Source of the DNA: Mycobacterium heckeshornense | GTDB taxonomy: Bacteria; Actinomycetota; Actinomycetes; Mycobacteriales; Mycobacteriaceae | Reading direction: 5' to 3' | Assembly: GCF_016592155.1 (NCBI RefSeq) | Contig: NZ_AP024237.1 | Coordinates: forward strand, 3,534,001-3,598,000 | Length of the DNA: 64,000 nucleotides | Part shown: positions 1-64,000 of the stretch, piece after piece | How the letters are laid out: the number at the start of each line of letters is the position of its first letter | Position numbering within the stretch: the stretch's first letter is position 1 | The notes under the pieces: generated by a model | Databases searched by the model: none | What the model saw: only the letters and a program-made list of their open reading frames with translations | What the model was told of the DNA's origin: nothing | Made by a program: the position numbers and the translations under genes

Positions 1-274
1 TGGGCTTAAGGAAGATCACCGGATCGGCGGGTGCGATGTCACCCATCTCGGCGACATGGGCCGCATAGTTCTTGCCGACACAAATCACCTTGCTGGCCAG
101 CATGGGCGCCAACAGCCGCACATCGGCCAACTGCCAGGTGCGGCCAGTGAAGGTTGGTGTGCCGAAAGGGTGTTCGGCGATTTCCCGAGCGATCATCGCA
201 CCGGGTTCGCCGACTTTGCCCTCGATGCTGACGAAGGCGACGCCATCCGGGCTGGCGATTCGTCCAAGGCGCAT
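1..274 (-). CDS. Fumarylacetoacetate hydrolase family protein, N-terminal part (Rv2993c-like)
   Basis: The gene runs off the left edge of the window, so only about 91 N-terminal residues are visible. They begin MRLGRIASPDGVAF and contain GKNYAAHMAEMG, the motif that opens the catalytic domain of FAH-family hydrolases/isomerases, which act on 2-hydroxy-hepta-diene-dioate-type substrates using a divalent metal. The ATG at 274 is chosen because this frame gives the family sequence; the nearby ATG at 278 is in a different, meaningless frame. The gene lies upstream of the Rv2994-like transporters, as in M. tuberculosis. The exact substrate cannot be told from the sequence. Confidence 0.85.
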   Translation of the reverse strand, partial: MRLGRIASPDGVAFVSIEGKVGEPGAMIAREIAEHPFGTPTFTGRTWQLADVRLLAPMLASKVICVGKNYAAHVAEMGDIAPADPVIFLKP

Positions 275-297
275 TCATGAGAGCCTAACCGCCGCGC

Positions 298-456
298 TCA
301 CGCCGACCGCGCGGTGACCATCGCGACGAGAAAGTCCTCCAAGTGTTCGCGGGTGACGTCGAGCTCACCCCGCAACCACTGCGTCACCAGGTCGAAGCCG
401 CCGGCCACCAGGATGAGCGCGGCCAGGGTCGCCCAACGAGAGTCGTTTCGGCGTTT
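298..456 (-). pseudogene. C-terminal remnant of a TetR-family regulator
   Basis: Read on the minus strand, this stretch encodes about 50 residues ending at a TGA (298-300). They include LAALILVAGGFDLVTQWLRG and a final HLEDFLVAMVTARSA, which looks like the last two helices of a TetR-type ligand-binding domain. No start codon and no helix-turn-helix domain remain. The remnant stops about 8 bases from the plus-strand MpaB remnant, as if a deletion had joined the middles of two genes. The assignment rests on pattern similarity only. Confidence 0.5.
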
Positions 457-463
457 CGCCACG

Positions 464-817
464 CTCGGTGACCCGTTAGCCGATCACCTCGTCGCGATGA
501 TGCACCGGCTGCCACCCGGCGCTGGCCGGCGCATGTTCGACGTTGCCGTCGACCACGGCATCGATTCGGTCGACCGCCCGCCCGACAGACTCGTGGCCTT
601 TTTCGCGCAGGCCGACGACCGGCCCTGCTGGCTGGACCAGGCCAAGCTTGATCTGGCGGTGCGGGTCACGATGCGCACCGGGCTGTGGAGCATCGCCCTG
701 GCGCTGCCCGGACTGGCCCTCACCGGTGGCTACCTGGCGTCCAAGGCCGACAAGCCGCTGGTGGGGACCGGTGACCTGCGGCGGCTGGTGCCGGGTGCGA
801 CACGGCTCAGCGAGGAG
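464..817 (+). pseudogene. N-terminal remnant of an MpaB/DUF2236 (oxygenase) family protein
   Basis: The plus-strand reading frame contains GDPLADHLVAMMHRLPPGAG, then a W-L-D and a KPLVGTGDLRRLVPGATRL segment. This is the usual beginning of the MpaB/latex-clearing-protein (DUF2236) heme oxygenase-like family. The family is normally about 270-400 residues long; here recognisable sequence lasts about 118 residues and then breaks off after SEE. There is no credible own start, since the frame runs back into the antisense of the TetR remnant. The 120 bases from here to the first transporter hold nothing I recognise. Confidence 0.5.
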
Positions 818-939
818 TTCGGCCAATGGTCGCGGCGCCGGTTCGTCGCCCGCGGCTTCACCGCGACCCGGTGGCGATCGCAGCTATCGCCGCCACGACG
901 CGTTGGCTGCCGCGGGTTGACACCTGTAACCATGGAGCC

Positions 940-2196
940 GTGCCGACCACATCGATCAGCACGGTCCGGCGCTGGGCTTTGCTGGCGATTTCGCTGGCGT
1001 CAACGCTGTGCGCGACCGTCTTCATCAACGGCATCGCCTTCCTGATCCCCGCGCTGGACGCCGAGCGCGGCATCAGCTTGGCTGAGGCCGGTCTGCTGTC
1101 GTCGATGCCCAGCCTCGGCATGGTGGTGACCCTGATCGCCTGGGGTTACTTGCTGGATCTGGTCGGCGAGCGGGTGGTGCTCACCGTCGGATTGGCACTC
1201 ACGGCGGCGGCCGTGTTCGCCGCGGCGTCGGTTCATGGTCTGGTGGCTGTCGGAACGTTCCTATTCCTCGGCGGCATGGCCGCCGCCAGCGCCAACACCG
1301 CCAGCGGCCGACTGGTGACCGGCTGGTTCCCGCCGGACCAGCGTGGCCTGGCGATGGGAATCCGCCAGACGGCCCAGCCGCTGGGAATCGCATTGGCCGC
1401 CTTGGTTCTTCCCGAGCTCGGGGAGCGCGACTTTTCGGTGGCGCTGGTGTTCCCGGCCACGGTGTGCGCGGCCTCGGCACTCGTCAGCGCGGTCGGGGTG
1501 CTCGACCCGCCGCGTAAGAAACGGGCCACCGCCGACGTGGCCGAGCTGGCCAACCCCTACCGCGGCACGGCGGTGTTGTGGCGCATCCACCTGGCGTCGG
1601 CGCTGCTGATGGTGCCGCAGACCGTCGTCTTGACGTTCATGCTGGTCTGGCTGATGCGGGCGCATGGCTGGTCGACAGCCTCAGCCGGCGTGCTGGTGAG
1701 CGTCTCGCAACTGCTCGGCGCGCTGGGCCGCATCGCCGCGGGCCGTTGGTCGGATCGTGTCGGGTCGCGGATGCGGCCGATCCGCGTCATCGCCGTCACA
1801 GCATCGGTGGTGATGATGTTGCTGGCGCTCACCGATCACCTGCACTGGCCTCTTGCGGTGGCGGTGATGCTCGCCGCGTCGGTGATCACCGTGCTCGACA
1901 ACGGGTTAGCGTTTACCGCCATCCCCGAAGTCGCCGGACCGTACTGGAGCGGGCGCGCGATGGGAGCCCAAAACACCACTCAGCGGTTGACGGCGGGCGC
2001 CGGGCCGCCGGTGTTCGGCGAATTGATCGATGCGACTGGGTATCCGGTGGCGTTCGCGGTATGCGCGCTGTTTCCGCTGTTGGCGCTGCCGGTAGTGCCG
2101 GTGCGTGCGCGCCCGCACCAAGCGGACGCCGCCGCGGCGCGGCCCGGCCGGCCCGCCCACCGAGTTTCGTATCGCTTTGTCCGCAGGCGGTTGTGA
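940..2196 (+). CDS. MFS transporter, first copy of a tandem pair (Rv2994-like)
   Basis: This is a major facilitator superfamily membrane protein of 418 residues with about 12 hydrophobic segments. It has the loop motif [13 protein letters not shown] in the second half and [15 protein letters not shown] in the first. The GTG at 940 is chosen because the protein then starts VPTTSISTVRRW, which aligns with [12 protein letters not shown] of the second copy; the reading frame itself stays open back to 826. It lies 12 bases upstream of its paralogue and is probably co-transcribed with it. The substrate is unknown. Its C-terminus is short and Arg/Pro-rich. Confidence 0.82.
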   Translation: MPTTSISTVRRWALLAISLASTLCATVFINGIAFLIPALDAERGISLAEAGLLSSMPSLGMVVTLIAWGYLLDLVGERVVLTVGLALTAAAVFAAASVHGLVAVGTFLFLGGMAAASANTASGRLVTGWFPPDQRGLAMGIRQTAQPLGIALAALVLPELGERDFSVALVFPATVCAASALVSAVGVLDPPRKKRATADVAELANPYRGTAVLWRIHLASALLMVPQTVVLTFMLVWLMRAHGWSTASAGVLVSVSQLLGALGRIAAGRWSDRVGSRMRPIRVIAVTASVVMMLLALTDHLHWPLAVAVMLAASVITVLDNGLAFTAIPEVAGPYWSGRAMGAQNTTQRLTAGAGPPVFGELIDATGYPVAFAVCALFPLLALPVVPVRARPHQADAAAARPGRPAHRVSYRFVRRRL

Positions 2197-2208
2197 AACC
2201 ATGGGCTG

Positions 2209-3546
2209 ATGCCGACGGAATCGGTCAGCACCGGGGCACGCTGGTCGATGTTGGTCGTCGCGTCGGTCGCGACGTTGTCGTCATTTCTGTTCATCAACGG
2301 CGTCGCCTTCATGATCCCGGAGCTGGAAGCCAATCGAGACATCACGCTGACGGAAGCCAGCCTGCTGTCGTCGATGCCGAGCTGGGGCATGGTGGTGACC
2401 CTGATCGCCTGGGGTTACCTGGTTGACCACGCGGGCGAGCGGATCGTGCTGAGGTTGGGGTCGGCGCTGACCGCAGCCGCCGCCTTCGCCGCGGCGTCGG
2501 CCCACTCGCTGCTGGTGGTGGGCGCATTCCTGTTCCTCGGCGGCATGGCCGCGGCCGGCGCCAATTCGGCCACCGGCCGACTGGTGACCGGCTGGTTCCC
2601 GCCGGAGCGGCGCGGCGTGGCGATGGGAATCCGCCAGACGGCCCAGCCGCTGGGAATTGCCTTGGGAGCCGCGGTGATTCCCGAGCTGGCGGAGCACGGC
2701 TTCGCTGCAGCGATGATGTTTCCCGCCGTCATCTGCATGCTGTCGGGCGTGGCGTGTGCGCTCGGCGTCCTCGACCCACCGCGAAAGCCCCGGGCAACGG
2801 CCACCACCGAGGAGCTGGCCAGCCCCTATCGCGGATCGCGCATGCTGTGGCGAATCCACGCGGTGTCGGCGCTGCTGATGATGCCGCAGACGGTGACGGT
2901 GACGTTCATGCTGATCTGGCTGCTCAACGAGCGCCACTGGTCGGTGGGGGCGGCTGGCGCGCTGGTCACTGTCTCGCAGCTGCTCGGCGCAGTGGGCCGC
3001 ATTCTGGCCGGCCGATGGTCTGACCGGGTCGGGTCACGGATGCGGCCCGTGCGTACGATCGCGGCGACCGCGGCCACGACCATGATGGTGCTGGGATTCA
3101 CCGATCGCATCGGCTCCTCGGCCGCGGTGTGGTGCATGGTTGTCGCCTCGGTGATAGCGGTGCTGGACAACGGGTTGGAATCCACCGCGATCACCGAGTT
3201 CGCCGGACCGTACTGGAGCGGGCGCGCCCTGGGCACCCAGAACACCACGCAACGGCTGGCGGCGGCCGCCGGTCAGCCGATATTCGGTGCGCTGATCGCC
3301 TCCGGCGGCTACCCGCTTGCGTGGCTGGTCTGTGGACTGTTTTCCCTGGTAGCGGTGCCTTTGGTGCCGGCCAGGCTGGTCCCCCCCGGGCTATCCGTCA
3401 GAGCGCCGCGGCGATCCGGTCGCCGATTTGGCTGGTGGAAAACCGGCCGTTGCCCCGGGTGGCCAAATGAGCCGCCACCGCCCGATCCACCCGCGCCGCG
3501 GCGGCGTCTTCGCCGAGATGGGCGAGCAGCAGCGCCACCGACATGA
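2209..3546 (+). CDS. MFS transporter, second copy of a tandem pair (Rv2994-like)
   Basis: This 445-residue MFS transporter is closely similar to the preceding gene over its whole membrane domain; for example [14 protein letters not shown] and PYWSGRA occur in both. The ATG at 2209 follows the sequence AACCATGGGCTG, which matches AACCATGGAGCC before the first copy, so the duplicated unit includes the leader. The last 50 or so residues are Arg/Pro-rich and read antisense through the 3' end of leuB for 149 bases, so the C-terminal tail is probably not under normal protein-level selection. From memory the M. tuberculosis homologue is also 445 residues, which suggests the overlap is old. The substrate is unknown. 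Confidence 0.82.
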
Positions 3547-4408
3547 TCGCCGCGGTGGGATCGGCGACGCCCCGGCCGGCGATATCGGGTGCGCTGCCGT
3601 GGACCGGCTCGAACATCGACGGGTTGGTGCCGGTAGCGTCGATGTTGCCGCTGGCGGCCAGGCCGATGCCGCCGCACAGCGCGGCCGCCAGGTCGGTGAT
3701 GATGTCGCCGAATAGGTTGTCGGTGACGATGACGTCGAACCGGCCCGGGTCGGTGAGCAGGTGAATCGTCGTCGCGTCGACGTGCTGATAGGCGACCTCG
3801 ACGTCCGGGAACTTCTCGCCGACCTCCTCGACGGTCCGCGACCACAGCGCGCCGGCGAACGTCAGGACGTTGGTCTTGTGCACCAGGGTCAGGTGTTTGC
3901 GCCGCAGCCGTGCGCGCTCGAACGCGTCGTGCACGACCCGGCGCACCCCGAAGGCGGTGTTGACGCTGACCTCGGTGGCCACTTCATGGGCGGTGCCGAC
4001 GCGGATCGCGCCCCCGGTGCCGGTGTAGGGGCCCTCGGTGCCCTCGCGCACCACGACCAAGTCGATCTCGGGATTGCCACGTAGCGGGCCGCTCACCCCC
4101 GGGTACAGCCGCGCCGGGCGCAGGTTGATGTGGTGGTCGAGCTCGAAGCGCAGCCGCAGCAGCAGACCGCGCTCCAGGATCCCGCTGGGAACCGAGGGAT
4201 CCCCGATCGCGCCGAGCAGGATCGCGTCGTGGGCGCGCAACTCGTCGAGAACCGAGTCGGGCAGCACTTCCCCGGTGGCGTGCAAACGGCGGGCGCCTAA
4301 GTCGTAGCTCGTCTTCTCCACATCGGGCAGTACCGCGTCGAGGACCTTGACGGCTTCGGTCACCACCTCGGGGCCGATCCCGTCCCCCGGGATAATCGCC
4401 AATTTCAA
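3398..4408 (-). CDS. leuB: 3-isopropylmalate dehydrogenase
   Basis: LeuB oxidises and decarboxylates 3-isopropylmalate to 2-oxoisocaproate in leucine synthesis, using NAD+ and Mg2+ or Mn2+. The 336-residue protein opens with [13 protein letters not shown] and has [12 protein letters not shown], the substrate-site YQHVDATT region, [12 protein letters not shown] with metal-binding Asp residues, and the coenzyme loop [11 protein letters not shown]. The start is a TTG that overlaps the serA stop as TTGA, so translation is probably coupled to serA. The 3' end overlaps the antisense tail of the second MFS gene. Confidence 0.96.
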
Positions 4409-5991
4409 GACAGGTCAACCACTTCGAGTTTGTTGGCGTCGACGGCCGCGCCGATGGCCGCCCGCACATCCTGGGGCACGTCGCGGTTGAGCCGCAACAG
4501 GATCGTCGCGCCGGGACCCTCGGTGTCCTCGGACAGCTGGGCGGCGTGGATGTTGACTCCCGCCGCGCCGAGCAACGTGCCGATCTTGCCGAGGGCACCC
4601 GGCCGGTCGACGTAGTTGATGATCAGGTTGATGCCCTCGGCGCGCAGGTCGAAGTTGCGACCGTTGATCTGCACGATCTTCTGCACCAGCTGGGGGCCGG
4701 ACAGCGTGCCGGCGACGTTGACCGTCGACCCGTCGGCGCCCACTGCCCGTACGTCGACCAGGCTGCGGTGGTTGGGGCTTTCGCTGGCCGTGGTGATCTC
4801 GGCGATGACTCCGCGTTCTTCGGCGATGGCCGGGGCGTTGACGAATGTCACCGGCTCTTCGATGACCGCCGAGAACAAGCCCCGCAGAGCCGAAAGCCGC
4901 AGCACCTCAACGTCTTCCGCGGCTAGCTCACCGCGTGCCTGCACCGACAGCGACACCGGCAGCTCGTCGGAGAGAGCACCGGCAAGCAGACCGAGTTTGC
5001 GCACCAAGTCCAGCCACGGTGCCACCTCCTCGCTGACCGCCCCGGCCCCGACGTTGACCGCGTCGGGCACGAATTTTCCCGCCAGCGCCAGCCTTACGCT
5101 TTCGGCGACGTCGGTGCCCGCCCGGTCCTGCGCCTCGGCGGTGGAGGCGCCCAGGTGCGGGGTGACGACTATTTGCGGCAGCTCGAACAGCGGGCTGTCG
5201 GTGCACGGCTCCTTGGCGAACACGTCGATACCGGCGGCCCGCACGTGTCCGCTGCGCACGGCCTCGGCCAGCGCCATTTCGTCGACCAGGCCACCGCGTG
5301 CGGCGTTGACGATGATCACGCCGGGCCTGGTCTTGGCCAGCGCCTCCTTATCGATCAGTCCGAGCGTTTCCGGGGTCTTCGGCAGATGCACGGAGATGAA
5401 GTCGGAGCGGGCCAGCAACTCGTCCAGGCTGAGCAGTTCGATGCCCAGCTGCGCCGCCCGTGCCGGCGACACGTAAGGGTCGTAGGCGATCAGGTGGGCA
5501 CCGAAGGCGGCCAGCCGCTGGGCGACTAGCTGCCCGATGCGGCCCAGCCCGACAATCCCGACGGTCTTACCGAAGATCTCGGTTCCGGTGAACGACGAGC
5601 GCTTCCACTCGTGAGCGCGCAGCGAGGCGTCGGCCGCGGTGATTTGGCGCGCCGCGGCCAGCAGCAACGCCAGCGCATGCTCGGCGGCGCTGTGGATATT
5701 CGACGTCGGTGCGTTGACGACGAGCACGCCTCGCGCGGTGGCGGCCTCGACATCGACGTTGTCCAGCCCCACCCCGGCGCGCGCGACGATCTTCAACTTG
5801 GGCGCCGCGGCCAACACCTCCGCGTCGACCGTGGTCGCAGAACGCACCAGCAGTGCGTCGGCCTCGGGCACCGCCGCAAGCAGTTTCTCCCGGTCCGGGC
5901 CATCGACCCACCGGACCTCGACGCCGTCACCCAGCGCGGCAACCGTTGATTCGGCGAGTTTGTCGGCGATCAATACAATAGGCAAGCTCAC
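4405..5991 (-). CDS. serA: D-3-phosphoglycerate dehydrogenase
   Basis: SerA catalyses the first step of serine synthesis, oxidising 3-phosphoglycerate to 3-phosphohydroxypyruvate. The GTG start at 5991 gives 528 residues beginning (M)[11 protein letters not shown], the length I recall for M. tuberculosis SerA1. Visible are the NAD-binding [10 protein letters not shown], the catalytic region with LPKTPET and [10 protein letters not shown], the intervening (ASB) domain of the long SerA type, and a C-terminal ACT domain from about residue 455 ([16 protein letters not shown]), which mediates serine feedback. The open frame extends upstream to 6051, but those residues do not look like SerA. Confidence 0.96.
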
Positions 5992-6093
5992 CCCGGCCAG
6001 CCTAGTAGGGCGCGCTGAAGAGCCGCCGGGCGTGTACCCATGGCGACACATCGGCGAGGACTCAGCCCGGGTTTCAGGCTCGGTGCAGACAGC

Positions 6094-7632
<1,539 letters not shown>

Positions 7633-7633
<1 letters not shown>

Positions 7634-9477
7634 CAGGCGTGGCCTTCGTTAGGGTCGTCGAAAAGCGGGCGGATGCCGCGGGCGGCCTGGATCTCGTCGT
7701 TGCTGGTGCCGGCGGCCACCATCGGCCACACCTGCGCGTCGGCGCCGACGACGAAGTCGATCACCACCGGCCGGTCGCTGATGGCGCGGGCGGCGTTGAT
7801 GACCTCGACGACGTCTTCTTCACGCTCGCAACGGAATCCGACGCAGCCAAGCGCCTCGGCCAACTTGACGAAGTCCGGGATACGGTGCGAGTGAGTGGCC
7901 AGGTCGGTCTGCGAGTAGCGCTCGGCGTAGAACAACGACTGCCATTGCCGCACCATGCCCAGGCTGCCGTTGTTGATCAGCGCAACCTTGATCGGGGCGC
8001 CCTCGACCGCGCAGGTGGCCAGCTCCTGGTTGGTCATCTGGAAGCACCCGTCGCCGTCGACCGCCCACACCTCGGCGTCGGGGCGGGCGATCTTGGCGCC
8101 CATCGCCGCCGGGATCGCGAAACCCATGGTGCCCAGCCCGCCGGAGTTGATCCAGGTGCGCGGCTTCTCGAACGAGATGAACTGCGCCGCCCACATCTGG
8201 TGCTGTCCCACCCCGGCGACGTAGACGGCGTCGGGCCCGGCGATCTTGCCCAGCGTTTCGATCACGTACTCAGGGCTGAGACTGCCGTCGCTCTGCGGCC
8301 CGTAGGACAACGGGTACGTGGCCTGCACCCCGCGCAGGTACTGCCACCACTCGTCGAAGCGGAAGGCGGCCCCGTCGTGGCGCAGCGCGGCGACCAGCTC
8401 GGTGATGACGGCCTTGACGTCGCCCACTATCGGCACGTCGGCGTGACGGTTCTTGCCGATCTCCGCGGGGTCGATGTCGGCGTGGATCACCTTGGCCTCC
8501 GGGGCAAACGAGTCGAGCTTTCCGGTCACCCGGTCGTCGAAACGGGTGCCCAGCGCGATCAGCAGGTCGCTGCGTTGCAGGCCCGCCACCGCCGCCACCG
8601 TGCCGTGCATGCCCGGCATGCCCAGATGCTGGGGGTGGCTGTCCGGGAAGGCGCCGCGCGCCATCAAGGTGGTGACCACGGGGATGCCGGTCAGCTCGGC
8701 CAGCTCGCGCAGCTCTTGGGTGGCGTTGCCGCGGATGACGCCGCCGCCGATGTACAGCACGGGTTTGCGGGCGGCCGCGATCAGTTTGGCGGCCTCCCGG
8801 ACCTGGCGACTGTGCGGTTTGGTGGTGGGCTTGTAGCCCGGCAGATCTAACCGCGGCGGCCAGCTGAACGTGCATTGGCCCTGCAGCACGTCCTTGGGGA
8901 TGTCGACGAGCACGGCACCGGGACGGCCGGTGGCGGCGATGTGGAAGGCCTCGGCCAGCACCCGCGGGATCTCGTCGCCGTCGCGGACCAGGAAGTTGTG
9001 CTTGGTGATCGGCATGGTGATGCCGGCGATGTCGGCCTCCTGGAAGGCATCCGTGCCGATCAGCGAACGCCCGACCTGCCCGGTGATCGCCACCACCGGG
9101 ATCGAGTCCATCTGCGCGTCGGCCAGCGGGGTCACCAGGTTGGTGGCGCCGGGTCCGGAGGTGGCCATGCACACGCCGACCTTGCCGGTGGCGTGCGCAT
9201 AGCCGCTGGCGGCATGCCCGGCGCCCTGCTCATGGCGCACCAGCACATGCCGGAGCTTCCTCGAGTCGAACAGCGGATCGTACACCGGCAGCACGGCGCC
9301 ACCGGGAATACCGAAAATGACCTCGACGGCAAGCTCCTCCAACGACCGGATCACCGACTGTGCGCCGGTAAGTTGTTGCGGCGCAATACGTTTCTGATGA
9401 GGGTTCGACGGCTTTGTCGTTGACCTGCTGCCGTTGACGGGCTGGGATGGCGCCGACGGCGCGGTGGGTGCACTCAC
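7633..9477 (-). CDS. ilvB: Acetolactate synthase large (catalytic) subunit
   Basis: This thiamine-diphosphate enzyme condenses pyruvate with pyruvate or 2-oxobutyrate, the first common step of branched-chain amino acid synthesis. It has 614 residues, with the catalytic Glu in [18 protein letters not shown]-site segments in the middle domain and the ThDP/Mg motif [14 protein letters not shown]. The first 35 or so residues are a Ser/Pro/Thr-rich extension seen in actinobacterial enzymes. The GTG at 9477 has AGAGGA just upstream. Expression is expected to depend on the leader-peptide attenuator in front. Confidence 0.96.
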
Positions 9478-9524
9478 GGTGTCCTCTTTGGGTCCTCTTC
9501 GTTGGGTGTAGGAACGGCGACAAC

Positions 9525-9560
9525 AAAAAACCCCCGTCAGCTCAGCTGCTGCACGAGGGT
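9525..9560 (-). terminator. Intrinsic terminator of the ilvBNC attenuator
   Basis: On the minus strand an 8-bp stem (ACCCTCGT paired with ACGGGGGT, one G-T wobble) encloses a CAGC/GCTG inner stem and is followed by six T residues (9525-9530). It lies about 50 bases before ilvB, inside its leader, so it would end transcription before the operon unless prevented. Confidence 0.82.
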
Positions 9561-9561
9561 T

Positions 9562-9615
9562 GCGCGTTGGTGCTCGAAAGCTATCCCGGCGTGGGCTAGT
9601 CAGCCACCAACGCGC
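9562..9615 (-). promoter_or_regulatory. Attenuator inverted repeat (1:2 pairing) between leader peptide and terminator
   Basis: GCGCGTTGGTG (9605-9615, in the last codons of the leader peptide) is perfectly complementary over 11 bases to CACCAACGCGC (9562-9572), which directly abuts the terminator stem. A ribosome stalled on the upstream Leu/Val codons would cover or approach the first arm and change the folding. I could not identify a convincing single antiterminator helix by eye. Confidence 0.65.
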
Positions 9616-9650
9616 CGACCAAGTACTACGAGCAATTCGCGGCTGTCCAT
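9600..9650 (-). CDS. ilvB leader peptide (branched-chain amino acid attenuator peptide)
   Basis: A 16-codon [19 protein letters not shown], contains the run Leu-Leu-Val-Val-Leu plus another Val, the signature of a leader peptide that senses charged Leu- and Val-tRNA. It lies between a good promoter and the ilvB terminator. The predicted transcription start falls at or within about two bases of its ATG, so it is probably leaderless, a common arrangement in mycobacteria. Its predicted role is to stall the ribosome when leucine or valine is scarce and so permit ilvBNC transcription. Confidence 0.75.
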
Positions 9651-9658
9651 GACGACCG

Positions 9659-9688
9659 ACGGTAGTCTCCGCACAGGTCAGCCGTCAA
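9659..9688 (-). promoter_or_regulatory. Predicted promoter of the ilvBNC leader transcript
   Basis: On the minus strand TTGACG (9683-9688) and TACCGT (9659-9664) are separated by 18 bases, a good SigA-type pair. The start of transcription would fall 7-9 bases further on, at about 9650-9652, essentially at the leader-peptide ATG. Confidence 0.6.
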
Positions 9689-9744
9689 ATCTGGGCGATC
9701 GGGCGGTTGCCGGTCGGGCTTGTCGGCGGTGACATGATGCATGG

Positions 9745-10146
9745 GTGGCTACCGGTTCTTCGGAGCGACCGTCCCCCGCGGCTCCGGTGGTGATCAAGAT
9801 TTCGCCGATAGCGCACCTCGCGGTGGGCTTTATGACGCTGGGCCTGCTGGTGCCTGTGCTGACGTGGCCGCCAACATTGCCGCTGTTGGCGATTCCGCTA
9901 GCACTGTCCGGGTTGATCATTCGGCTGCGCACGATCGCCGACCGCGACGGTGTCACGGTACGGACGCTGCTGGGCAGCCGAACGGTCCGTTGGACCGATA
10001 TCGACGGGCTGCGGTTCACTCGGGGCTCGTGGGCGCGGGCGCGGCTCAAAAGTGGCGGCGAACTGCGGTTACCTGCGGTCAGCTTCGCGACCCTGCCGTT
10101 GTTGACCGAAGCCAGCGGAGGCCGGGTGCCCAACCCCTACGCCTGA
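9745..10146 (+). CDS. cfp6: Cfp6-like PH-domain membrane protein (Rv3004-like)
   Basis: This 133-residue protein resembles the M. tuberculosis low-molecular-weight antigen CFP6. Two hydrophobic segments (HLAVGFMTLGLLVPVL and LPLLAIPLALSGLIIRL) are followed by a small bacterial PH-like domain (GVTVRTLLGSRTVRWTDIDG, then FTRGSWARA). The GTG at 9745 is the only start in frame upstream of the first segment; M. tuberculosis CFP6 is about 20 residues shorter. It is divergent from the ilvBNC leader. The function is unknown. Confidence 0.85.
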   Translation: MATGSSERPSPAAPVVIKISPIAHLAVGFMTLGLLVPVLTWPPTLPLLAIPLALSGLIIRLRTIADRDGVTVRTLLGSRTVRWTDIDGLRFTRGSWARARLKSGGELRLPAVSFATLPLLTEASGGRVPNPYA

Positions 10147-10169
10147 CCCCGGCGGCCTGCTGCGGCCGT

Positions 10170-11015
10170 CTAATGCAAGGGGTTGGCGCCGTTGAGCAAC
10201 ACCCAGACGGCGGCTCCCGCGCCGATACCGAAGAGCAGCGCGGCGAAGGAGCCGATGAAAGGCCGCCGTGCCCAGCCCCGGCCGGCGTCGAAGCCGTAGC
10301 GGCCCGGACCAATCAGGATGACCGCGGCGGCGACGACGATGAGCGTCAGCTCGTATTCATGTCCGCCCGGCAGGAAGAACCGGAAGGAATCCGGGTTCGA
10401 CTGCGCCGACATGTCCGCCAGCAGGCCGTTGAGGAGATAGGCCAGCGCTCCCGCCGCGGCAACAGGTGTGAACAAGCCCAATACCAGCAGCACTCCCGCG
10501 ACGATCTCGCCGCCCGCGGCCACGTAGGTCAAGATCTCCGCATGCTGGTAGCCGGCGTCGGACAGCGAGTTCTTGAATCCCGTCGGCCCCTCCCCGCCCC
10601 ACCAACCGAATAGTTTTTGCAGTCCGTGGGCGACCAGCACCGCGCCCAGGCCCGCCCGCAGCAGCAATAGGCCAAGGTTCTGGGTCCCGCGCCGGCCGGC
10701 GGCTCGTACGCGCTCGTCCTGCTCGTCGGTGTCGATCTCGTCGGACCCCGGTGCCGCGTGGCGGCCACCGGATTGCGGCTCGAGGTATGGCAGGGGCTGC
10801 TGGCCGGTCAAGGTCAAGCCCGAGCCGACCCGACGCACGGTGCCTGCGTCGCTGCCGTAGTGCGGGATTGTGGTGGTCTCGAAATCGCCTGCGTAGTTGG
10901 CTGACGGCAGGTCGTCTTCCGGGTCGACCAGGCTTGCGGAAGCCGGACGGACCTGGGTTGGCGCCGCGGAGTCGTCCGGTCGCCGCCAATGCGAGTCATG
11001 CGATTGACTGGTCAC
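10170..11015 (-). CDS. DoxX-family membrane protein (Rv3005c-like)
   Basis: The first 120 or so residues are polar and acidic; a DoxX domain follows with four membrane segments (starting LLLLRAGLGAVLVAHGLQKL and containing the FGWWGGEGPTGF loop). In M. tuberculosis Rv3005c forms a membrane-associated oxidoreductase complex with SodA and the thiosulfate sulfurtransferase SseA that protects against oxidative stress. The GTG start at 11015 gives (M)TSQSHDSHWRRPDD and 281 residues, close to the 279 I recall; the open frame extends about 180 codons further upstream without meaning. Confidence 0.88.
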   Translation of the reverse strand: MTSQSHDSHWRRPDDSAAPTQVRPASASLVDPEDDLPSANYAGDFETTTIPHYGSDAGTVRRVGSGLTLTGQQPLPYLEPQSGGRHAAPGSDEIDTDEQDERVRAAGRRGTQNLGLLLLRAGLGAVLVAHGLQKLFGWWGGEGPTGFKNSLSDAGYQHAEILTYVAAGGEIVAGVLLVLGLFTPVAAAGALAYLLNGLLADMSAQSNPDSFRFFLPGGHEYELTLIVVAAAVILIGPGRYGFDAGRGWARRPFIGSFAALLFGIGAGAAVWVLLNGANPLH

Positions 11016-11178
11016 GGGTGCCAGGGTAAGGGCAATTTCGCGTGAATTGGGGATTTGAGCGGCGCTTTCGCCGGACTTAATCGACACGTCACCGGCGCCG
11101 CGGCCGACGTGTGCGGATGGCGCTGCCACGCCCGCCGACGAACCGGGCGGTGGGAGGTGGCGCGGTAACCTGGCCATC

Positions 11179-12300
11179 ATGCGGGTAGGGCTATCGCTGC
11201 GGGTCGGGGCCGTCGCAGCGTGCGCGGCGATGCTGGTCTCGAGCGGCTGCGCGCGGTTCAACGACGCCCAGTCGCAGCCGTTTACCACCGAACCGCAGCG
11301 GCGACCGCCGGCCACCTCCACGCCTCCGCCGCCTCCGCCGCTACCGGCCAAACCGTTCCCCAAACAATGCCCCGCACCCGGGGTGATGCAGGGCTGCCTG
11401 GAGAGCACCAGCGGGTTGATCATGCTTCCGGACAGCAAGTCCGCGCTGGTCGCCGAACGCACTACCGGTGCGGTCAAGGAGGTCTCGGTCAGCGCCGAAC
11501 CGAAAGTCAAGACCGTCATCCCCGTCGACCCCGCCGGTGACGGCGGGCTGATGGACATCGTGCTGTCACCGACGTACTCCCAGGACCGGCTGATGTACGC
11601 CTACGTCAGCACGCCCAGCGACAACCGGGTCATCCGCATCGCCGACGGCGACGTTCCCAAGGACATCCTGACCGGCATCCCGAAGGGTGCCACCGGCAAT
11701 ACCGGGGCCCTGCACTTCACCAGCAAGACCACCCTGGTGGTGCTCACCGGCGACGCGGGCAACCCCGCGGCGGCCGCCGACCCCGCGTCGTTGGCGGGCA
11801 AGGTCATCCGGATCGAACAGCCGACCACGATCAATCAGGCACCGCCGACCACGGCGCTCACCGGCATGGGCTCCGGCGGCGGCTTGTGCACCGACCCCGT
11901 CGACGGCTCCCTGTATGTCCTCGATCGCGCCCCCACCGCGGACCGTCTGCAGCGGATCGCCCGGGATTCGCGGGTTTCGACGGTCTGGACCTGGCCGGAT
12001 CGGCCCGGTGTGGCCGGGTGCGCCGCCCTCGACGGCACCATCCTGGTCAATTTGATCAACACCAAGCAGACGGTGGCGGTGCACCTCGCGCCGGCGACCG
12101 GCGCGGTCACCGGCGCTCCCGAGGTCGTCCGCCAGGACACCCATGCCCACGCCTGGGCGGTGCGGATGGCCCCGGATGGCAACGTCTGGGGCGCGACGAT
12201 CAACAAGACCGCCGGCGATGCGGAAAAGCTCGACGACGTGGTCTTTCCGCTGTTCCCACAGGGCGGCGGTTTCCCGCGCACCAACGAGGACAAGACCTGA
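11179..12300 (+). CDS. lppZ: Lipoprotein LppZ, soluble glucose/sorbosone dehydrogenase-like beta-propeller
   Basis: This is an exported lipoprotein of 373 residues. A signal peptide ends in the lipobox VSSGC, a Pro-rich linker (including six consecutive prolines) follows, and then a beta-propeller domain begins about residue 70 (SGLIMLPDSKSALVAERTTG). The domain resembles the soluble glucose dehydrogenase (GSDH) family, with TGNTGALHF and GSGGGLCTDP repeats. The enzyme activity is unproven. It is divergent from the DoxX gene and convergent with the flavin-reductase-like gene. Confidence 0.9.
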   Translation: MRVGLSLRVGAVAACAAMLVSSGCARFNDAQSQPFTTEPQRRPPATSTPPPPPPLPAKPFPKQCPAPGVMQGCLESTSGLIMLPDSKSALVAERTTGAVKEVSVSAEPKVKTVIPVDPAGDGGLMDIVLSPTYSQDRLMYAYVSTPSDNRVIRIADGDVPKDILTGIPKGATGNTGALHFTSKTTLVVLTGDAGNPAAAADPASLAGKVIRIEQPTTINQAPPTTALTGMGSGGGLCTDPVDGSLYVLDRAPTADRLQRIARDSRVSTVWTWPDRPGVAGCAALDGTILVNLINTKQTVAVHLAPATGAVTGAPEVVRQDTHAHAWAVRMAPDGNVWGATINKTAGDAEKLDDVVFPLFPQGGGFPRTNEDKT

Positions 12301-12317
12301 CCCGGGCCGAGCCGGTC

Positions 12318-12806
12318 TCACGCCCCGTGGCCGGGTCGCAGGTCGGCGACGTCGGAGAAGTTCACCAGAGGCTCGGAGCGCTCGGCGGCGGTGGCGGCCA
12401 CGGGCTCCAAGAGGTACCCAACATGATCGCCGAGATCGATCCGGTTCAGCGTCTTACCGACGAACCACCCGATCGCGTCGTCGAGAATCGGCATGCCCGC
12501 CGGTCCACTGTGCCACGAGCAGTGCTCGAATTTGTTGATCTGGTCACCGGTTTGGCCGCCGAACAACCGAGCCAGGCCGAGGTTCCGGCGCGCCAACAGG
12601 TGCACGGCGAGGTGCTCCGATCGGGCCGCTACCCCGAAGGTGTGGTTGCGCCGCGACATTCCTACCAGAAACCGGGGTGGCTGCAAGCTGGTTTGGGTGG
12701 CGAAGCCGACCAGACAACCGGACGCATGCCCGCCGGCCTGCGTGGTCACCACGAACATCGGGTAATCCAGCATCGCGACCAGCCGGTCGAAAGATTCGTC
12801 ACCCAC
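12318..12806 (-). CDS. Flavin-reductase-like protein (Rv3007c-like)
   Basis: A small FMN-binding split-barrel (flavin reductase-like) protein: LDYPMFVVTT, GCLVGFATQTSLQPPRFLVG and HTFGVAARSEHLAVHLLA are typical of flavin:NADH reductases that also bind pyridoxamine-oxidase-like partners. The conservative start is the GTG at 12806 (VGDESFDRL), giving 162 residues. The frame stays open upstream and encodes ALTASKSPAPVHDDR just after the DUF6390 stop, which looks like genuine protein, but no ATG, GTG or TTG is in frame there. The natural start may have been lost where the hydrogenase cluster joined. Confidence 0.75.
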   Translation of the reverse strand: MGDESFDRLVAMLDYPMFVVTTQAGGHASGCLVGFATQTSLQPPRFLVGMSRRNHTFGVAARSEHLAVHLLARRNLGLARLFGGQTGDQINKFEHCSWHSGPAGMPILDDAIGWFVGKTLNRIDLGDHVGYLLEPVAATAAERSEPLVNFSDVADLRPGHGA

Positions 12807-12853
12807 CCGATCATCATGGACCGGCGCCGGAGATTTCGACGCCGTCAGCGCAA

Positions 12854-13600
12854 CTACACCCGGGCCAGCCGCTGGTTGGTCACCCGAAGCTGGCGCATGG
12901 TGCTGTCCGCTAACGCCTCGATCTGCCCGCCCCGCAGCCGCCCGCACATCCGGCCCCAATGGATCGCCACCTCGTCACCGACGGCCACGTCGGGCACTGC
13001 GCAGTAGCCGTCCGCCCACACATCGAGTCGACGTGGCACGGGCTCTGACAGATCCAGCCGGTGCCCGTCCCAGGCCAGGACGCGGCATGACACCTCGACA
13101 TCGTCGCCGTCGCGGGAAAGCACTGTGCCCCAAGTGATTCGGCAATTGTCTAAGACACTGAGCGGATGTTCGTCGACGCCCCGGCCTAACAGGCGCGACC
13201 ACGGATAGATGCCGAACACGTGGAAGCAGTGGTTGGCCGCCGCCTCACGAACCAGATCCGGCCCCAGATGCGACCAGTAGTGACCCGCCTGTGGCCCGAT
13301 GATGGCGAGCAGCTCATCCACGAACTGCACCGGATCGAGGTGGGCGCCGAGCCCACCGCCGAGCCAGTAGGACTCGACCAGACGGTGGTCCAACGGGTCG
13401 GCGATGCCGGTCATTTTCGACAAGACCTGCAAATACGGCCAGGCGCCGGCGAACTTCCTGGCCGCCGCTCGGATCTGCGCCACCGAGCCGTCCCGCAGCG
13501 TGGCTGCCAGCGGCGGGCCACAGTAGCCCAGGGCGTTGGGGGCATAGGCGTAGCGGGCGAACATCTCCGCCCCGCGAACCTCCAGCGCCGCCGCGGTCAT
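12854..13600 (-). CDS. DUF6390 family protein, last gene of the hydrogenase operon
   Basis: A 248-residue protein of the actinobacterial DUF6390 family, which I know mainly as a neighbour of hyp genes. Visible features are YAYAPNALGYCGPP near the N-terminus, YWLGGGLGAHLD, NHCFHVFGIYPWSRLL, and a C-terminal beta-rich part with CAVPDVAVGDEVAIHWG. That last part resembles the HypC-like phrase found in the SIS-HypC protein of the same operon. The ATG overlaps the hypD stop as ATGA. A role in hydrogenase maturation is inferred from context only. Confidence 0.72.
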   Translation of the reverse strand: MTAAALEVRGAEMFARYAYAPNALGYCGPPLAATLRDGSVAQIRAAARKFAGAWPYLQVLSKMTGIADPLDHRLVESYWLGGGLGAHLDPVQFVDELLAIIGPQAGHYWSHLGPDLVREAAANHCFHVFGIYPWSRLLGRGVDEHPLSVLDNCRITWGTVLSRDGDDVEVSCRVLAWDGHRLDLSEPVPRRLDVWADGYCAVPDVAVGDEVAIHWGRMCGRLRGGQIEALADSTMRQLRVTNQRLARV

Positions 13601-14733
13601 GCCCGTCCTGACGACCCGACGAGCTTGGCGGCATCGCGGTGCATTCGCCCGAAGTTGTAGTAGGCCGCGCACGCTCCCTCGGGGGACACCATGCAGGTGC
13701 CGATCGGGGTCTCCGGAGTACAAGCGGTGCCGAAAACCTTGCACTCCCAAGGCTTAAGCACCCCTTTGAGCACTTCGCCGCATTGGCAGGCTTTAGGGTC
13801 GGCGACCCGCACACCGGGCATCGCATAGCGTAGTTCTGCGTCGAAGTCTGCGAAGTCGTCATTGAGCCGCAGTGCGCTCTGCGAAATGAAGCCCAATCCA
13901 CGCCATTCGAAGTGCGGCCGCAGCGCGAACACCTTGGCCATCAGTGCCAGTGCTGCCGGGTTGCCGTTTTCGGGCACCACTCGCGAGTACTGGTTCTCCA
14001 CCTCGCAGCGGCCCTCGCGAATCTGGCTTAACAGCATCGCCACCGACGCCAGGATGTCCAGCGGCTCGAAACCGGAGACTACTAACGGTTTTCCGTACAC
14101 CTCAGGCACAAACCGGTACGGCCGGTTGCCGACGACCGTCGACACATGCCCGGGCCCGATGAAGCCGGACAGCCGCAGATCCGGTGATTCCAGGATGGCC
14201 TTGATCGGCGGCACGATCGTGACGTGGTTACAGAACACGCTGAAATTCGTCAACCCCAGTTCGCGGGCGCGCACCAAGGTCACCGCGGTGGAGGGAACCG
14301 TGGTCTCGAATCCGATGGCGAAGAACACCACCTGCTTGTCGGGCTTGTCGACCGCGATTTTCAGCGCGTCCAACGGTGAGTAGACGAACCGCACGTCGGC
14401 GCCGCGCGCCTTGGCGTCCAGCAGGTTGCCATTGGAGCCGGGCACTCGCATCATGTCGCCGAAGCAGGTGAAGATCACCTCGGGTTGCTCGGCCAGCCAC
14501 ATCGCGTCGTCGATGCGGCCCATCGGGATCACGCACACCGGGCAGCCCGGGCCGTGGACCAGCTCGACGTTCTCGGGCAGCAGGTGCTCGATGCCGTGAC
14601 GGTAGATGGTGTGGGTGTGCCCGCCGCACACCTCCATGAACTTGAAATGCGCGCTGTCGCCGGCCAAGTGCTTGATCGCGACCAGCAGTCTGCGGGCCGC
14701 GGCAGGATCGCGGAACTCGTCGACGAATTTCAT
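13597..14733 (-). CDS. hypD: Hydrogenase maturation factor HypD
   Basis: HypD is the [4Fe-4S] scaffold that, with HypC, assembles the Fe(CN)2CO group of [NiFe]-hydrogenases. The protein has 378 residues and contains MEVCGGHTHTIYRHG, GPGCPVCVIPMG, CFGDMMRVPG and the C-terminal cysteine-rich segment (CQCGEVLKGVLKPWEC, then CMVSPEGACAAYY). The ATG at 14733 with GAAAGG 8 bases upstream is preferred over the TTG at 14739. It follows hypC by 16 bases. Confidence 0.96.
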   Translation of the reverse strand: MKFVDEFRDPAAARRLLVAIKHLAGDSAHFKFMEVCGGHTHTIYRHGIEHLLPENVELVHGPGCPVCVIPMGRIDDAMWLAEQPEVIFTCFGDMMRVPGSNGNLLDAKARGADVRFVYSPLDALKIAVDKPDKQVVFFAIGFETTVPSTAVTLVRARELGLTNFSVFCNHVTIVPPIKAILESPDLRLSGFIGPGHVSTVVGNRPYRFVPEVYGKPLVVSGFEPLDILASVAMLLSQIREGRCEVENQYSRVVPENGNPAALALMAKVFALRPHFEWRGLGFISQSALRLNDDFADFDAELRYAMPGVRVADPKACQCGEVLKGVLKPWECKVFGTACTPETPIGTCMVSPEGACAAYYNFGRMHRDAAKLVGSSGRA

Positions 14734-14749
14734 CAACAAAGCCTTTCAG

Positions 14750-15022
14750 TCAGACGATCGCGGTTGAATCGAAAGCTTCCATCTCGGTGGCGTACGCGTC
14801 GCCCATCTTCTTGACCGCCGCCAGCGTCAGCAATGCTTCGGTTTCGTCGATCTTGGCCATCGCGAAGCCGACGTGGACCAGCACCCAGTCATCGGGTTGT
14901 GGCATGTCGTTTTCCAGCAGCCTCACGCTGATCGTGCGCTGCACGCCGCTAACGTCGACCTTGGCCAAATAGTTTTCAGCGTCGGTGATTTCGACGATCC
15001 GCCCCGGTATTCCCAGACACAT
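14750..15022 (-). CDS. hypC: Hydrogenase maturation chaperone HypC
   Basis: HypC/HupF carries the Fe(CN)2CO intermediate with HypD and delivers it to the large subunit. The ATG at 15022 gives the diagnostic N-terminus MCLGIPGRIVEI with the essential Cys2, and 90 residues in all; ADGVQRTISV-like strands and VHVGFAMAKIDETEA complete the small OB-type fold. The frame is open six codons further upstream, but Cys2 decides the start. GGAG lies 5 bases upstream. Confidence 0.95.
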   Translation of the reverse strand: MCLGIPGRIVEITDAENYLAKVDVSGVQRTISVRLLENDMPQPDDWVLVHVGFAMAKIDETEALLTLAAVKKMGDAYATEMEAFDSTAIV

Positions 15023-15036
15023 GTCAGCTCCACTCC

Positions 15037-16149
15037 TCAACAGATCCGCGGTAGCGGGTCACCGACGAGCATGTCGACGATACGGGTGCCCCCGAATCCC
15101 GTGCGCACCACGACAGTCTGCGCGGGCTCCGCCACGATCTGTCCGATCTCGGCCGCCTCGGCGCCAAGCGGATGCGACCGTAACGCCACCACCGCGGCCT
15201 CGGCTTCCTCCGGCGCCACGACGGCAACGAACTTGCCTTCGTTGGCGACGTAGAGCGGGTCGATGCCCAGCAGCTCGCACGCGCCACTGACCATGGGGTG
15301 CACCGGAAGCCGCTCTTCGTCGAGCACTACTGCCAGACCACACGCCTGCGCCAACTCGTTGCAGACGGTGCCCACCCCGCCGCGGGTGGGGTCGCGCAGC
15401 CACCGCGTGGCGGGGGCCGCCGCCAGCAGCAGCTCTACCAACGGGCTCACCGACGCGGCGTCAGAACGGATATCGGCTTCGATCGCCAAGTCACCGCGGG
15501 CCAGCATCACCGCCATACCGTGATCGCCCATCGAGCCCGACAGCAGCACCTTGTCGCCGGGACGTACCGACTCCGCGGACAGCCACCTGCCCTCGGGGAT
15601 GACGCCGGCACCGGTCGTCGTGATAAACACCCCGTCTGCAGCGCCGTTGGGCACTACCTTGGTATCCCCGGCGACGATCTGCACACCGGTTTGGGCTGCG
15701 GCCGCGGCCATGTCGGCAACGATCTCCTTCAACTCAGCTATCGGGAAACCCTCTTCGAGGACGAATGCGGCCGAAATCCATTGCGGAACAGCGCCCGTCA
15801 CCGCAAGATCGTTTGCGGTCCCGTGCACCGCCAGCTCGCCGATCGAGCCGCCTGGAAATCTCCTGGGCTGCACCACGAACGAGTCGGTCGACAGCACCAG
15901 CCGCTCGCCGCTCGGCAGGCTCAGAACAGCGCCATCGCCAAGCGGCTCCAGCAGCGGGTTTCGGAACGCTTCGACGAACACCGCGTCGACCAGTGCGGCT
16001 GACGCCTTTCCGCCGGCGCCGTGTGCCAGTGTGACATGTTCGTCGAGCAGCCGCGGCCGGCGTCTGCGAAACGATTCAATGCGCTCGATCACGTCATGCT
16101 CGGCGAAATGCGGGCCCGAGGAGAGGTATTCGCTTGTCGACTTGCTCAT
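15037..16149 (-). CDS. hypE: Hydrogenase maturation factor HypE
   Basis: HypE dehydrates the carbamoyl group on its C-terminal Cys to a nitrile, making the active-site CN ligands. The 370-residue protein has the PurM-like LAHGAGGKAS and HGTANDLAVTGAVP motifs, the DPTRGGVGT loop, and ends in PRIC, the exact C-terminus the mechanism needs. The ATG at 16149 overlaps the stop of the preceding isomerase gene by one base (TGATG). Confidence 0.96.
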   Translation of the reverse strand: MSKSTSEYLSSGPHFAEHDVIERIESFRRRRPRLLDEHVTLAHGAGGKASAALVDAVFVEAFRNPLLEPLGDGAVLSLPSGERLVLSTDSFVVQPRRFPGGSIGELAVHGTANDLAVTGAVPQWISAAFVLEEGFPIAELKEIVADMAAAAAQTGVQIVAGDTKVVPNGAADGVFITTTGAGVIPEGRWLSAESVRPGDKVLLSGSMGDHGMAVMLARGDLAIEADIRSDAASVSPLVELLLAAAPATRWLRDPTRGGVGTVCNELAQACGLAVVLDEERLPVHPMVSGACELLGIDPLYVANEGKFVAVVAPEEAEAAVVALRSHPLGAEAAEIGQIVAEPAQTVVVRTGFGGTRIVDMLVGDPLPRIC

Positions 16150-16811
16150 CAGGCCTCCGCTCGCTGACTGGCCATCCGATCGTGTACCGCCAACCACAGC
16201 TCATAGCCCAGCAGGGCTTGAGCTTCTTGGATCCGGTGCACGCTCTGCGAATGAACGACGAAGCACGCGTCGACGTCCCCGCTTTTGGCGAATGCGCCGC
16301 CTTCATATCCGGCGAAACCGACGGTGTACACGTCGCGACGACGTGCTTCGGCCAGTGCCGCCATCAGGTTCGGTGAGCTGCCGCTGGTGGACATCGCGAT
16401 CGCGATGTCGCCCGGTTTGGCGCGGGCGATCAGCTGCCGGGCGAAAACGAGCTCGAAGCCGACGTCATTGCCCAGCGCGGTCAGGATCGCCTGGTCGGCG
16501 GTCAACGCCCAGGCCGGTAGCGGTGTCCCGACGGGTGGACGGGCGAATAGCCTTGCCAGCGTGGTGGAGTCGGTGCAGCTGCCACCGTTGCCGAAGGTAA
16601 ATAGCCGTCCACCGGTGGCGAAGCGACTCGCGATTTCGGTGGCCGCCCGGTGCAGCAGTTCGGCGTTTTCTTCCAGAGTGCGGCGGCGCAGGGCCAGGCT
16701 CTCGCCCGCCTTGGCTTGCGCTGACGCGGCCAGGTCGGCCAGCAGCGACTTGGGATCGTTCTCCTGGGCGTCGATAAACGGGTACAAGAAGTTGGTGGGT
16801 TCGTCGGTCAT
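16149..16811 (-). CDS. GmhA-like SIS-domain phosphosugar isomerase in the hydrogenase operon
   Basis: A 220-residue SIS-domain protein resembling D-sedoheptulose-7-phosphate isomerase: FTFGNGGSCTDSTTLARLF, TALGNDVGFELVFARQL, and the phosphate-binding AMSTSGSSPNLMAALAEARR. Such isomerases normally serve heptose synthesis, which this operon does not suggest, so the substrate here is unknown. The ATG at 16811 overlaps the stop of the SIS-HypC gene by one base; a GTG three bases earlier is an alternative. Similar genes occur in actinobacterial uptake hydrogenase clusters, but I know of no assigned role. Confidence 0.8.
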   Translation of the reverse strand: MTDEPTNFLYPFIDAQENDPKSLLADLAASAQAKAGESLALRRRTLEENAELLHRAATEIASRFATGGRLFTFGNGGSCTDSTTLARLFARPPVGTPLPAWALTADQAILTALGNDVGFELVFARQLIARAKPGDIAIAMSTSGSSPNLMAALAEARRRDVYTVGFAGYEGGAFAKSGDVDACFVVHSQSVHRIQEAQALLGYELWLAVHDRMASQRAEA

Positions 16812-17524
16812 CACACGTCCTCGTCCACTTTGCTAATCGCCGTTCCCGCGTGCACCAGCACCAGATCGCCGACGGCCACAGGGTCAACGAGCGCGGTGGC
16901 CACGGTCTCGATCCCCTTGGCGGTGCGCACCTGGGCCAGGCCGTCCGCTGACGGCACGACCACCTCGCCGAGCCGGCCTTCGTCGCTGCAGGTGACGCAA
17001 ACGTCATCGGCGCATTGCTGTTTCAGCAAGCCCGGGTGCTCGAAGCAGACGTGGGTGAGCTCCCACAACAGGTGGTAGAACAGCACGAACCCACCGGTGG
17101 CGGGAACGCGGGGATCGGGGTCGTCGAGCCAGAGCACGTGGTCGGCGATCCCGGGCAGCGGCCGCTTCCCGCTGCCGATCCACACGGTGGTAACACCCCA
17201 TGCCGGGCCTCGGCGCATTACCGAGCGCACCTGCGGATCGTCGGCGCCGGAAACCGCGATCACGATGTCACCGGGGCGCACCGAAACCCGCACCATGTCG
17301 ATGACATCGGGACCGGTAATCGCCACGGCCGGCAACGCTCGCTTGCCGACGATCACCGGATGAATGAACTCGACCGCGATATGCAGGGCGTGCGGCTCCC
17401 AGCCGGGCGCGATGGACCACATGGTGGCGCCGGCTGCGAACCGCCTGGCCATGGTGAACGCGGTAGCGGCCAGATCCGCTGTCAGCTCCGCGCCCAGTCC
17501 GCGGTCGATCGCGGTGGTAGTCAT
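16811..17524 (-). CDS. Fusion of a SIS domain with a HypC-like domain
   Basis: 237 residues in two parts. Residues 1-170 form a SIS-type sugar-phosphate-binding domain (VRPGDIVIAVSGADDPQVRSVMRRGPAWG, a degenerate relative of the GmhA loop). From about residue 175 a HypC/HupF-like domain follows, starting with CVTCSDEGRLGEVV and ending with VGDLVLVHAGTAISKVDEDV, where genuine HypC has VGFAMAKIDE. The HypC Cys is therefore internal (CVTC), not N-terminal. The gene is coupled on both sides: its ATG overlaps the hypF stop as ATGA, and its stop overlaps the isomerase start. Confidence 0.78.
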   Translation of the reverse strand: MTTTAIDRGLGAELTADLAATAFTMARRFAAGATMWSIAPGWEPHALHIAVEFIHPVIVGKRALPAVAITGPDVIDMVRVSVRPGDIVIAVSGADDPQVRSVMRRGPAWGVTTVWIGSGKRPLPGIADHVLWLDDPDPRVPATGGFVLFYHLLWELTHVCFEHPGLLKQQCADDVCVTCSDEGRLGEVVVPSADGLAQVRTAKGIETVATALVDPVAVGDLVLVHAGTAISKVDEDV

Positions 17525-19902
17525 CGCTTAACCACCTTCTCCTTATCGAACACGTGCCGCTGCACGGCGTCCTGGACCGCTCCGTCCATCGCGGTGAGCA
17601 CGCAAACCGCGGCCTGGCCCAGCGCCAGTCCACCGTCGTTCGGTGGAACGGTATGATGGGTCAATACTTCAAATCCCGCCTCTTGCAGCTGCTTTCGGCA
17701 TGAAGTCAAAAGCAGCACATTCTGGAACACCCCGCCGGTAAGGCCCACCAACGCCACGTCGCCCGCGACCAGGCTGACCACGTCCGCGACCGCGGCCGCG
17801 ACGGCGTGGTGGAACCCGGCCGCGAGCTCGGCCGGCTTCGCCCCGGCGCGCAGCATCGACACCATCGCGCGGATCATGCCGAGCGGGTCGATCACCCCGC
17901 TGCGGCGCACATCCAGGCACAGCTGCGCCGGCCCGTCCGCCGTTTCGGCCAACACCTCCAGTTCGATCGCGGCCTGGGCCTCGTAGTCGATCCGCTGTCG
18001 CACACCCAGCAGCGAGGCCACCGCGTCGAACAGCCGACCCATGCTCGAACACGGGATGCAGCCCACGCTCGTTTCCAATTGCCAACGGCTAGCGCGCAAT
18101 TCGGCAGGCGTTGCGGCCGCCACCGGGGGGAGATCGGGGGTCCAGTCGATGCCGGCGGTCCACAGCTGAGACAGCGCCATCCGCCACGGGTTGCGCACCG
18201 CGGCGTCGCCGCCGGGCAGCGGCACCGGCAGCAGGTGGCCGACCCGGGTGAATCGGTGGCTGTCGGGCCCGACAGCGAGAATCTCACCACCCCAGATAGT
18301 TCCGTCGCTGCCGTAGCCGGTGCCGTCGAAGGACACGCCGATGATCGGTTCGCCGAGCCGCCCCTGCTCGGCCAGCAACGAGACGACATGGGCATGGTGG
18401 TGCTGGACGAGGTCCAGGGGAAGGTCGCCGGCATGGCGCTCGGCCCAGCCGCGCGTCTGATACCCCGGATGCAGATCGGCAGCCAATCGCACTGGGTGCT
18501 GGCGGATTTCACTGAGCTGGGTGACTGCACGCTCGAACGCTCGCAGCGTCTCCAGGGTGGCCATGTCACCGATGTGACCGGACATGAATGCGCGCGAACC
18601 GTCGGTGAGACAGAAGGTGTTCTTCAGTTCCCCGCCCACCGCCAACACGGCAGGTCCGTCGCGGCCGAGGTCGACAGGTAGCGGCGCATAGCCACGCGAT
18701 CGGCGGATCGGCAGTTCGTGGCCGTCGACCACGCGCACCACCGAGTCGTCGCAGGGTACGTGGATCGGCCGGTCGTGGTCGAGCACCGCGTCGCATAACT
18801 GCGAAAGTCGGTGCGCTGCATCGTCTTCTGTGAAGCAGATCGGTTCGTCGGAACGGTTGGCGCTGGTCAGCACCAGCGCATCCGGCACCGGGGCGTGGGC
18901 GCCCGGGACCGGCGCCAGCAGCAGGTGATGGATCGGCGAGTACGGCAGCATCAGCCCCAGCAGTGGGTTAGCGGGCGCGACAGCGTCGGCGACCGGTGCG
19001 TCTTTGCGCCGACGCAGCAACACGATGGGACGGGCGGGGCTGGTCAGGATCGCGGCCTCGTCGTCGTCGATGTGCGTGTAGCGACGGGCGACTTCCAGAT
19101 CACGCACCAGCATGGCGAACGGTTTGGCGCCGCGCGCCTTTCGTGTGCGCAGCCTGGCGACCGCCGCCTCGTCGTCGACGACGCAGGCAAGATGGTAGCC
19201 ACCGATGCCTTTGATCGCGACGATGGCTCTGGCTGCCAGCGCCTGCTGGGTGGCGGCAAGGGCTGCGTCGGCTCCCTCGATCCGCCGGCCCGCACCCGAA
19301 AACCACAGCGACGGGCCGCAGTCCGGGCAAGCGATGGGCTGGGCGTGAAATCGGCGGTTGGCGGGATCGCGGTATTCGGCGGCGCAACGCTCACACATGG
19401 CGAACGACGACATGGTGGTGGCCGGGCGATCGTAGGGCAACGCTTTGATGATGGTGAATCGCGGGCCGCAATTGGTACAGGTGACAAAGGGATGCCGGTA
19501 ACGACGGTCGGCAGGGTCGAACAGCTCGGCGACGCAGGCGTCGCACACTGCGATGTCGGGTGGAATCGGCGTGGTGGTGCCCGGAACCGTCTGGCTTTCG
19601 ACGATATGGAAACCAGCGTCGGCTCTGGCGTCGATGTCGACGACGTCGACCCGGTTGATCTTCGCCAGCGGTGGCGCATCGGCACGCAATCGGCGATTGA
19701 ATTCGGCCAGACTTTGCCGCGGTCCCTGCACCTCCACAAAGACCGCACCCGAGTCGTTGCCGACGAAACCGGCCAGGCGCAGCTCGGTGGCGATCCGGTG
19801 TACAAAGGGCCGAAATCCGACGCCCTGGACCACCCCGGTAACGATGAACCGCTGCCGGGCGGTGTCAGCCCGCACCAACACGTCAGTCATGTCGACCGCC
19901 AC
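17521..19902 (-). CDS. hypF: Carbamoyltransferase HypF
   Basis: HypF makes the carbamoyl group from carbamoyl phosphate and ATP and transfers it to HypE. The 793-residue protein shows all expected domains: an N-terminal acylphosphatase (VTGVVQGVGFRPFVHRIA), paired zinc fingers (CDACVAELF, CTNCGPRFT, CERCAAEYRDP, CPDCGP), a YrdC-like domain (AIKGIGGYHLAC, KPFAMLVRD), and a C-terminal Kae1-like domain with VQHHHAHVVSLLAE and GVFQNVLLL. The start is a GTG at 19902; an ATG at 19890 is possible. It follows the microprotein gene by 27 bases. Confidence 0.95.
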   Translation of the reverse strand: MAVDMTDVLVRADTARQRFIVTGVVQGVGFRPFVHRIATELRLAGFVGNDSGAVFVEVQGPRQSLAEFNRRLRADAPPLAKINRVDVVDIDARADAGFHIVESQTVPGTTTPIPPDIAVCDACVAELFDPADRRYRHPFVTCTNCGPRFTIIKALPYDRPATTMSSFAMCERCAAEYRDPANRRFHAQPIACPDCGPSLWFSGAGRRIEGADAALAATQQALAARAIVAIKGIGGYHLACVVDDEAAVARLRTRKARGAKPFAMLVRDLEVARRYTHIDDDEAAILTSPARPIVLLRRRKDAPVADAVAPANPLLGLMLPYSPIHHLLLAPVPGAHAPVPDALVLTSANRSDEPICFTEDDAAHRLSQLCDAVLDHDRPIHVPCDDSVVRVVDGHELPIRRSRGYAPLPVDLGRDGPAVLAVGGELKNTFCLTDGSRAFMSGHIGDMATLETLRAFERAVTQLSEIRQHPVRLAADLHPGYQTRGWAERHAGDLPLDLVQHHHAHVVSLLAEQGRLGEPIIGVSFDGTGYGSDGTIWGGEILAVGPDSHRFTRVGHLLPVPLPGGDAAVRNPWRMALSQLWTAGIDWTPDLPPVAAATPAELRASRWQLETSVGCIPCSSMGRLFDAVASLLGVRQRIDYEAQAAIELEVLAETADGPAQLCLDVRRSGVIDPLGMIRAMVSMLRAGAKPAELAAGFHHAVAAAVADVVSLVAGDVALVGLTGGVFQNVLLLTSCRKQLQEAGFEVLTHHTVPPNDGGLALGQAAVCVLTAMDGAVQDAVQRHVFDKEKVVKR

Positions 19903-19929
19903 GCGGCGTAATCCGCCGCGTGTCCCGTG

Positions 19930-20049
19930 CTACATGTGCCGGATCTTGAGGTAGCGGCGGGCATCGGGAAGAGACATGATGCCCATCGCCAGCGCGGCAA
20001 CGGCTATGAGCCCCAGGATGCCGACAAACACCCAACCCACGATCTCCAT
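19930..20049 (-). CDS. 39-residue membrane microprotein (DUF6893-like)
   Basis: A short gene encodes MEIVGWVFVGILGLIAVAAL followed by a few more hydrophobic residues and a basic end with SLPDARRYLKIRHM. This is one membrane helix with a cytosolic basic tail, like the DUF6893 small membrane proteins I recall. AAAGGA lies 7 bases before the ATG, and the gene sits 12 bases after one operon gene and 27 before hypF, so it is very probably translated. The function is unknown; membrane attachment or quinone-side contact of the hydrogenase is a guess. Confidence 0.7.
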   Translation of the reverse strand: MEIVGWVFVGILGLIAVAALAMGIMSLPDARRYLKIRHM

Positions 20050-20061
20050 GTCGATTTCCTT

Positions 20062-21399
20062 TCATTCGGAGGGCTGTGCTTCAAGCGGCTCAACCTCGTC
20101 GGGAGAGAAATACAGGTATCGGCCGTACCAGTCGTGCAGGTCCGCTGCCGGATCATCGTCGACGACGACGCCGAGATGCTTGTTGCCGTCGACGTCTTCG
20201 TGCACCGACGTGACACGAGCGGTCTTGCCCGCGACGAAAAGGTCTTGCGCATCGGCGCGGCGCGCTGGATGCAGCCGCACCCTGCTGCCTCTGGCCAACG
20301 GGATGCCATTCACCAGGATGGCGTCGGTCTCCGGGCGCACCGCGTTGTCCGCCAGCGGATCCCACCAGTCCACTCCCTCGGGTATTTCGGGGATGAGCCG
20401 CGCAACGGTGGCATCTGCGCTCTGATGGGGCTGGCGCAGCACGCCGTGCAGGCCCTGCATCTCTTCGGGCGACATCGCGTCGCAGCGTTCGATGATCCGG
20501 GCGGCCAGTGGATCGGTGGCGCGCGCCTGCGCCTTCTCCTCCTCGGTCATGGTCATCACCCGCAGGGTGAGTATCTCGTCGATCTCGGTGGCGTCGTACA
20601 GCGCAGTCTGGCTCTGCTCGGCGATTTCGGGATGGTCGTAGAGAATGATCGGCGAGATCAGCAGCAGATCGCGATCACCAGCTGCGCCGGCCAGCACCGG
20701 AAAGCATCGGTGCTGCTCGCAACGTCCTGCGGCAGCTGCGGCGTACTCTGGCGGCTCAAGCAACGAAATAAACTCTCCTCCAATAACTTCCGCAATCATG
20801 TGGCTGCCAATCAACGATCTGGCGATCGCGTCGTCTTTATCCGTCGCCGGTGCACCGGTGTTCTGGAGGGTAACGGTGACACGGTCCAGTGCACCATCAC
20901 CTTCGACTCCGACGGAGAGCAACCCACGAATCTCCCGCCTCGTGCGCACCAGTCGACCACCGGCGACCGCTTCGATGTCGGTTCCCGCCGGAGCGGTCAC
21001 GGGAACAGTCCACAACCCCGGCTGCTCAGCGAATTCGAAAGGACCGAAGCACAACTCGCATTCCACCGCTTCGTCCCACGAAATCCACGAACCCGCCGCC
21101 GTCGTCAGTTTGTCAACGGGTTGATAGCGCCCGCACCCCATGTCGCGCTCGGCACCGCGATGCTGCAGTTGCAAGAATCGCACCACCAGTTTGACGGCAT
21201 CCGCAGCGTCAACGAGAAACTGCGCCGACATATCCGCGTCCTCGCCGATCCCTGCTGCAGCGGCGCCGGGGGGACCGAGAACTCCGAACTGCCAACGTGA
21301 TTGGTTCTTGCGGGACGTCGCGCGGTACGGATACAGCAGGTAGCCCTCATACAGCACGGCATCGGCGACGCTGCGGGCGCGGTCCCAGTTTGCGCTCAT
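20062..21399 (-). CDS. Uncharacterised 445-residue hydrogenase-operon protein
   Basis: I do not recognise a named domain. The protein opens MSANWDRARSVADAVLYEGY followed by LLYPYRATSRKNQ, a phrase I associate with actinobacterial uptake-hydrogenase clusters. The middle contains CELCFGPFEF and an acidic helical stretch (IDEILTLRVMTMTEEEKAQARATDP). The C-terminal 110 residues look beta-rich (VNGIPLARGSRVRLHP, then VTSVHEDVDGNKHLGVVVDDDP), like an SH3-type tail. There is no signal peptide or membrane segment. The ATG overlaps the DUF6084 stop as ATGA. Confidence 0.75.
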   Translation of the reverse strand: MSANWDRARSVADAVLYEGYLLYPYRATSRKNQSRWQFGVLGPPGAAAAGIGEDADMSAQFLVDAADAVKLVVRFLQLQHRGAERDMGCGRYQPVDKLTTAAGSWISWDEAVECELCFGPFEFAEQPGLWTVPVTAPAGTDIEAVAGGRLVRTRREIRGLLSVGVEGDGALDRVTVTLQNTGAPATDKDDAIARSLIGSHMIAEVIGGEFISLLEPPEYAAAAAGRCEQHRCFPVLAGAAGDRDLLLISPIILYDHPEIAEQSQTALYDATEIDEILTLRVMTMTEEEKAQARATDPLAARIIERCDAMSPEEMQGLHGVLRQPHQSADATVARLIPEIPEGVDWWDPLADNAVRPETDAILVNGIPLARGSRVRLHPARRADAQDLFVAGKTARVTSVHEDVDGNKHLGVVVDDDPAADLHDWYGRYLYFSPDEVEPLEAQPSE

Positions 21400-22043
21400 G
21401 GGACCTCCTCGCGGGCGGCGGCCAGCAGCGCGGTGACCGCATCGTCGAGATCCAGGAAGCCGCGCGCGTACTTATACGCAGCCAGCGCCGTCACCGTGTC
21501 GTGAGAAAGCCTGACCCATCCGCTGTTCGGGTAGTGCTGCTGGATGAGATCCCGCCACACGGCGACCGGCATGTCGTATCGGTCCTCGCAGTCCCACGGC
21601 ACTTGCTGGACCGAAAAGCCACGCTCGCCCGCCATGAATACCGTTCCGCTGAAAAGAAATTGCAGCGGCACTACGCCATCGCGCAATGCATGGAAGTACT
21701 TGGCCGCGGCGACCTCGAAGTCGTAGGTGCACGGCAGCCCGAGGGCTAATTCGGTGGCGCCGGTGAATCCCGGCACCATTGCCGCGCAGTGCTGCCAGAC
21801 AAAGCTTCGCTGGGTGCTCGCCCATCGTTGGCGCGGCCCGAACAAATCGGCCAGCCCGGCAGCCTCCTCGTCGGAATAACTGCGCCGCAACGGATCGATG
21901 CGAACCTGGCAGCGCAGGGCGATGGCGTGCACCGGTTGGTCGTCGGGCACCGAAATCGCCACCCGCGCGGTCAGCGTGGGCGTGACGGCGTAGGCTTCGG
22001 GGACCACGTCGATGACGTCAAAGTCGAGGTCGGCCGTGGTCAT
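21396..22043 (-). CDS. DUF6084 family protein of the hydrogenase operon
   Basis: 215 residues matching the DUF6084 family by its phrases ALRCQVRIDPLRRSYSDEE and PCTYDFEVAAAKYFHALRDG, with FLFSGTVFMAGERGF and QVPWDCEDRY further on. It is predicted cytosolic, alpha/beta, and has no known activity. It is tightly coupled, with ATGA overlaps at both ends, between the DUF5947 and 445-residue genes. Family members occur next to group 2a hydrogenases, so a structural or maturation role is likely but untested. Confidence 0.74.
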   Translation of the reverse strand: MTTADLDFDVIDVVPEAYAVTPTLTARVAISVPDDQPVHAIALRCQVRIDPLRRSYSDEEAAGLADLFGPRQRWASTQRSFVWQHCAAMVPGFTGATELALGLPCTYDFEVAAAKYFHALRDGVVPLQFLFSGTVFMAGERGFSVQQVPWDCEDRYDMPVAVWRDLIQQHYPNSGWVRLSHDTVTALAAYKYARGFLDLDDAVTALLAAAREEVP

Positions 22044-22663
22044 GGTCGTCGCTCCGCACTGCGCGCGGCGAGCGTGGCGAAGAAGTCATCGATGAAATCG
22101 CGGGCGTCCTGGCCCCCGTCGAAACCGCGCCACAATTTCCGCAGGGTCCCGACGAATTCGTAGCAGGCGTCGATGGGCACCAGGTAACAGATCGGGTCTC
22201 CCGCGTCGGATATGCGCACCAGCAGCGCTTCCACGTCGTCGGCGAGCAGGCCCACGCGGGGTTCGGTGGCGCTAATGGCGGTCCAGGCGTCCAAGTCGAG
22301 TTCGGACTCGGTGGCGCCGGCGGGCCCGGGATAGAACGCGACAATGCGACCCAGCGTCGAGTTACGGAAGAAAAACGTCACTCCGACCGGAATCTGCAGC
22401 CCCTCCCAGGCGCGCCGGTCCAGCCGGAAATCGGGGAATGCCAGGTAACGGTCCGGGACCGCGCGGTACTTCAAGTCGGCATGCTGGTCAGTGAACAGCA
22501 GGTAGCAGGCTCGGCACACGCACATCAATTGGCGGGCAGGGATATTCACGACGTGCTGGTGCGAATCCGCGATCGCTTCCGAGCACATGTCGCATCGCTG
22601 GCCGACGGGCGCGGGCGCACGCCGGCCGGTGATCCGGGACAGCACATCGTAGGCGCTCGTCAT
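22040..22663 (-). CDS. DUF5947 family protein with a four-cysteine motif
   Basis: 207 residues. Near the N-terminus two cysteine pairs, CDMCSE and CRACYLLF, are about 26 residues apart and probably bind zinc or an iron-sulfur cluster. The rest (VPDRYLAFPDFRLDRRAWEGL, IPVGVTFFFRNS, RIVAFYPGPAGATES) fits the DUF5947 family known from hydrogenase operons. It follows the NifU/Rieske gene by 49 bases and overlaps the next gene by four. The function is unknown; metal handling or electron transfer fits the cysteines. Confidence 0.75.
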   Translation of the reverse strand: MTSAYDVLSRITGRRAPAPVGQRCDMCSEAIADSHQHVVNIPARQLMCVCRACYLLFTDQHADLKYRAVPDRYLAFPDFRLDRRAWEGLQIPVGVTFFFRNSTLGRIVAFYPGPAGATESELDLDAWTAISATEPRVGLLADDVEALLVRISDAGDPICYLVPIDACYEFVGTLRKLWRGFDGGQDARDFIDDFFATLAARSAERRP

Positions 22664-22712
22664 GCGCGCCGCTCCTTCTCATTCGCGTCGCTGTGCACCG
22701 ACGCCGGCGCGG

Positions 22713-23615
22713 TCATGCCGGTGCTCCCATCGGCTCGGTGGGCACCGCCACCGACAGCACCCCGTCGCGAACCAGCAGCGGGAAGGGGTCCAGATGTGCC
22801 GCGGGATCGCCCAGCCCGGCGCCGGCGTGCACGATGTCGAAATCACTGCGACATCGCGGGCAACGCAAGACCGGTCCACCGGCGTTGTCCGAAGCCCGTA
22901 ACGCCGCACCGGCCAGCGACCCGTCGCATACCGGACAGTTGTCGCGGTAGGCGTACAACTGCTCACCGACCCGGCAGACAAGTATGGATAGGCCCGCGAC
23001 GAGGAACCCGCCCACTTCGCCGGGCACCAAGTCGGCTATCTCGGGCACCTGGTGCCACGCAGCGCCGGTCGAATGCACCTTCGCCAGCAGTGATGCGGCC
23101 GGGATTACCCGCCCCGAATCAGCTTCGGCCGCAACGACTTCGATCGACGAAATCTCCGGCGCTGCGGCACGCACGGCATCCTCGACGGCCAATTCCAACG
23201 TCACCGCCGACGACGGGCAGCTCTTGCAGCTACCGGAAAACCGCAAGCGAACGGTGTCATCAACGATGTCGAGCAGATGCACGTCGCCGCCGTGGGAACC
23301 CAGGTAGGGCCGGACGCGGTCCAATGCGTCTGCGACCCTGCGCTCGACGTCGTGCGGGTGCAGCCCGTGCACCAGCAGCAGGCTGGCCACCAGGTCGTCG
23401 CCGGCCAGCCGCGCGATGAGTCCCGGATCGCCGATCATCTCCACGATCCGTCTAAGACCCGCGCCGTAGAGCTCGACTACCTCGCGGACCAGCTGCTCGG
23501 CGCGCTCACGCGCAACGGACCCGGCCGCCGACGTGGCGTCCAGCAGCGTCTGGATCCGATCGCCCGCCGTGCGCCATTGCGCGTCCCCCTCGAACTCCTC
23601 GGGGCGATCTGCCAT
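22713..23615 (-). CDS. NifU/Rieske-type iron-sulfur protein (HucE-like)
   Basis: 300 residues. After a helical N-terminal part, a NifU C-terminal-type domain lies at about residues 95-165 (RPYLGSHGGDVHLLDI and the CKSCPSS cluster site). A Rieske-like domain starts about residue 190 and carries CPVCDGSL and CPRCRSDFD. The Rieske ligand pairs are normally Cys-X-His and Cys-X2-His; here all four positions appear to be Cys, so it may hold a rubredoxin- or zinc-type site. The gene lies 3 bases after hucL. It corresponds in architecture to the Rieske-type HucE described with M. smegmatis Huc, where it serves electron transfer. Confidence 0.82.
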   Translation of the reverse strand: MADRPEEFEGDAQWRTAGDRIQTLLDATSAAGSVARERAEQLVREVVELYGAGLRRIVEMIGDPGLIARLAGDDLVASLLLVHGLHPHDVERRVADALDRVRPYLGSHGGDVHLLDIVDDTVRLRFSGSCKSCPSSAVTLELAVEDAVRAAAPEISSIEVVAAEADSGRVIPAASLLAKVHSTGAAWHQVPEIADLVPGEVGGFLVAGLSILVCRVGEQLYAYRDNCPVCDGSLAGAALRASDNAGGPVLRCPRCRSDFDIVHAGAGLGDPAAHLDPFPLLVRDGVLSVAVPTEPMGAPA

Positions 23616-23618
23616 CCA

Positions 23619-25418
23619 TCACTCCCCGGTAGCTGCTTGTGTCGGCGAGTGCAGTCGCTCCAGCGTCTTGCCCTTGCCCAGGTACATGTGCACTCCGCAC
23701 GGCAGACACGGGTCGAAACTGCGTACCGTGCGCATGATGTCGATGCCCTTGAAATGCTCGCGGTCGTTCTCCTCGAAGATCGGCTGACCTTGCACCGCGT
23801 CCTCGTAAGGCCCCGGCGTGCCGTAGAAGTCGCGCGGGTTGGCGTTCCACGGCGTCGGCGGATACGGGTGGTAGTTGGCGATCTTGCCGTCGCGGATCAC
23901 CATGTGGTGGCTGAGCACTCCACGCACTGCCTCGGTGAAACCGCAGCCGATGCCTTCTTTGGGCACCTCGAACTTTTCCCAGGTCTTGGTGCGACCGGCC
24001 CGGATCTCGGCGAGCGCCTTCTCGGCGAAGTGCAGCGCACACGCGGCCGCATAGGCCTGGAAGTAGGTCCGCGCCCGATCGCGCTCGATGGTGTTAGACC
24101 CATGCCGGGGAATCTTCCACTCGAATTCGACCGGGCCCTTGAGCGCGGTCTTGGGCAGGTTGATCTGCACGGAATGCCCGGTGGATTTGACGTAACCGAT
24201 GTCGACCAGGCCGCCCAGCGCGGTCGCCCATAGCCGCGCCAGCGGCCCGCCGCCGGTATCGAGTGCCAGGTAGTCACCGTTGTGGAACCAGCGGGGCGAC
24301 ATTACCCAGCTGTACTTGCCACCGTCCATGTCCCGCTTCTGTGGGTGTGGCAGGGTGTGCTGGTTCCACGGGTGCCGACGGTCCACCGGATTACCCAGCG
24401 GGTCGGTCTCGACGAACATCTCCTGATCGGTCCAGTCGTCGTAATACGAACTGCCCAAAAGAATCCGGATGCCCAGGTTGATGTCGACCAGCGAAGTGGT
24501 GACCAGCTTGCCGTCGACCACTACTCCGGGTGTGACGAACATCTTCCGGCCCCAGGACTCCATATCCCGGTAGTCGAAGTTGCAGTGTTCGGGATCCTGG
24601 AACGAACCCCAGCAGCCCAGCAGGGTGCGTCGCAAACCGACCTTCTCATAACCGGGCATCGCCTCGTAGAAGAAGTCGAACAGGTCGTCGTGCATGGGCA
24701 CGACCTTCTTCATGAACTCGACGTAGCGCATCAGCCGGCTCATGTAGTCGGTCATCAACTGCACGGTCGCAGTGGTGCCGATGCCGCCCGGGTACAGCGT
24801 GGACGGGTGCACGTGCCTGCCCTCCATGAGGCAGAACATTTCCCGTGTGTACCGGCTGGTTTGCAGTGCCTCGCGGTAAAACTCGCCGCTGAACGGGTTG
24901 AGCGCCCGCATGATGTCGGCGATGGTCTTGTACCCGTGCATATCAGCGTGGGGCGCGGGGGTGTTTTCCGCTTGAGCCAGCACGCCGGGGTTGGTCTCGG
25001 AGACCATCTTTTCGCAGAAGTCCACACCAACCAGGTTCTCCTGGAAGATGTTGTGGTCGAACATGTATTCCGCGGCCTCGCCGAGGTTAATCAGCCACTC
25101 GGCCAGGTGCGGCGGCTTGACACCGTAAGCCATGTTCTGCGTGTAACACGAGCACGTGCAGTGGTTGTCGCCGCAGATTCCGCAGATGCGGCTGGTGATG
25201 AAGTGTGCATCGCGGGGATCCTTGCCCCTCATGAAAAGCGAGTAGCCACGGAAAATCGACGAGGTGGAATGACACTCGACCACTTCTTTGTTGTCGAAGT
25301 CGATCTTGGTGTAAATACCGAGACTGCCGACGATCCGGGTGATGGGGTCCCACGCCATCTCGACCAGTTGGCCGGGTTCACGCTTGGCCTGGGTCGGCTC
25401 GGGAATAATCCTTGTCAT
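23619..25418 (-). CDS. hucL: [NiFe]-hydrogenase large subunit, group 2a (Huc type)
   Basis: The catalytic subunit oxidises H2 at a Ni-Fe(CN)2CO centre. It has 599 residues, with the L1 motif RICGICGDNHC (Cys79 and Cys82) and the L2 motif DPCLPCGVH (Cys571, Cys574, His577), which supply the four Ni-binding cysteines. A 22-residue tail (starting MYLGKGKT) follows His577, so a specific endopeptidase should be required to finish maturation; none is encoded in the window. The gene is 39 bases downstream of hucS. Absence of export signals points to a cytosolic enzyme, and Huc-type enzymes oxidise H2 at very low concentrations and pass electrons to the quinone pool. Confidence 0.95.
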   Translation of the reverse strand: MTRIIPEPTQAKREPGQLVEMAWDPITRIVGSLGIYTKIDFDNKEVVECHSTSSIFRGYSLFMRGKDPRDAHFITSRICGICGDNHCTCSCYTQNMAYGVKPPHLAEWLINLGEAAEYMFDHNIFQENLVGVDFCEKMVSETNPGVLAQAENTPAPHADMHGYKTIADIMRALNPFSGEFYREALQTSRYTREMFCLMEGRHVHPSTLYPGGIGTTATVQLMTDYMSRLMRYVEFMKKVVPMHDDLFDFFYEAMPGYEKVGLRRTLLGCWGSFQDPEHCNFDYRDMESWGRKMFVTPGVVVDGKLVTTSLVDINLGIRILLGSSYYDDWTDQEMFVETDPLGNPVDRRHPWNQHTLPHPQKRDMDGGKYSWVMSPRWFHNGDYLALDTGGGPLARLWATALGGLVDIGYVKSTGHSVQINLPKTALKGPVEFEWKIPRHGSNTIERDRARTYFQAYAAACALHFAEKALAEIRAGRTKTWEKFEVPKEGIGCGFTEAVRGVLSHHMVIRDGKIANYHPYPPTPWNANPRDFYGTPGPYEDAVQGQPIFEENDREHFKGIDIMRTVRSFDPCLPCGVHMYLGKGKTLERLHSPTQAATGE

Positions 25419-25457
25419 CGAAGTTCACTCTTTTCTTCGTGTGAGTGCTGCGCCGCG

Positions 25458-26513
25458 TCACCAGGTGCGGCGCGCACCCGTCAGGAGTTCGGTACCCTTG
25501 CGCCGCCAACGCGGCTCTTTGTCGACGGTGCGGTTGGTGATACCGCGCAAGTTGCGGATCAGCGAGCCGTACAAGCCCGACGCGGTAGTTGACACTTTGC
25601 CGCCCGGCGGCTCGTCCATGAACGGCATGAACTTGTCCGGGAAACCGGGCATGGTGCAACCGATGCAGATGCCTCCGACGTTGGGGCAGCCGCCGATACC
25701 ATTGATCCAACCACGCTTGGGCACGTTGCACTTCACGACCGGGCCCCAACAGCCCAGCTTCACAATGCATTTCGGCGACCCGTACTCCGTGGCGAAGTCG
25801 CCCTGCTCGTAGTAGCCGGCCCGGTCGCACCCCTCGTGCACGGTGTTGCCGAAGAGCCACTGCGGTCGCAGCGCGTCATCTAGCGGGATCATCGGTGCTT
25901 GCCCGGTGGCCATGTAGAGCAGGTAGGTCAACGTCTCGGCCAGGTTGTCCGGATGGATCGGGCAGCCTGGCACGCAGACGATCGGAATGCCCGCTTTGCT
26001 CTTCCAGTCCCAGCCAAGGTAGTCCGGAACGCCCATGGCGCCGGTCGGATTGCCCGCCATCGCGTGGATGCCGCCGTAGGTGGCGCAGGTTCCGGCTGCC
26101 ACGATCGCAGTTGCCTTGGGCGCAAGGCGGTCCAGCCACTCGCTGGTGGTCATCGGCTGACCCGTCGCGGGATTGTTGCCGAAACCGCACCAATAGCCTT
26201 CGGTTTTGATTTGCTCGTTGGGGATGGAACCCTCCACGACGAGCACAAATGGTTCGAGTTCACCGCGATCAGCTTTGAAGAACCACTCGAGAAAATCGTC
26301 CGCTCCGCCGCTGGGGCCGCATTCGAAGTCGATAAGCGGCCAATGCACGGCGATCTTAGGCAGCCCGGGGAGCGCGCCGAGAGCGATCTCCTCCACGCTC
26401 GGTTGGGTGGCGGCAGTCAACGCCACCGAATCGCCGTCACAACTCAAACCCGCGTTGATCCAGAGCACATGGATGAGGGTGTCTTCCGCTTTGACTGCTG
26501 CTTCCGTTGGCAT
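25458..26513 (-). CDS. hucS: [NiFe]-hydrogenase small subunit, group 2a (Huc type)
   Basis: The electron-transfer subunit has 351 residues. The usual first cluster motif Cys-X2-Cys reads LSCDGDSVAL here, so Cys25 is kept but the second position is Asp28. GTCATYGG, VPGCPIHPD, CIVKLGCWGPVVKCNVPKRG and GCPNVGGICIGCTMPGF provide the remaining ligands for three clusters. There is no twin-arginine signal, as expected for a cytosolic group 2a enzyme. The ATG at 26513 has GGAAAG 7 bases upstream. It is the first gene of the operon. Confidence 0.94.
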   Translation of the reverse strand: MPTEAAVKAEDTLIHVLWINAGLSCDGDSVALTAATQPSVEEIALGALPGLPKIAVHWPLIDFECGPSGGADDFLEWFFKADRGELEPFVLVVEGSIPNEQIKTEGYWCGFGNNPATGQPMTTSEWLDRLAPKATAIVAAGTCATYGGIHAMAGNPTGAMGVPDYLGWDWKSKAGIPIVCVPGCPIHPDNLAETLTYLLYMATGQAPMIPLDDALRPQWLFGNTVHEGCDRAGYYEQGDFATEYGSPKCIVKLGCWGPVVKCNVPKRGWINGIGGCPNVGGICIGCTMPGFPDKFMPFMDEPPGGKVSTTASGLYGSLIRNLRGITNRTVDKEPRWRRKGTELLTGARRTW

Positions 26514-26599
26514 GCTGCAGCTTTCCGGGGCTGGGATGAGCTGTGGCCCCTGACGCCGCCGGAGTCGACCGTCGGCCCACTTACGCGGCGCTATTTGCT

Positions 26600-26628
26600 G
26601 GTTTACTCGCGCCGCGATATGTTGTCAA
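26600..26628 (-). promoter_or_regulatory. Candidate promoter of the hydrogenase operon
   Basis: On the minus strand an exact TTGACA (26623-26628) is followed 17 bases later by TAAACC (26600-26605), a weak -10 box. Transcription would start about 80 bases before hucS. The whole 26514-26894 intergenic region is visibly richer in A and T than the flanking genes. Confidence 0.4.
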
Positions 26629-26773
26629 CGGCCTCTTGCGGTCACGGAAAATCAGCATCTACTTCCTCGAATTCGCCGCGTTGCGTCGACGCAGAAGGTA
26701 GGCTTGAACAGGAGATAACGGCGGCTGCGAGCCGCCTAGGTGTGTATTCCGTCATTTTGTGCGATAACCGTCA

Positions 26774-26813
26774 TGCGAATTATTTGCAAGTCGGCACCTG
26801 CGAATTAATTGCA
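26774..26813. repeat. Two AT-rich 15-bp direct repeats between hucS and its divergent neighbour
   Basis: TGCGAATTATTTGCA (26774-26788) and TGCGAATTAATTGCA (26799-26813) agree at 14 of 15 positions and are 25 bases apart. They could be paired operator sites for a regulator of hucS or of the divergent genes. CCGTCAT also occurs twice just upstream (26748 and 26768 regions). Confidence 0.45.
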
Positions 26814-26894
26814 GTTAGCTGGCCGGTAGATTTGCCGCCTGTTTCGCGGCGTAACCGAGCTATCCTGAAGCGGCGGGGCGCACCGTGAGGCACC

Positions 26895-27206
26895 ATGGAC
26901 CGTGACGAGCTGTTCGCCTCGATCGAGGCGGCGCGCCCCGGTCGTGATGACGTCGTGTATCTCGAACGACGTGCCGGGGATTACCACTGTCGGATTGTGC
27001 CCGCCGGCGGCGAAGGCGTCGGCGTAAGGGTGTCGGGGGAACCCGAACCCGACGCGTGGATGGCGTTGTCGGTGGCGTGGCCTTTTGATGATCCGAAGCG
27101 GTTGAGGGCATTCTTCGACGATCTACTCGCCGAGCTGGAGTCGATGGCCTCACGCACCGATCGGTGCCGCTGGCCGCTCGACGAGCCGTGGCCACACTTC
27201 CATTGA
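26895..27206 (+). CDS. Hypothetical protein, 103 residues
   Basis: A small soluble, mixed-charge protein without signal or membrane segment; it contains DVVYLERRAGDYHCRIVPAG and AWPFDDPKRLRAFFDDLLAEL. I do not recognise the family. The ATG at 26895 is preceded by GAGG. It lies 13 bases before the nuclease-like gene and is probably co-transcribed with it, divergently from the hydrogenase operon. Codon use and GC-rich third positions look like a real mycobacterial gene. Confidence 0.6.
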   Translation: MDRDELFASIEAARPGRDDVVYLERRAGDYHCRIVPAGGEGVGVRVSGEPEPDAWMALSVAWPFDDPKRLRAFFDDLLAELESMASRTDRCRWPLDEPWPHFH

Positions 27207-27219
27207 CCGACGGGACAGC

Positions 27220-28281
27220 GTGGATTACCGCATCACAGCAGACGACCGGGCTCGGTTCAAACGGTGCCGACGAGAATGGGATTTCGCCTCGCCGCACCGC
27301 CGCGATCTCGAGCCGGTCGGCACCGCCGATTCCGCGTTACCGGCCGCCGTCAAAGACGCGCTGGCGGTCTACTACTACCCGGGCACCTGGGACTGGCCAT
27401 CCGAACTGAAGCAATCGCTGGTGCGCAAGGCCGCCGAGCGTTCCCTCGACGACGCTGATGCGACCGATTTGCTGCCGACGGCGATCACGCTGCTCGACAC
27501 CTACGACGCATGGGCGAGCATGGTCGACGACTTCGCTCCGGTGAAGGTCGGGCCCGAGGTCCAAGGGTTGGTGCCCGATCCGCGCGACCCGGAACGAGGA
27601 TTGCAGACCGCGGACGGGGCGGCGGTGATCTACACCTGCCGAATCGATCTGCTGGCCGTCGACGGCGCCGACGAATACTGGGTGGTTGGCCACCGGATCG
27701 GCAACGCATGGCAGGACCTGGAGATGTTGATCCGCGACGAGGCTGCTGTCGCACAATGCTGGGCATGGGAGCAGGAGTATCTCGGGATGGAGATATCGGG
27801 CACGATCCACAACGAGATACGCCTCACCGGTCCACCTGATCGGCCCTCGGCTACCGGCAGTCCGGCAAGTCGGGTGCGTCAAAGCGAGGGCAGCGGGGGC
27901 GGTCGAACGATCCCGCAGCACCGACGGTTGTCCGCGCGCGCATCACGCGCCGACGACTCGGCCCGCATTCAGCAGTGCACGGTGGGTCCGCTGCGGCGAA
28001 CCCGGATCCGCCGCAGCCGCGCCGAGATCGGCGCGGTAGGCGCCCTGATCGGTTCCGAGGCCCTCGACATGAGCGGCAATCCCGCGATCTATCCGACGTT
28101 CGCCCCTCACTGTCAGACCTGCCAATTCAGTGCCCCGTGTCTGGCTCTCAGCGGCGGAGCTGATCCGGAACCTATTCTCGCAGCACAGTTTCGGCGCCAC
28201 CTGCCCGAGAATCGTCACAAGCCAAGACTGGGCCAGTCCACCTGGGGCTTCGGCAGGGGTGCCGCACCGCCGCCGTGGTGA
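27220..28281 (+). CDS. RecB/Cas4-like PD-(D/E)XK nuclease-fold protein with probable Fe-S site
   Basis: 353 residues. An N-terminal Cys in RFKRCRREWDFASP and three C-terminal cysteines in HCQTCQFSAPC match the one-plus-three ligand layout of the iron-sulfur cluster in AddB/Cas4-type nucleases. The middle has IYTCRIDLLAVDG (motif II Asp kept) and EAAVAQCWAWEQEYLG (the Q-containing helix). The expected VVDYKTG-like motif III reads VVGHRIG, so the catalytic acid and lysine seem absent. It may be a DNA-binding protein rather than an active nuclease. The start is a GTG. I see no CRISPR array nearby, so a Cas4 role is unlikely. Confidence 0.6.
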   Translation: MDYRITADDRARFKRCRREWDFASPHRRDLEPVGTADSALPAAVKDALAVYYYPGTWDWPSELKQSLVRKAAERSLDDADATDLLPTAITLLDTYDAWASMVDDFAPVKVGPEVQGLVPDPRDPERGLQTADGAAVIYTCRIDLLAVDGADEYWVVGHRIGNAWQDLEMLIRDEAAVAQCWAWEQEYLGMEISGTIHNEIRLTGPPDRPSATGSPASRVRQSEGSGGGRTIPQHRRLSARASRADDSARIQQCTVGPLRRTRIRRSRAEIGAVGALIGSEALDMSGNPAIYPTFAPHCQTCQFSAPCLALSGGADPEPILAAQFRRHLPENRHKPRLGQSTWGFGRGAAPPPW

Positions 28282-28426
28282 TCGCGTCACGGGCACGGGT
28301 ATTGCTCGCTGTCGCATAACCCGGCCAGCATGGCCTCCGTCAGCGACGGGCGGGGTCTCCGCGGCAACCAGCGCGGAAACGAACCGGCCCCTGGATGTCC
28401 GAGCGGGTGATCCGTTCGGCCGCGGG

Positions 28427-29947
28427 CTAGTTCTGCCCGCAAGCCGAAAGGACGAGTTCGCGCACCCGCGCCGCGTCGGCCTGGCCCTTGGTGGCCTTCA
28501 TGACCGCGCCAACGATGGCGCCGGCCGCCTGCACTTTGCCACCCCGGATTTTCTCAACGATGTCGGGGTTGGCGGCCAGCGCTTCGTCAACCGCGGCCTG
28601 GATCAGCGCGTCGTCGCGCACCACCGCAAGGCCGCGGGCGTTCATCACCTGTTCGGGCTCGCCTTCGCCCGCCAGCACGCCTTCAACGACCTGGCGGGCC
28701 AGCTTGTTCGACAGCTTGCCCTGCTCGACCAGTGCGATAACGGCGGCGACCTGTTTGGGGCTGATGGGCAATTCGTCGAGCTCGACGCGGGCCTCGTTGG
28801 CCTTCTGCACCAGGAAGTTCCCCCACCAGGCGCGGGCCGCGTCGCTGGGCGCGCCGTGCTCGACCGTCGCGATGACCAGGTCGACGGCACCGGCGTTGAC
28901 CAGATCGCGCATTACCTCGTCGGAAAGCCCCCACTCCTGCTGAATCCTCTTGCGGCGCAACCACGGTAGCTCCGGGATAGTTTGGCGCAGCCGGTCGACC
29001 AGCTCGGTGCTGGGAGCGATCGGCTCCAGGTCTGGCTCCGGGAAATACCGGTAGTCCTGGGCGGTCTCTTTGGTGCGGCCGGGGCTGGTGTAGCCCGCTT
29101 CGTGGAAGTGCCGGGTTTCTTGGATCACCCGGTCACCAGATGCCAGGACAGCGCCCTGTCGCTGCATTTCGTAACGGACCGCGACTTCGACGCTCTTGAG
29201 CGAGTTGACGTTCTTGGTCTCGGTGCGGATACCGAATTCTGTTGTGCCGATCGGCTTTAACGACACGTTGGCGTCGCAGCGCATCGAACCCTGGTCCATG
29301 CGGACGTCGGAGACGCCCAGGGCGCGCAACAGGTCTCGCAGCGCGGTCACATAGGCGCGGGCAATCTGGGGTGCTTTGGCGCCGGTCCCTTCAATGGGCT
29401 TGGTGACGATTTCGATCAGTGGCACGCCCGAGCGGTTGTAGTCGATCAGCGACGTAGTCGCCCCTTCGATGCGACCGGTGTCGCTACCGAGGTGGGTTAG
29501 TTTGCCGGTGTCTTCTTCCATGTGCGCGCGTTCGATGCCGACCCGCCAACTGGTGCCGTCCGGCAGCGGCACATCCAGGTACCCGTTGACCGCGATTGGT
29601 TCGTCGTACTGGGAGATCTGGTAGTTCTTCGGCATGTCCGGATAGAAGTAGTTCTTCCGCGCGAAGCGGCACCACGGCGCGATCTCACAGTTGAGGGCCA
29701 GCCCGATCCGGATCGCCGACTCCACCGCAGCCTGGTTGAGCACGGGCAGCGAGCCGGGCAGCCCCAGACACACCGGGCATACCTGGGTGTTGGGTTCGGC
29801 GCCGAATGCGGTGGGACAGCCGCAGAACATCTTGGTGGCGGTGGATAGCTCGACGTGCACCTCCAACCCGAGTACCGGCTCGTAGCGTGCGACGACCTCG
29901 TCGTAGTCGAGCAGCTCGACGCCAGCGACCTTTGCGGCAACCGTCAT
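28427..29947 (-). CDS. gatB: Aspartyl/glutamyl-tRNA amidotransferase subunit B
   Basis: GatB activates Glu-tRNA(Gln) or Asp-tRNA(Asn) by phosphorylation so that GatA-derived ammonia can amidate it. The ATG at 29947 gives 506 residues starting (M)[18 protein letters not shown]. Conserved family phrases include [55 protein letters not shown], and the C-terminal YqeY-like tail ([20 protein letters not shown]). The open frame upstream to 30181 is not GatB. It is separated from gatC/gatA by several genes, as in M. tuberculosis, where pfkA lies between them. Confidence 0.97.
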
Positions 29948-30017
29948 GGCTTCGATCGTAGTGAAGACACGACGTCGTGCTGGCCGGCATGCCCCGAGCC
30001 GTGCCGAAGGCCCAGTG

Positions 30018-30551
30018 TTACTCGGCTTCGGCGAGCAACCGGTAGATCTCGCGACGGGCGTTTTTGAGGATCGCCACCACCCGCTGCTGTATTTCAGCAG
30101 TGGTCGCATATGCCGATTGGGCGACTGCACCGAACAATTGAGCCAACTCCGCTCGCAGGTTGACCTGGTTCGAGTCGACACCCTCGGCGAACTGCTTCCA
30201 GGGGGCCGTCTTGATTTTCTCAGCTGCGGCGCGACCTTTGTCGGTTAGCTCGAAAAGTTTTGTGCTTCCTTCGCTTTCCGAGCTGACGATCAATCCCTCG
30301 TCATCCAGCAGCTGCAGCGTCGGATACACCGAGCCGGGGCTGGGCCGCCAGGCATCCCGGGTGCGTTCGGCGATTTCTTGAATCATTTCGTAGCCGTGCA
30401 TGGGGCGCTCGGCAAGCAGGTGCAAAATCGCCGCGCGGACATCACCGGGGCGGACGCGGCGGCCGCGCCGACCGGGTCCACGCCCTCGGCCGCGGGCGCC
30501 CGGGCCCAAGGCGAAGTCGAAATCGAAGTCGGGGCCGGGCCCGAAACCCAA
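30018..30551 (-). CDS. PadR-family transcriptional regulator (start unresolved)
   Basis: The winged-helix PadR domain is clear from about residue 37: [40 protein letters not shown] and [13 protein letters not shown], followed by the family's C-terminal helices. The only start in this frame is a TTG at 30551, giving a Gly/Pro/Asp-Phe-rich N-terminus ([20 protein letters not shown]). Upstream the frame is Pro/His/Gly-rich until a TGA at about 30825. The neighbouring frame encodes a sensible 5' part, so the real gene may be one long PadR protein broken by a frameshift. It lies just downstream of an MFS gene. Confidence 0.75.
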
Positions 30552-31207
30552 ACCAGTGCCGGGCCCGAGGCCAAAATCCGGTTCGGGCCCCGGTCCGCCC
30601 CGGCCGTGCTGCGGTCCGTGCTCGGGTGGCGGGGGCGGCGGGTGCCCGGGCCCGTGCTCGGGTGGCGGGGGCGGCGGGTGCCCGGGCCCGTGCTCGGGTG
30701 GCGGGGGTGGCCGGGGTGTTTCCTCGGGCCGGGCGCCTTCTTGGCGGGCGCCTTCTTGCCGACAGCTTTCTTGCCGGGGCCCTTCTTCGGGCCGGGACCG
30801 TGTTCGTGGGGTGGTCTGTCATGGTGGCCGGGGCCATGTCTGGGGCTGGTGGCCAGCCTGGGTTCGCGGCCGGGGCCGAGGTGGCGGCCGGCGAGATCGG
30901 CCTCCCCGTCGTCGGGTTCGAATTCGAGTTCCTCGTCGTATTCCAGTTCGGGTTCGGATTCCTCGTCGTAGTCCCACTCGACCAGATGATCGCCCTCGTA
31001 CACGTCGAGGTCTTCAGGATGCGGCGCTGGGATCGACGGAGTGTCTTGCCGCGCGGGCCGGTGTTCGGCAACAGCCTCCAGCTCGACAGGGGCGTCGTCA
31101 CCGCGGTCGCTGAGGTCTTGGTCGGCCAACGGGTCGGTGACCAGGTCGTCTGATTTGTCTTTCTTCGCTCGTCCGCGCCGAGGCCCCGGCGCTTGCGGCT
31201 CATTCAT
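30383..31207 (-). CDS. Low-complexity 5' part of the PadR gene, in a different frame
   Basis: From an ATG at 31207 this frame encodes an orderly biased protein: a basic start (GRAKKDKSDD), a long acidic region (EEDYDEESEPELEYDEEL-like), then a histidine/glycine part and a histone-H1-like segment (KKAVGKKAPAKKAPG). After about 30700 it becomes meaningless, because it then reads the PadR domain out of frame. One base inserted or deleted in the GC-rich repeat near 30620-30710 would fuse it to PadR. It may be a true frameshift, programmed frameshifting or a sequence error. A TTG start at 31240 is possible. Confidence 0.45.
   Translation of the reverse strand: MNEPQAPGPRRGRAKKDKSDDLVTDPLADQDLSDRGDDAPVELEAVAEHRPARQDTPSIPAPHPEDLDVYEGDHLVEWDYDEESEPELEYDEELEFEPDDGEADLAGRHLGPGREPRLATSPRHGPGHHDRPPHEHGPGPKKGPGKKAVGKKAPAKKAPGPRKHPGHPRHPSTGPGTRRPRHPSTGPGTRRPRHPSTDRSTAGADRGPNRILASGPALVWVSGPAPTSISTSPWARAPAAEGVDPVGAAAASAPVMSARRFCTCLPSAPCTATK
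30618..30712. repeat. 36-bp tandem repeat in the PadR gene
   Basis: Two identical 36-bp units (30618-30653 and 30654-30689), each beginning GTGCTCGGGTGGCGGG, are followed by a partial third copy with changes. The unit is 12 codons long; in the PadR frame it encodes Pro-rich HPPPPPPEHGPG-type repeats. Confidence 0.85.
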
Positions 31208-31246
31208 GGTCGTCACTCGCTTTCGGAGGGTGTCATCCAACTAACT

Positions 31247-31278
31247 ACGATAGAGAAAGATATATCGGACACTATCGT
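31247..31278. promoter_or_regulatory. Candidate PadR operator
   Basis: ACGATAG (31247-31253) and CTATCGT (31272-31278) are perfect inverted repeats, with a third TATCG half-site between them. The site lies 40 bases before the ATG of the PadR gene's 5' part, in an AT-rich patch, and would suit autoregulation. Confidence 0.5.
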
Positions 31279-31339
31279 TTGCGCAAGCCCGGCTGCACCG
31301 CCTACGGCGAGCCGGGGGTCCAACGCCGCCAACGATCTG

Positions 31340-32680
31340 CTACGCGGGACCGAGATGGCATGTGTTGTCGGACTTTTCGACTGAGGTCTGCAGGTTGCGG
31401 GAAATTCGATCGCCCGTGCGGTGGCCATCGGGAGCGGCGCCGACCTCAACGCCGAGCGGCTCGGCTGCGGGACGGGTTTCCGGCATGGCCAACAGGTACA
31501 GCGCGAAGCCGGCCGCGGCGATCGTGCCCAGTGAGACAAACGCGGCCTGGTAACCGTAGGCCACCACGATCATGCCCGCAACCAGGTTCGACAGCGATGC
31601 GCCGATGCCCCACGCGGTGATTACCGCCGCGAGGCTGACGTTGTATCGACCGGTCCCCTGCGTGACGTCGGAGACGACCAGGGGAAACAGCGCCCCGAAG
31701 ATGCCGGCTCCGACACCGTCCAGCAGCTGTACGCCGACCAGCCAGTGGGAGTCGCCGGAAAGAGCGAACAGAAAACCCCGCAAGGTCAACACGGCGAAGG
31801 CGACCACAAAGATCGGCTTTCGTCCCCAGCGGTCGGCGCGAGCACCGGTGAGGAACGCCACCGGGACCATGACGGCCTGCGCCGCGACGATGCACGCCGC
31901 CATCAGCGTCGTCCCGACGTGTTTGTTGTTCAGGGCCAGCTCCTGGCCGACCAGCGGCAGCATCGCCGCATTGGCGAAGTGGAACAGCACGATCGCGACG
32001 GCGAAGGTCGCCAACCGGCGGTTGTGCAGCAGGGCCGCCAATCGGGATGGCTGGCGCTGCTGTTCGCCTGCAGCGCTGCGCATGCCACGCGCCACCGCGT
32101 GGTCGATCGCGTCGGCCGGGATCCGCAGCGTTGCGATGACGCTGATCGCGGCAACCCCGGCGAGCAGCCAGAACACCACCGGGGGGCCGAAGAGATAGGC
32201 CAGCCCGCCGGCAACCGCGGCGGCCGCGGCGTTGCCGGCATGGTTGAAGGACTCGTTGCGCCCGATCCGCTTCGCGAAAAGCCGCACCCCGACGACGCCT
32301 AACGTGATCGCCGCCAACGCCGGGGTGAAAATGGCGCAGGCGATCCCGACCACCGCTTGCAGAACCGAGATCCGGTAGATACCCGGAACCAGCGGCATCG
32401 CCAACGACGCGAGGCTTATCGCGATAGCGGCGGCAACCATCAGCGCCCGCTTTGCCGACGTGCGATCGACCAAGGCGCCGATGGGAGTCTGCGCAAGGAT
32501 TCCCACGCCGGTGAACACCATCAAGACGAACCCGATCGAAGCCTGATCCCAGTGGTGAGCCAGCAGCAGGTATATCGACAGGTACGGGCCGAGCCCCTCG
32601 CGAACGCCACCCAAGGAGAAGTTGAGCACATCCAGCGCGCACGACGTCCGCCGCTGAAGCGCCTCAGCGGTTGTCGACAT
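31340..32680 (-). CDS. MFS transporter upstream of the PadR gene
   Basis: A 446-residue major facilitator with about 12 membrane segments. Motif A-like loops are GALVDRTSAKRALM in the first half and GARADRWGRKPIFV in the second. The family resembles drug-efflux type proteins that open with LDVLNFSLGGVREGLGPYL. The ATG at 32680 is the natural start. It lies upstream of the PadR gene on the same strand, an arrangement typical of PadR-controlled efflux pumps, so it may be the regulator's target. The substrate is unknown, and the gene is not in this position in M. tuberculosis. Confidence 0.82.
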   Translation of the reverse strand: MSTTAEALQRRTSCALDVLNFSLGGVREGLGPYLSIYLLLAHHWDQASIGFVLMVFTGVGILAQTPIGALVDRTSAKRALMVAAAIAISLASLAMPLVPGIYRISVLQAVVGIACAIFTPALAAITLGVVGVRLFAKRIGRNESFNHAGNAAAAAVAGGLAYLFGPPVVFWLLAGVAAISVIATLRIPADAIDHAVARGMRSAAGEQQRQPSRLAALLHNRRLATFAVAIVLFHFANAAMLPLVGQELALNNKHVGTTLMAACIVAAQAVMVPVAFLTGARADRWGRKPIFVVAFAVLTLRGFLFALSGDSHWLVGVQLLDGVGAGIFGALFPLVVSDVTQGTGRYNVSLAAVITAWGIGASLSNLVAGMIVVAYGYQAAFVSLGTIAAAGFALYLLAMPETRPAAEPLGVEVGAAPDGHRTGDRISRNLQTSVEKSDNTCHLGPA

Positions 32681-32850
32681 TCACCGTTCACACCGCGCGA
32701 TCAGAGCCGATGCGGCCAACGCACCAACCGTGGCTCTGGCTGGCTTGGGTGCATCGGCAGCATCGGCTGTACGTCCATGTCGCTCCGCGACGTTAGCCAG
32801 CGAAGCTGAAATGAACCTGAAGAACTCGGCGTGGGCAGGCTTTGGCGGCG

Positions 32851-33066
32851 TCAGAGCGGCAACACGGCGCTAAATCGGGCGCTATCATCTGCCGCCCGGC
32901 TGGCGTGCAGCGGCCGCGGCCTGAAACCTGGCGTGGTCCCGTTGGTGCTCAAACACCAGACGCAAACGACGATGGCCACCCCGGACACAATGATCCCCGC
33001 GACAATCGCCACCCGCGCCGCAACGTTGCCGCCGGCCGCCGAGCCACGCAGCGGTTGTGCGGGCAT
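32851..33066 (-). CDS. Possible small membrane protein
   Basis: From the ATG at 33066 an ORF of 71 residues has one strong hydrophobic segment (ARVAIVAGIIVSGVAIVVCV) between a short basic start and a polar tail. No family is recognised and no good ribosome-binding site is seen, so it could be a chance ORF. It lies in a 645-base stretch (32681-33325) with no well-supported gene. Confidence 0.3.
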   Translation of the reverse strand: MPAQPLRGSAAGGNVAARVAIVAGIIVSGVAIVVCVWCLSTNGTTPGFRPRPLHASRAADDSARFSAVLPL

Positions 33067-33071
33067 GAACC

Positions 33072-33356
33072 GTGGACATATCAACCGTGAAGTGCATTCG
33101 GGGGAAAGCCGAAGTGAGGGTGTCGACGCCCGCCCGGTTCGATGTGGTTGATCGCCAGCACAACCACTTCAGCGTCGTTGCGTCTTCCGCGCGGCATGGG
33201 TGGTCGAACAAGATCCTTTCGGTCACCGTGCCGGGCGGCGAGGTCTTCGCCCCCGAGGTCCGCGGCGAGAGCCCGGTCGTCGGGCAGCTACGCGGACGCA
33301 TTCGCGGGATTGTCCGGCCGACGCGTCAGCCGAAGAAGGCGGCGGCGTCGTCGTAG
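33072..33356 (+). CDS. Possible 94-residue protein overlapping the pfkA 3' end
   Basis: A plus-strand ORF from a GTG at 33072 encodes a mildly basic, beta-rich-looking protein ([22 protein letters not shown], then [20 protein letters not shown]) and ends 31 bases inside pfkA on the opposite strand. Composition is compatible with a real gene, but I recognise no homologue. It overlaps nothing else convincing. Confidence 0.3.
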
Positions 33357-34357
33357 CGGCTCTGGGGCACCAACTTGAGCTGGCGCACCGCGTCGGCCAG
33401 CGGCACCCTGCCGATGTCTTGGCCGCGCAGCGAGACCATCATCCCGTACTCGCCGGTGTGGGCGGCGTCAGCTGCATTCACCCCGAACCTGGTGGCCAGC
33501 ACCCGGTCGAAAGCCGTCGGTGTGCCACCACGCTGAACATGGCCGAGCACCGTCACCCGCACGTCTTTGTTGATGCGTTTCTCCACCTCGGTGGCCAGCT
33601 GCGCGGCCACGCCGGTGAAGCGTTCATGCCCGAACTCGTCGATGCCGCCTTCGCGTAACGTCATCGACCCGGGAACCGGTTTGGCGCCTTCGGCGACCAC
33701 ACAGATGAAGTGCGAGTCCCCGCGCTGGAATCGGCTTTTGACCAGCCGGCAGACCTCTTCGACATCGAAGGGCTGTTCGGGGATCAGCGTCATGTGCGCG
33801 CCTGAAGCCAGCCCGGCGTTGAGCGCGATCCAGCCGGCGTGCCGGCCCATCACCTCCACCAGCATCACCCGCTGGTGGGACTCGGCGGTGCTGTGCAGTC
33901 GGTCGATGGCCTCGGTGGCCACCGTCAACGCGGTGTCGTGGCCGAAAGTCACGTCCGTGCAATCGATGTCGTTGTCGATCGTTTTCGGTACCCCGACCAC
34001 GGGCACGTTCTCCTCAGAGAGCCAGTGCGCGGCGGTCAGAGTCCCTTCGCCGCCGATCGGGATCAACACGTCAATGCCGTTGTCGTCGAGCGTCTGCATG
34101 ATCTGGTTCAGCCCGGCGCGCAGCTTGTCGGGGTGCACACGGGCGGTGCCCAGCATCGTGCCGCCCTTGGTCAGCAACCGGTCGTTGCGGTCGTCGTTGT
34201 GCAATTGGATACGCCGGTTCTCCAGAAGCCCGCGCCAACCGTCCTGGAAGCCGACGACCGCGGAGCCGTAGCGAGCGTCGCAGGTGCGCACCACCGCCCG
34301 GATGACCGCGTTGAGCCCCGGACAGTCGCCACCCCCGGTGAGAATCCCGATCCGCAT
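33326..34357 (-). CDS. pfkA: 6-phosphofructokinase
   Basis: PfkA phosphorylates fructose 6-phosphate, the committed step of glycolysis. The ATG at 34357 gives 343 residues starting [20 protein letters not shown]. The catalytic [12 protein letters not shown], the GGEGTLTAA nucleotide loop (Gly-Glu where E. coli has Gly-Asp) and the substrate-site [12 protein letters not shown] are visible. The GGEGT form suggests an actinobacterial-type enzyme, which can differ in phosphoryl donor. The frame is open 18 codons upstream but those residues come from a palindromic repeat. Confidence 0.95.
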
Positions 34358-34385
34358 GCCCTCATCTTGCCGGGTAGATCGTGTC

Positions 34386-34451
34386 AGTGGCGAGCAGACG
34401 CAAAATCGCACGCGCCGGGCAATTTTTGTGCGACTCTGCGTCTGCTCGCCG

Positions 34452-34453
<2 letters not shown>
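34386..34453. repeat. Palindromic element between pfkA and gatA
   Basis: Two 26-base arms (34386-34411 and 34428-34453) are inverted repeats matching at 23 positions, centred on GGCGAGCAGACGCA and its complement, with a 16-base loop. The right arm includes the gatA stop codon. A related GAGCAGGCGCAAAA core occurs at 45309, so this is probably a dispersed mycobacterial palindrome that may also end gatA transcription. Confidence 0.85.
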
Positions 34454-35932
<1,479 letters not shown>

Positions 35933-35936
<4 letters not shown>

Positions 35937-36232
35937 TGCGGCTCACCGAGGATCTTCGGAACGGCGAATTGGCCGTCGATGGCTTCGGGCGCCTGGGCCA
36001 GCGCTTCCTGCTGGGTCAGGCCCGGCGTAATCTCGTCCGGTCGGGTCACGTTGACGTCTTTGAGCGGGTTGCCGGTCGCTTCGACCCCGGTGACGTCGAC
36101 CGCTCGGATCACGCTGACGTGGGTCAGAATGGCGTCGAGTTGGCCGGCGAAGCTGTCCAACTCGTCGTCGGTCAACGCCAGCCGGGCCAGCCGGGCCAGG
36201 TGCGCAACCTCGTCACGGGAGATCTGGGACAC
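35933..36232 (-). CDS. gatC: Aspartyl/glutamyl-tRNA amidotransferase subunit C
   Basis: GatC wraps around and stabilises GatA and GatB. The GTG at 36232 gives 99 residues starting (M)[19 protein letters not shown], with [15 protein letters not shown] and a C-terminal [18 protein letters not shown], all typical of GatC. The open frame upstream does not look like GatC. It is translationally coupled to gatA. Confidence 0.95.
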
Positions 36233-36325
36233 GACCGCAAAGCCTAACCTCGCGGCTCCCGGCGCCGTCACGCAACCACAGCCCGCACGGTCGAAATGCC
36301 GTCGGCCGATGGCTGTGTCACAGTG

Positions 36326-36991
36326 ATGCGCGTGCCGTCATATCTGCTGCGGGTCCAGTTGCTGGACCGACCGGGCAGCCTCGGCTCGCTGGCCGTGGCG
36401 CTCGGCTCCGTCGGGGCCGATATCTTGTCGCTCGACGTGGTGGAACGCGCGTCCGGGTATGCGATCGACGACCTGGTGGTCGAACTGCCGCCGGGGGCGA
36501 TGCCGGACACCTTGATCACCGCCGCCGAAGCGCTCAAGGGCATCCGGGTGGATAGCCTACGGCCGCATACCGGGCTGCTGGAGGCGCACCGCGAGCTTGA
36601 GCTGCTCGACCACATCGCCGCGGCCGGCGACAACGATTCCCGGCTAAAGGTTCTCGTCGATGAGGCTCCCCGGGTGCTGCGGGTGGGCTGGTGCACGGTG
36701 ATGCGCCGCAGCGGCACCGGGGTCGACGTGGTGGTCGGCAGTCCGGGTGCACCGGAAACGAAGCTGGACTCGGCGCCCTGGCTGCCCATCGAGCATGCCG
36801 AAGTATTGGACGGCACCGCTGAGTGGGTGCCGCAGCAGTGGCGGGATCTGGACACCACCCTGGTGGCGGCACCGCTGCGCGATCCGCACACCGCGGTAAT
36901 GCTGGGCCGGCCCGGCGGACCGGAATTCCGCCCGTCCGAGGTGGCGCGGTTGGGCTATCTGGCCGGCATCGTCACGACGATGCTGCGCTGA
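36326..36991 (+). CDS. ACT-domain protein (Rv3013-like)
   Basis: 221 residues. The N-terminal ACT domain ([48 protein letters not shown]) suggests amino acid binding; the C-terminal two thirds (ending [19 protein letters not shown]) resemble a GAF-like sensor part. The ATG at 36326 is chosen; the GTG at 36332 (VPSYLLRV) is equally possible and closer to the M. tuberculosis start as I recall it. It is divergent from gatC. The ligand is unknown. Confidence 0.85.
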
Positions 36992-37009
36992 GCGCGACCA
37001 GTCGTTCGG

Positions 37010-37582
37010 TCATTGCCCCGCGGCCGCGATCACGGCATCGACGATGCGGCGGATGCGCTCCGGCGCCTGCTCGGGGTCTGGCTGGCCGGCGTCAAGCCAG
37101 GCGATGACGGCCTCTGTGGTGAGGGTCGGCAACAGGTGTGCCGCCCAGCTGCGCCAGCGCTCGTCATCGATGCGCGCCAGGTGGCGGCGGGTGATCTCGG
37201 TCGAAGTCTCGTGGAAGGCTTCGATGACGTCACGGAATTCGGGTTCGCGGGCGGCATGACGAAACAGCAGCCGAAACGCGTCCGGATCTGCCGCGGCCGC
37301 GCGCACGAGCGCGGGGATGCTGCCGTCGTCGAAGTCGTCGGGGCCGGTGGCCTCGCGCAGCCGCGCGTAACCGCTCTCGAGCACCTCGCGGTACAGGTCG
37401 GCCTTCGAGGCGAAGTGGCGATACAGGATCACCGGCGTGACACCGGCTTCCGCGGCAATGGCATCCAACCCGGTTTTTACAAAGCCGCCGCGGGCGAACG
37501 CGCGAGTGGCGGCGTCGAGGATCTGCTCGCGCCGTTGCGCGCGGGGTAGCCGGCGAGTCGACTCGGCCTGGGCAACTGTCAC
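37010..37582 (-). CDS. TetR-family regulator of the adjacent P450 gene
   Basis: 190 residues. The N-terminal helix-turn-helix domain reads REQILDAATRAFARGGF, then LDAIAAEAGVTPVILYRHFASKADLYREVL. The C-terminal domain is the ligand-binding part. The GTG at 37582 has a strong AGGAGG 6 bases upstream (37589-37594). It is divergent from the P450 gene, with an 8-bp-arm palindrome between the two genes. It probably represses both and responds to a P450 substrate. The gene pair is not present between Rv3013 and ligA in M. tuberculosis. Confidence 0.9.
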   Translation of the reverse strand: MTVAQAESTRRLPRAQRREQILDAATRAFARGGFVKTGLDAIAAEAGVTPVILYRHFASKADLYREVLESGYARLREATGPDDFDDGSIPALVRAAAADPDAFRLLFRHAAREPEFRDVIEAFHETSTEITRRHLARIDDERWRSWAAHLLPTLTTEAVIAWLDAGQPDPEQAPERIRRIVDAVIAAAGQ

Positions 37583-37622
37583 CGATGACCTCCTCTTGTT
37601 CAATGACGAGCCTACAACTAAC

Positions 37623-37646
37623 CTTGTATATGTGTACTTATACAAG
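37623..37646. promoter_or_regulatory. Palindromic operator between TetR and P450 genes
   Basis: CTTGTATA (37623-37630) and TATACAAG (37639-37646) are perfect inverted repeats around an 8-base spacer, in an AT-rich patch where the promoters must lie, 23 bases before the P450 GTG and 41 before the TetR GTG. The size and symmetry suit a TetR-family operator. Confidence 0.75.
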
Positions 37647-37668
37647 ACTGCTTGACCGGGAGGTTGCG

Positions 37669-38850
37669 GTGTCGACACCGGCCCAGCTGCCCTTTCCGCA
37701 GACGGATCCCCTCGAACTGCCAACTCAATTACGCGCACTGCAGTCTCAGAGCCCGATTCACCGGGTCCGCACACCGGCGGGCGACGAGGCATGGCTGGTC
37801 ACCGGCTATGCCGAGGTGCGCGGGTTGCTCGACGACGACCGGTTGGGCCGCGCGCATCGCAACCCGGATGCTGCCGCACGCATCGGGGAGTCGGCGTTGT
37901 TCGGCGGACCGCTCGGCAACTTCGACACCGAAGAAACCGACCATGCGCGGATGCGCTCCCTGCTGCAGCCACACTTTTCGCCTCGGCATCTGCGGACGCT
38001 GGCCCCCAGAGTCGAGGAGCTGACCGGCGAGTTGCTCGACAACCTCGCACGGGAAGGGCCGCCAGCAGACCTGCACGCGAAACTGGCTGTGCCGCTGCCG
38101 ATCCTGGTGATTTGCGAGCTGCTGGGCGTGCCCTACTGCGATCGTGACCAGTTCCGCGGCTGGACCCAGGACACCGCGAACGTATGTGATCATGCGCGTT
38201 CTCAGCGCGGCCTGGCCGAGCTGTTCGGCTATAGCCTGAAGCTGGTCGAGCACAAGCGCGGGCTGCCCGGCGACGATGTCATCTCCCGGCTGTGCCTTAC
38301 CCCGGGCGTCTCCGACGCCGAAGCGGCCTTGCTGTCAATGGCGTTGCTGTTCGCCGGGCACGAGACAACGGTGGTGGCGATCGGTCTCGGGGCACTGCTG
38401 CTGTTGACGAATGCCGATCAGTGGCGGGCGCTCGCCGACAACCCGGGCCTGATTCCGGCCGCGGTCGAAGAGCTCTTGCGGGCAGCCGCCTTCGGCGGCG
38501 GCATCGGCGGCATACCGCGGTATGCCCGCACAGATTTCGACATCGACGGCGTGGCGATCCACGCCGGGGACCTGGTGGTGCTTGACATCGGATCGGCCAA
38601 TCACGACCCGACGGTGTTCAGTCCCCCGGAGCGGCTCGACATCGCCCGCACCCAGGCACCCCACCTGACCTTCGGATACGGCGCACGTTATTGCATCGGG
38701 GCACCGCTGGCCCGCATCGAGCTGAAAACTGTGTTCGCCCAACTTCTTCCGCGTTTTCCGTCCATGCATCTGGCGGTCGATCCGGCGACATTGACCGTGC
38801 GCAGCGACGTGCTGGCCGGAGGACTCGTCGAACTGCCCGTGTCGTGGTGA
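37669..38850 (+). CDS. Cytochrome P450
   Basis: A soluble bacterial P450 of 393 residues. Visible are the I-helix oxygen-activation motif FAGHETT, the ExxR of the K helix in VEELLR, and the heme-binding loop FGYGARYCIGAPLARIEL with the Cys ligand. The GTG at 37669 has GGGAGG 5 bases upstream. The family number and substrate cannot be set by eye; it is of the general actinobacterial class I type needing a ferredoxin and reductase, and neither is adjacent. It is controlled, by inference, by the divergent TetR. Confidence 0.93.
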   Translation: MSTPAQLPFPQTDPLELPTQLRALQSQSPIHRVRTPAGDEAWLVTGYAEVRGLLDDDRLGRAHRNPDAAARIGESALFGGPLGNFDTEETDHARMRSLLQPHFSPRHLRTLAPRVEELTGELLDNLAREGPPADLHAKLAVPLPILVICELLGVPYCDRDQFRGWTQDTANVCDHARSQRGLAELFGYSLKLVEHKRGLPGDDVISRLCLTPGVSDAEAALLSMALLFAGHETTVVAIGLGALLLLTNADQWRALADNPGLIPAAVEELLRAAAFGGGIGGIPRYARTDFDIDGVAIHAGDLVVLDIGSANHDPTVFSPPERLDIARTQAPHLTFGYGARYCIGAPLARIELKTVFAQLLPRFPSMHLAVDPATLTVRSDVLAGGLVELPVSW

Positions 38851-38866
38851 ACCACACCAGGGGCGG

Positions 38867-40960
<2,094 letters not shown>

Positions 40961-40989
40961 TTATCCGAGGGCTCCGACGAGGGCGGTCG

Positions 40990-41229
40990 TCACTGCTCGA
41001 CGTATGCCCGCAGCCGGTCGATCGCGGTGTCCCAGCGACGCGACAACGTGGTCAGATAGTCACTGGCTTCCGCCAGCGGTTCGGTGCGCACGGTCCAGAT
41101 GCGTTCGCGTCCACGCCGGCTGCTGCTGACCAGGCCGGCCACCTCAAGCAGCTGCAAGTGTTTGGTCGCAGCCTGCCTGGTGACCGGAATAGCTTGGCTG
41201 ACTTGAGAAGTCGAGCACCCCTGGCGACG
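40990..41229 (-). pseudogene. C-terminal remnant of an ArsR-family regulator
   Basis: Read on the minus strand and ending at TGA (40990-40992), this stretch encodes VTRQAATKHLQLLEVAGLVS, then RRGRERIWTVRTEPLAEASDYL and RRWDTAIDRLRAYVEQ. That is the recognition helix, wing and tail of an ArsR winged helix. No start codon or N-terminal helix (the usual LADPTRRAIL part) is present, so about 25-30 residues are missing. It lies between ligA and the MetE-like gene. Confidence 0.62.
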
Positions 41230-41262
41230 ATACGCGACCTTTTGGTTGCGCCTCGGCTTCGG

Positions 41263-42279
41263 CTAGATCGCGTCGGGGTCTTCGGCAAACGCCTCCGCGG
41301 CCCGCCGGGCCAGCCCGATCGCGGTGCGGGCCCATTCCGGCGTCGCGCCGGCCAGGCCGCACGCCGGGGTGATCCCGACGCGATCGCGCACCTGCGAGCG
41401 GGCGAAACCGAGCAGGTCGGTGATCGCGACGGTGGCGGCGGCGATTTCTTCTACCGACGGTCGCTGGGCCGGGGCGCTGGCAGGCACGACGCCGAGCATC
41501 ACGGTGCGCCCCGATTCGACGAATTCCGCGATACCGTCGAGGTCCGCGGTTTGCCGCGCAGTCCTGGCGTCGACGGATACTGCGTGAAAATTGCTGGTGT
41601 GCAAGAGGTTCCACGGCAATGACGACGCGCAGCTATGCAGCAGCACCTCAGCGCCGGCCGCTGCGACACAGGTGTCGAGCGCTGCGGTAGCCAGTGCCTC
41701 ATCGATCGGGTCCACCGGGGTCAACGCGGTCACGCCGGTCAGCTGCCCGGCCAGGGCGGCCGGTAGCGACGGCTCGTCGAACTGCACCAGGACCGGTGTA
41801 TCGAGCCGCCGGGATACCGCCGCCCGATGGGCGGCCACACCCTCGGCCAGGGACGCGGCCAGGTCGCGCACGGCGCCGTGGTCGGTGATCGCCCGGTGTC
41901 CGTTGGCAAGCTCCAATTCGGCCGCCAAGGTCACCGGTCCCGGCGCCTGCACCTTGACTGGGCGACCGCTGCCCCGCAGGCCGGCGTTCTCCCACGCTTC
42001 TTCCAGCGCATCGATATCCTCGTCGAGCAGGCTGGCCGCCCTGCGCATCACCGCGCCGGGCCGGGCGGCGATCCGGTAGCCGCGCGGCACCGTGTCGATC
42101 GCCACGTCGATCAGCAGCGCGCCCGCACGCCCGATCATGTCGGCGCCCACGCCGCGCGCAGGCAGCTCGACAATGTGGGCCATCGCGTCGGCCAGCTCAC
42201 CGACGACGACCTCGGCGGCTTCACGCGCTGAGCCGCCCGGCCAGGAGCCGTTGCCGGTGGCCGTTGCGAAAACGCTCAT
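41263..42279 (-). CDS. MetE/UROD-like protein (Rv3015c-like)
   Basis: 338 residues of the cobalamin-independent methionine synthase (MetE)/UROD-like superfamily, shorter than true MetE. The C-terminal-domain type phrases are VKVQAPGPVTLAAELEL, LVQFDEPSLPAAL, VLLHSCASSLPWNLL and GITPACGLAG, which supply likely zinc ligands (His, Cys, Cys). The ATG at 42279 gives MSVFATATGNGSWPGG. The methyl donor and acceptor are unknown. It probably forms a unit with ligA downstream. Confidence 0.85.
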   Translation of the reverse strand: MSVFATATGNGSWPGGSAREAAEVVVGELADAMAHIVELPARGVGADMIGRAGALLIDVAIDTVPRGYRIAARPGAVMRRAASLLDEDIDALEEAWENAGLRGSGRPVKVQAPGPVTLAAELELANGHRAITDHGAVRDLAASLAEGVAAHRAAVSRRLDTPVLVQFDEPSLPAALAGQLTGVTALTPVDPIDEALATAALDTCVAAAGAEVLLHSCASSLPWNLLHTSNFHAVSVDARTARQTADLDGIAEFVESGRTVMLGVVPASAPAQRPSVEEIAAATVAITDLLGFARSQVRDRVGITPACGLAGATPEWARTAIGLARRAAEAFAEDPDAI

Positions 42280-42334
42280 CGCCCAACCGTACTGGCGCCC
42301 TGCGACTACGCTCGCAGCAGGGAAGGACTGGACT

Positions 42335-42958
42335 ATGTCGCGGCCGCTGCTGGTGTGCGCTGTGGCGTTGCTGGCCGCAGCATGCACCCGTGTGGTGGAG
42401 GGCGCAGCCGTCCCGGCATCCGGACCCCTGGGTGGTCCGTCCGGCGTCGACGTCGACGCCATTCTGTTGGACCAGTCGCGGATGCGCGCGATTACCGGCG
42501 CCGGCAACGACCTGACGATCATCCCGTCGATGGACGGCAAGCAGCTGGTGGACCTGGACTCGCTGGCCGCGACAGTGCCCGCGCCGTGCCGGTTCGTTTA
42601 CGCCGACACCGCCGCATTTGGACCTGATGTCGAGCAGTTCCACAAGACGACGTTTCAGGCCCCGCCGAAAGGCGCGCTGATCTCCGAAGGCGCCGCCGGG
42701 TACCGCGACGCCGGCGCCGCGCGCCGCAGCTTCGACACGCTGGTGGCCAGCGTGGACGATTGCGCGGCCACGTCGGCGGGCCGGCTTTTGGTGGGCGAGC
42801 ACAGCGCCGACGAAGACTCGCTGCGCACCAGGCCCGGCGAGTGCGGCCGTGACTACCGGGTCAAATCGATGGTTTTGCTGGAAGTGACCTATTGCGGTTT
42901 CCCCGAATCGGTGCCCGACATCGTGATGACTAACATCACGGCGAAAGTGCCTGGTTAG
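42335..42958 (+). CDS. lpqA: Lipoprotein LpqA with PknH-like sensor domain
   Basis: 207 residues. A short signal peptide (SRPLLVCAVALLAAAC) ends in a lipobox with Cys17. The exported part resembles the extracellular PknH-like sensor domain (AILLDQSRMRAITGAGNDLTI near the start, four later cysteines for disulfides). The ATG at 42335 has GGAAGGA 7 bases upstream. It is divergent from the MetE-like gene and lies directly next to mnmA, without the esx/PPE genes found there in M. tuberculosis. Confidence 0.85.
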   Translation: MSRPLLVCAVALLAAACTRVVEGAAVPASGPLGGPSGVDVDAILLDQSRMRAITGAGNDLTIIPSMDGKQLVDLDSLAATVPAPCRFVYADTAAFGPDVEQFHKTTFQAPPKGALISEGAAGYRDAGAARRSFDTLVASVDDCAATSAGRLLVGEHSADEDSLRTRPGECGRDYRVKSMVLLEVTYCGFPESVPDIVMTNITAKVPG

Positions 42959-43025
42959 CATCGAATGTGAACCTGTTGCGAGAAACTGGCCAGAGTTTCG
43001 CAATGGCTTCACGCTCGGCGAGGGC

Positions 43026-44099
43026 TTACGAGGTGGCGGCGATCGTCGCGCTGCCGATCACCTCGTCACCATCGGGATCTGGCCGGTACAGGACCAGCGT
43101 CTGTCCGCGGGCAGCGGCCCGCAGCGGGGTATGCAGCCGAACCACAAGCGTGCCGTCGTCTAATTCTGCTGTGGCAGGAACAGTGTCGCCGTGCGCACGA
43201 ATCTGAACCACGCACTCGACGGGCTCCGACGGCGGTGTGCCGGCGGTGAACACCGGGTCGCGCCCGGTCAGCGTCCATACGTCGAGGTCGCCGGCACCAC
43301 CCACCCGCACAGTGGCGGTGTCGGCGTCGATCGCGGTCACGTAGCGGGCTCGACCGTCGGGGCCGGGACCGGCGATGCCCAGCCCTTTGCGCTGCCCGAT
43401 CGTGAAGCCGTGCACACCGTCGTGCTCGGCCAGCACGGTGCCCTGCGCATCGACGACGGTTCCGCGGCGCACACCGATACGCTCGCCGAGGAACGTGCGC
43501 GTGTTCCCGGACGGGATGAAGCAGATGTCGTGACTGTCCGGCTTTTCCGCGACCGCCAGGCCACGGCGGGCAGCCTCGGCGCGGATCTGCGGTTTGGGCG
43601 TGTCACCGACCGGGAACGCGGCGTGCCGCAGCTGATCGGCGGTGAGCACCGCCAATACGTAGGACTGGTCCTTGTCCCGGTCGACCGCGCGGCGCAGCTT
43701 CCCTCCGCACAGCCGCGCGTAGTGACCGGTGGCCACGGCGTCAAATCCCAAGGCGAGCGCACGCGCTGACAGCGCGGAAAACTTGATCCGCTGGTTGCAC
43801 CGCACACAGGGATTCGGCGTTTCCCCGCGGGCGTAGGAGGACACGAAATCGTCGATCACGTCTTCTCTGAACTTCTCCGCGAAATCCCATACGTAGAACG
43901 GGATTCCGAGCACGTCGGCGACCCGGCGGGCATCGCCGGCGTCTTCCTTGGAGCAACAGCCGCGTGCGCCGGTGCGCAGCGTGCCGGGTGCTTGCGAAAG
44001 CGCCAGGTGCACGCCGACCACGTCGTGACCGGCGTCGACCATCCGGGCAGCGGCCACCGATGAGTCGACGCCACCGCTCATCGCGGCGAGGACTCTCAC
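43026..44099 (-). CDS. mnmA: tRNA-specific 2-thiouridylase MnmA
   Basis: MnmA thiolates U34 of Lys, Glu and Gln tRNAs using sulfur relayed from IscS. The GTG at 44099 overlaps the iscS stop as GTGA, and the 357-residue protein starts [20 protein letters not shown] with the PP-loop. Catalytic cysteines are in [13 protein letters not shown] and [10 protein letters not shown]. The open frame upstream to 44312 only reads antisense-like sequence inside iscS. Confidence 0.95.
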
Positions 44100-45274
44100 C
44101 GCGACACCCCCGCCGCTGCCAGGGCGGCCTGCCGCGCGCGGGACACCGCGCCCGGCAGCACTCGCAACGCCGCGTCCACGTCGGCGTCGACGCTGGTGTG
44201 TCCCAAGGACAGTCGCAGCGAGCCGCGTGCACTGGCCGCGTCGGCGCCCATCGCGAGCAGCACATGTGACGGCTGCGCCACACCTGCGGTACATGCGGAG
44301 CCAGTCGAGCATTCGATTCCGTTGGCGTCCAACAACATCAGCAGTGCATCGCCCTCGCAGCCGTCAAACGTGAAGTGCGCGTTACCAGGTAGCCTGGCTT
44401 CCCTCGGGCCGTTGAGCCGGGCGCCGTCGACCCCGGCGAGGACGCCGTCGATGAGCCGGTCTCGCAGCACGCGAAGCCGTGCGCTGTTGGCCTCCAGCTC
44501 GTCGACCGCGATCTGTGCCGCCGTCGCCATCGCGACAGCGCCAGCGACATCCGGTGTGCCGGAGCGGATGTCACGTTCTTGGCCGCCGCCGTGCGACAGG
44601 GGTACGCAGCTGACGTCGCGGCGCAACACCAACGCCCCTACCCCGGGCGGACCGCCGAACTTATGTGCGGCCACACTCATCGCTGACAGCCCGCTGGCGG
44701 CGAAGTCGACCTGCAGCTGACCCACCGCCTGAATGGCATCGCTGTGCATGGGCACGTCGAATTCGGCTGCGATGGCAGCCAGTTCGGCGATCGGCATGAT
44801 CGTGCCGACCTCGTTGTTGGCCCACATCACCGACACCAGGGCCACGTCGTCGTAGCCGTCGAGAGCGTCGCGCAGGGCGGCCGGCGACACCGATCCGTCG
44901 GCGGCAACCGGCAGCCAAGTCACTTCGGCACCTTCGTGTTCGGCGAGCCAGGCCACCGAGTCCAGCACGGCGTGATGTTCGACCGCGGTGGTGACGATGC
45001 GACGATGGCGGGGCTGCGCGTCGCGGCGAGCCCAGTAAATGCCCTTGACGGCCAGGTTGTCGCTTTCGGTGCCGCCCGCGGTGAAGATCACCTCCGACGG
45101 TCGAGCGCCCAGCTTGCCGGCGATCAGCTCGCGCGATTCCTCCATCCGCCGGCGTGCCGTGCGGCCGGCAGTGTGCAGCGACGAAGCATTGCCGACGGTG
45201 GCCAGCACAGCCGTCATTGCCTCGACGGCGGCGGGATACATCGGGGTGGTGGCGGCGTGATCGAGATACACCAT
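44096..45274 (-). CDS. iscS: Cysteine desulfurase IscS
   Basis: A PLP enzyme that takes sulfur from cysteine for Fe-S clusters and tRNA thiolation. The 392-residue protein starts [20 protein letters not shown], with the PLP Lys in [16 protein letters not shown] and the active Cys loop [11 protein letters not shown]. It is coupled to mnmA, its sulfur acceptor. Compared with M. tuberculosis the two genes Rv3026c-Rv3027c are missing upstream. Confidence 0.95.
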
Positions 45275-45321
45275 GACTCGCCCAGGATACCGGCCGGTGT
45301 GAGGGGGCCGAGCAGGCGCAA

Positions 45322-45353
45322 AAGCCCCTCATTTCGGCACGAAATGGGGGCTT
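45322..45353 (-). terminator. Hairpin downstream of etfA
   Basis: AAGCCCCTCATTTCG and CGAAATGGGGGCTT form a 14-bp stem with one bulged base and a 3-base loop, followed on the minus strand by only four T residues. It lies 26 bases after the etfA stop. The adjacent GAGCAGGCGCAAAA matches the core of the 34386 palindrome, so it is both a likely terminator and a member of that repeat family. Confidence 0.65.
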
Positions 45354-45378
45354 GAGCGGCTAGTCACACGAAGGGCAG

Positions 45379-46335
45379 CTACCCCTTGCGGGCCTTGATC
45401 GCCTCGGTCAGCTGCGGGGCCACCTTGAACAGGTCGCCGACCACCCCGTAGTCGGCGATTTCGAAGATCGGCGCTTCCTCGTCCTTGTTGACCGCGACGA
45501 TCGTCTTGGAGGTCTGCATCCCGGCGCGGTGCTGAATCGCCCCGGAAATCCCCAACGCGATGTAGAGCTGCGGCGACACCGTCTTTCCGGTCTGGCCCAC
45601 TTGAAACTGGCCAGGGTAGTAGCCGGAATCGACCGCGGCGCGGGACGCGCCGACCGCCGCCCCGAGCGAGTCGGCCAGCTCCTCGACCACGCGGAAGTTC
45701 TCCGCGCTACCCACGCCACGCCCGCCGGACACCACGATGGCAGCCTCGGTGAGCTCCGGACGATCGCCGGCGACGGCAGGTTGGCGGGCGGTGACTTTCG
45801 CCGCGTTCTCCGCGGGCGCGGGCACTTCCACGGTGACCTGTTCGCCAGCGCCTTGGGCCGGTTCGGCTTCGATCGCCCCGGCTCGCACGGTGATCACCGG
45901 GGTGTCGCCGCTGGCTTGGGCCTCGACGGTGAATGCGCCACCAAAGATCGAATGCAGTGCCTTGACGCCGGGTTGGACATCGACCACGTCGACCAGCAGA
46001 CCCGAGCCGATCCGCGCGGCCAGCCGACCGGCGATCTCCTTGCCGTCGGCGCTGGCCGCCAGCAGCACCGCTGCCGGAGCAGACGATTCAGCCAGATTGG
46101 CCAGCACGTCGACCTGCGGGGTGATCAGGTACTGCTCGACGACGTCGGATTCGGCGACATAGATCTTCTCAGCGCCGGCGGCCTTCAGCCCGTCGATCAG
46201 CGGCGCGGCCGTGCCGGGCGTACCGACGACGACGGCGGCGGGTTCGCCCAGCCGACGAGCGGCGGTGAGCAGTTCCGCGGTGACCTTTTTCAGCGCACCT
46301 TCAGCGTGCTCGGCGAGCACCAGTACTTCAGCCAT
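45379..46335 (-). CDS. etfA: Electron transfer flavoprotein alpha subunit
   Basis: FixB/EtfA carries FAD and passes electrons from acyl-CoA dehydrogenases towards the quinone pool. The 318-residue protein opens MAEVLVLAEHAEGALKKVT and has the C-terminal FAD site: VVSGGRGVGS, VDSGYYPGQFQVGQTGK, YIALGISGAIQH and AVNKDEEAPIFEIADYGVVG. It follows etfB by 33 bases. Confidence 0.95.
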   Translation of the reverse strand: MAEVLVLAEHAEGALKKVTAELLTAARRLGEPAAVVVGTPGTAAPLIDGLKAAGAEKIYVAESDVVEQYLITPQVDVLANLAESSAPAAVLLAASADGKEIAGRLAARIGSGLLVDVVDVQPGVKALHSIFGGAFTVEAQASGDTPVITVRAGAIEAEPAQGAGEQVTVEVPAPAENAAKVTARQPAVAGDRPELTEAAIVVSGGRGVGSAENFRVVEELADSLGAAVGASRAAVDSGYYPGQFQVGQTGKTVSPQLYIALGISGAIQHRAGMQTSKTIVAVNKDEEAPIFEIADYGVVGDLFKVAPQLTEAIKARKG

Positions 46336-46368
46336 GGATTTCGCGTGTCTTTCAGTGTCGAAGGGGTC

Positions 46369-47169
46369 TTAGATCAGTTTTTGAGCGACCAGGTACTCGG
46401 CAATCTTGGTGCCGCCGTCACCCTCGTCGGCGACCTTCTCGCCGGCGGTCTTGGGCGGCTTGGGGTTTGACGCCAGAACCGTCGAGCCGGCGTTGGCCAG
46501 GCCTACTTCGTCGGATTCCACGCCGATCTCGGCCAGCGTCAGCTTGGTCACTTCCTTCTTCTTCGCGGCCATGATGCCCTTGAAGGACGGGAAGCGGGGC
46601 TCATTGATCTTCTCGTTCACGCTGATCACCGCCGGCAACGGGGCCTCGAGGGTGAACACGCCCTCGTCGGTTTCGCGCTCGCCGATGATCTTGCCTCCTT
46701 CGACCGACACCTTGCGCAAGTGGGTCAACTGCGGCAAGCCGAGGTATTCGGCGATGATTGCCGGCACTGCGCCAGCGGTTCCATCGGTGGACTCGTTACC
46801 GGCGATCACCAGCTCGGTGCCCTCGATGGTGCCCAACGCGCGGGCCAATGCCCACGCCGTCTGGATGACATCCGAACCATGCATCCCCTCGTCGAGCAGG
46901 TGCACCGCCTTGTCGGCACCCATCGACAGCGCCTTGCGGATGGCTTCGGTGGCCCGCTCTGGGCCCGCGGTCAGCACCGTCACCGAGCCTTCGATGCCGT
47001 CGGCGGCTTCTTTCTCCCGGATCAGCAACGCCTCCTCGACGGCGCGCTCGTTGATTTCGTCCAGCACGGCGTCGGCCGACTCGCGGTCCAGGGTGAAGTC
47101 GTCGTCGCGGAGCCTGCGCTCCGACCAAGTGTCTGGGACCTGCTTGATCAGGACCACGATGTTCGTCAT
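46369..47169 (-). CDS. etfB: Electron transfer flavoprotein beta subunit
   Basis: FixA/EtfB is the AMP-binding partner of EtfA. The ATG at 47169 gives 266 residues starting MTNIVVLIKQVPDTW, with the nucleotide-binding VIAGNESTDGTAGAVPAIIAEYLG and the signature-like SVNEKINEPRFPSFKGIMAAKKK. AGGAGG lies 13 bases upstream of the ATG, rather far. It is the first gene of the etf operon. Confidence 0.95.
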   Translation of the reverse strand: MTNIVVLIKQVPDTWSERRLRDDDFTLDRESADAVLDEINERAVEEALLIREKEAADGIEGSVTVLTAGPERATEAIRKALSMGADKAVHLLDEGMHGSDVIQTAWALARALGTIEGTELVIAGNESTDGTAGAVPAIIAEYLGLPQLTHLRKVSVEGGKIIGERETDEGVFTLEAPLPAVISVNEKINEPRFPSFKGIMAAKKKEVTKLTLAEIGVESDEVGLANAGSTVLASNPKPPKTAGEKVADEGDGGTKIAEYLVAQKLI

Positions 47170-47403
47170 AACTGTGGTTCGTCCTCCTTGACGGAGTCCT
47201 GCAGCCGTGGGCGGCAAGACCTTGGTTACGTTGGTGCGCGGCCACACCCGCGTGTTACTGGCTGGTAGCTTGTGTACGGTTTCGCTCTCACACCATAGCG
47301 GGTCGTGCTAAGCCGAATGTTCGGCTCCTCCCCTCCCACGGCGCGGTGCCCAGCGTCTTGTCAAGGTGGGCCGACGGGGCGCTTCAGGATAGCCTGCCTT
47401 GCA

Positions 47404-48195
47404 ATGAACGCCATCGAGAATCCTCGCTGTGTCAGCGCGGCGCCGCCGGCCACGTTGGCGCTGACCGGTGAACGCACCGTACCGGGCCTGGAGCAGGAGA
47501 ACTACTGGTTCCGCCGCCATGAGGTCGTCTACCAGCAGCTGGTCCACCGGTGTGCTGGCCGCGACGTGCTAGAAGCCGGGTGCGGGGAGGGCTACGGCGC
47601 CAACCTGATCGCCCGCGTGGCGCGCCGGGTCATCGCCATCGACTACGACCATGCCGCGGTGGCCCATGTTTGTGCCCGCTATCCGCGGGTCCAGGCGCTG
47701 CACGCCAACCTGACCGAGCTGCCGCTGGCCGACGACTCGGTGGACGCGGTGGTCAGCTTTCAGGTGGTCGAACACCTGTGGGACCAGCCGCGGTTTGTCC
47801 GCGAGTGCGCCCGGGTGCTGCGCCCGGCGGGACTGCTGATGGTGTCTACCCCCAACCGGATCACCTTTTCACCGGGCCGTGACAGCCCACTCAACCCGTT
47901 TCACACCCGCGAACTCGATGCCGCCGAGCTCACCACGCTCCTGGTCGACAACGGATTCGTGGCGGTGAACATCAGCGGCGTATTCCATGGGCCGCGGCTG
48001 CGGGAAATGGACGTCCGGCACGGCGGGTCGATCATCGACGCCCAGATTGCCCGGGCGCTGGCCGATGCGCCCTGGCCGGCTGACCTGTTGGCCGATGTCG
48101 CCGCGGTCACCACGGCCGACTTCGAGATCATCGAGGCGACCGACCGCGACATCGACGACAGCCTCGACTTGGTCGCGATCGCGGTGCGGGCGTGA
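47404..48195 (+). CDS. SAM-dependent methyltransferase of the MGLP cluster (Rv3030-like)
   Basis: 263 residues of a class I methyltransferase: VLEAGCGEGYGANLIA binds SAM, IDYDHAAV follows, and SFQVVEHLWDQPRFVRECARVL is typical. The M. tuberculosis homologue is implicated in methylation of the 6-O-methylglucose lipopolysaccharide (MGLP), a cytosolic polysaccharide that regulates fatty acid synthase. The ATG at 47404 is chosen; the homologue has a different, similar-length N-terminal tail. It is the first gene of a three-gene operon. Confidence 0.88.
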   Translation: MNAIENPRCVSAAPPATLALTGERTVPGLEQENYWFRRHEVVYQQLVHRCAGRDVLEAGCGEGYGANLIARVARRVIAIDYDHAAVAHVCARYPRVQALHANLTELPLADDSVDAVVSFQVVEHLWDQPRFVRECARVLRPAGLLMVSTPNRITFSPGRDSPLNPFHTRELDAAELTTLLVDNGFVAVNISGVFHGPRLREMDVRHGGSIIDAQIARALADAPWPADLLADVAAVTTADFEIIEATDRDIDDSLDLVAIAVRA

Positions 48196-48247
48196 GCCGC
48201 GTCAGCGACGATGATGCCGGCGTAGCCGGGATTGAGGAGTTGCGCCC

Positions 48248-49825
48248 ATGAACCAGACCGCCGCCAACCGGGTGCCGGGTTTGTTCACCCTGGTGCTGCA
48301 CACGCATCTGCCGTGGCTGGCCCACCACGGCCGCTGGCCGGTCGGCGAGGAATGGCTCTACCAGTCATGGGCGGCGGCCTACCTGCCAGTGCTGCGGGTA
48401 TTGCGCGCGCTGGCCGAGGAGGACCGCCACCGGCTGGTCACACTCGGGATAACGCCGGTGGTTGCCGCCCAGCTCGACGATCCGTACTGCCTCGACGGCA
48501 TGCACCACTGGCTGGCGAACTGGCGACTGCGCGCGGCAGAGGCCGCTAGCCTGCGACCAGGCGCACAGTCAGAACCGGTGACGGCGTGTTCACCGAAAGC
48601 CTTACGCGCCTTAGGGATTCGCGAGTGCGCCGAAGCCGATCGGGCCCTCGACGACTTCGCCACCCGGTGGCGCCACGGCGCCAGCCCGCTGCTGCGCGCC
48701 CTGATCGACGCCGGCACGGTCGAACTGCTCGGCGGCCCGCTCGCACATCCCTTCCAGCCGCTGCTGCATCCGAGACTGCGCGAATTCGCGCTGCGGGAAG
48801 GATTAGCCGACGCCCAGCAGCGATTGGCGCACACCCCCGCGGGGATCTGGGCGCCCGAATGCGCATACGCCCCAGGGATGGAACACGACTATGCCGCCGC
48901 CGGGGTAAGCCACTTCATGGTCGACGGCCCGTCACTGCACGGCGATACCGCCCTGGGCCGCCCGGTCGGCGATACCAGCGTGGTCGCGTTCGGCCGCGAC
49001 CTGCGGGTCAGCTACCGGGTGTGGTCGCCGAAGTCTGGTTACCCCGGCCACGCCGCCTATCGCGACTTTCACACCTACGACCACCTCACCGGGCTCAAGC
49101 CCGCCCGGGTGACCGGCCGCAACGTCCCGTCGGACGCCAAGGCGCCCTACGATCCCGAGCGCGCCGACCGCACTGTCGATACCCACGTCGCCGACTTCGT
49201 CGACGTTGTCTGCCGCCGACTGTTCAGCGAAACCGAGCGGATCGGCCGCCCGGCGCACGTCGTCGCGGCTTTCGACACCGAACTGTTCGGCCACTGGTGG
49301 TATGAGGGACCGACATGGCTGCAGCGAGTGCTGCGCGCATTGCCCGCAGCAGGGGTGCGGGTCGGCACACTCTCTGACGCGATCGCCGACGGGTTGGTCG
49401 GCTCGGCGGTCAAATTACCGCCCAGCTCGTGGGGTTCGGGCAAAGACTGGCAAGTCTGGGCCGGTGAGAAGGTGGCCGATCTGGTGCAGCTCAACGCCGA
49501 AGTGGTCGACACCGCACTGACGACGGTGGATAAGGCATTGGCCCAGACGGCGTCGTTGGACGGCCCGACGCCGCGCGATCACATCGCCGACCAGATCCTG
49601 CGGGAGACACTGCTCACGGTGTCCAGCGACTGGCCGTTCATGGTGAGCAAGGACTCTGCCGCCGACTATGCGCGCTACCGGGCCCACCTGCATGCGCACG
49701 CGACCCGCGAGATCGCCGGCGCGTTGGCGTCGGGGCGGCGCGAGACCGCCCAGCGGCTGGCCGACGGCTGGAACCGCGCCGACGGGCTGTTCGGCGCGCT
49801 GGATGCACGAAGGCTGCCACGATGA
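48248..49825 (+). CDS. GH57-family glycoside hydrolase/branching enzyme (Rv3031-like)
   Basis: 525 residues of glycoside hydrolase family 57, whose actinobacterial members include alpha-1,4-glucan branching enzymes. Visible are the opening FTLVLHTHLPWLAHHG, the catalytic Glu in GIWAPECAYAPGM, and the catalytic Asp in AAFDTELFGHWWYEGP. In the MGLP operon it is thought to process the alpha-1,4-glucan backbone. The ATG at 48248 lies 52 bases after the methyltransferase. Confidence 0.92.
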   Translation: MNQTAANRVPGLFTLVLHTHLPWLAHHGRWPVGEEWLYQSWAAAYLPVLRVLRALAEEDRHRLVTLGITPVVAAQLDDPYCLDGMHHWLANWRLRAAEAASLRPGAQSEPVTACSPKALRALGIRECAEADRALDDFATRWRHGASPLLRALIDAGTVELLGGPLAHPFQPLLHPRLREFALREGLADAQQRLAHTPAGIWAPECAYAPGMEHDYAAAGVSHFMVDGPSLHGDTALGRPVGDTSVVAFGRDLRVSYRVWSPKSGYPGHAAYRDFHTYDHLTGLKPARVTGRNVPSDAKAPYDPERADRTVDTHVADFVDVVCRRLFSETERIGRPAHVVAAFDTELFGHWWYEGPTWLQRVLRALPAAGVRVGTLSDAIADGLVGSAVKLPPSSWGSGKDWQVWAGEKVADLVQLNAEVVDTALTTVDKALAQTASLDGPTPRDHIADQILRETLLTVSSDWPFMVSKDSAADYARYRAHLHAHATREIAGALASGRRETAQRLADGWNRADGLFGALDARRLPR

Positions 49826-49895
49826 CGTCCATTTGCCGTCGCGAGCGGGCGCACCCAACATCTTGCGCCCGTTCCCGCAGAGAGCGGGCAGCCGA

Positions 49896-51140
49896 GTGAA
49901 AGTCCTGATGGTGTCCTGGGAATACCCGCCGGTGGTGGTCGGCGGGCTGGGCAAGCACGTCCACCACTTGTCGACCGCGCTGGCCGCTGCGGGCCATGAC
50001 GTCGTCGTGCTGTCCCGCCGTCCCACCGGTACCGACCCGACCACGCACCCATCGTCCGACGAGATCAGCGAGGGCGTGCGCGTTGTCGCGGCGGCGCAGG
50101 ATCCGCACGAATTCACCTTCGGTGCCGACATGATGGCCTGGACACTGGCGATGGGACACGCCATGATCCGTGCCGGGCTTTCGTTGAAGAAGCCGGGCAC
50201 CACCCGGGCCTGGCGCCCCGACGTCGTGCACGCGCACGACTGGCTGGTCGCCCACCCGGCTATCGCGCTGTCCGAATTCTATGACGTGCCAATGGTTTCC
50301 ACTATCCACGCGACGGAGGCCGGCCGGCACTCCGGATGGGTGTCCGGTGCGCTCAGCCGTCAGGTGCACGCGATCGAATCCTGGCTGGTGCGCGAATCCG
50401 ATTCGCTGATCACCTGTTCGGCGTCAATGCGCGAGGAGATCACCGAGCTCTTCGGTCCTGGGCTCGCCGAAATAACGGTGATCCGCAACGGGATTGACGC
50501 CGACCGCTGGCCGTTCGCGGCACGTCGTCCGCGCACCGGGCCGCCGGAGCTGCTGTATGTGGGCAGGCTGGAATACGAGAAAGGTGTACACGACCTCATC
50601 GCAGCATTGCCGCGAATCCGGCGCAGCCACGCCGGCACCACGTTGACCATCGCCGGCGATGGCACCCAGCAGGATTGGCTAGTCGAGCAGGCCCGTAAAC
50701 ACCGGGTGCTCAAGGCGGTCAACTTCGTCGGGCACCTCGACCACGACGAGCTACTGGCGGCGCTGCACCGCGCCGACGCCGCCGTGCTGCCCAGCCACTA
50801 TGAACCGTTCGGGCTCGCGGCGCTGGAGGCGGCAGCGGCCGGCACACCGCTGGTCACCTCCAACATCGGCGGCCTGGGTGAGGCGGTGATCGACGGACAG
50901 ACCGGGTTGTCCTGCCCACCGCGCGACGTCGCGAGACTGGCCGCCGCGGTGCGGGCCGTGCTCGACGATCCCGACGCCGCGCAGCGGCGCGCCCGGGCCG
51001 CTCGGCAGCGACTTACTTCGGATTTCGATTGGCACACCGTCGCCCAGCAAACCACGCAGGTGTACCTGGCCGCCAAACGCCGTGAACGCCAACCCCTTCC
51101 GCGGTTGCCCATCGTCGAACACGCACTGCCGGACCGCTAA
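49896..51140 (+). CDS. Alpha-(1->4)-glucosyltransferase of MGLP/glycogen synthesis (Rv3032-like)
   Basis: A GT4-fold glycosyltransferase of 414 residues: VKVLMVSWEYPPVVVGGLGK at the start, VVHAHDWLVAHPAIAL, NGIDADRW, LYVGRLEYEKGVHDLI and the E-X7-E-type SHYEPFGLAALEAAAAGTPLV. The M. tuberculosis enzyme elongates MGLP and contributes to glycogen. The GTG at 49896 fits the known length. Its stop TAA overlaps the stop of the convergent acyltransferase gene. Rv3033, which follows in M. tuberculosis, is absent. Confidence 0.93.
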   Translation: MKVLMVSWEYPPVVVGGLGKHVHHLSTALAAAGHDVVVLSRRPTGTDPTTHPSSDEISEGVRVVAAAQDPHEFTFGADMMAWTLAMGHAMIRAGLSLKKPGTTRAWRPDVVHAHDWLVAHPAIALSEFYDVPMVSTIHATEAGRHSGWVSGALSRQVHAIESWLVRESDSLITCSASMREEITELFGPGLAEITVIRNGIDADRWPFAARRPRTGPPELLYVGRLEYEKGVHDLIAALPRIRRSHAGTTLTIAGDGTQQDWLVEQARKHRVLKAVNFVGHLDHDELLAALHRADAAVLPSHYEPFGLAALEAAAAGTPLVTSNIGGLGEAVIDGQTGLSCPPRDVARLAAAVRAVLDDPDAAQRRARAARQRLTSDFDWHTVAQQTTQVYLAAKRRERQPLPRLPIVEHALPDR

Positions 51141-51874
51141 CGCGCGGCCTTCTTGCGCTCGATATCGGCCAATGCCGCAGCGAGCTCGGCACGCTGAGCG
51201 GCCGACGCCTCCCAGGCCAATCGCCGGTTTTTGACCACCTTGGCAGGCGCCCCGACGGCGATCGAGTAGTCCGGGATGTTGCCCTTCACCACGGCATGCG
51301 ATCCCAGCACACAGCCCCGGCCGATGGTGGTCCCCCGCAGCACGGTCACCTTGGTTGCGATCCAGGTGTCCGGCCCGATCCGCACCGGTGTTTTGACGAT
51401 GCCCTGGTCTTTGATCGGCGTGTTGATGTCGTCCATCCGGTGGTCGAAATCACAGATGTAGCACCAATCGGACATCAGAACCGAGTCGCCGAGCTCGATG
51501 TCGAGGTAGGTGTTGATAACGTTGTCGCGGCCGAGCACCACCTTGTCGCCGAATCGCAGCGAGCCCTCGTGCGCGCGGATCGTGTTCTTGTCGCCGATGT
51601 GGACCCAGCGCCCGATCTCCAGTTGCGCCAGTTCAGGCGTGCAGTGAATCTCCACATCCTTACCGAGGAAGACCATGCCGCGGGTGATGATGTGCGGGTT
51701 GGCCAGCTTGAACTTCAGCAACCGCCAGTACCGCACCAGATACCACGGGGTGTAGGCCCGATTGGCCAGCACCCACTTCAGCGATGCCAGCGTCAGGAAT
51801 TTGGCCTGGCGGGGGTCGCGCAACCTCGATCCGCGCCAACGGCGATGCAGCGGTGCGCCCCACATGCTCGTCAT
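51137..51874 (-). CDS. Left-handed beta-helix acyltransferase (Rv3034c-like)
   Basis: 245 residues of the hexapeptide-repeat (LbH) acyltransferase type: VHIGDKNTIRAHEGSLRFGDKVVLGRDNV, then PVRIGPDTWIATKVTVLRGTTIGRGCVLGSHAVV, and AVGAPAKVVK at the end. It probably transfers an acetyl or other short acyl group to a sugar; its place beside the MGLP operon suggests MGLP acylation, which is inference. The ATG at 51874 is used; an ATG at 51865 is possible. Convergent stops with the glycosyltransferase overlap by two bases. Confidence 0.85.
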   Translation of the reverse strand: MTSMWGAPLHRRWRGSRLRDPRQAKFLTLASLKWVLANRAYTPWYLVRYWRLLKFKLANPHIITRGMVFLGKDVEIHCTPELAQLEIGRWVHIGDKNTIRAHEGSLRFGDKVVLGRDNVINTYLDIELGDSVLMSDWCYICDFDHRMDDINTPIKDQGIVKTPVRIGPDTWIATKVTVLRGTTIGRGCVLGSHAVVKGNIPDYSIAVGAPAKVVKNRRLAWEASAAQRAELAAALADIERKKAAR

Positions 51875-51889
51875 GGCCGGAAAGCCTAG

Positions 51890-52052
51890 CCCGACGACGA
51901 TGCGGGACACACAGTGTCCCGAGGAGGAGCCGGGCAATCAGACGCAGCCCGACGACGATGCGGGACACACAGTGTCCCGAGGAGGAGCCGGGCAATCAGA
52001 CGCAGCCCGACGACGATGCGGGACACACAGTGTCCCGAGGAGGAGCCGGGCA
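51890..52052. repeat. 58-bp tandem repeat (2.8 copies), MIRU/VNTR-like
   Basis: Two identical 58-bp units (51890-51947 and 51948-52005) and a 47-base partial third (52006-52052). Each contains the hairpin GGGACACACAGTGTCCC. It lies between two divergent genes, in the promoter region of both. It resembles mycobacterial interspersed repeat loci and may vary in copy number between strains. Confidence 0.92.
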
Positions 52053-52084
52053 CCTGCGAAGTGGCGCACGCTACTCTCGGCACC

Positions 52085-53461
52085 GTGTTCGGGCGACTCC
52101 CCCGCCGCCGTACGCCGAGTGTGCGGGCTATGGAGGCAAATAGCGACATTTTTCGCCATAACCCGCACACTCGGCGCAACAAGGCGGCCGCGGCAGCGCT
52201 AGCGGCGATCACGTTGGCCGGGTGCGGCAATACCGACTCGTGGGTGAACGCGGCGCCGGCCCAGGGCTGGCCAGCGCCCTACGGCGACGCGTCGAACAGC
52301 AGCTACACGTCGACCGCCGGGGCCACCGACTTGGCACTGCGCTGGACCCGCTCGGTCAAGGGCACCCTGGCGGCGGGACCGGCGCTCAGCAGCCGTGGCT
52401 GGCTGGTACTAAATGCGCAAACCCCAAGCGGCTGTTCGCTGATGGAATGGGAGAACAACGACAACGGCCGACAACGTTGGTGCGTCCGGCTGGTTCAGGG
52501 CGGTGGCTTTGCCGGCCCGCTATTTGACGGCTTCGACAATGTTTACGTCGGACAGCCCGGAGCGATCCTGTCGTTCCCGCCAACGCAATGGACCCGCTGG
52601 CGGGCACCGGTGATCGGGATGCCTTCGACGCCAAGAATTCTCGACGAGGGTCGACTTCTCGTCGTCACCCATCTGGGTCAGGTCGTCGTGTTCGACGCAC
52701 ACCGCGGCACCGTGGCGGGCAGCCCGCTGGATCTGGTCGACGGCGTGGATCCGACCGATTCGGTGCGCGGACTGTCCGACTGCGCCCCAGCCCGGCCGGG
52801 CTGTCCGGTCGCGGGGGCACCGGCCTTCGCGGCGTCCAGCGGGATGGTGGTGATCGGCGTGTGGCAGCCGGGCGCCAACGCCGCGGGACTGGTGGCGTTG
52901 AAATATCACCGGGGGCAGAATCCGCTGCTGACCCGCGAATGGGCCAGCGACGCGGTCGGTGCCGGTGTGCTGGCCAGCCCGGTGTTGTCGGCCGACGGGT
53001 CGACCGTGTACGTCAACGGCCGCGACGAGCACCTGTGGGCGCTCAACGCCGCTGACGGTAAGCCGAAATGGTCTGTACCACTGCACTTTCTGGCCCAGAC
53101 ACCGCCGGCGGTATCGCCCGGTGGGCTGATCGTCTCCGGCGGCGGGCCCGATACCCGGTTGGCCGCCTTCAGGGACGCCGGCGACCACGCCCAGCCCCTG
53201 TGGCGCCGCGACGACATCAACCCGCTGTCGTCGTCGAGCCTGGCCGGCGACGGCGTCGGCTACACGGTGGCCAGCGGGGCGCCCGGCCCGGGTGCGGCAG
53301 GCCTGTCGTTGCTGGTCTTCGATTCGGCCAACGGCCACACAATCAACAGCTATCCGCTGCCGCACGCCACCGGATATCCGGTGGGCGTGTCGGTCGGCCA
53401 CGATCGGCGCGTGGTTGCCGCGACCAGCGCCGGCCAGGTCTACAGCTTCGCGCCGAAATAA
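52085..53461 (+). CDS. PQQ-like beta-propeller lipoprotein (Rv3035-like)
   Basis: An exported beta-propeller lipoprotein with a lipobox (AAITLAGCG). Repeat-blade phrases include AQGWPAPYGDASNSSYT near the start, SWLVL-like blade cores, GQVVVFDAHRGTVAG, and DGSTVYVNGRDEHLWALNAADGKPKW. The start is uncertain: GTG at 52085 (458 residues) or ATG at 52130 (443). The region between the start and the signal helix is encoded by a 64-bp palindromic element, which adds about 22 residues to the signal peptide's N-terminal part. The function is unknown. Confidence 0.8.
   Translation: MFGRLPRRRTPSVRAMEANSDIFRHNPHTRRNKAAAAALAAITLAGCGNTDSWVNAAPAQGWPAPYGDASNSSYTSTAGATDLALRWTRSVKGTLAAGPALSSRGWLVLNAQTPSGCSLMEWENNDNGRQRWCVRLVQGGGFAGPLFDGFDNVYVGQPGAILSFPPTQWTRWRAPVIGMPSTPRILDEGRLLVVTHLGQVVVFDAHRGTVAGSPLDLVDGVDPTDSVRGLSDCAPARPGCPVAGAPAFAASSGMVVIGVWQPGANAAGLVALKYHRGQNPLLTREWASDAVGAGVLASPVLSADGSTVYVNGRDEHLWALNAADGKPKWSVPLHFLAQTPPAVSPGGLIVSGGGPDTRLAAFRDAGDHAQPLWRRDDINPLSSSSLAGDGVGYTVASGAPGPGAAGLSLLVFDSANGHTINSYPLPHATGYPVGVSVGHDRRVVAATSAGQVYSFAPK
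52113..52176. repeat. 64-bp palindrome inside a signal-peptide coding region
   Basis: Arms at 52113-52133 and 52156-52176 match at 20 of 21 positions (core GAGTGTGCGGG and its complement) around a 22-base loop. It is in frame with the lipoprotein gene and has no similarity to the 34386 palindrome, so it is a second palindrome type. Confidence 0.85.
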
Positions 53462-53480
53462 CCCGAAACAATCCCGCACC

Positions 53481-54164
53481 CTAGACTGTCAGCGGCGGGA
53501 TATCCTTACGCGCCACCCGGACTTGGCTGGCGCCGGCAACGGGCGGCAGCAGTTCCCCCGGCGCAAAGTAGAAGATCACCTCGTCATCGGTGATCGCGAA
53601 GTTCTGGTAGTGCGATGCGTCGCGACCCGTGCCGGGCAATACCGCACCGCCGAGCCCGGTTTGGCGGCCCAAATCGCGCTGGACGATCGGGTAAATGGCA
53701 TCCAGCGGCTTGGTCCCGGGCGCAAACAGGGTGTCGAAGGTCACCGCCTGGCGTCTCGGGAGGTCGTAGTTGAACGCTTTGTAGAACGTCGACGGACGCG
53801 GCCCGCCGAGGTCCTCGAACACCTTGAGCACCACGCTGCGAGTGCGCGGCGGTTGACCGGACTGGTACTGCTCGGAGGTGACGTCCATTTGGTAAGGCAC
53901 GTCGCGTGACGCCGACGTCTGCGCCACATTGACGAACCCGTCGCGGTTCTGGGTGAGGAAATCGGTGATCGCCTGTTCGTCGGGGTAATCGACCGGAAAG
54001 CTCATGTTCACCGTGTAGGTGGCGCTCGAGGCCTGCACCTGGCACATCTGACCATCCACGGTTCCGCCCAGGCTGGCGCAGGGAGATACCGCGCCAGCCG
54101 TGCCGGCCCACCCGGTGGCCAGCGCGGCGGCGGCCACCACTACGGCCGCGCTCACATTACGCAT
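53481..54164 (-). CDS. Secreted DUF3298/RsiV-domain protein (TB22.2, Rv3036c-like)
   Basis: 227 residues with a signal peptide (SAAVVVAAAALATGWAGTAGA). The mature part resembles the secreted mycobacterial antigen TB22.2 and its DUF3298/RsiV-like domain: YTVNMSFPVDYPDEQAITDF, AVTFDTLFAPGTKPLDAIYP and NFAITDDEVIFYFAPGELLPP. Two cysteines at the mature start may form a disulfide. The ATG at 54164 is used. The role is unknown. It is convergent with the propeller lipoprotein. Confidence 0.85.
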   Translation of the reverse strand: MRNVSAAVVVAAAALATGWAGTAGAVSPCASLGGTVDGQMCQVQASSATYTVNMSFPVDYPDEQAITDFLTQNRDGFVNVAQTSASRDVPYQMDVTSEQYQSGQPPRTRSVVLKVFEDLGGPRPSTFYKAFNYDLPRRQAVTFDTLFAPGTKPLDAIYPIVQRDLGRQTGLGGAVLPGTGRDASHYQNFAITDDEVIFYFAPGELLPPVAGASQVRVARKDIPPLTV

Positions 54165-54241
54165 CCGTCGAATTATCCCCGCAGATAGAACGGCATCAAC
54201 AACGCCAGAAATGCAACTGGCTGCCCAGCCTACTGGACCGC

Positions 54242-55420
54242 CTACCGCGAGGCACGGCACACGAACGCCGTCGCAGCCCCCGCCGACCCCGAGCCGATGC
54301 GGGTCACCACCACCGACAACGGCGAACTACCACGTAACCGCAGCCGACGCCGCAGCGCATCGGGATCCACGCCGACACCGCGTACCAGGATCTCCAACGG
54401 GCCACAGTCCAGGGCCGTCAGCGCCTGCCGCAGCCGTGTCTCGCTGAACGCCAGCTGCTCAACAACCTCGAAGCCGCGCTGCCCCGCCGGCAGCTGGTCG
54501 CCGGACAGGTAGGCGATGTCGGGGTCAAGCTGCCACAGCCCGTGCCGCACACCGTAGTGGCGGACCAGACCCGCGCGCACCACGGCACCGTCGGGGTCGA
54601 CGATCCATCGCCCCGCGGGCCGCACCGGGCAGTCGTCCGGTTCGGCGTCGGTGATCTGTTCACCGCGGTCAAGCATGCTGGCCCGGCGGCGTACCCCTGG
54701 GCAGGCCAGCCCAGCCGACCACAGGCACGCTTCGCGCACACGGCCGCCATACGACGTCACCTCAACCTCGCCGTCGAACCTGAGGCTGTCGAAATCGATT
54801 CCGGGAGCGCACTTTACGACCAGATCCCGACCACGGTAGACGTTAAGCAGCTGGTCTAGTGAGGGCTGGTAGTCGCGCGGGTCCAAACGCCGACGGCCAC
54901 AGAGCCGCCGGCCCGGGTCGGCCACCACTGCCGTGTCACGGGTCACCGGGTGCAGGGCGTCGGCGCGGCACAGGTCGACGGTGTCCGCCAGATTGTGCTG
55001 AGCCATCTCCAGCCGCACCGGGTCGATGTCACTGCCCACCACCCGGCCGGCAACCGCGCGCAGCGCGGCCAGCTCAGTGCCGATCGAGCACGTCACATCG
55101 TGGACCACGCGACCAGCCAGCCGGCCGGCCCGGTGTCGCGCCACCGGGCCCGCGCTGGCTTGCTGCAGCGCCTCGTCGGTGAACAGCCAGTGCGACACGT
55201 CGCCGAGCCCGGCCAGCTTGGCGGCGGCTCGCCGGCGCAGCAGCGTCGTCTCCACCAGCGCTGGCGCGCGCTCACCAAAGCGCGCCCGCACCGCGGCGAC
55301 GTCGGCGACACGGGTGGCGTCTGTCAACGCGAATCCGGCGACCACACGCAGGGCCGCGGCGCCCGATTCCGACCGCAGGTAGCTGACGTCGTCGCGGCTG
55401 AACGTGAAGCCGCCGTTCAG
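54242..55420 (-). CDS. THUMP-like class I methyltransferase (Rv3037c-like)
   Basis: 392 residues. An N-terminal helical part (FSRDDVSYLRSESG, FGERAPALVETTLLRRRAAAKL) is followed by a methyltransferase fold: VHDVTCSIGTELAAL for SAM, GSDIDPVRLEMAQHNL, and the catalytic-region ADPGRRLCGRRRLDPRDYQP. The C-terminal part is THUMP-like. The start appears to be a CTG at 55420, overlapping the previous stop as CTGA; the only ATG in frame is at 55483, which would overlap the upstream gene by 67 bases. The substrate is unknown; the M. tuberculosis homologue has been discussed with MGLP genes. Confidence 0.82.
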   Translation of the reverse strand: MNGGFTFSRDDVSYLRSESGAAALRVVAGFALTDATRVADVAAVRARFGERAPALVETTLLRRRAAAKLAGLGDVSHWLFTDEALQQASAGPVARHRAGRLAGRVVHDVTCSIGTELAALRAVAGRVVGSDIDPVRLEMAQHNLADTVDLCRADALHPVTRDTAVVADPGRRLCGRRRLDPRDYQPSLDQLLNVYRGRDLVVKCAPGIDFDSLRFDGEVEVTSYGGRVREACLWSAGLACPGVRRRASMLDRGEQITDAEPDDCPVRPAGRWIVDPDGAVVRAGLVRHYGVRHGLWQLDPDIAYLSGDQLPAGQRGFEVVEQLAFSETRLRQALTALDCGPLEILVRGVGVDPDALRRRLRLRGSSPLSVVVTRIGSGSAGAATAFVCRASR

Positions 55421-56400
55421 GACGGCTTTACCCCGGTGAGCATGACGTTGTAGAACCAGGCCTTCGGCACCACGCGCCGCCATAGGTTGGCGTCAACCCA
55501 ACTCAGCGTCTTCCAACCGGTGAACGCGAACTTGGCCCAGCCCCAGCCCAATCGCCCCGGCGGAACCGCGGCCTCGATCGTGCGCAACGGCCAGCCCAGC
55601 ATGGCCGCGCTGAACTCTTCGGTGGCGCTTCGCACGTCGACTGCGCCGGCGTTGGCGGCCATTCGCTCGAGCCTGCCCGGCGTGAAGGTGTGCAGGTCGA
55701 CGAGCGCTTCCAATGCCGCGGCGCGTGACGATTCATCGAGCTCGGCTTGCGGGCGCCGCCAGCTTCCCAGACCCGGCAACTTGGTGACATTGGTGGTGAT
55801 CCGCCAGGTCAGCGTGGAAAGGGTGCGCGCGTAGCGGTCGCCGACGGTGGTCGGCTCGCCGGCGAACACGAACCGCCCGCCCGGGCGCAGCACGCGGATG
55901 GTTTCGCGCAGCGACAGCTCAACCTCTGGAATGTGGTGCAGCACAGCGTGCCCGACCACCAAGTCGAATGTGTCGTCGTCGTAGGGAATGCCCTCAGCGT
56001 CGGCGACCCGACCATCGATGTCGAGTCCCAGTGACCGCCCGTTGCGGGTGGCGACCTTGACCATACCCGGTGACAGGTCGGTGACCGAACCGCGCCGCGC
56101 AACCCCGGACTGAATCAGGTTAAGCAAGAAAAATCCTGTGCCGCAGCCTAATTCAAGGGCCCGGTCGTAAGGCAGCGCATAGATCTCCTCGTCGGGGACT
56201 ACGGCGTCGAAGCAGTGACGCGCGTAGTCGACGCAGCGCTGGTCGTAGGAAATCGACCACTTCTCGTCGTAGTTCTCCGCCTCCCAGTCGTGGTAGAGCA
56301 CTTGGGCGAGCTTGCTGTCGTGGCGGGCCGCCTCCACCTGCTCGGCCGTGGCGTGCGGCTGCGGCGATGGCTCACCGGCGACCTTTGAACTCCTCGTCAT
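55417..56400 (-). CDS. SAM-dependent methyltransferase (Rv3038c-like)
   Basis: 327 residues of a class I methyltransferase: ALELGCGTGFFLLNLIQSG binds SAM, TDLSPGMVKVA, and FDLVVGHAVLHHIPEVELSL with RVLRPGGRFVFAGEP are typical of the UbiE/COQ5-like group. The N-terminal segment WEAENYDEKWSISYDQRC is characteristic of this mycobacterial branch. The ATG at 56400 is used. The substrate is unknown. Confidence 0.88.
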   Translation of the reverse strand: MTRSSKVAGEPSPQPHATAEQVEAARHDSKLAQVLYHDWEAENYDEKWSISYDQRCVDYARHCFDAVVPDEEIYALPYDRALELGCGTGFFLLNLIQSGVARRGSVTDLSPGMVKVATRNGRSLGLDIDGRVADAEGIPYDDDTFDLVVGHAVLHHIPEVELSLRETIRVLRPGGRFVFAGEPTTVGDRYARTLSTLTWRITTNVTKLPGLGSWRRPQAELDESSRAAALEALVDLHTFTPGRLERMAANAGAVDVRSATEEFSAAMLGWPLRTIEAAVPPGRLGWGWAKFAFTGWKTLSWVDANLWRRVVPKAWFYNVMLTGVKPS

Positions 56401-56411
56401 GAGACGTCAGC

Positions 56412-57158
56412 CTAGCCACCGTCTCGGCCGGCGGAACGGGCGAACACCTCGAGGTAGCGGCGCCTCTGGGCGGCCAGCCGTTCCTCGCGGCTCGCGTCGA
56501 ACACGTCGCCGATGCCGGCCTTCGCGGCGGCCAGGGCATGTGCCGGGCCTTCCACGAAGCGGCCGGCCCATGTCGCGGCGGCGTCGTACACCTCGTCGGG
56601 GGCCACCATGTCGTCGATCAGGCCCAGCCTCAGCGCCTCTTCGGCGCCGAAGAAACGCCCGCTGTACACCAGGTCTTTGGCTCGGCTGGGGCCCAGCGTG
56701 CGGGTCAGCCACGTGATCGCGGCGCCGTCGGGAATAAGGCCGGTCAGGATTTCGGTGGCGCCGAACTTGGCGTTGTCGCCGCTGACCCGCCAGTCGGCCG
56801 CCAGCGCCAGGGTCAGCCCCGCGCCAAGCGCGTAACCGGTGATAGCGGCCACGGTGGGCTTGGGGATGGCGGCCACCGCCTCGACAGCTTGGTGACGCAC
56901 CCGGGCCCAGGTCTCTGCCTCCTCCGCGGTCAACGCCCGCAGCGCGGGCATGTCGTCGCCGGCGGAGAAGATCTCATGGCCGCCGAACAGGATGACGGCG
57001 GCGACGTCGTCGCGGCGGCTCAGTTCGGCGGCGGCCGCTGCGATCTCCCGGTACATCTGGCGGGTCGCCGCGTTGGTGGGCGGCCGCGACAACACCAGCG
57101 TGGCCACACCCGGCTGGTCGGCGCCGAGGTAGATGCTGACGAACTCTTTTACCGCCAC
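56412..57158 (-). CDS. echA17: Enoyl-CoA hydratase/isomerase family protein (EchA17)
   Basis: 248 residues of the crotonase fold: [19 protein letters not shown], the oxyanion loop [13 protein letters not shown] and [18 protein letters not shown], with [17 protein letters not shown] in the second half. The usual catalytic Glu pair of active hydratases is not obvious, so activity should not be assumed. The GTG at 57158 lies 7 bases inside the upstream Nudix gene, so the two overlap by 10 bases. Confidence 0.9.
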
Positions 57159-57964
57159 CGTCGGCCCCGCGCCTGGTTGTAGCGGTCGGAGTCGAAGAAC
57201 TCGATTTCCCAGTTGTCGCCTTTCCTCGCCAGGTCCGCTTGCACCGTGACGATCCGGCGTTCAACCGCCAGGACTTCGGCAACGGTGTGACCGGCCAGCG
57301 CGTCGAGCTGGGTCCACGTCGGTGGCAGCAGGAAGCTGCGCCCGGCCGCGAAGTCCTCGATAGCGGCCTCGGGCGTGGTCCACCCGGCTTGATCGGATTC
57401 GGTGTTCTCCCCGTCGGCGCGCTGACCCTCGGGCAGCGCTGCGACGAAGAAGTAGGTGTCGTAGCGGCGGGTGCGCTCGGCTTCCGGGGTCACCCAGTTA
57501 GCCCACGGCCGCAGCAGATCGGCACGCAACACCAGGTTTTCCCGCCGCAGAAAGTCGGCGAACGACAGCGTCCGGTCGGCCAGCGCGCGGCGCGATTCGC
57601 GATACAGCGCGGCGTCGCTGACGATGCCGTGCGGGTCGTCGGCGGGACCCGCGAACAGCACCCCGGATTCTTCGAACGTCTCCCGGGCGGCGGCGCATAC
57701 CAGCGCCTCGGCCAAGTCGGCCTGGATGCCAAACCGCTGGGCCCACCAACTCGGCGGAGGTCCCGTCCAGGCGATGTCGGCGTTGCGGTCGCGGTCGTCG
57801 ACGCCGCCGCCGGGAAACACCATCACCCCGGCGGCGAACTCCATCGCCGAATGGCGGCGCATCAAAAACACGGCAAGGCCATCGGCGGTGTCGCGAACCA
57901 GCATCACGGTCGCGGCCGGGCGCGGTGTCAACGGCACAAACGGCTCGCCAGTCGACGAGGTCAT
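57149..57964 (-). CDS. Nudix hydrolase with a long insertion (Rv3040c-like)
   Basis: 271 residues. The Nudix signature is split by a long insertion: [14 protein letters not shown] at the front and [20 protein letters not shown] about 40 residues later, as in NUDT19-type enzymes that hydrolyse CoA derivatives. [14 protein letters not shown] precedes the box. The ATG at 57964 overlaps the stop of the ABC gene as ATGA. The substrate is unproven. Confidence 0.88.
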
Positions 57965-58803
57965 GAGCGCCTCCGGTGGGCGGCACGGACACGGGTTCGC
58001 CGGGCGAAGTAGCGGCCGTCGATGACGTCCACCGCAATCGACTGGCCGAACGCCGCGGACAGATTCTCGGCGGTGAGCACATCGGGCAACAAGCCCGAGG
58101 CCACGACTTGGCCTTCCGCCAGCAGCATGCAGTGGCTAAAGCCAAGCGGAATCTCCTCGACGTGGTGGGTCACCAGCACCAAGGCCGGCGCGTCGGGGTC
58201 GGCGGCCAGGTCCGTCAGCCGCGCCATCAGTTCTTCTCGGCCCCCCAAGTCCAGTCCGGCCGCCGGCTCGTCAAGCAGCAGCAGTTCCGGATCGGTCATC
58301 AGCGCGCGGGCGATCAGCACTCGTTTACGCTCACCCTCGGAGAGCGTGTCGTACGTGCGGTCGGCCAGGTGCTCAGCGCCCAGGCTCTCCAGCATGTCGA
58401 TCGCCCGGGTGTAGTCGACGTCGTCATAACGCTCACGCCACCGGCCCAGCACCGCATAGCTGGCCGACATCACCAGGTCGCGCACCACTTCGTCGCCCGG
58501 CACCCGTTGCGCCAACACCGACGAACTCAAGCCCACCCGGGAGCGCAGCTCGGTCATGTCGACGCGCCCCAGCCGCTCGCCGAGCACGTAGGCCACCCCC
58601 GACGACGGGTGCTCGGCCGCGGCGGCGATCCGCAGCAGCGAGGTCTTGCCGGCCCCGTTGGGCCCGACGATGACCCAGCGCTCGTCAAGTTCGACCGTCC
58701 AGTCCACCGGACCCACCAGAACTCGCCCATCACGGCGCAGCGAAACGTTTCTGAAGTCGATCAGCAGATCAGGGTCGACTGCGTCGCTTGCGGTTTCGGG
58801 CAC
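57961..58803 (-). CDS. ABC transporter ATP-binding protein (Rv3041c-like)
   Basis: 280 residues of a single ABC ATPase domain: Walker A IVGPNGAGKTSLLR, signature LSEGERKRVLIARAL, Walker B LLLLDEPAAGLDL and the His switch VLVTHHVEEIP. No permease gene is adjacent, so the partner and cargo are unknown; the sequence resembles the ModF/YheS-like cytosolic group rather than an importer. The start is a GTG at 58803. Confidence 0.9.
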   Translation of the reverse strand: MPETASDAVDPDLLIDFRNVSLRRDGRVLVGPVDWTVELDERWVIVGPNGAGKTSLLRIAAAAEHPSSGVAYVLGERLGRVDMTELRSRVGLSSSVLAQRVPGDEVVRDLVMSASYAVLGRWRERYDDVDYTRAIDMLESLGAEHLADRTYDTLSEGERKRVLIARALMTDPELLLLDEPAAGLDLGGREELMARLTDLAADPDAPALVLVTHHVEEIPLGFSHCMLLAEGQVVASGLLPDVLTAENLSAAFGQSIAVDVIDGRYFARRTRVRAAHRRRS

Positions 58804-58854
58804 TCGACAATGGTGCCGTACCGCGACGGTCGACCGGGTGGCGGGTCGCCCGGC

Positions 58855-61861
<3,007 letters not shown>

Positions 61862-61880
61862 GAGCTCCTCCAAACATCCT

Positions 61881-61898
61881 CAGAGGCAGATGCCTCTG
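61881..61898. promoter_or_regulatory. Perfect inverted repeat before ctaD
   Basis: CAGAGGCA and TGCCTCTG, separated by GA, lie 20 bases before the ctaD start in the ctaD-fecB divergent region. It could be an operator or a hairpin in the ctaD mRNA leader. Confidence 0.4.
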
Positions 61899-62010
61899 GA
61901 TCTTCTGTGGAATCCTAGCGTCCGATCCGTTCGGTAAAGAGCTTAGTCCTACATAACGTCGTAACAGCGCGCGCAACCGGGCCGGCACACGGCGGCCGGA
62001 TGTTACCGTC

Positions 62011-63126
62011 GTGCATGTGCTGTTCAGCCGTGTGCGACCCGGCGTTCTGCCGGCCGCGGTGGCAACAGCGATTTTCGTGACGCTGTGCTCCGGTTGCAAA
62101 CCCGCGCCGCTCGGCGGCCAGCGCCCGTCGCCGACCCGATCGGTGATCACCAGCACCACCACCATCGCCGGTGCCGGCGTCCTGGGGAATCAGCGTCGTC
62201 CCGATGAATCGTGCGCGCCGCAACCGGCGCCGGTGGACCCGGGTCCGCCGACCCGCTCGGCACCCAACGCCGCCGGCGTGAGCCCCGCTGCGGCCGAGGT
62301 CCGCGCCGAACCGCAACGTATCGTGGTGCTCTCCGGTGACCAGCTCGACGCCTTGTGCGCGCTGGGATTGCAGTCTCGGATCGTGGCCGCCGCGTTACCG
62401 GACGACTCGTCGGGCCAGCCCTCCTACCTGGGCACGGTCATACACCGGTTGCCCGGTGTGGGCACCCGCAGCGCTCCCGACGTGCCGGCCATCGCGGCGG
62501 CCAAACCGGATCTGATCCTGGGCTCGATAGCCTTAACGCCCCATTTGTACCCGGCCCTGGCGGCGATTGCGCCGACCGTCTTCACTGGCGCGCCCGGGGC
62601 CGCCTGGGAAGATAACCTGCGCCGCGTGGGCGCCGCCACGGCGCGCGCCGGCGCCGCGGATAAGATCGTCAACGATTTCACCGCTGATGCCGCGCAAGCC
62701 GGCGCCGCACATGATGCCAGCCACTACCAAGCGTCGATCGTCCAGCTGACCACCAACACGGTGCGGGTTTTCGGCGCCCACAACTTCCCGGCCAGCGTGC
62801 TCACCGCAGTCGGCGTCGACCGGCCGGCCTCGCAGCGATTCACCGATAAGCCATATGTCGAAATCGGCGCCAGCGATACCGATCTTGCGGGCACACCGGA
62901 TTTTTCGGCGGCCGACGCCGACATCGTCTACGTGTCGTTCACGTCGCCGGCCGCCAAAGACCGCGCCCCGGCCGTGTTCGACAGCAACGCGTGGCGCAAG
63001 CTGTCCGCCAACCGGGACAACCGGGTGTTCGTGGTCAACAACGAGGTATGGCAGACCGGGCAGGGCGTGGTCGCGGCCCGCGGCATCGTCGACGACTTGC
63101 GCTGGGTCAACGCCCCGATCAACTGA
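62011..63126 (+). CDS. fecB: FecB-like periplasmic siderophore-binding lipoprotein
   Basis: 371 residues of an exported metal-siderophore binding lipoprotein. A signal peptide ends in lipobox TLCSGC, then a Pro/Thr-rich linker precedes the periplasmic-binding domain (IVVLSGDQLDALCALGLQSRIVAAALP, IAAAKPDLILGS, DNRVFVVNNEVWQTGQGVVAARG). In M. tuberculosis FecB contributes to iron use and to envelope integrity. The start is a GTG at 62011, with a second GTG at 62017. It precedes adhC in the same direction. Confidence 0.92.
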   Translation: MHVLFSRVRPGVLPAAVATAIFVTLCSGCKPAPLGGQRPSPTRSVITSTTTIAGAGVLGNQRRPDESCAPQPAPVDPGPPTRSAPNAAGVSPAAAEVRAEPQRIVVLSGDQLDALCALGLQSRIVAAALPDDSSGQPSYLGTVIHRLPGVGTRSAPDVPAIAAAKPDLILGSIALTPHLYPALAAIAPTVFTGAPGAAWEDNLRRVGAATARAGAADKIVNDFTADAAQAGAAHDASHYQASIVQLTTNTVRVFGAHNFPASVLTAVGVDRPASQRFTDKPYVEIGASDTDLAGTPDFSAADADIVYVSFTSPAAKDRAPAVFDSNAWRKLSANRDNRVFVVNNEVWQTGQGVVAARGIVDDLRWVNAPIN

Positions 63127-63244
63127 CGACGACGCTATCTCCCGTCATGCTCGCCGCGCCAACCCAAATACATAGAGTGCCTATGCTAATCTGGTGGTGT
63201 TCCCCCAATATCCGGATGCTTTAAATACACCCACGAGGTTTGCC

Positions 63245-64000
63245 ATGAGCACAGTTTCTGCGTATGCGGCCACGTCGGCCAGCGAACCGCTGACGAAAAC
63301 CACCATCACTCGCCGCGACCCGGGTCCCCACGACGCGGTGATCGACATCAAGTTCTGCGGCATCTGCCACTCAGATATCCACACCGCCAAAGCCGAATGG
63401 GGCCAACCGAATTACCCCGTCGTCCCGGGTCATGAAATCGCCGGCGTGGTGAGCGCCATCGGTTCTGATGTCACCAAGTACAAGGTCGGCGACCGCGTCG
63501 GCGTGGGTTGCTTTGTGGACTCCTGCCGCGAGTGCAGCAGCTGCCTTGCCGGCGTGGAGCAGTATTGCAAGGCGGGGATGACAACGACCTACAACGGCGT
63601 CGGCCGAGACGGCCAGCCGACCTACGGCGGATACAGCCAGGCGATCGTCGTCGACGAGAACTATGTCTTGCGCATCCCCGACGCGCTGCCGCTGGATGCG
63701 GCCGCACCGCTGATGTGCGCGGGCATCACGCTGTACTCGCCGCTGCGACACTGGAATGCCCGGCCCGGCAAGCGGATTGCGGTGATCGGCTTGGGCGGGC
63801 TTGGCCACATGGGCGTCAAGCTGGGCAAGGCGATGGGCGCCGACGTGACGGTGCTGTCGCAGTCGCTGAAGAAGATGGAGGACGGGCTGCGCTTGGGCGC
63901 CGGCCACTACTACGCGACCTCGGATCGCGACACCTTCCGCAAGCTGCGCGGTAGCTTCGACCTGATCCTGAACACGGTTTCGGCGAACCTAGATCTCGGC
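63245..64000 (+). CDS. adhC: NADP-dependent alcohol dehydrogenase, partial
   Basis: The gene runs off the right edge; 252 codons are visible. It is a zinc-dependent medium-chain dehydrogenase that reduces aldehydes or oxidises alcohols with NADP(H). Catalytic zinc ligands lie in [11 protein letters not shown] and GHEIAG, the structural zinc lobe is [16 protein letters not shown], and the cofactor fold is [21 protein letters not shown]. The ATG at 63245 is used. In the 118 bases before it I see only a weak TATGCT-type -10 box. Confidence 0.93.

Follow-up and report, generated by a model that had tools for sequence, protein, structure and literature searches.

Group 1h [NiFe]-hydrogenases are considered a main biological sink of atmospheric H2 (PMC7174314 and others). 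Membrane association of these enzymes has been reported in several species, and they are not known to have an anchor. Hyd-1h has neither a transmembrane helix nor a signal peptide, yet it is membrane-associated and its affinity is higher there (PMC7174314). How it feeds the respiratory chain without a membrane subunit, and why its affinity falls off the membrane, is a question posed in PMC7174314 and PMC13332983. In M. fumariolicum, Hyd-1h is membrane-associated although the hypothetical proteins encoded in the Pyrinomonas operon are lacking; two other hypothetical membrane proteins are present instead (PMC7174314), so that another anchor may exist in this organism.

Two described clusters are close to the locus studied here. 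In Cupriavidus, PHG066-069 are listed as four unknown ORFs (PMC4377017), and the enzyme, AH, is reported to be cytoplasmic (PMC4377017, PMC7174314) and of low affinity (PMC7174314). In M. smegmatis, Hhy activity requires hhyE, and hhyS, hhyL and hhyE are followed by MSMEG_2717, a relative of PHG067 that has been named as an electron-acceptor candidate (PMC6883350). Among the genes past hhyL, the available text of that paper reports a deletion for hhyE only and makes no mention of a microprotein.

The window, a stretch of 64,000 nucleotides of the Mycobacterium heckeshornense genome (contig NZ_AP024237.1), carries a hydrogenase operon of this kind. The first-pass annotation had called it a Huc operon. 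We observed that the best solved relative of HhyS and HhyL was HofKG (PDB 5aa5), and that the matches to 7utd ('Hydrogenase-2', which we take to be Huc) were far weaker (E 1.6e-29 and 3.4e-35, respectively), which rules out a Huc (group 2a) identity. HhyL is also 77.8% identical (over 97%) to a plasmid gene of Cupriavidus necator H16. By these sequence comparisons, the hydrogenase of the window is Hhy (group 1h).

Features of the Hhy locus, in positions of the window
Feature	Position	Strand	Evidence
hhyS, group 1h [NiFe]-hydrogenase small subunit, 351 aa	25458..26513	-	Pfam NiFe_hyd_SSU_C + Oxidored_q6; HofK 5aa5 E 3.4e-162
hhyL, large subunit, 599 aa	23619..25418	-	PF00374; HofG 5aa5 E 0
hhyE, NifU-like, C-terminal CxxC pairs, 300 aa	22713..23615	-	PF01106 E 3.2e-21
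DUF5947 protein, 207 aa	22040..22663	-	PF19372 E 2.8e-73
DUF6084 protein, 215 aa	21396..22043	-	PF19562 E 2.8e-96
P445, 445 aa, without Pfam family	20062..21399	-	AF2 model, fold comparisons
DUF6893 microprotein, 39 aa	19930..20049	-	PF21833 E 1.7e-13
hypF, 793 aa, next downstream of the microprotein	17521..19902	-	TIGR00143 E 2.1e-227

All four predicted genes between hhyE and hypF were present as open reading frames in the same orientation as hhySLE. The two ATGA junctions described earlier are 4-base overlaps, at 22040-22043 (DUF5947/DUF6084) and 21396-21399 (DUF6084/P445), and the short gaps around the last gene measure 12 bases (P445 to microprotein) and 27 bases (microprotein to hypF). 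In the 119 sources counted, the two overlaps recurred in 80 and 84 loci, respectively, which exceeds chance. The gap between hhyE and DUF5947 is 49 bases in the window, and 72 loci have a 4-base overlap there instead. The Cupriavidus necator H16 cluster (hofKG, PHG066-PHG070, hyp; NC_005241.1) has the same order hhyS-hhyL-NifU-DUF5947-DUF6084-P445, with 34% identity for P445, 41% for DUF5947 and 38% for DUF6084, and it likewise contains a DUF6893-type frame. Unlike in the window, however, the protease gene directly follows P445 there and the microprotein comes after the protease. Since PHG066-069 (PMC4377017) and MSMEG_2717 (PMC6883350) are already in print, the proposal of an undescribed complex was only partly right, as far as the available text of these papers shows.

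In agreement with the first-pass annotation, Pfam assigned none of the four proteins to the Hyp maturation factors, and an NCBIfam scan found no family for any of the four. DUF5947 and DUF6084 matched their Pfam models at 245.8 and 321.5 bits (gathering cut-off 25 for both). P445 has no Pfam family; the microprotein already bears a Pfam name, DUF6893 (50.8 bits against a gathering cut-off of 24.6). Where two Cys pairs had been noted in one protein, DUF5947 has more: C24, C27, H35, H37, C48, C50 and C53 were never substituted across 121 rows (1-2 of which have gaps there), and these C5H2 residues are presumed to form a metal site. DUF6084 is predicted to be a beta-sandwich followed by C-terminal helices, and a fold comparison matched it to common beta-sandwich folds. 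The AF2 model of P445 (pLDDT 74.5, pTM 0.59) suggests a beta domain at about 45-250, helices, and an SH3-like C-terminal barrel at about 360-440; the beta domain of DrmA (DISARM) is a possible relative of the former, and PetP/PsaE/NdhS-like SH3 subunits are candidates for the fold of the latter among other SH3-like barrels. No clear solved relative of P445 was found by sequence, and a search of solved structures by sequence, the 5aa5 enzyme included, gave no relative of DUF5947, DUF6084, P445 or DUF6893. A match of profile A2 to SPC25 (0.0027) in that search was taken as chance. Viral contigs with P445 gave no lead.

We examined the company kept by these genes. Group 1h hhyL was present in 24 of 198 actinobacterial genomes, with DUF5947 in 22, DUF6084 in 21 and P445 in 22 of the 24. 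Outside these genomes the block was seen only in G189, where it abuts the end of a contig of 6.9 kb and no more than a sub-threshold piece of a large subunit was found, and a P445 fragment (internal, residues 92-124) only in the hhy remnant of G150. At one locus hhyL is interrupted and the block is absent (L149, in G184). Among 72,556 plasmid records, hhyL occurred in 12, all with P445 and DUF5947 and 10 with DUF6084. At 11 loci whose large subunits are of another kind (identity about 38-43%, or a similar distance), some of them truncated where the contig stops, none of the four genes was found. DUF5947, DUF6084 and P445 are thus linked to Hhy, and the tie to the hydrogenase that had been proposed from the window holds. 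DUF6084 was missing from all 17 loci of one gene-order type (a type defined by gene order and hhyL identity only), so it is not essential everywhere.

The microprotein follows the same enzyme. The DUF6893 Pfam model matched 19 of the 198 genomes, 16 of them with group 1h hhyL (p 4.4e-15), and our profile A8 matched 40 of 296 genomes of the class (some shared with the 198), 37 of them with group 1h hhyL (p 2.0e-30). Where the best A8 and hhyL copies lay on one contig (35 genomes), they were 3.5-4.7 kb apart in every case. When relatives recognized by place and tail are included, a search confined to genomes with hhyL, 52 of the 54 group 1h genomes in the 296-genome sample have the microprotein or a relative in the same place. 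A restriction to Mycobacteriales was rejected: a profile of the 39-residue rows also matched Streptomyces-type and Cupriavidus loci, and place and tail located the microprotein in a second gene order. Beyond Actinomycetota, where the sampling comprised plasmids of Cupriavidus and Methylocystis, Cupriavidus pHG1 and, more weakly, Methylocystis showed DUF6893-type frames, each preceded by a putative ribosome-binding site. The Cupriavidus frame (33 residues; NC_005241.1 66753-66851, + strand) is missing from the gene table of its record, which PLSDB calls incomplete, and the Methylocystis frame is likewise missing from the gene table examined. On this evidence the microprotein is an almost invariable member of the group 1h operon, well beyond mycobacteria, and this is the point new here. 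Two A8 matches, in G203 and G220, were set aside as chance, since they lie inside frames of 396 and 795 residues, with no hydrogenase genes found in the surrounding 5.0 and 7.0 kb, respectively.

The first-pass annotation had described a single-helix membrane microprotein, and we did find one hydrophobic segment, followed by a basic tail, SLPDARRYLKIRHM, that ends at the stop; AAAGGAAA lies upstream of the start codon. The tail of the 39-residue protein is close to PDxRRYLKxRxM. The N-terminus is mostly of charge -1 and the tail of +2 to +4; the basic tail predicts a C-terminus inside, on the same side as the cytosolic enzyme.

The microprotein adjoins Hhy in almost every readable related operon and is therefore a testable candidate for the missing membrane attachment. 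The reading that we tentatively prefer, and would put a little short of probable, is that it docks Hhy, or the assembly of Hhy, at the membrane, with the remaining three proteins serving as assembly or electron-transfer factors. It would be inserted in the cytoplasmic membrane, N-terminus outside and conserved basic tail facing the cytosol. Through this tail it would dock cytosolic HhySL(E), or its assembly complex, at the point of electron entry into the quinone pool. DUF5947 would bind metal through its C5H2 residues, for iron-sulfur delivery or relay next to HhyE. P445 and DUF6084 would be beta-rich adaptor or assembly proteins acting between Hyp-dependent cofactor insertion and docking, with P445 as the core and DUF6084, lacking in one gene-order type, as an auxiliary.

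CydX and KdpF are small single-helix subunits of membrane complexes, of about 30-40 residues. The partner of the microprotein, unlike theirs, would be a cytosolic enzyme; this comparison is one of general kind rather than of sequences.

Some observations speak against docking. AH is reported to be cytoplasmic in the available text (PMC4377017, PMC7174314), although the Cupriavidus cluster carries the microprotein frame. In addition, no microprotein was found at four loci: L132 and L134, both with hhyE, DUF5947, DUF6084, P445 and protease; L120, where P445 is truncated and the protease is absent; and L201, where hhyS was not found. The other anchor that M. fumariolicum may have, and the negative search for relatives of the four among solved structures, also count against docking.

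That all four are Hhy-specific maturation factors, and not parts of the working enzyme, is quite possible. DUF5947 would then deliver or guard iron-sulfur clusters, P445 and DUF6084 would chaperone the apo-subunits, and the microprotein would keep the protease, or the place of assembly, at the membrane. The microprotein is usually accompanied by the maturation protease or hyp genes: the protease lies within 900 bases of it in 73 of 74 Mycobacteriales loci, and the 74th locus stops 228 bases past the microprotein. The G150 remnant keeps microprotein, protease and hyp genes, with only pieces of hhyS and P445, and in G195 the microprotein stands with protease and hyp genes and no hhy genes were found nearby, which favors a maturation role. 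None of the four proteins was found in the 5aa5 entry. However, the genome that contains the window has its protease about 55 kb away from hhyL, whereas its microprotein stays beside P445. Likewise, of 14 loci fetched for the second gene order, 12 (L203-L214) have the protease upstream of hhyS and the microprotein after DUF5947.

HoxO, HoxQ, HoxR, HoxT and HoxV are the accessory set of membrane-bound hydrogenases, and maturation factors of the kind just described would act as this set does, relatedness not being implied. Like the HoxOQRTV-type sets of group 1d, which as annotated include a rubredoxin, the block comprises operon-encoded accessory proteins for one hydrogenase class. The group 1d operon, however, encodes a cytochrome b subunit (cybH), whereas a Pfam scan of ten window proteins found none in the Hhy operon. 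Against maturation, hhalign of five family alignments with seven single sequences (HoxL, O, Q, R, T, V and HoxZ) found no similarity, at a best probability of 5%, although single sequences make weak profiles.

A stronger form of the docking reading, which we consider unlikely, is that microprotein, P445 and DUF5947 make a docking and electron-relay unit that anchors group 1h enzymes, and that this attachment sets their high apparent H2 affinity. If true, membrane attachment would be what allows atmospheric H2 oxidation. The microprotein gene (33-39 codons) is easily overlooked and easily deleted, so the question can be put to a direct test. In addition, the block may provide missing genes for making oxygen-insensitive group 1h enzymes in other hosts.

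In a further reading, which is improbable, HhyS physiologically passes its electrons to DUF5947 (PHG067/MSMEG_2717), and the microprotein anchors DUF5947 rather than the enzyme. The unsubstituted C5H2 residues would suit an acceptor, and the acceptor role has already been proposed in print, as cited in the available text of PMC6883350. The site could equally bind zinc, however, and G042 (locus L121) has hhyL and DUF6084, with DUF5947 not found. Finally, the microprotein could hardly be a passenger small ORF conserved only through overlap with, or closeness to, regulatory DNA: the hydrophobic part is indeed weakly constrained (median pN/pS 0.67 before the last 14 codons), but those 14 codons have a median of 0.28, the length is 39 residues in nearly all Mycobacteriales rows, and the tail is alike across several gene contexts, Cupriavidus included.

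We confirmed the coordinates, lengths and ATGA overlaps that the first-pass annotation had given for the four-gene block of DUF5947, DUF6084, P445 (a 445-residue protein) and a 39-residue microprotein. The same annotation had named the enzyme HucSL, and this name was wrong: the closest solved structures were Cupriavidus HofK/HofG (5aa5; E 3.4e-162 and 0), and E rose to about 1e-41 and 4e-45 for the next solved chains. The large subunit shares 77.8% identity with its Cupriavidus counterpart. Judged by sequence, the window enzyme is Hhy, the group 1h [NiFe]-hydrogenase. The window (G000:C1:3534001-3598000) belongs to a 4.96-Mb genome in which one further PF00374 frame, of 431 residues, was found at a different location. 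The 80 best matches retained in a scan of species genomes shared 87-94% identity with the window's hhyL and came solely from Mycobacterium, Mycolicibacterium, Nocardia, Rhodococcus and other Mycobacteriaceae.

Genes of the hhy operon, in window positions
Gene	Position	Strand
hhyS	25458-26513	-
hhyL	23619-25418	-
hhyE	22713-23615	-
DUF5947	22040-22663	-
DUF6084	21396-22043	-
P445	20062-21399	-
39-residue microprotein	19930-20049	-
hypF	17521-19902	-

Among 198 evenly drawn actinobacterial genomes, 30 had an hhyL match at E 1e-100 or better. Sequence identity (65-100%) placed 24 of these in group 1h; the remaining six had relatives of just 38-42% identity. We observed DUF5947 and P445 in 22 of the 24 (neither was found in G042 or G184) and DUF6084 in 21 (not found in G128, G171 or G184), while the six genomes with 38-42% large subunits had none of the three. 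Outside the 24, G189, a short-contig draft in which only a sub-threshold piece of a large subunit was found, had all three genes, and G150 had a P445 fragment of ~35 residues. Fourteen control genomes gave no match to the three Pfam models (DUF5947, DUF6084 and DUF6893), a control that covers these models and not the P445 search. Of 72,556 plasmids, 12 carried hhyL (E 1e-100); P445 and DUF5947 were present in the identical 12, and DUF6084 in 10 of them.

We also surveyed 109 group 1h loci (the window, 80 from the species scan, 22 actinobacterial and 6 plasmid), where hhyE was found in 106, DUF5947 in 103, DUF6084 in 101 and P445 in 100. The absences were mostly in loci ending within about 3 kb past hhyL. 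In L121, DUF6084 was present and DUF5947 was not found; L149, with an interrupted hhyL, had no block despite 3.2 kb downstream. Three loci (L130, L131 and L151; hhyL 71-72%) lacked DUF6084 and had P445 upstream of hhyS. Counting L201-L214, this second gene order was seen in 17 loci, and since DUF6084 was absent from all 17 and P445 and DUF5947 (along with hhyE) were present in all, DUF6084 can evidently be lacking, with P445 and DUF5947 retained. The Hhy maturation protease lay between P445 and hhyS in 12 of the 14 loci L201-L214. Where the large subunit was more distant (11 loci, L139-L148 and L215, some short or cut), DUF5947, DUF6084 and P445 were not found (phmmer, E 1e-3).

The microprotein, a member of Pfam DUF6893, had the highest hydrophobic mean over 19 residues (2.64, versus 1.90 for hhyE and at most 1.44 for the other block proteins of the window). 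The median pN/pS was 0.67 in the N-terminal 25 codons and 0.28 in the last 14 (79 rows of 39 codons), and D29, R32, Y33, R37 and the final M were invariant in 77 of 77 distinct rows. The N-terminal charge was -1 in 59 of the 79 rows, and the tail carried +2 to +4 in all 79. By the positive-inside rule, the tail is predicted from this charge pattern to be cytosolic. The prediction is weaker for the Streptomyces-type rows, since there the N-terminus is likewise basic.

The DUF6893 model matched 19 of the 198 genomes, 16 of them with a group 1h hhyL (p 4.4e-15). The other three were G189, where the block is present, G150 and G195. G150 holds an hhy remnant (hypA, hypB, hhyS pieces, a P445 piece, microprotein, protease, hypF and further hyp genes). 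This mycobacterial locus (L163 10155-11436) still has microprotein, protease and hyp genes, and only fragments of hhyS and P445. G195 has protease, microprotein and hyp genes, with a large-subunit frame (444 residues) only elsewhere. A second sample of 296 genomes of the class, partly overlapping the first, gave hhyL (E 1e-100) in 55, one of which (G425) is a distant relative, leaving 54 in group 1h. The microprotein profile A8 matched 40 genomes, 37 with a group 1h hhyL (p 2.0e-30); two of the other three were chance matches inside long frames, and the third was G150. The best copy lay on the contig of hhyL in 35 genomes, always at 3.5-4.7 kb, and on a separate contig in two.

Of the 17 group 1h genomes without an A8 match, G128 and G171 have a variant frame. 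In 13 of 14 newly fetched loci, a frame with an RY-containing tail and final M, or the variant, followed DUF5947; four of these (profile E 0.04-0.8) and L202 (no profile match) rest on place and tail, because their E-values are weak or absent. No microprotein frame was found in G334 (L201, where hhyS was not found either) or G182 (L120). The microprotein or a relative by place and tail was thus present in 52 of the 54 genomes, a count without a p value since the looser search covered hhyL genomes only.

Among the 109 loci, a profile built from the 39-residue rows (nearly all Mycobacteriales) added loci earlier unmatched, including Streptomyces-type plasmids. It also matched Cupriavidus pHG1 (E 8.2e-4), at a 33-codon frame between protease and hypF with AGGAGG upstream; the PLSDB table, which PLSDB itself describes as incomplete, has no gene there. 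Methylocystis parvus has a 32-codon frame at the equivalent place, with C-terminal RDIVRYIKITMM; its E of 2.3 is not significant alone, and the argument is place and tail. The variant of L130, L131 and L151 is a small hydrophobic frame after DUF5947, ending in P-S/G-L-x-R-E-x-R-I-W-R-M plus 11 residues. The strict count was 93 of 109, or 95 with Methylocystis and L050 (M. palustre). In L050 (15299-15931) the frame lacks the usual stop and continues into the protease, which may reflect either a genuine gene fusion or an error in the sequence. Of the 14 loci without it, ten end at or before its place (L058, L078, L085, L086, L089, L121, L127, L129, L133 and L135), L149 and L120 are broken clusters, and L132 and L134 (hhyL 65-66%) gave no match, with the other block genes and protease present. 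Two loci have two microprotein frames: L124 (5327-5443 and 6259-6507, flanking the protease) and L126 (4045-4143 and 15301-15420, one on the opposite strand adjoining a hypC-like frame upstream of hhyS).

The soluble block is already in print as unknown ORFs (PMC4377017, PMC6883350), and PMC13332983 describes a conserved cluster with hypothetical genes. DUF6084 also occurs in a paper on aurodox. Among the papers searched by family name, and for small membrane proteins or microproteins with group 1h hydrogenases, none described the microprotein in its title or abstract start. An operon-encoded accessory set is a known type of arrangement among hydrogenases; what we rate as new is the overlooked membrane microprotein within it.

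According to PMC7174314, Hyd-1h subunits have neither transmembrane helix nor signal peptide, the enzyme nonetheless associates with the membrane in M. fumariolicum, M. smegmatis and Pyrinomonas, and detaching it lowers its affinity; the same paper terms the Cupriavidus enzyme cytoplasmic and of low affinity. PMC13332983 describes the membrane interaction as still to be elucidated. An operon-encoded single-helix microprotein with a constrained cytosolic tail is a candidate for the missing attachment. It may dock mature Hhy at the membrane, and DUF5947, DUF6084 and P445 would then have assembly or relay roles. A role in maturation is the strongest competing reading, because the microprotein accompanies the protease and hyp genes and survives the loss of hhySL in G150 and G195. 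Against a simple anchor, Cupriavidus carries the frame despite an enzyme termed cytoplasmic. We slightly favour a dock for the mature enzyme over one for assembly.

Elsewhere in the Mycobacteriales, 73 of 74 loci have the protease next to the microprotein. No protease was found within the hhy operon of the window genome, where the closest relative (G000:C1:3614933-3615307; L172) lies outside the window, about 55 kb from hhyL, and shares 70% identity with the protease on the M. intracellulare plasmid. A HypC-like gene of 237 residues (window 16811-17524, minus strand) matched the HypC domain at 190-236 only, its long N-terminal part giving no Pfam match at E 0.1. It is followed by a SIS-domain gene (16149-16814), and the Cupriavidus and Methylocystis clusters also have annotated SIS genes. 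On the M. intracellulare plasmid (L037 15913-19800), the complex I genes nuoA to nuoF come after the hhy operon.
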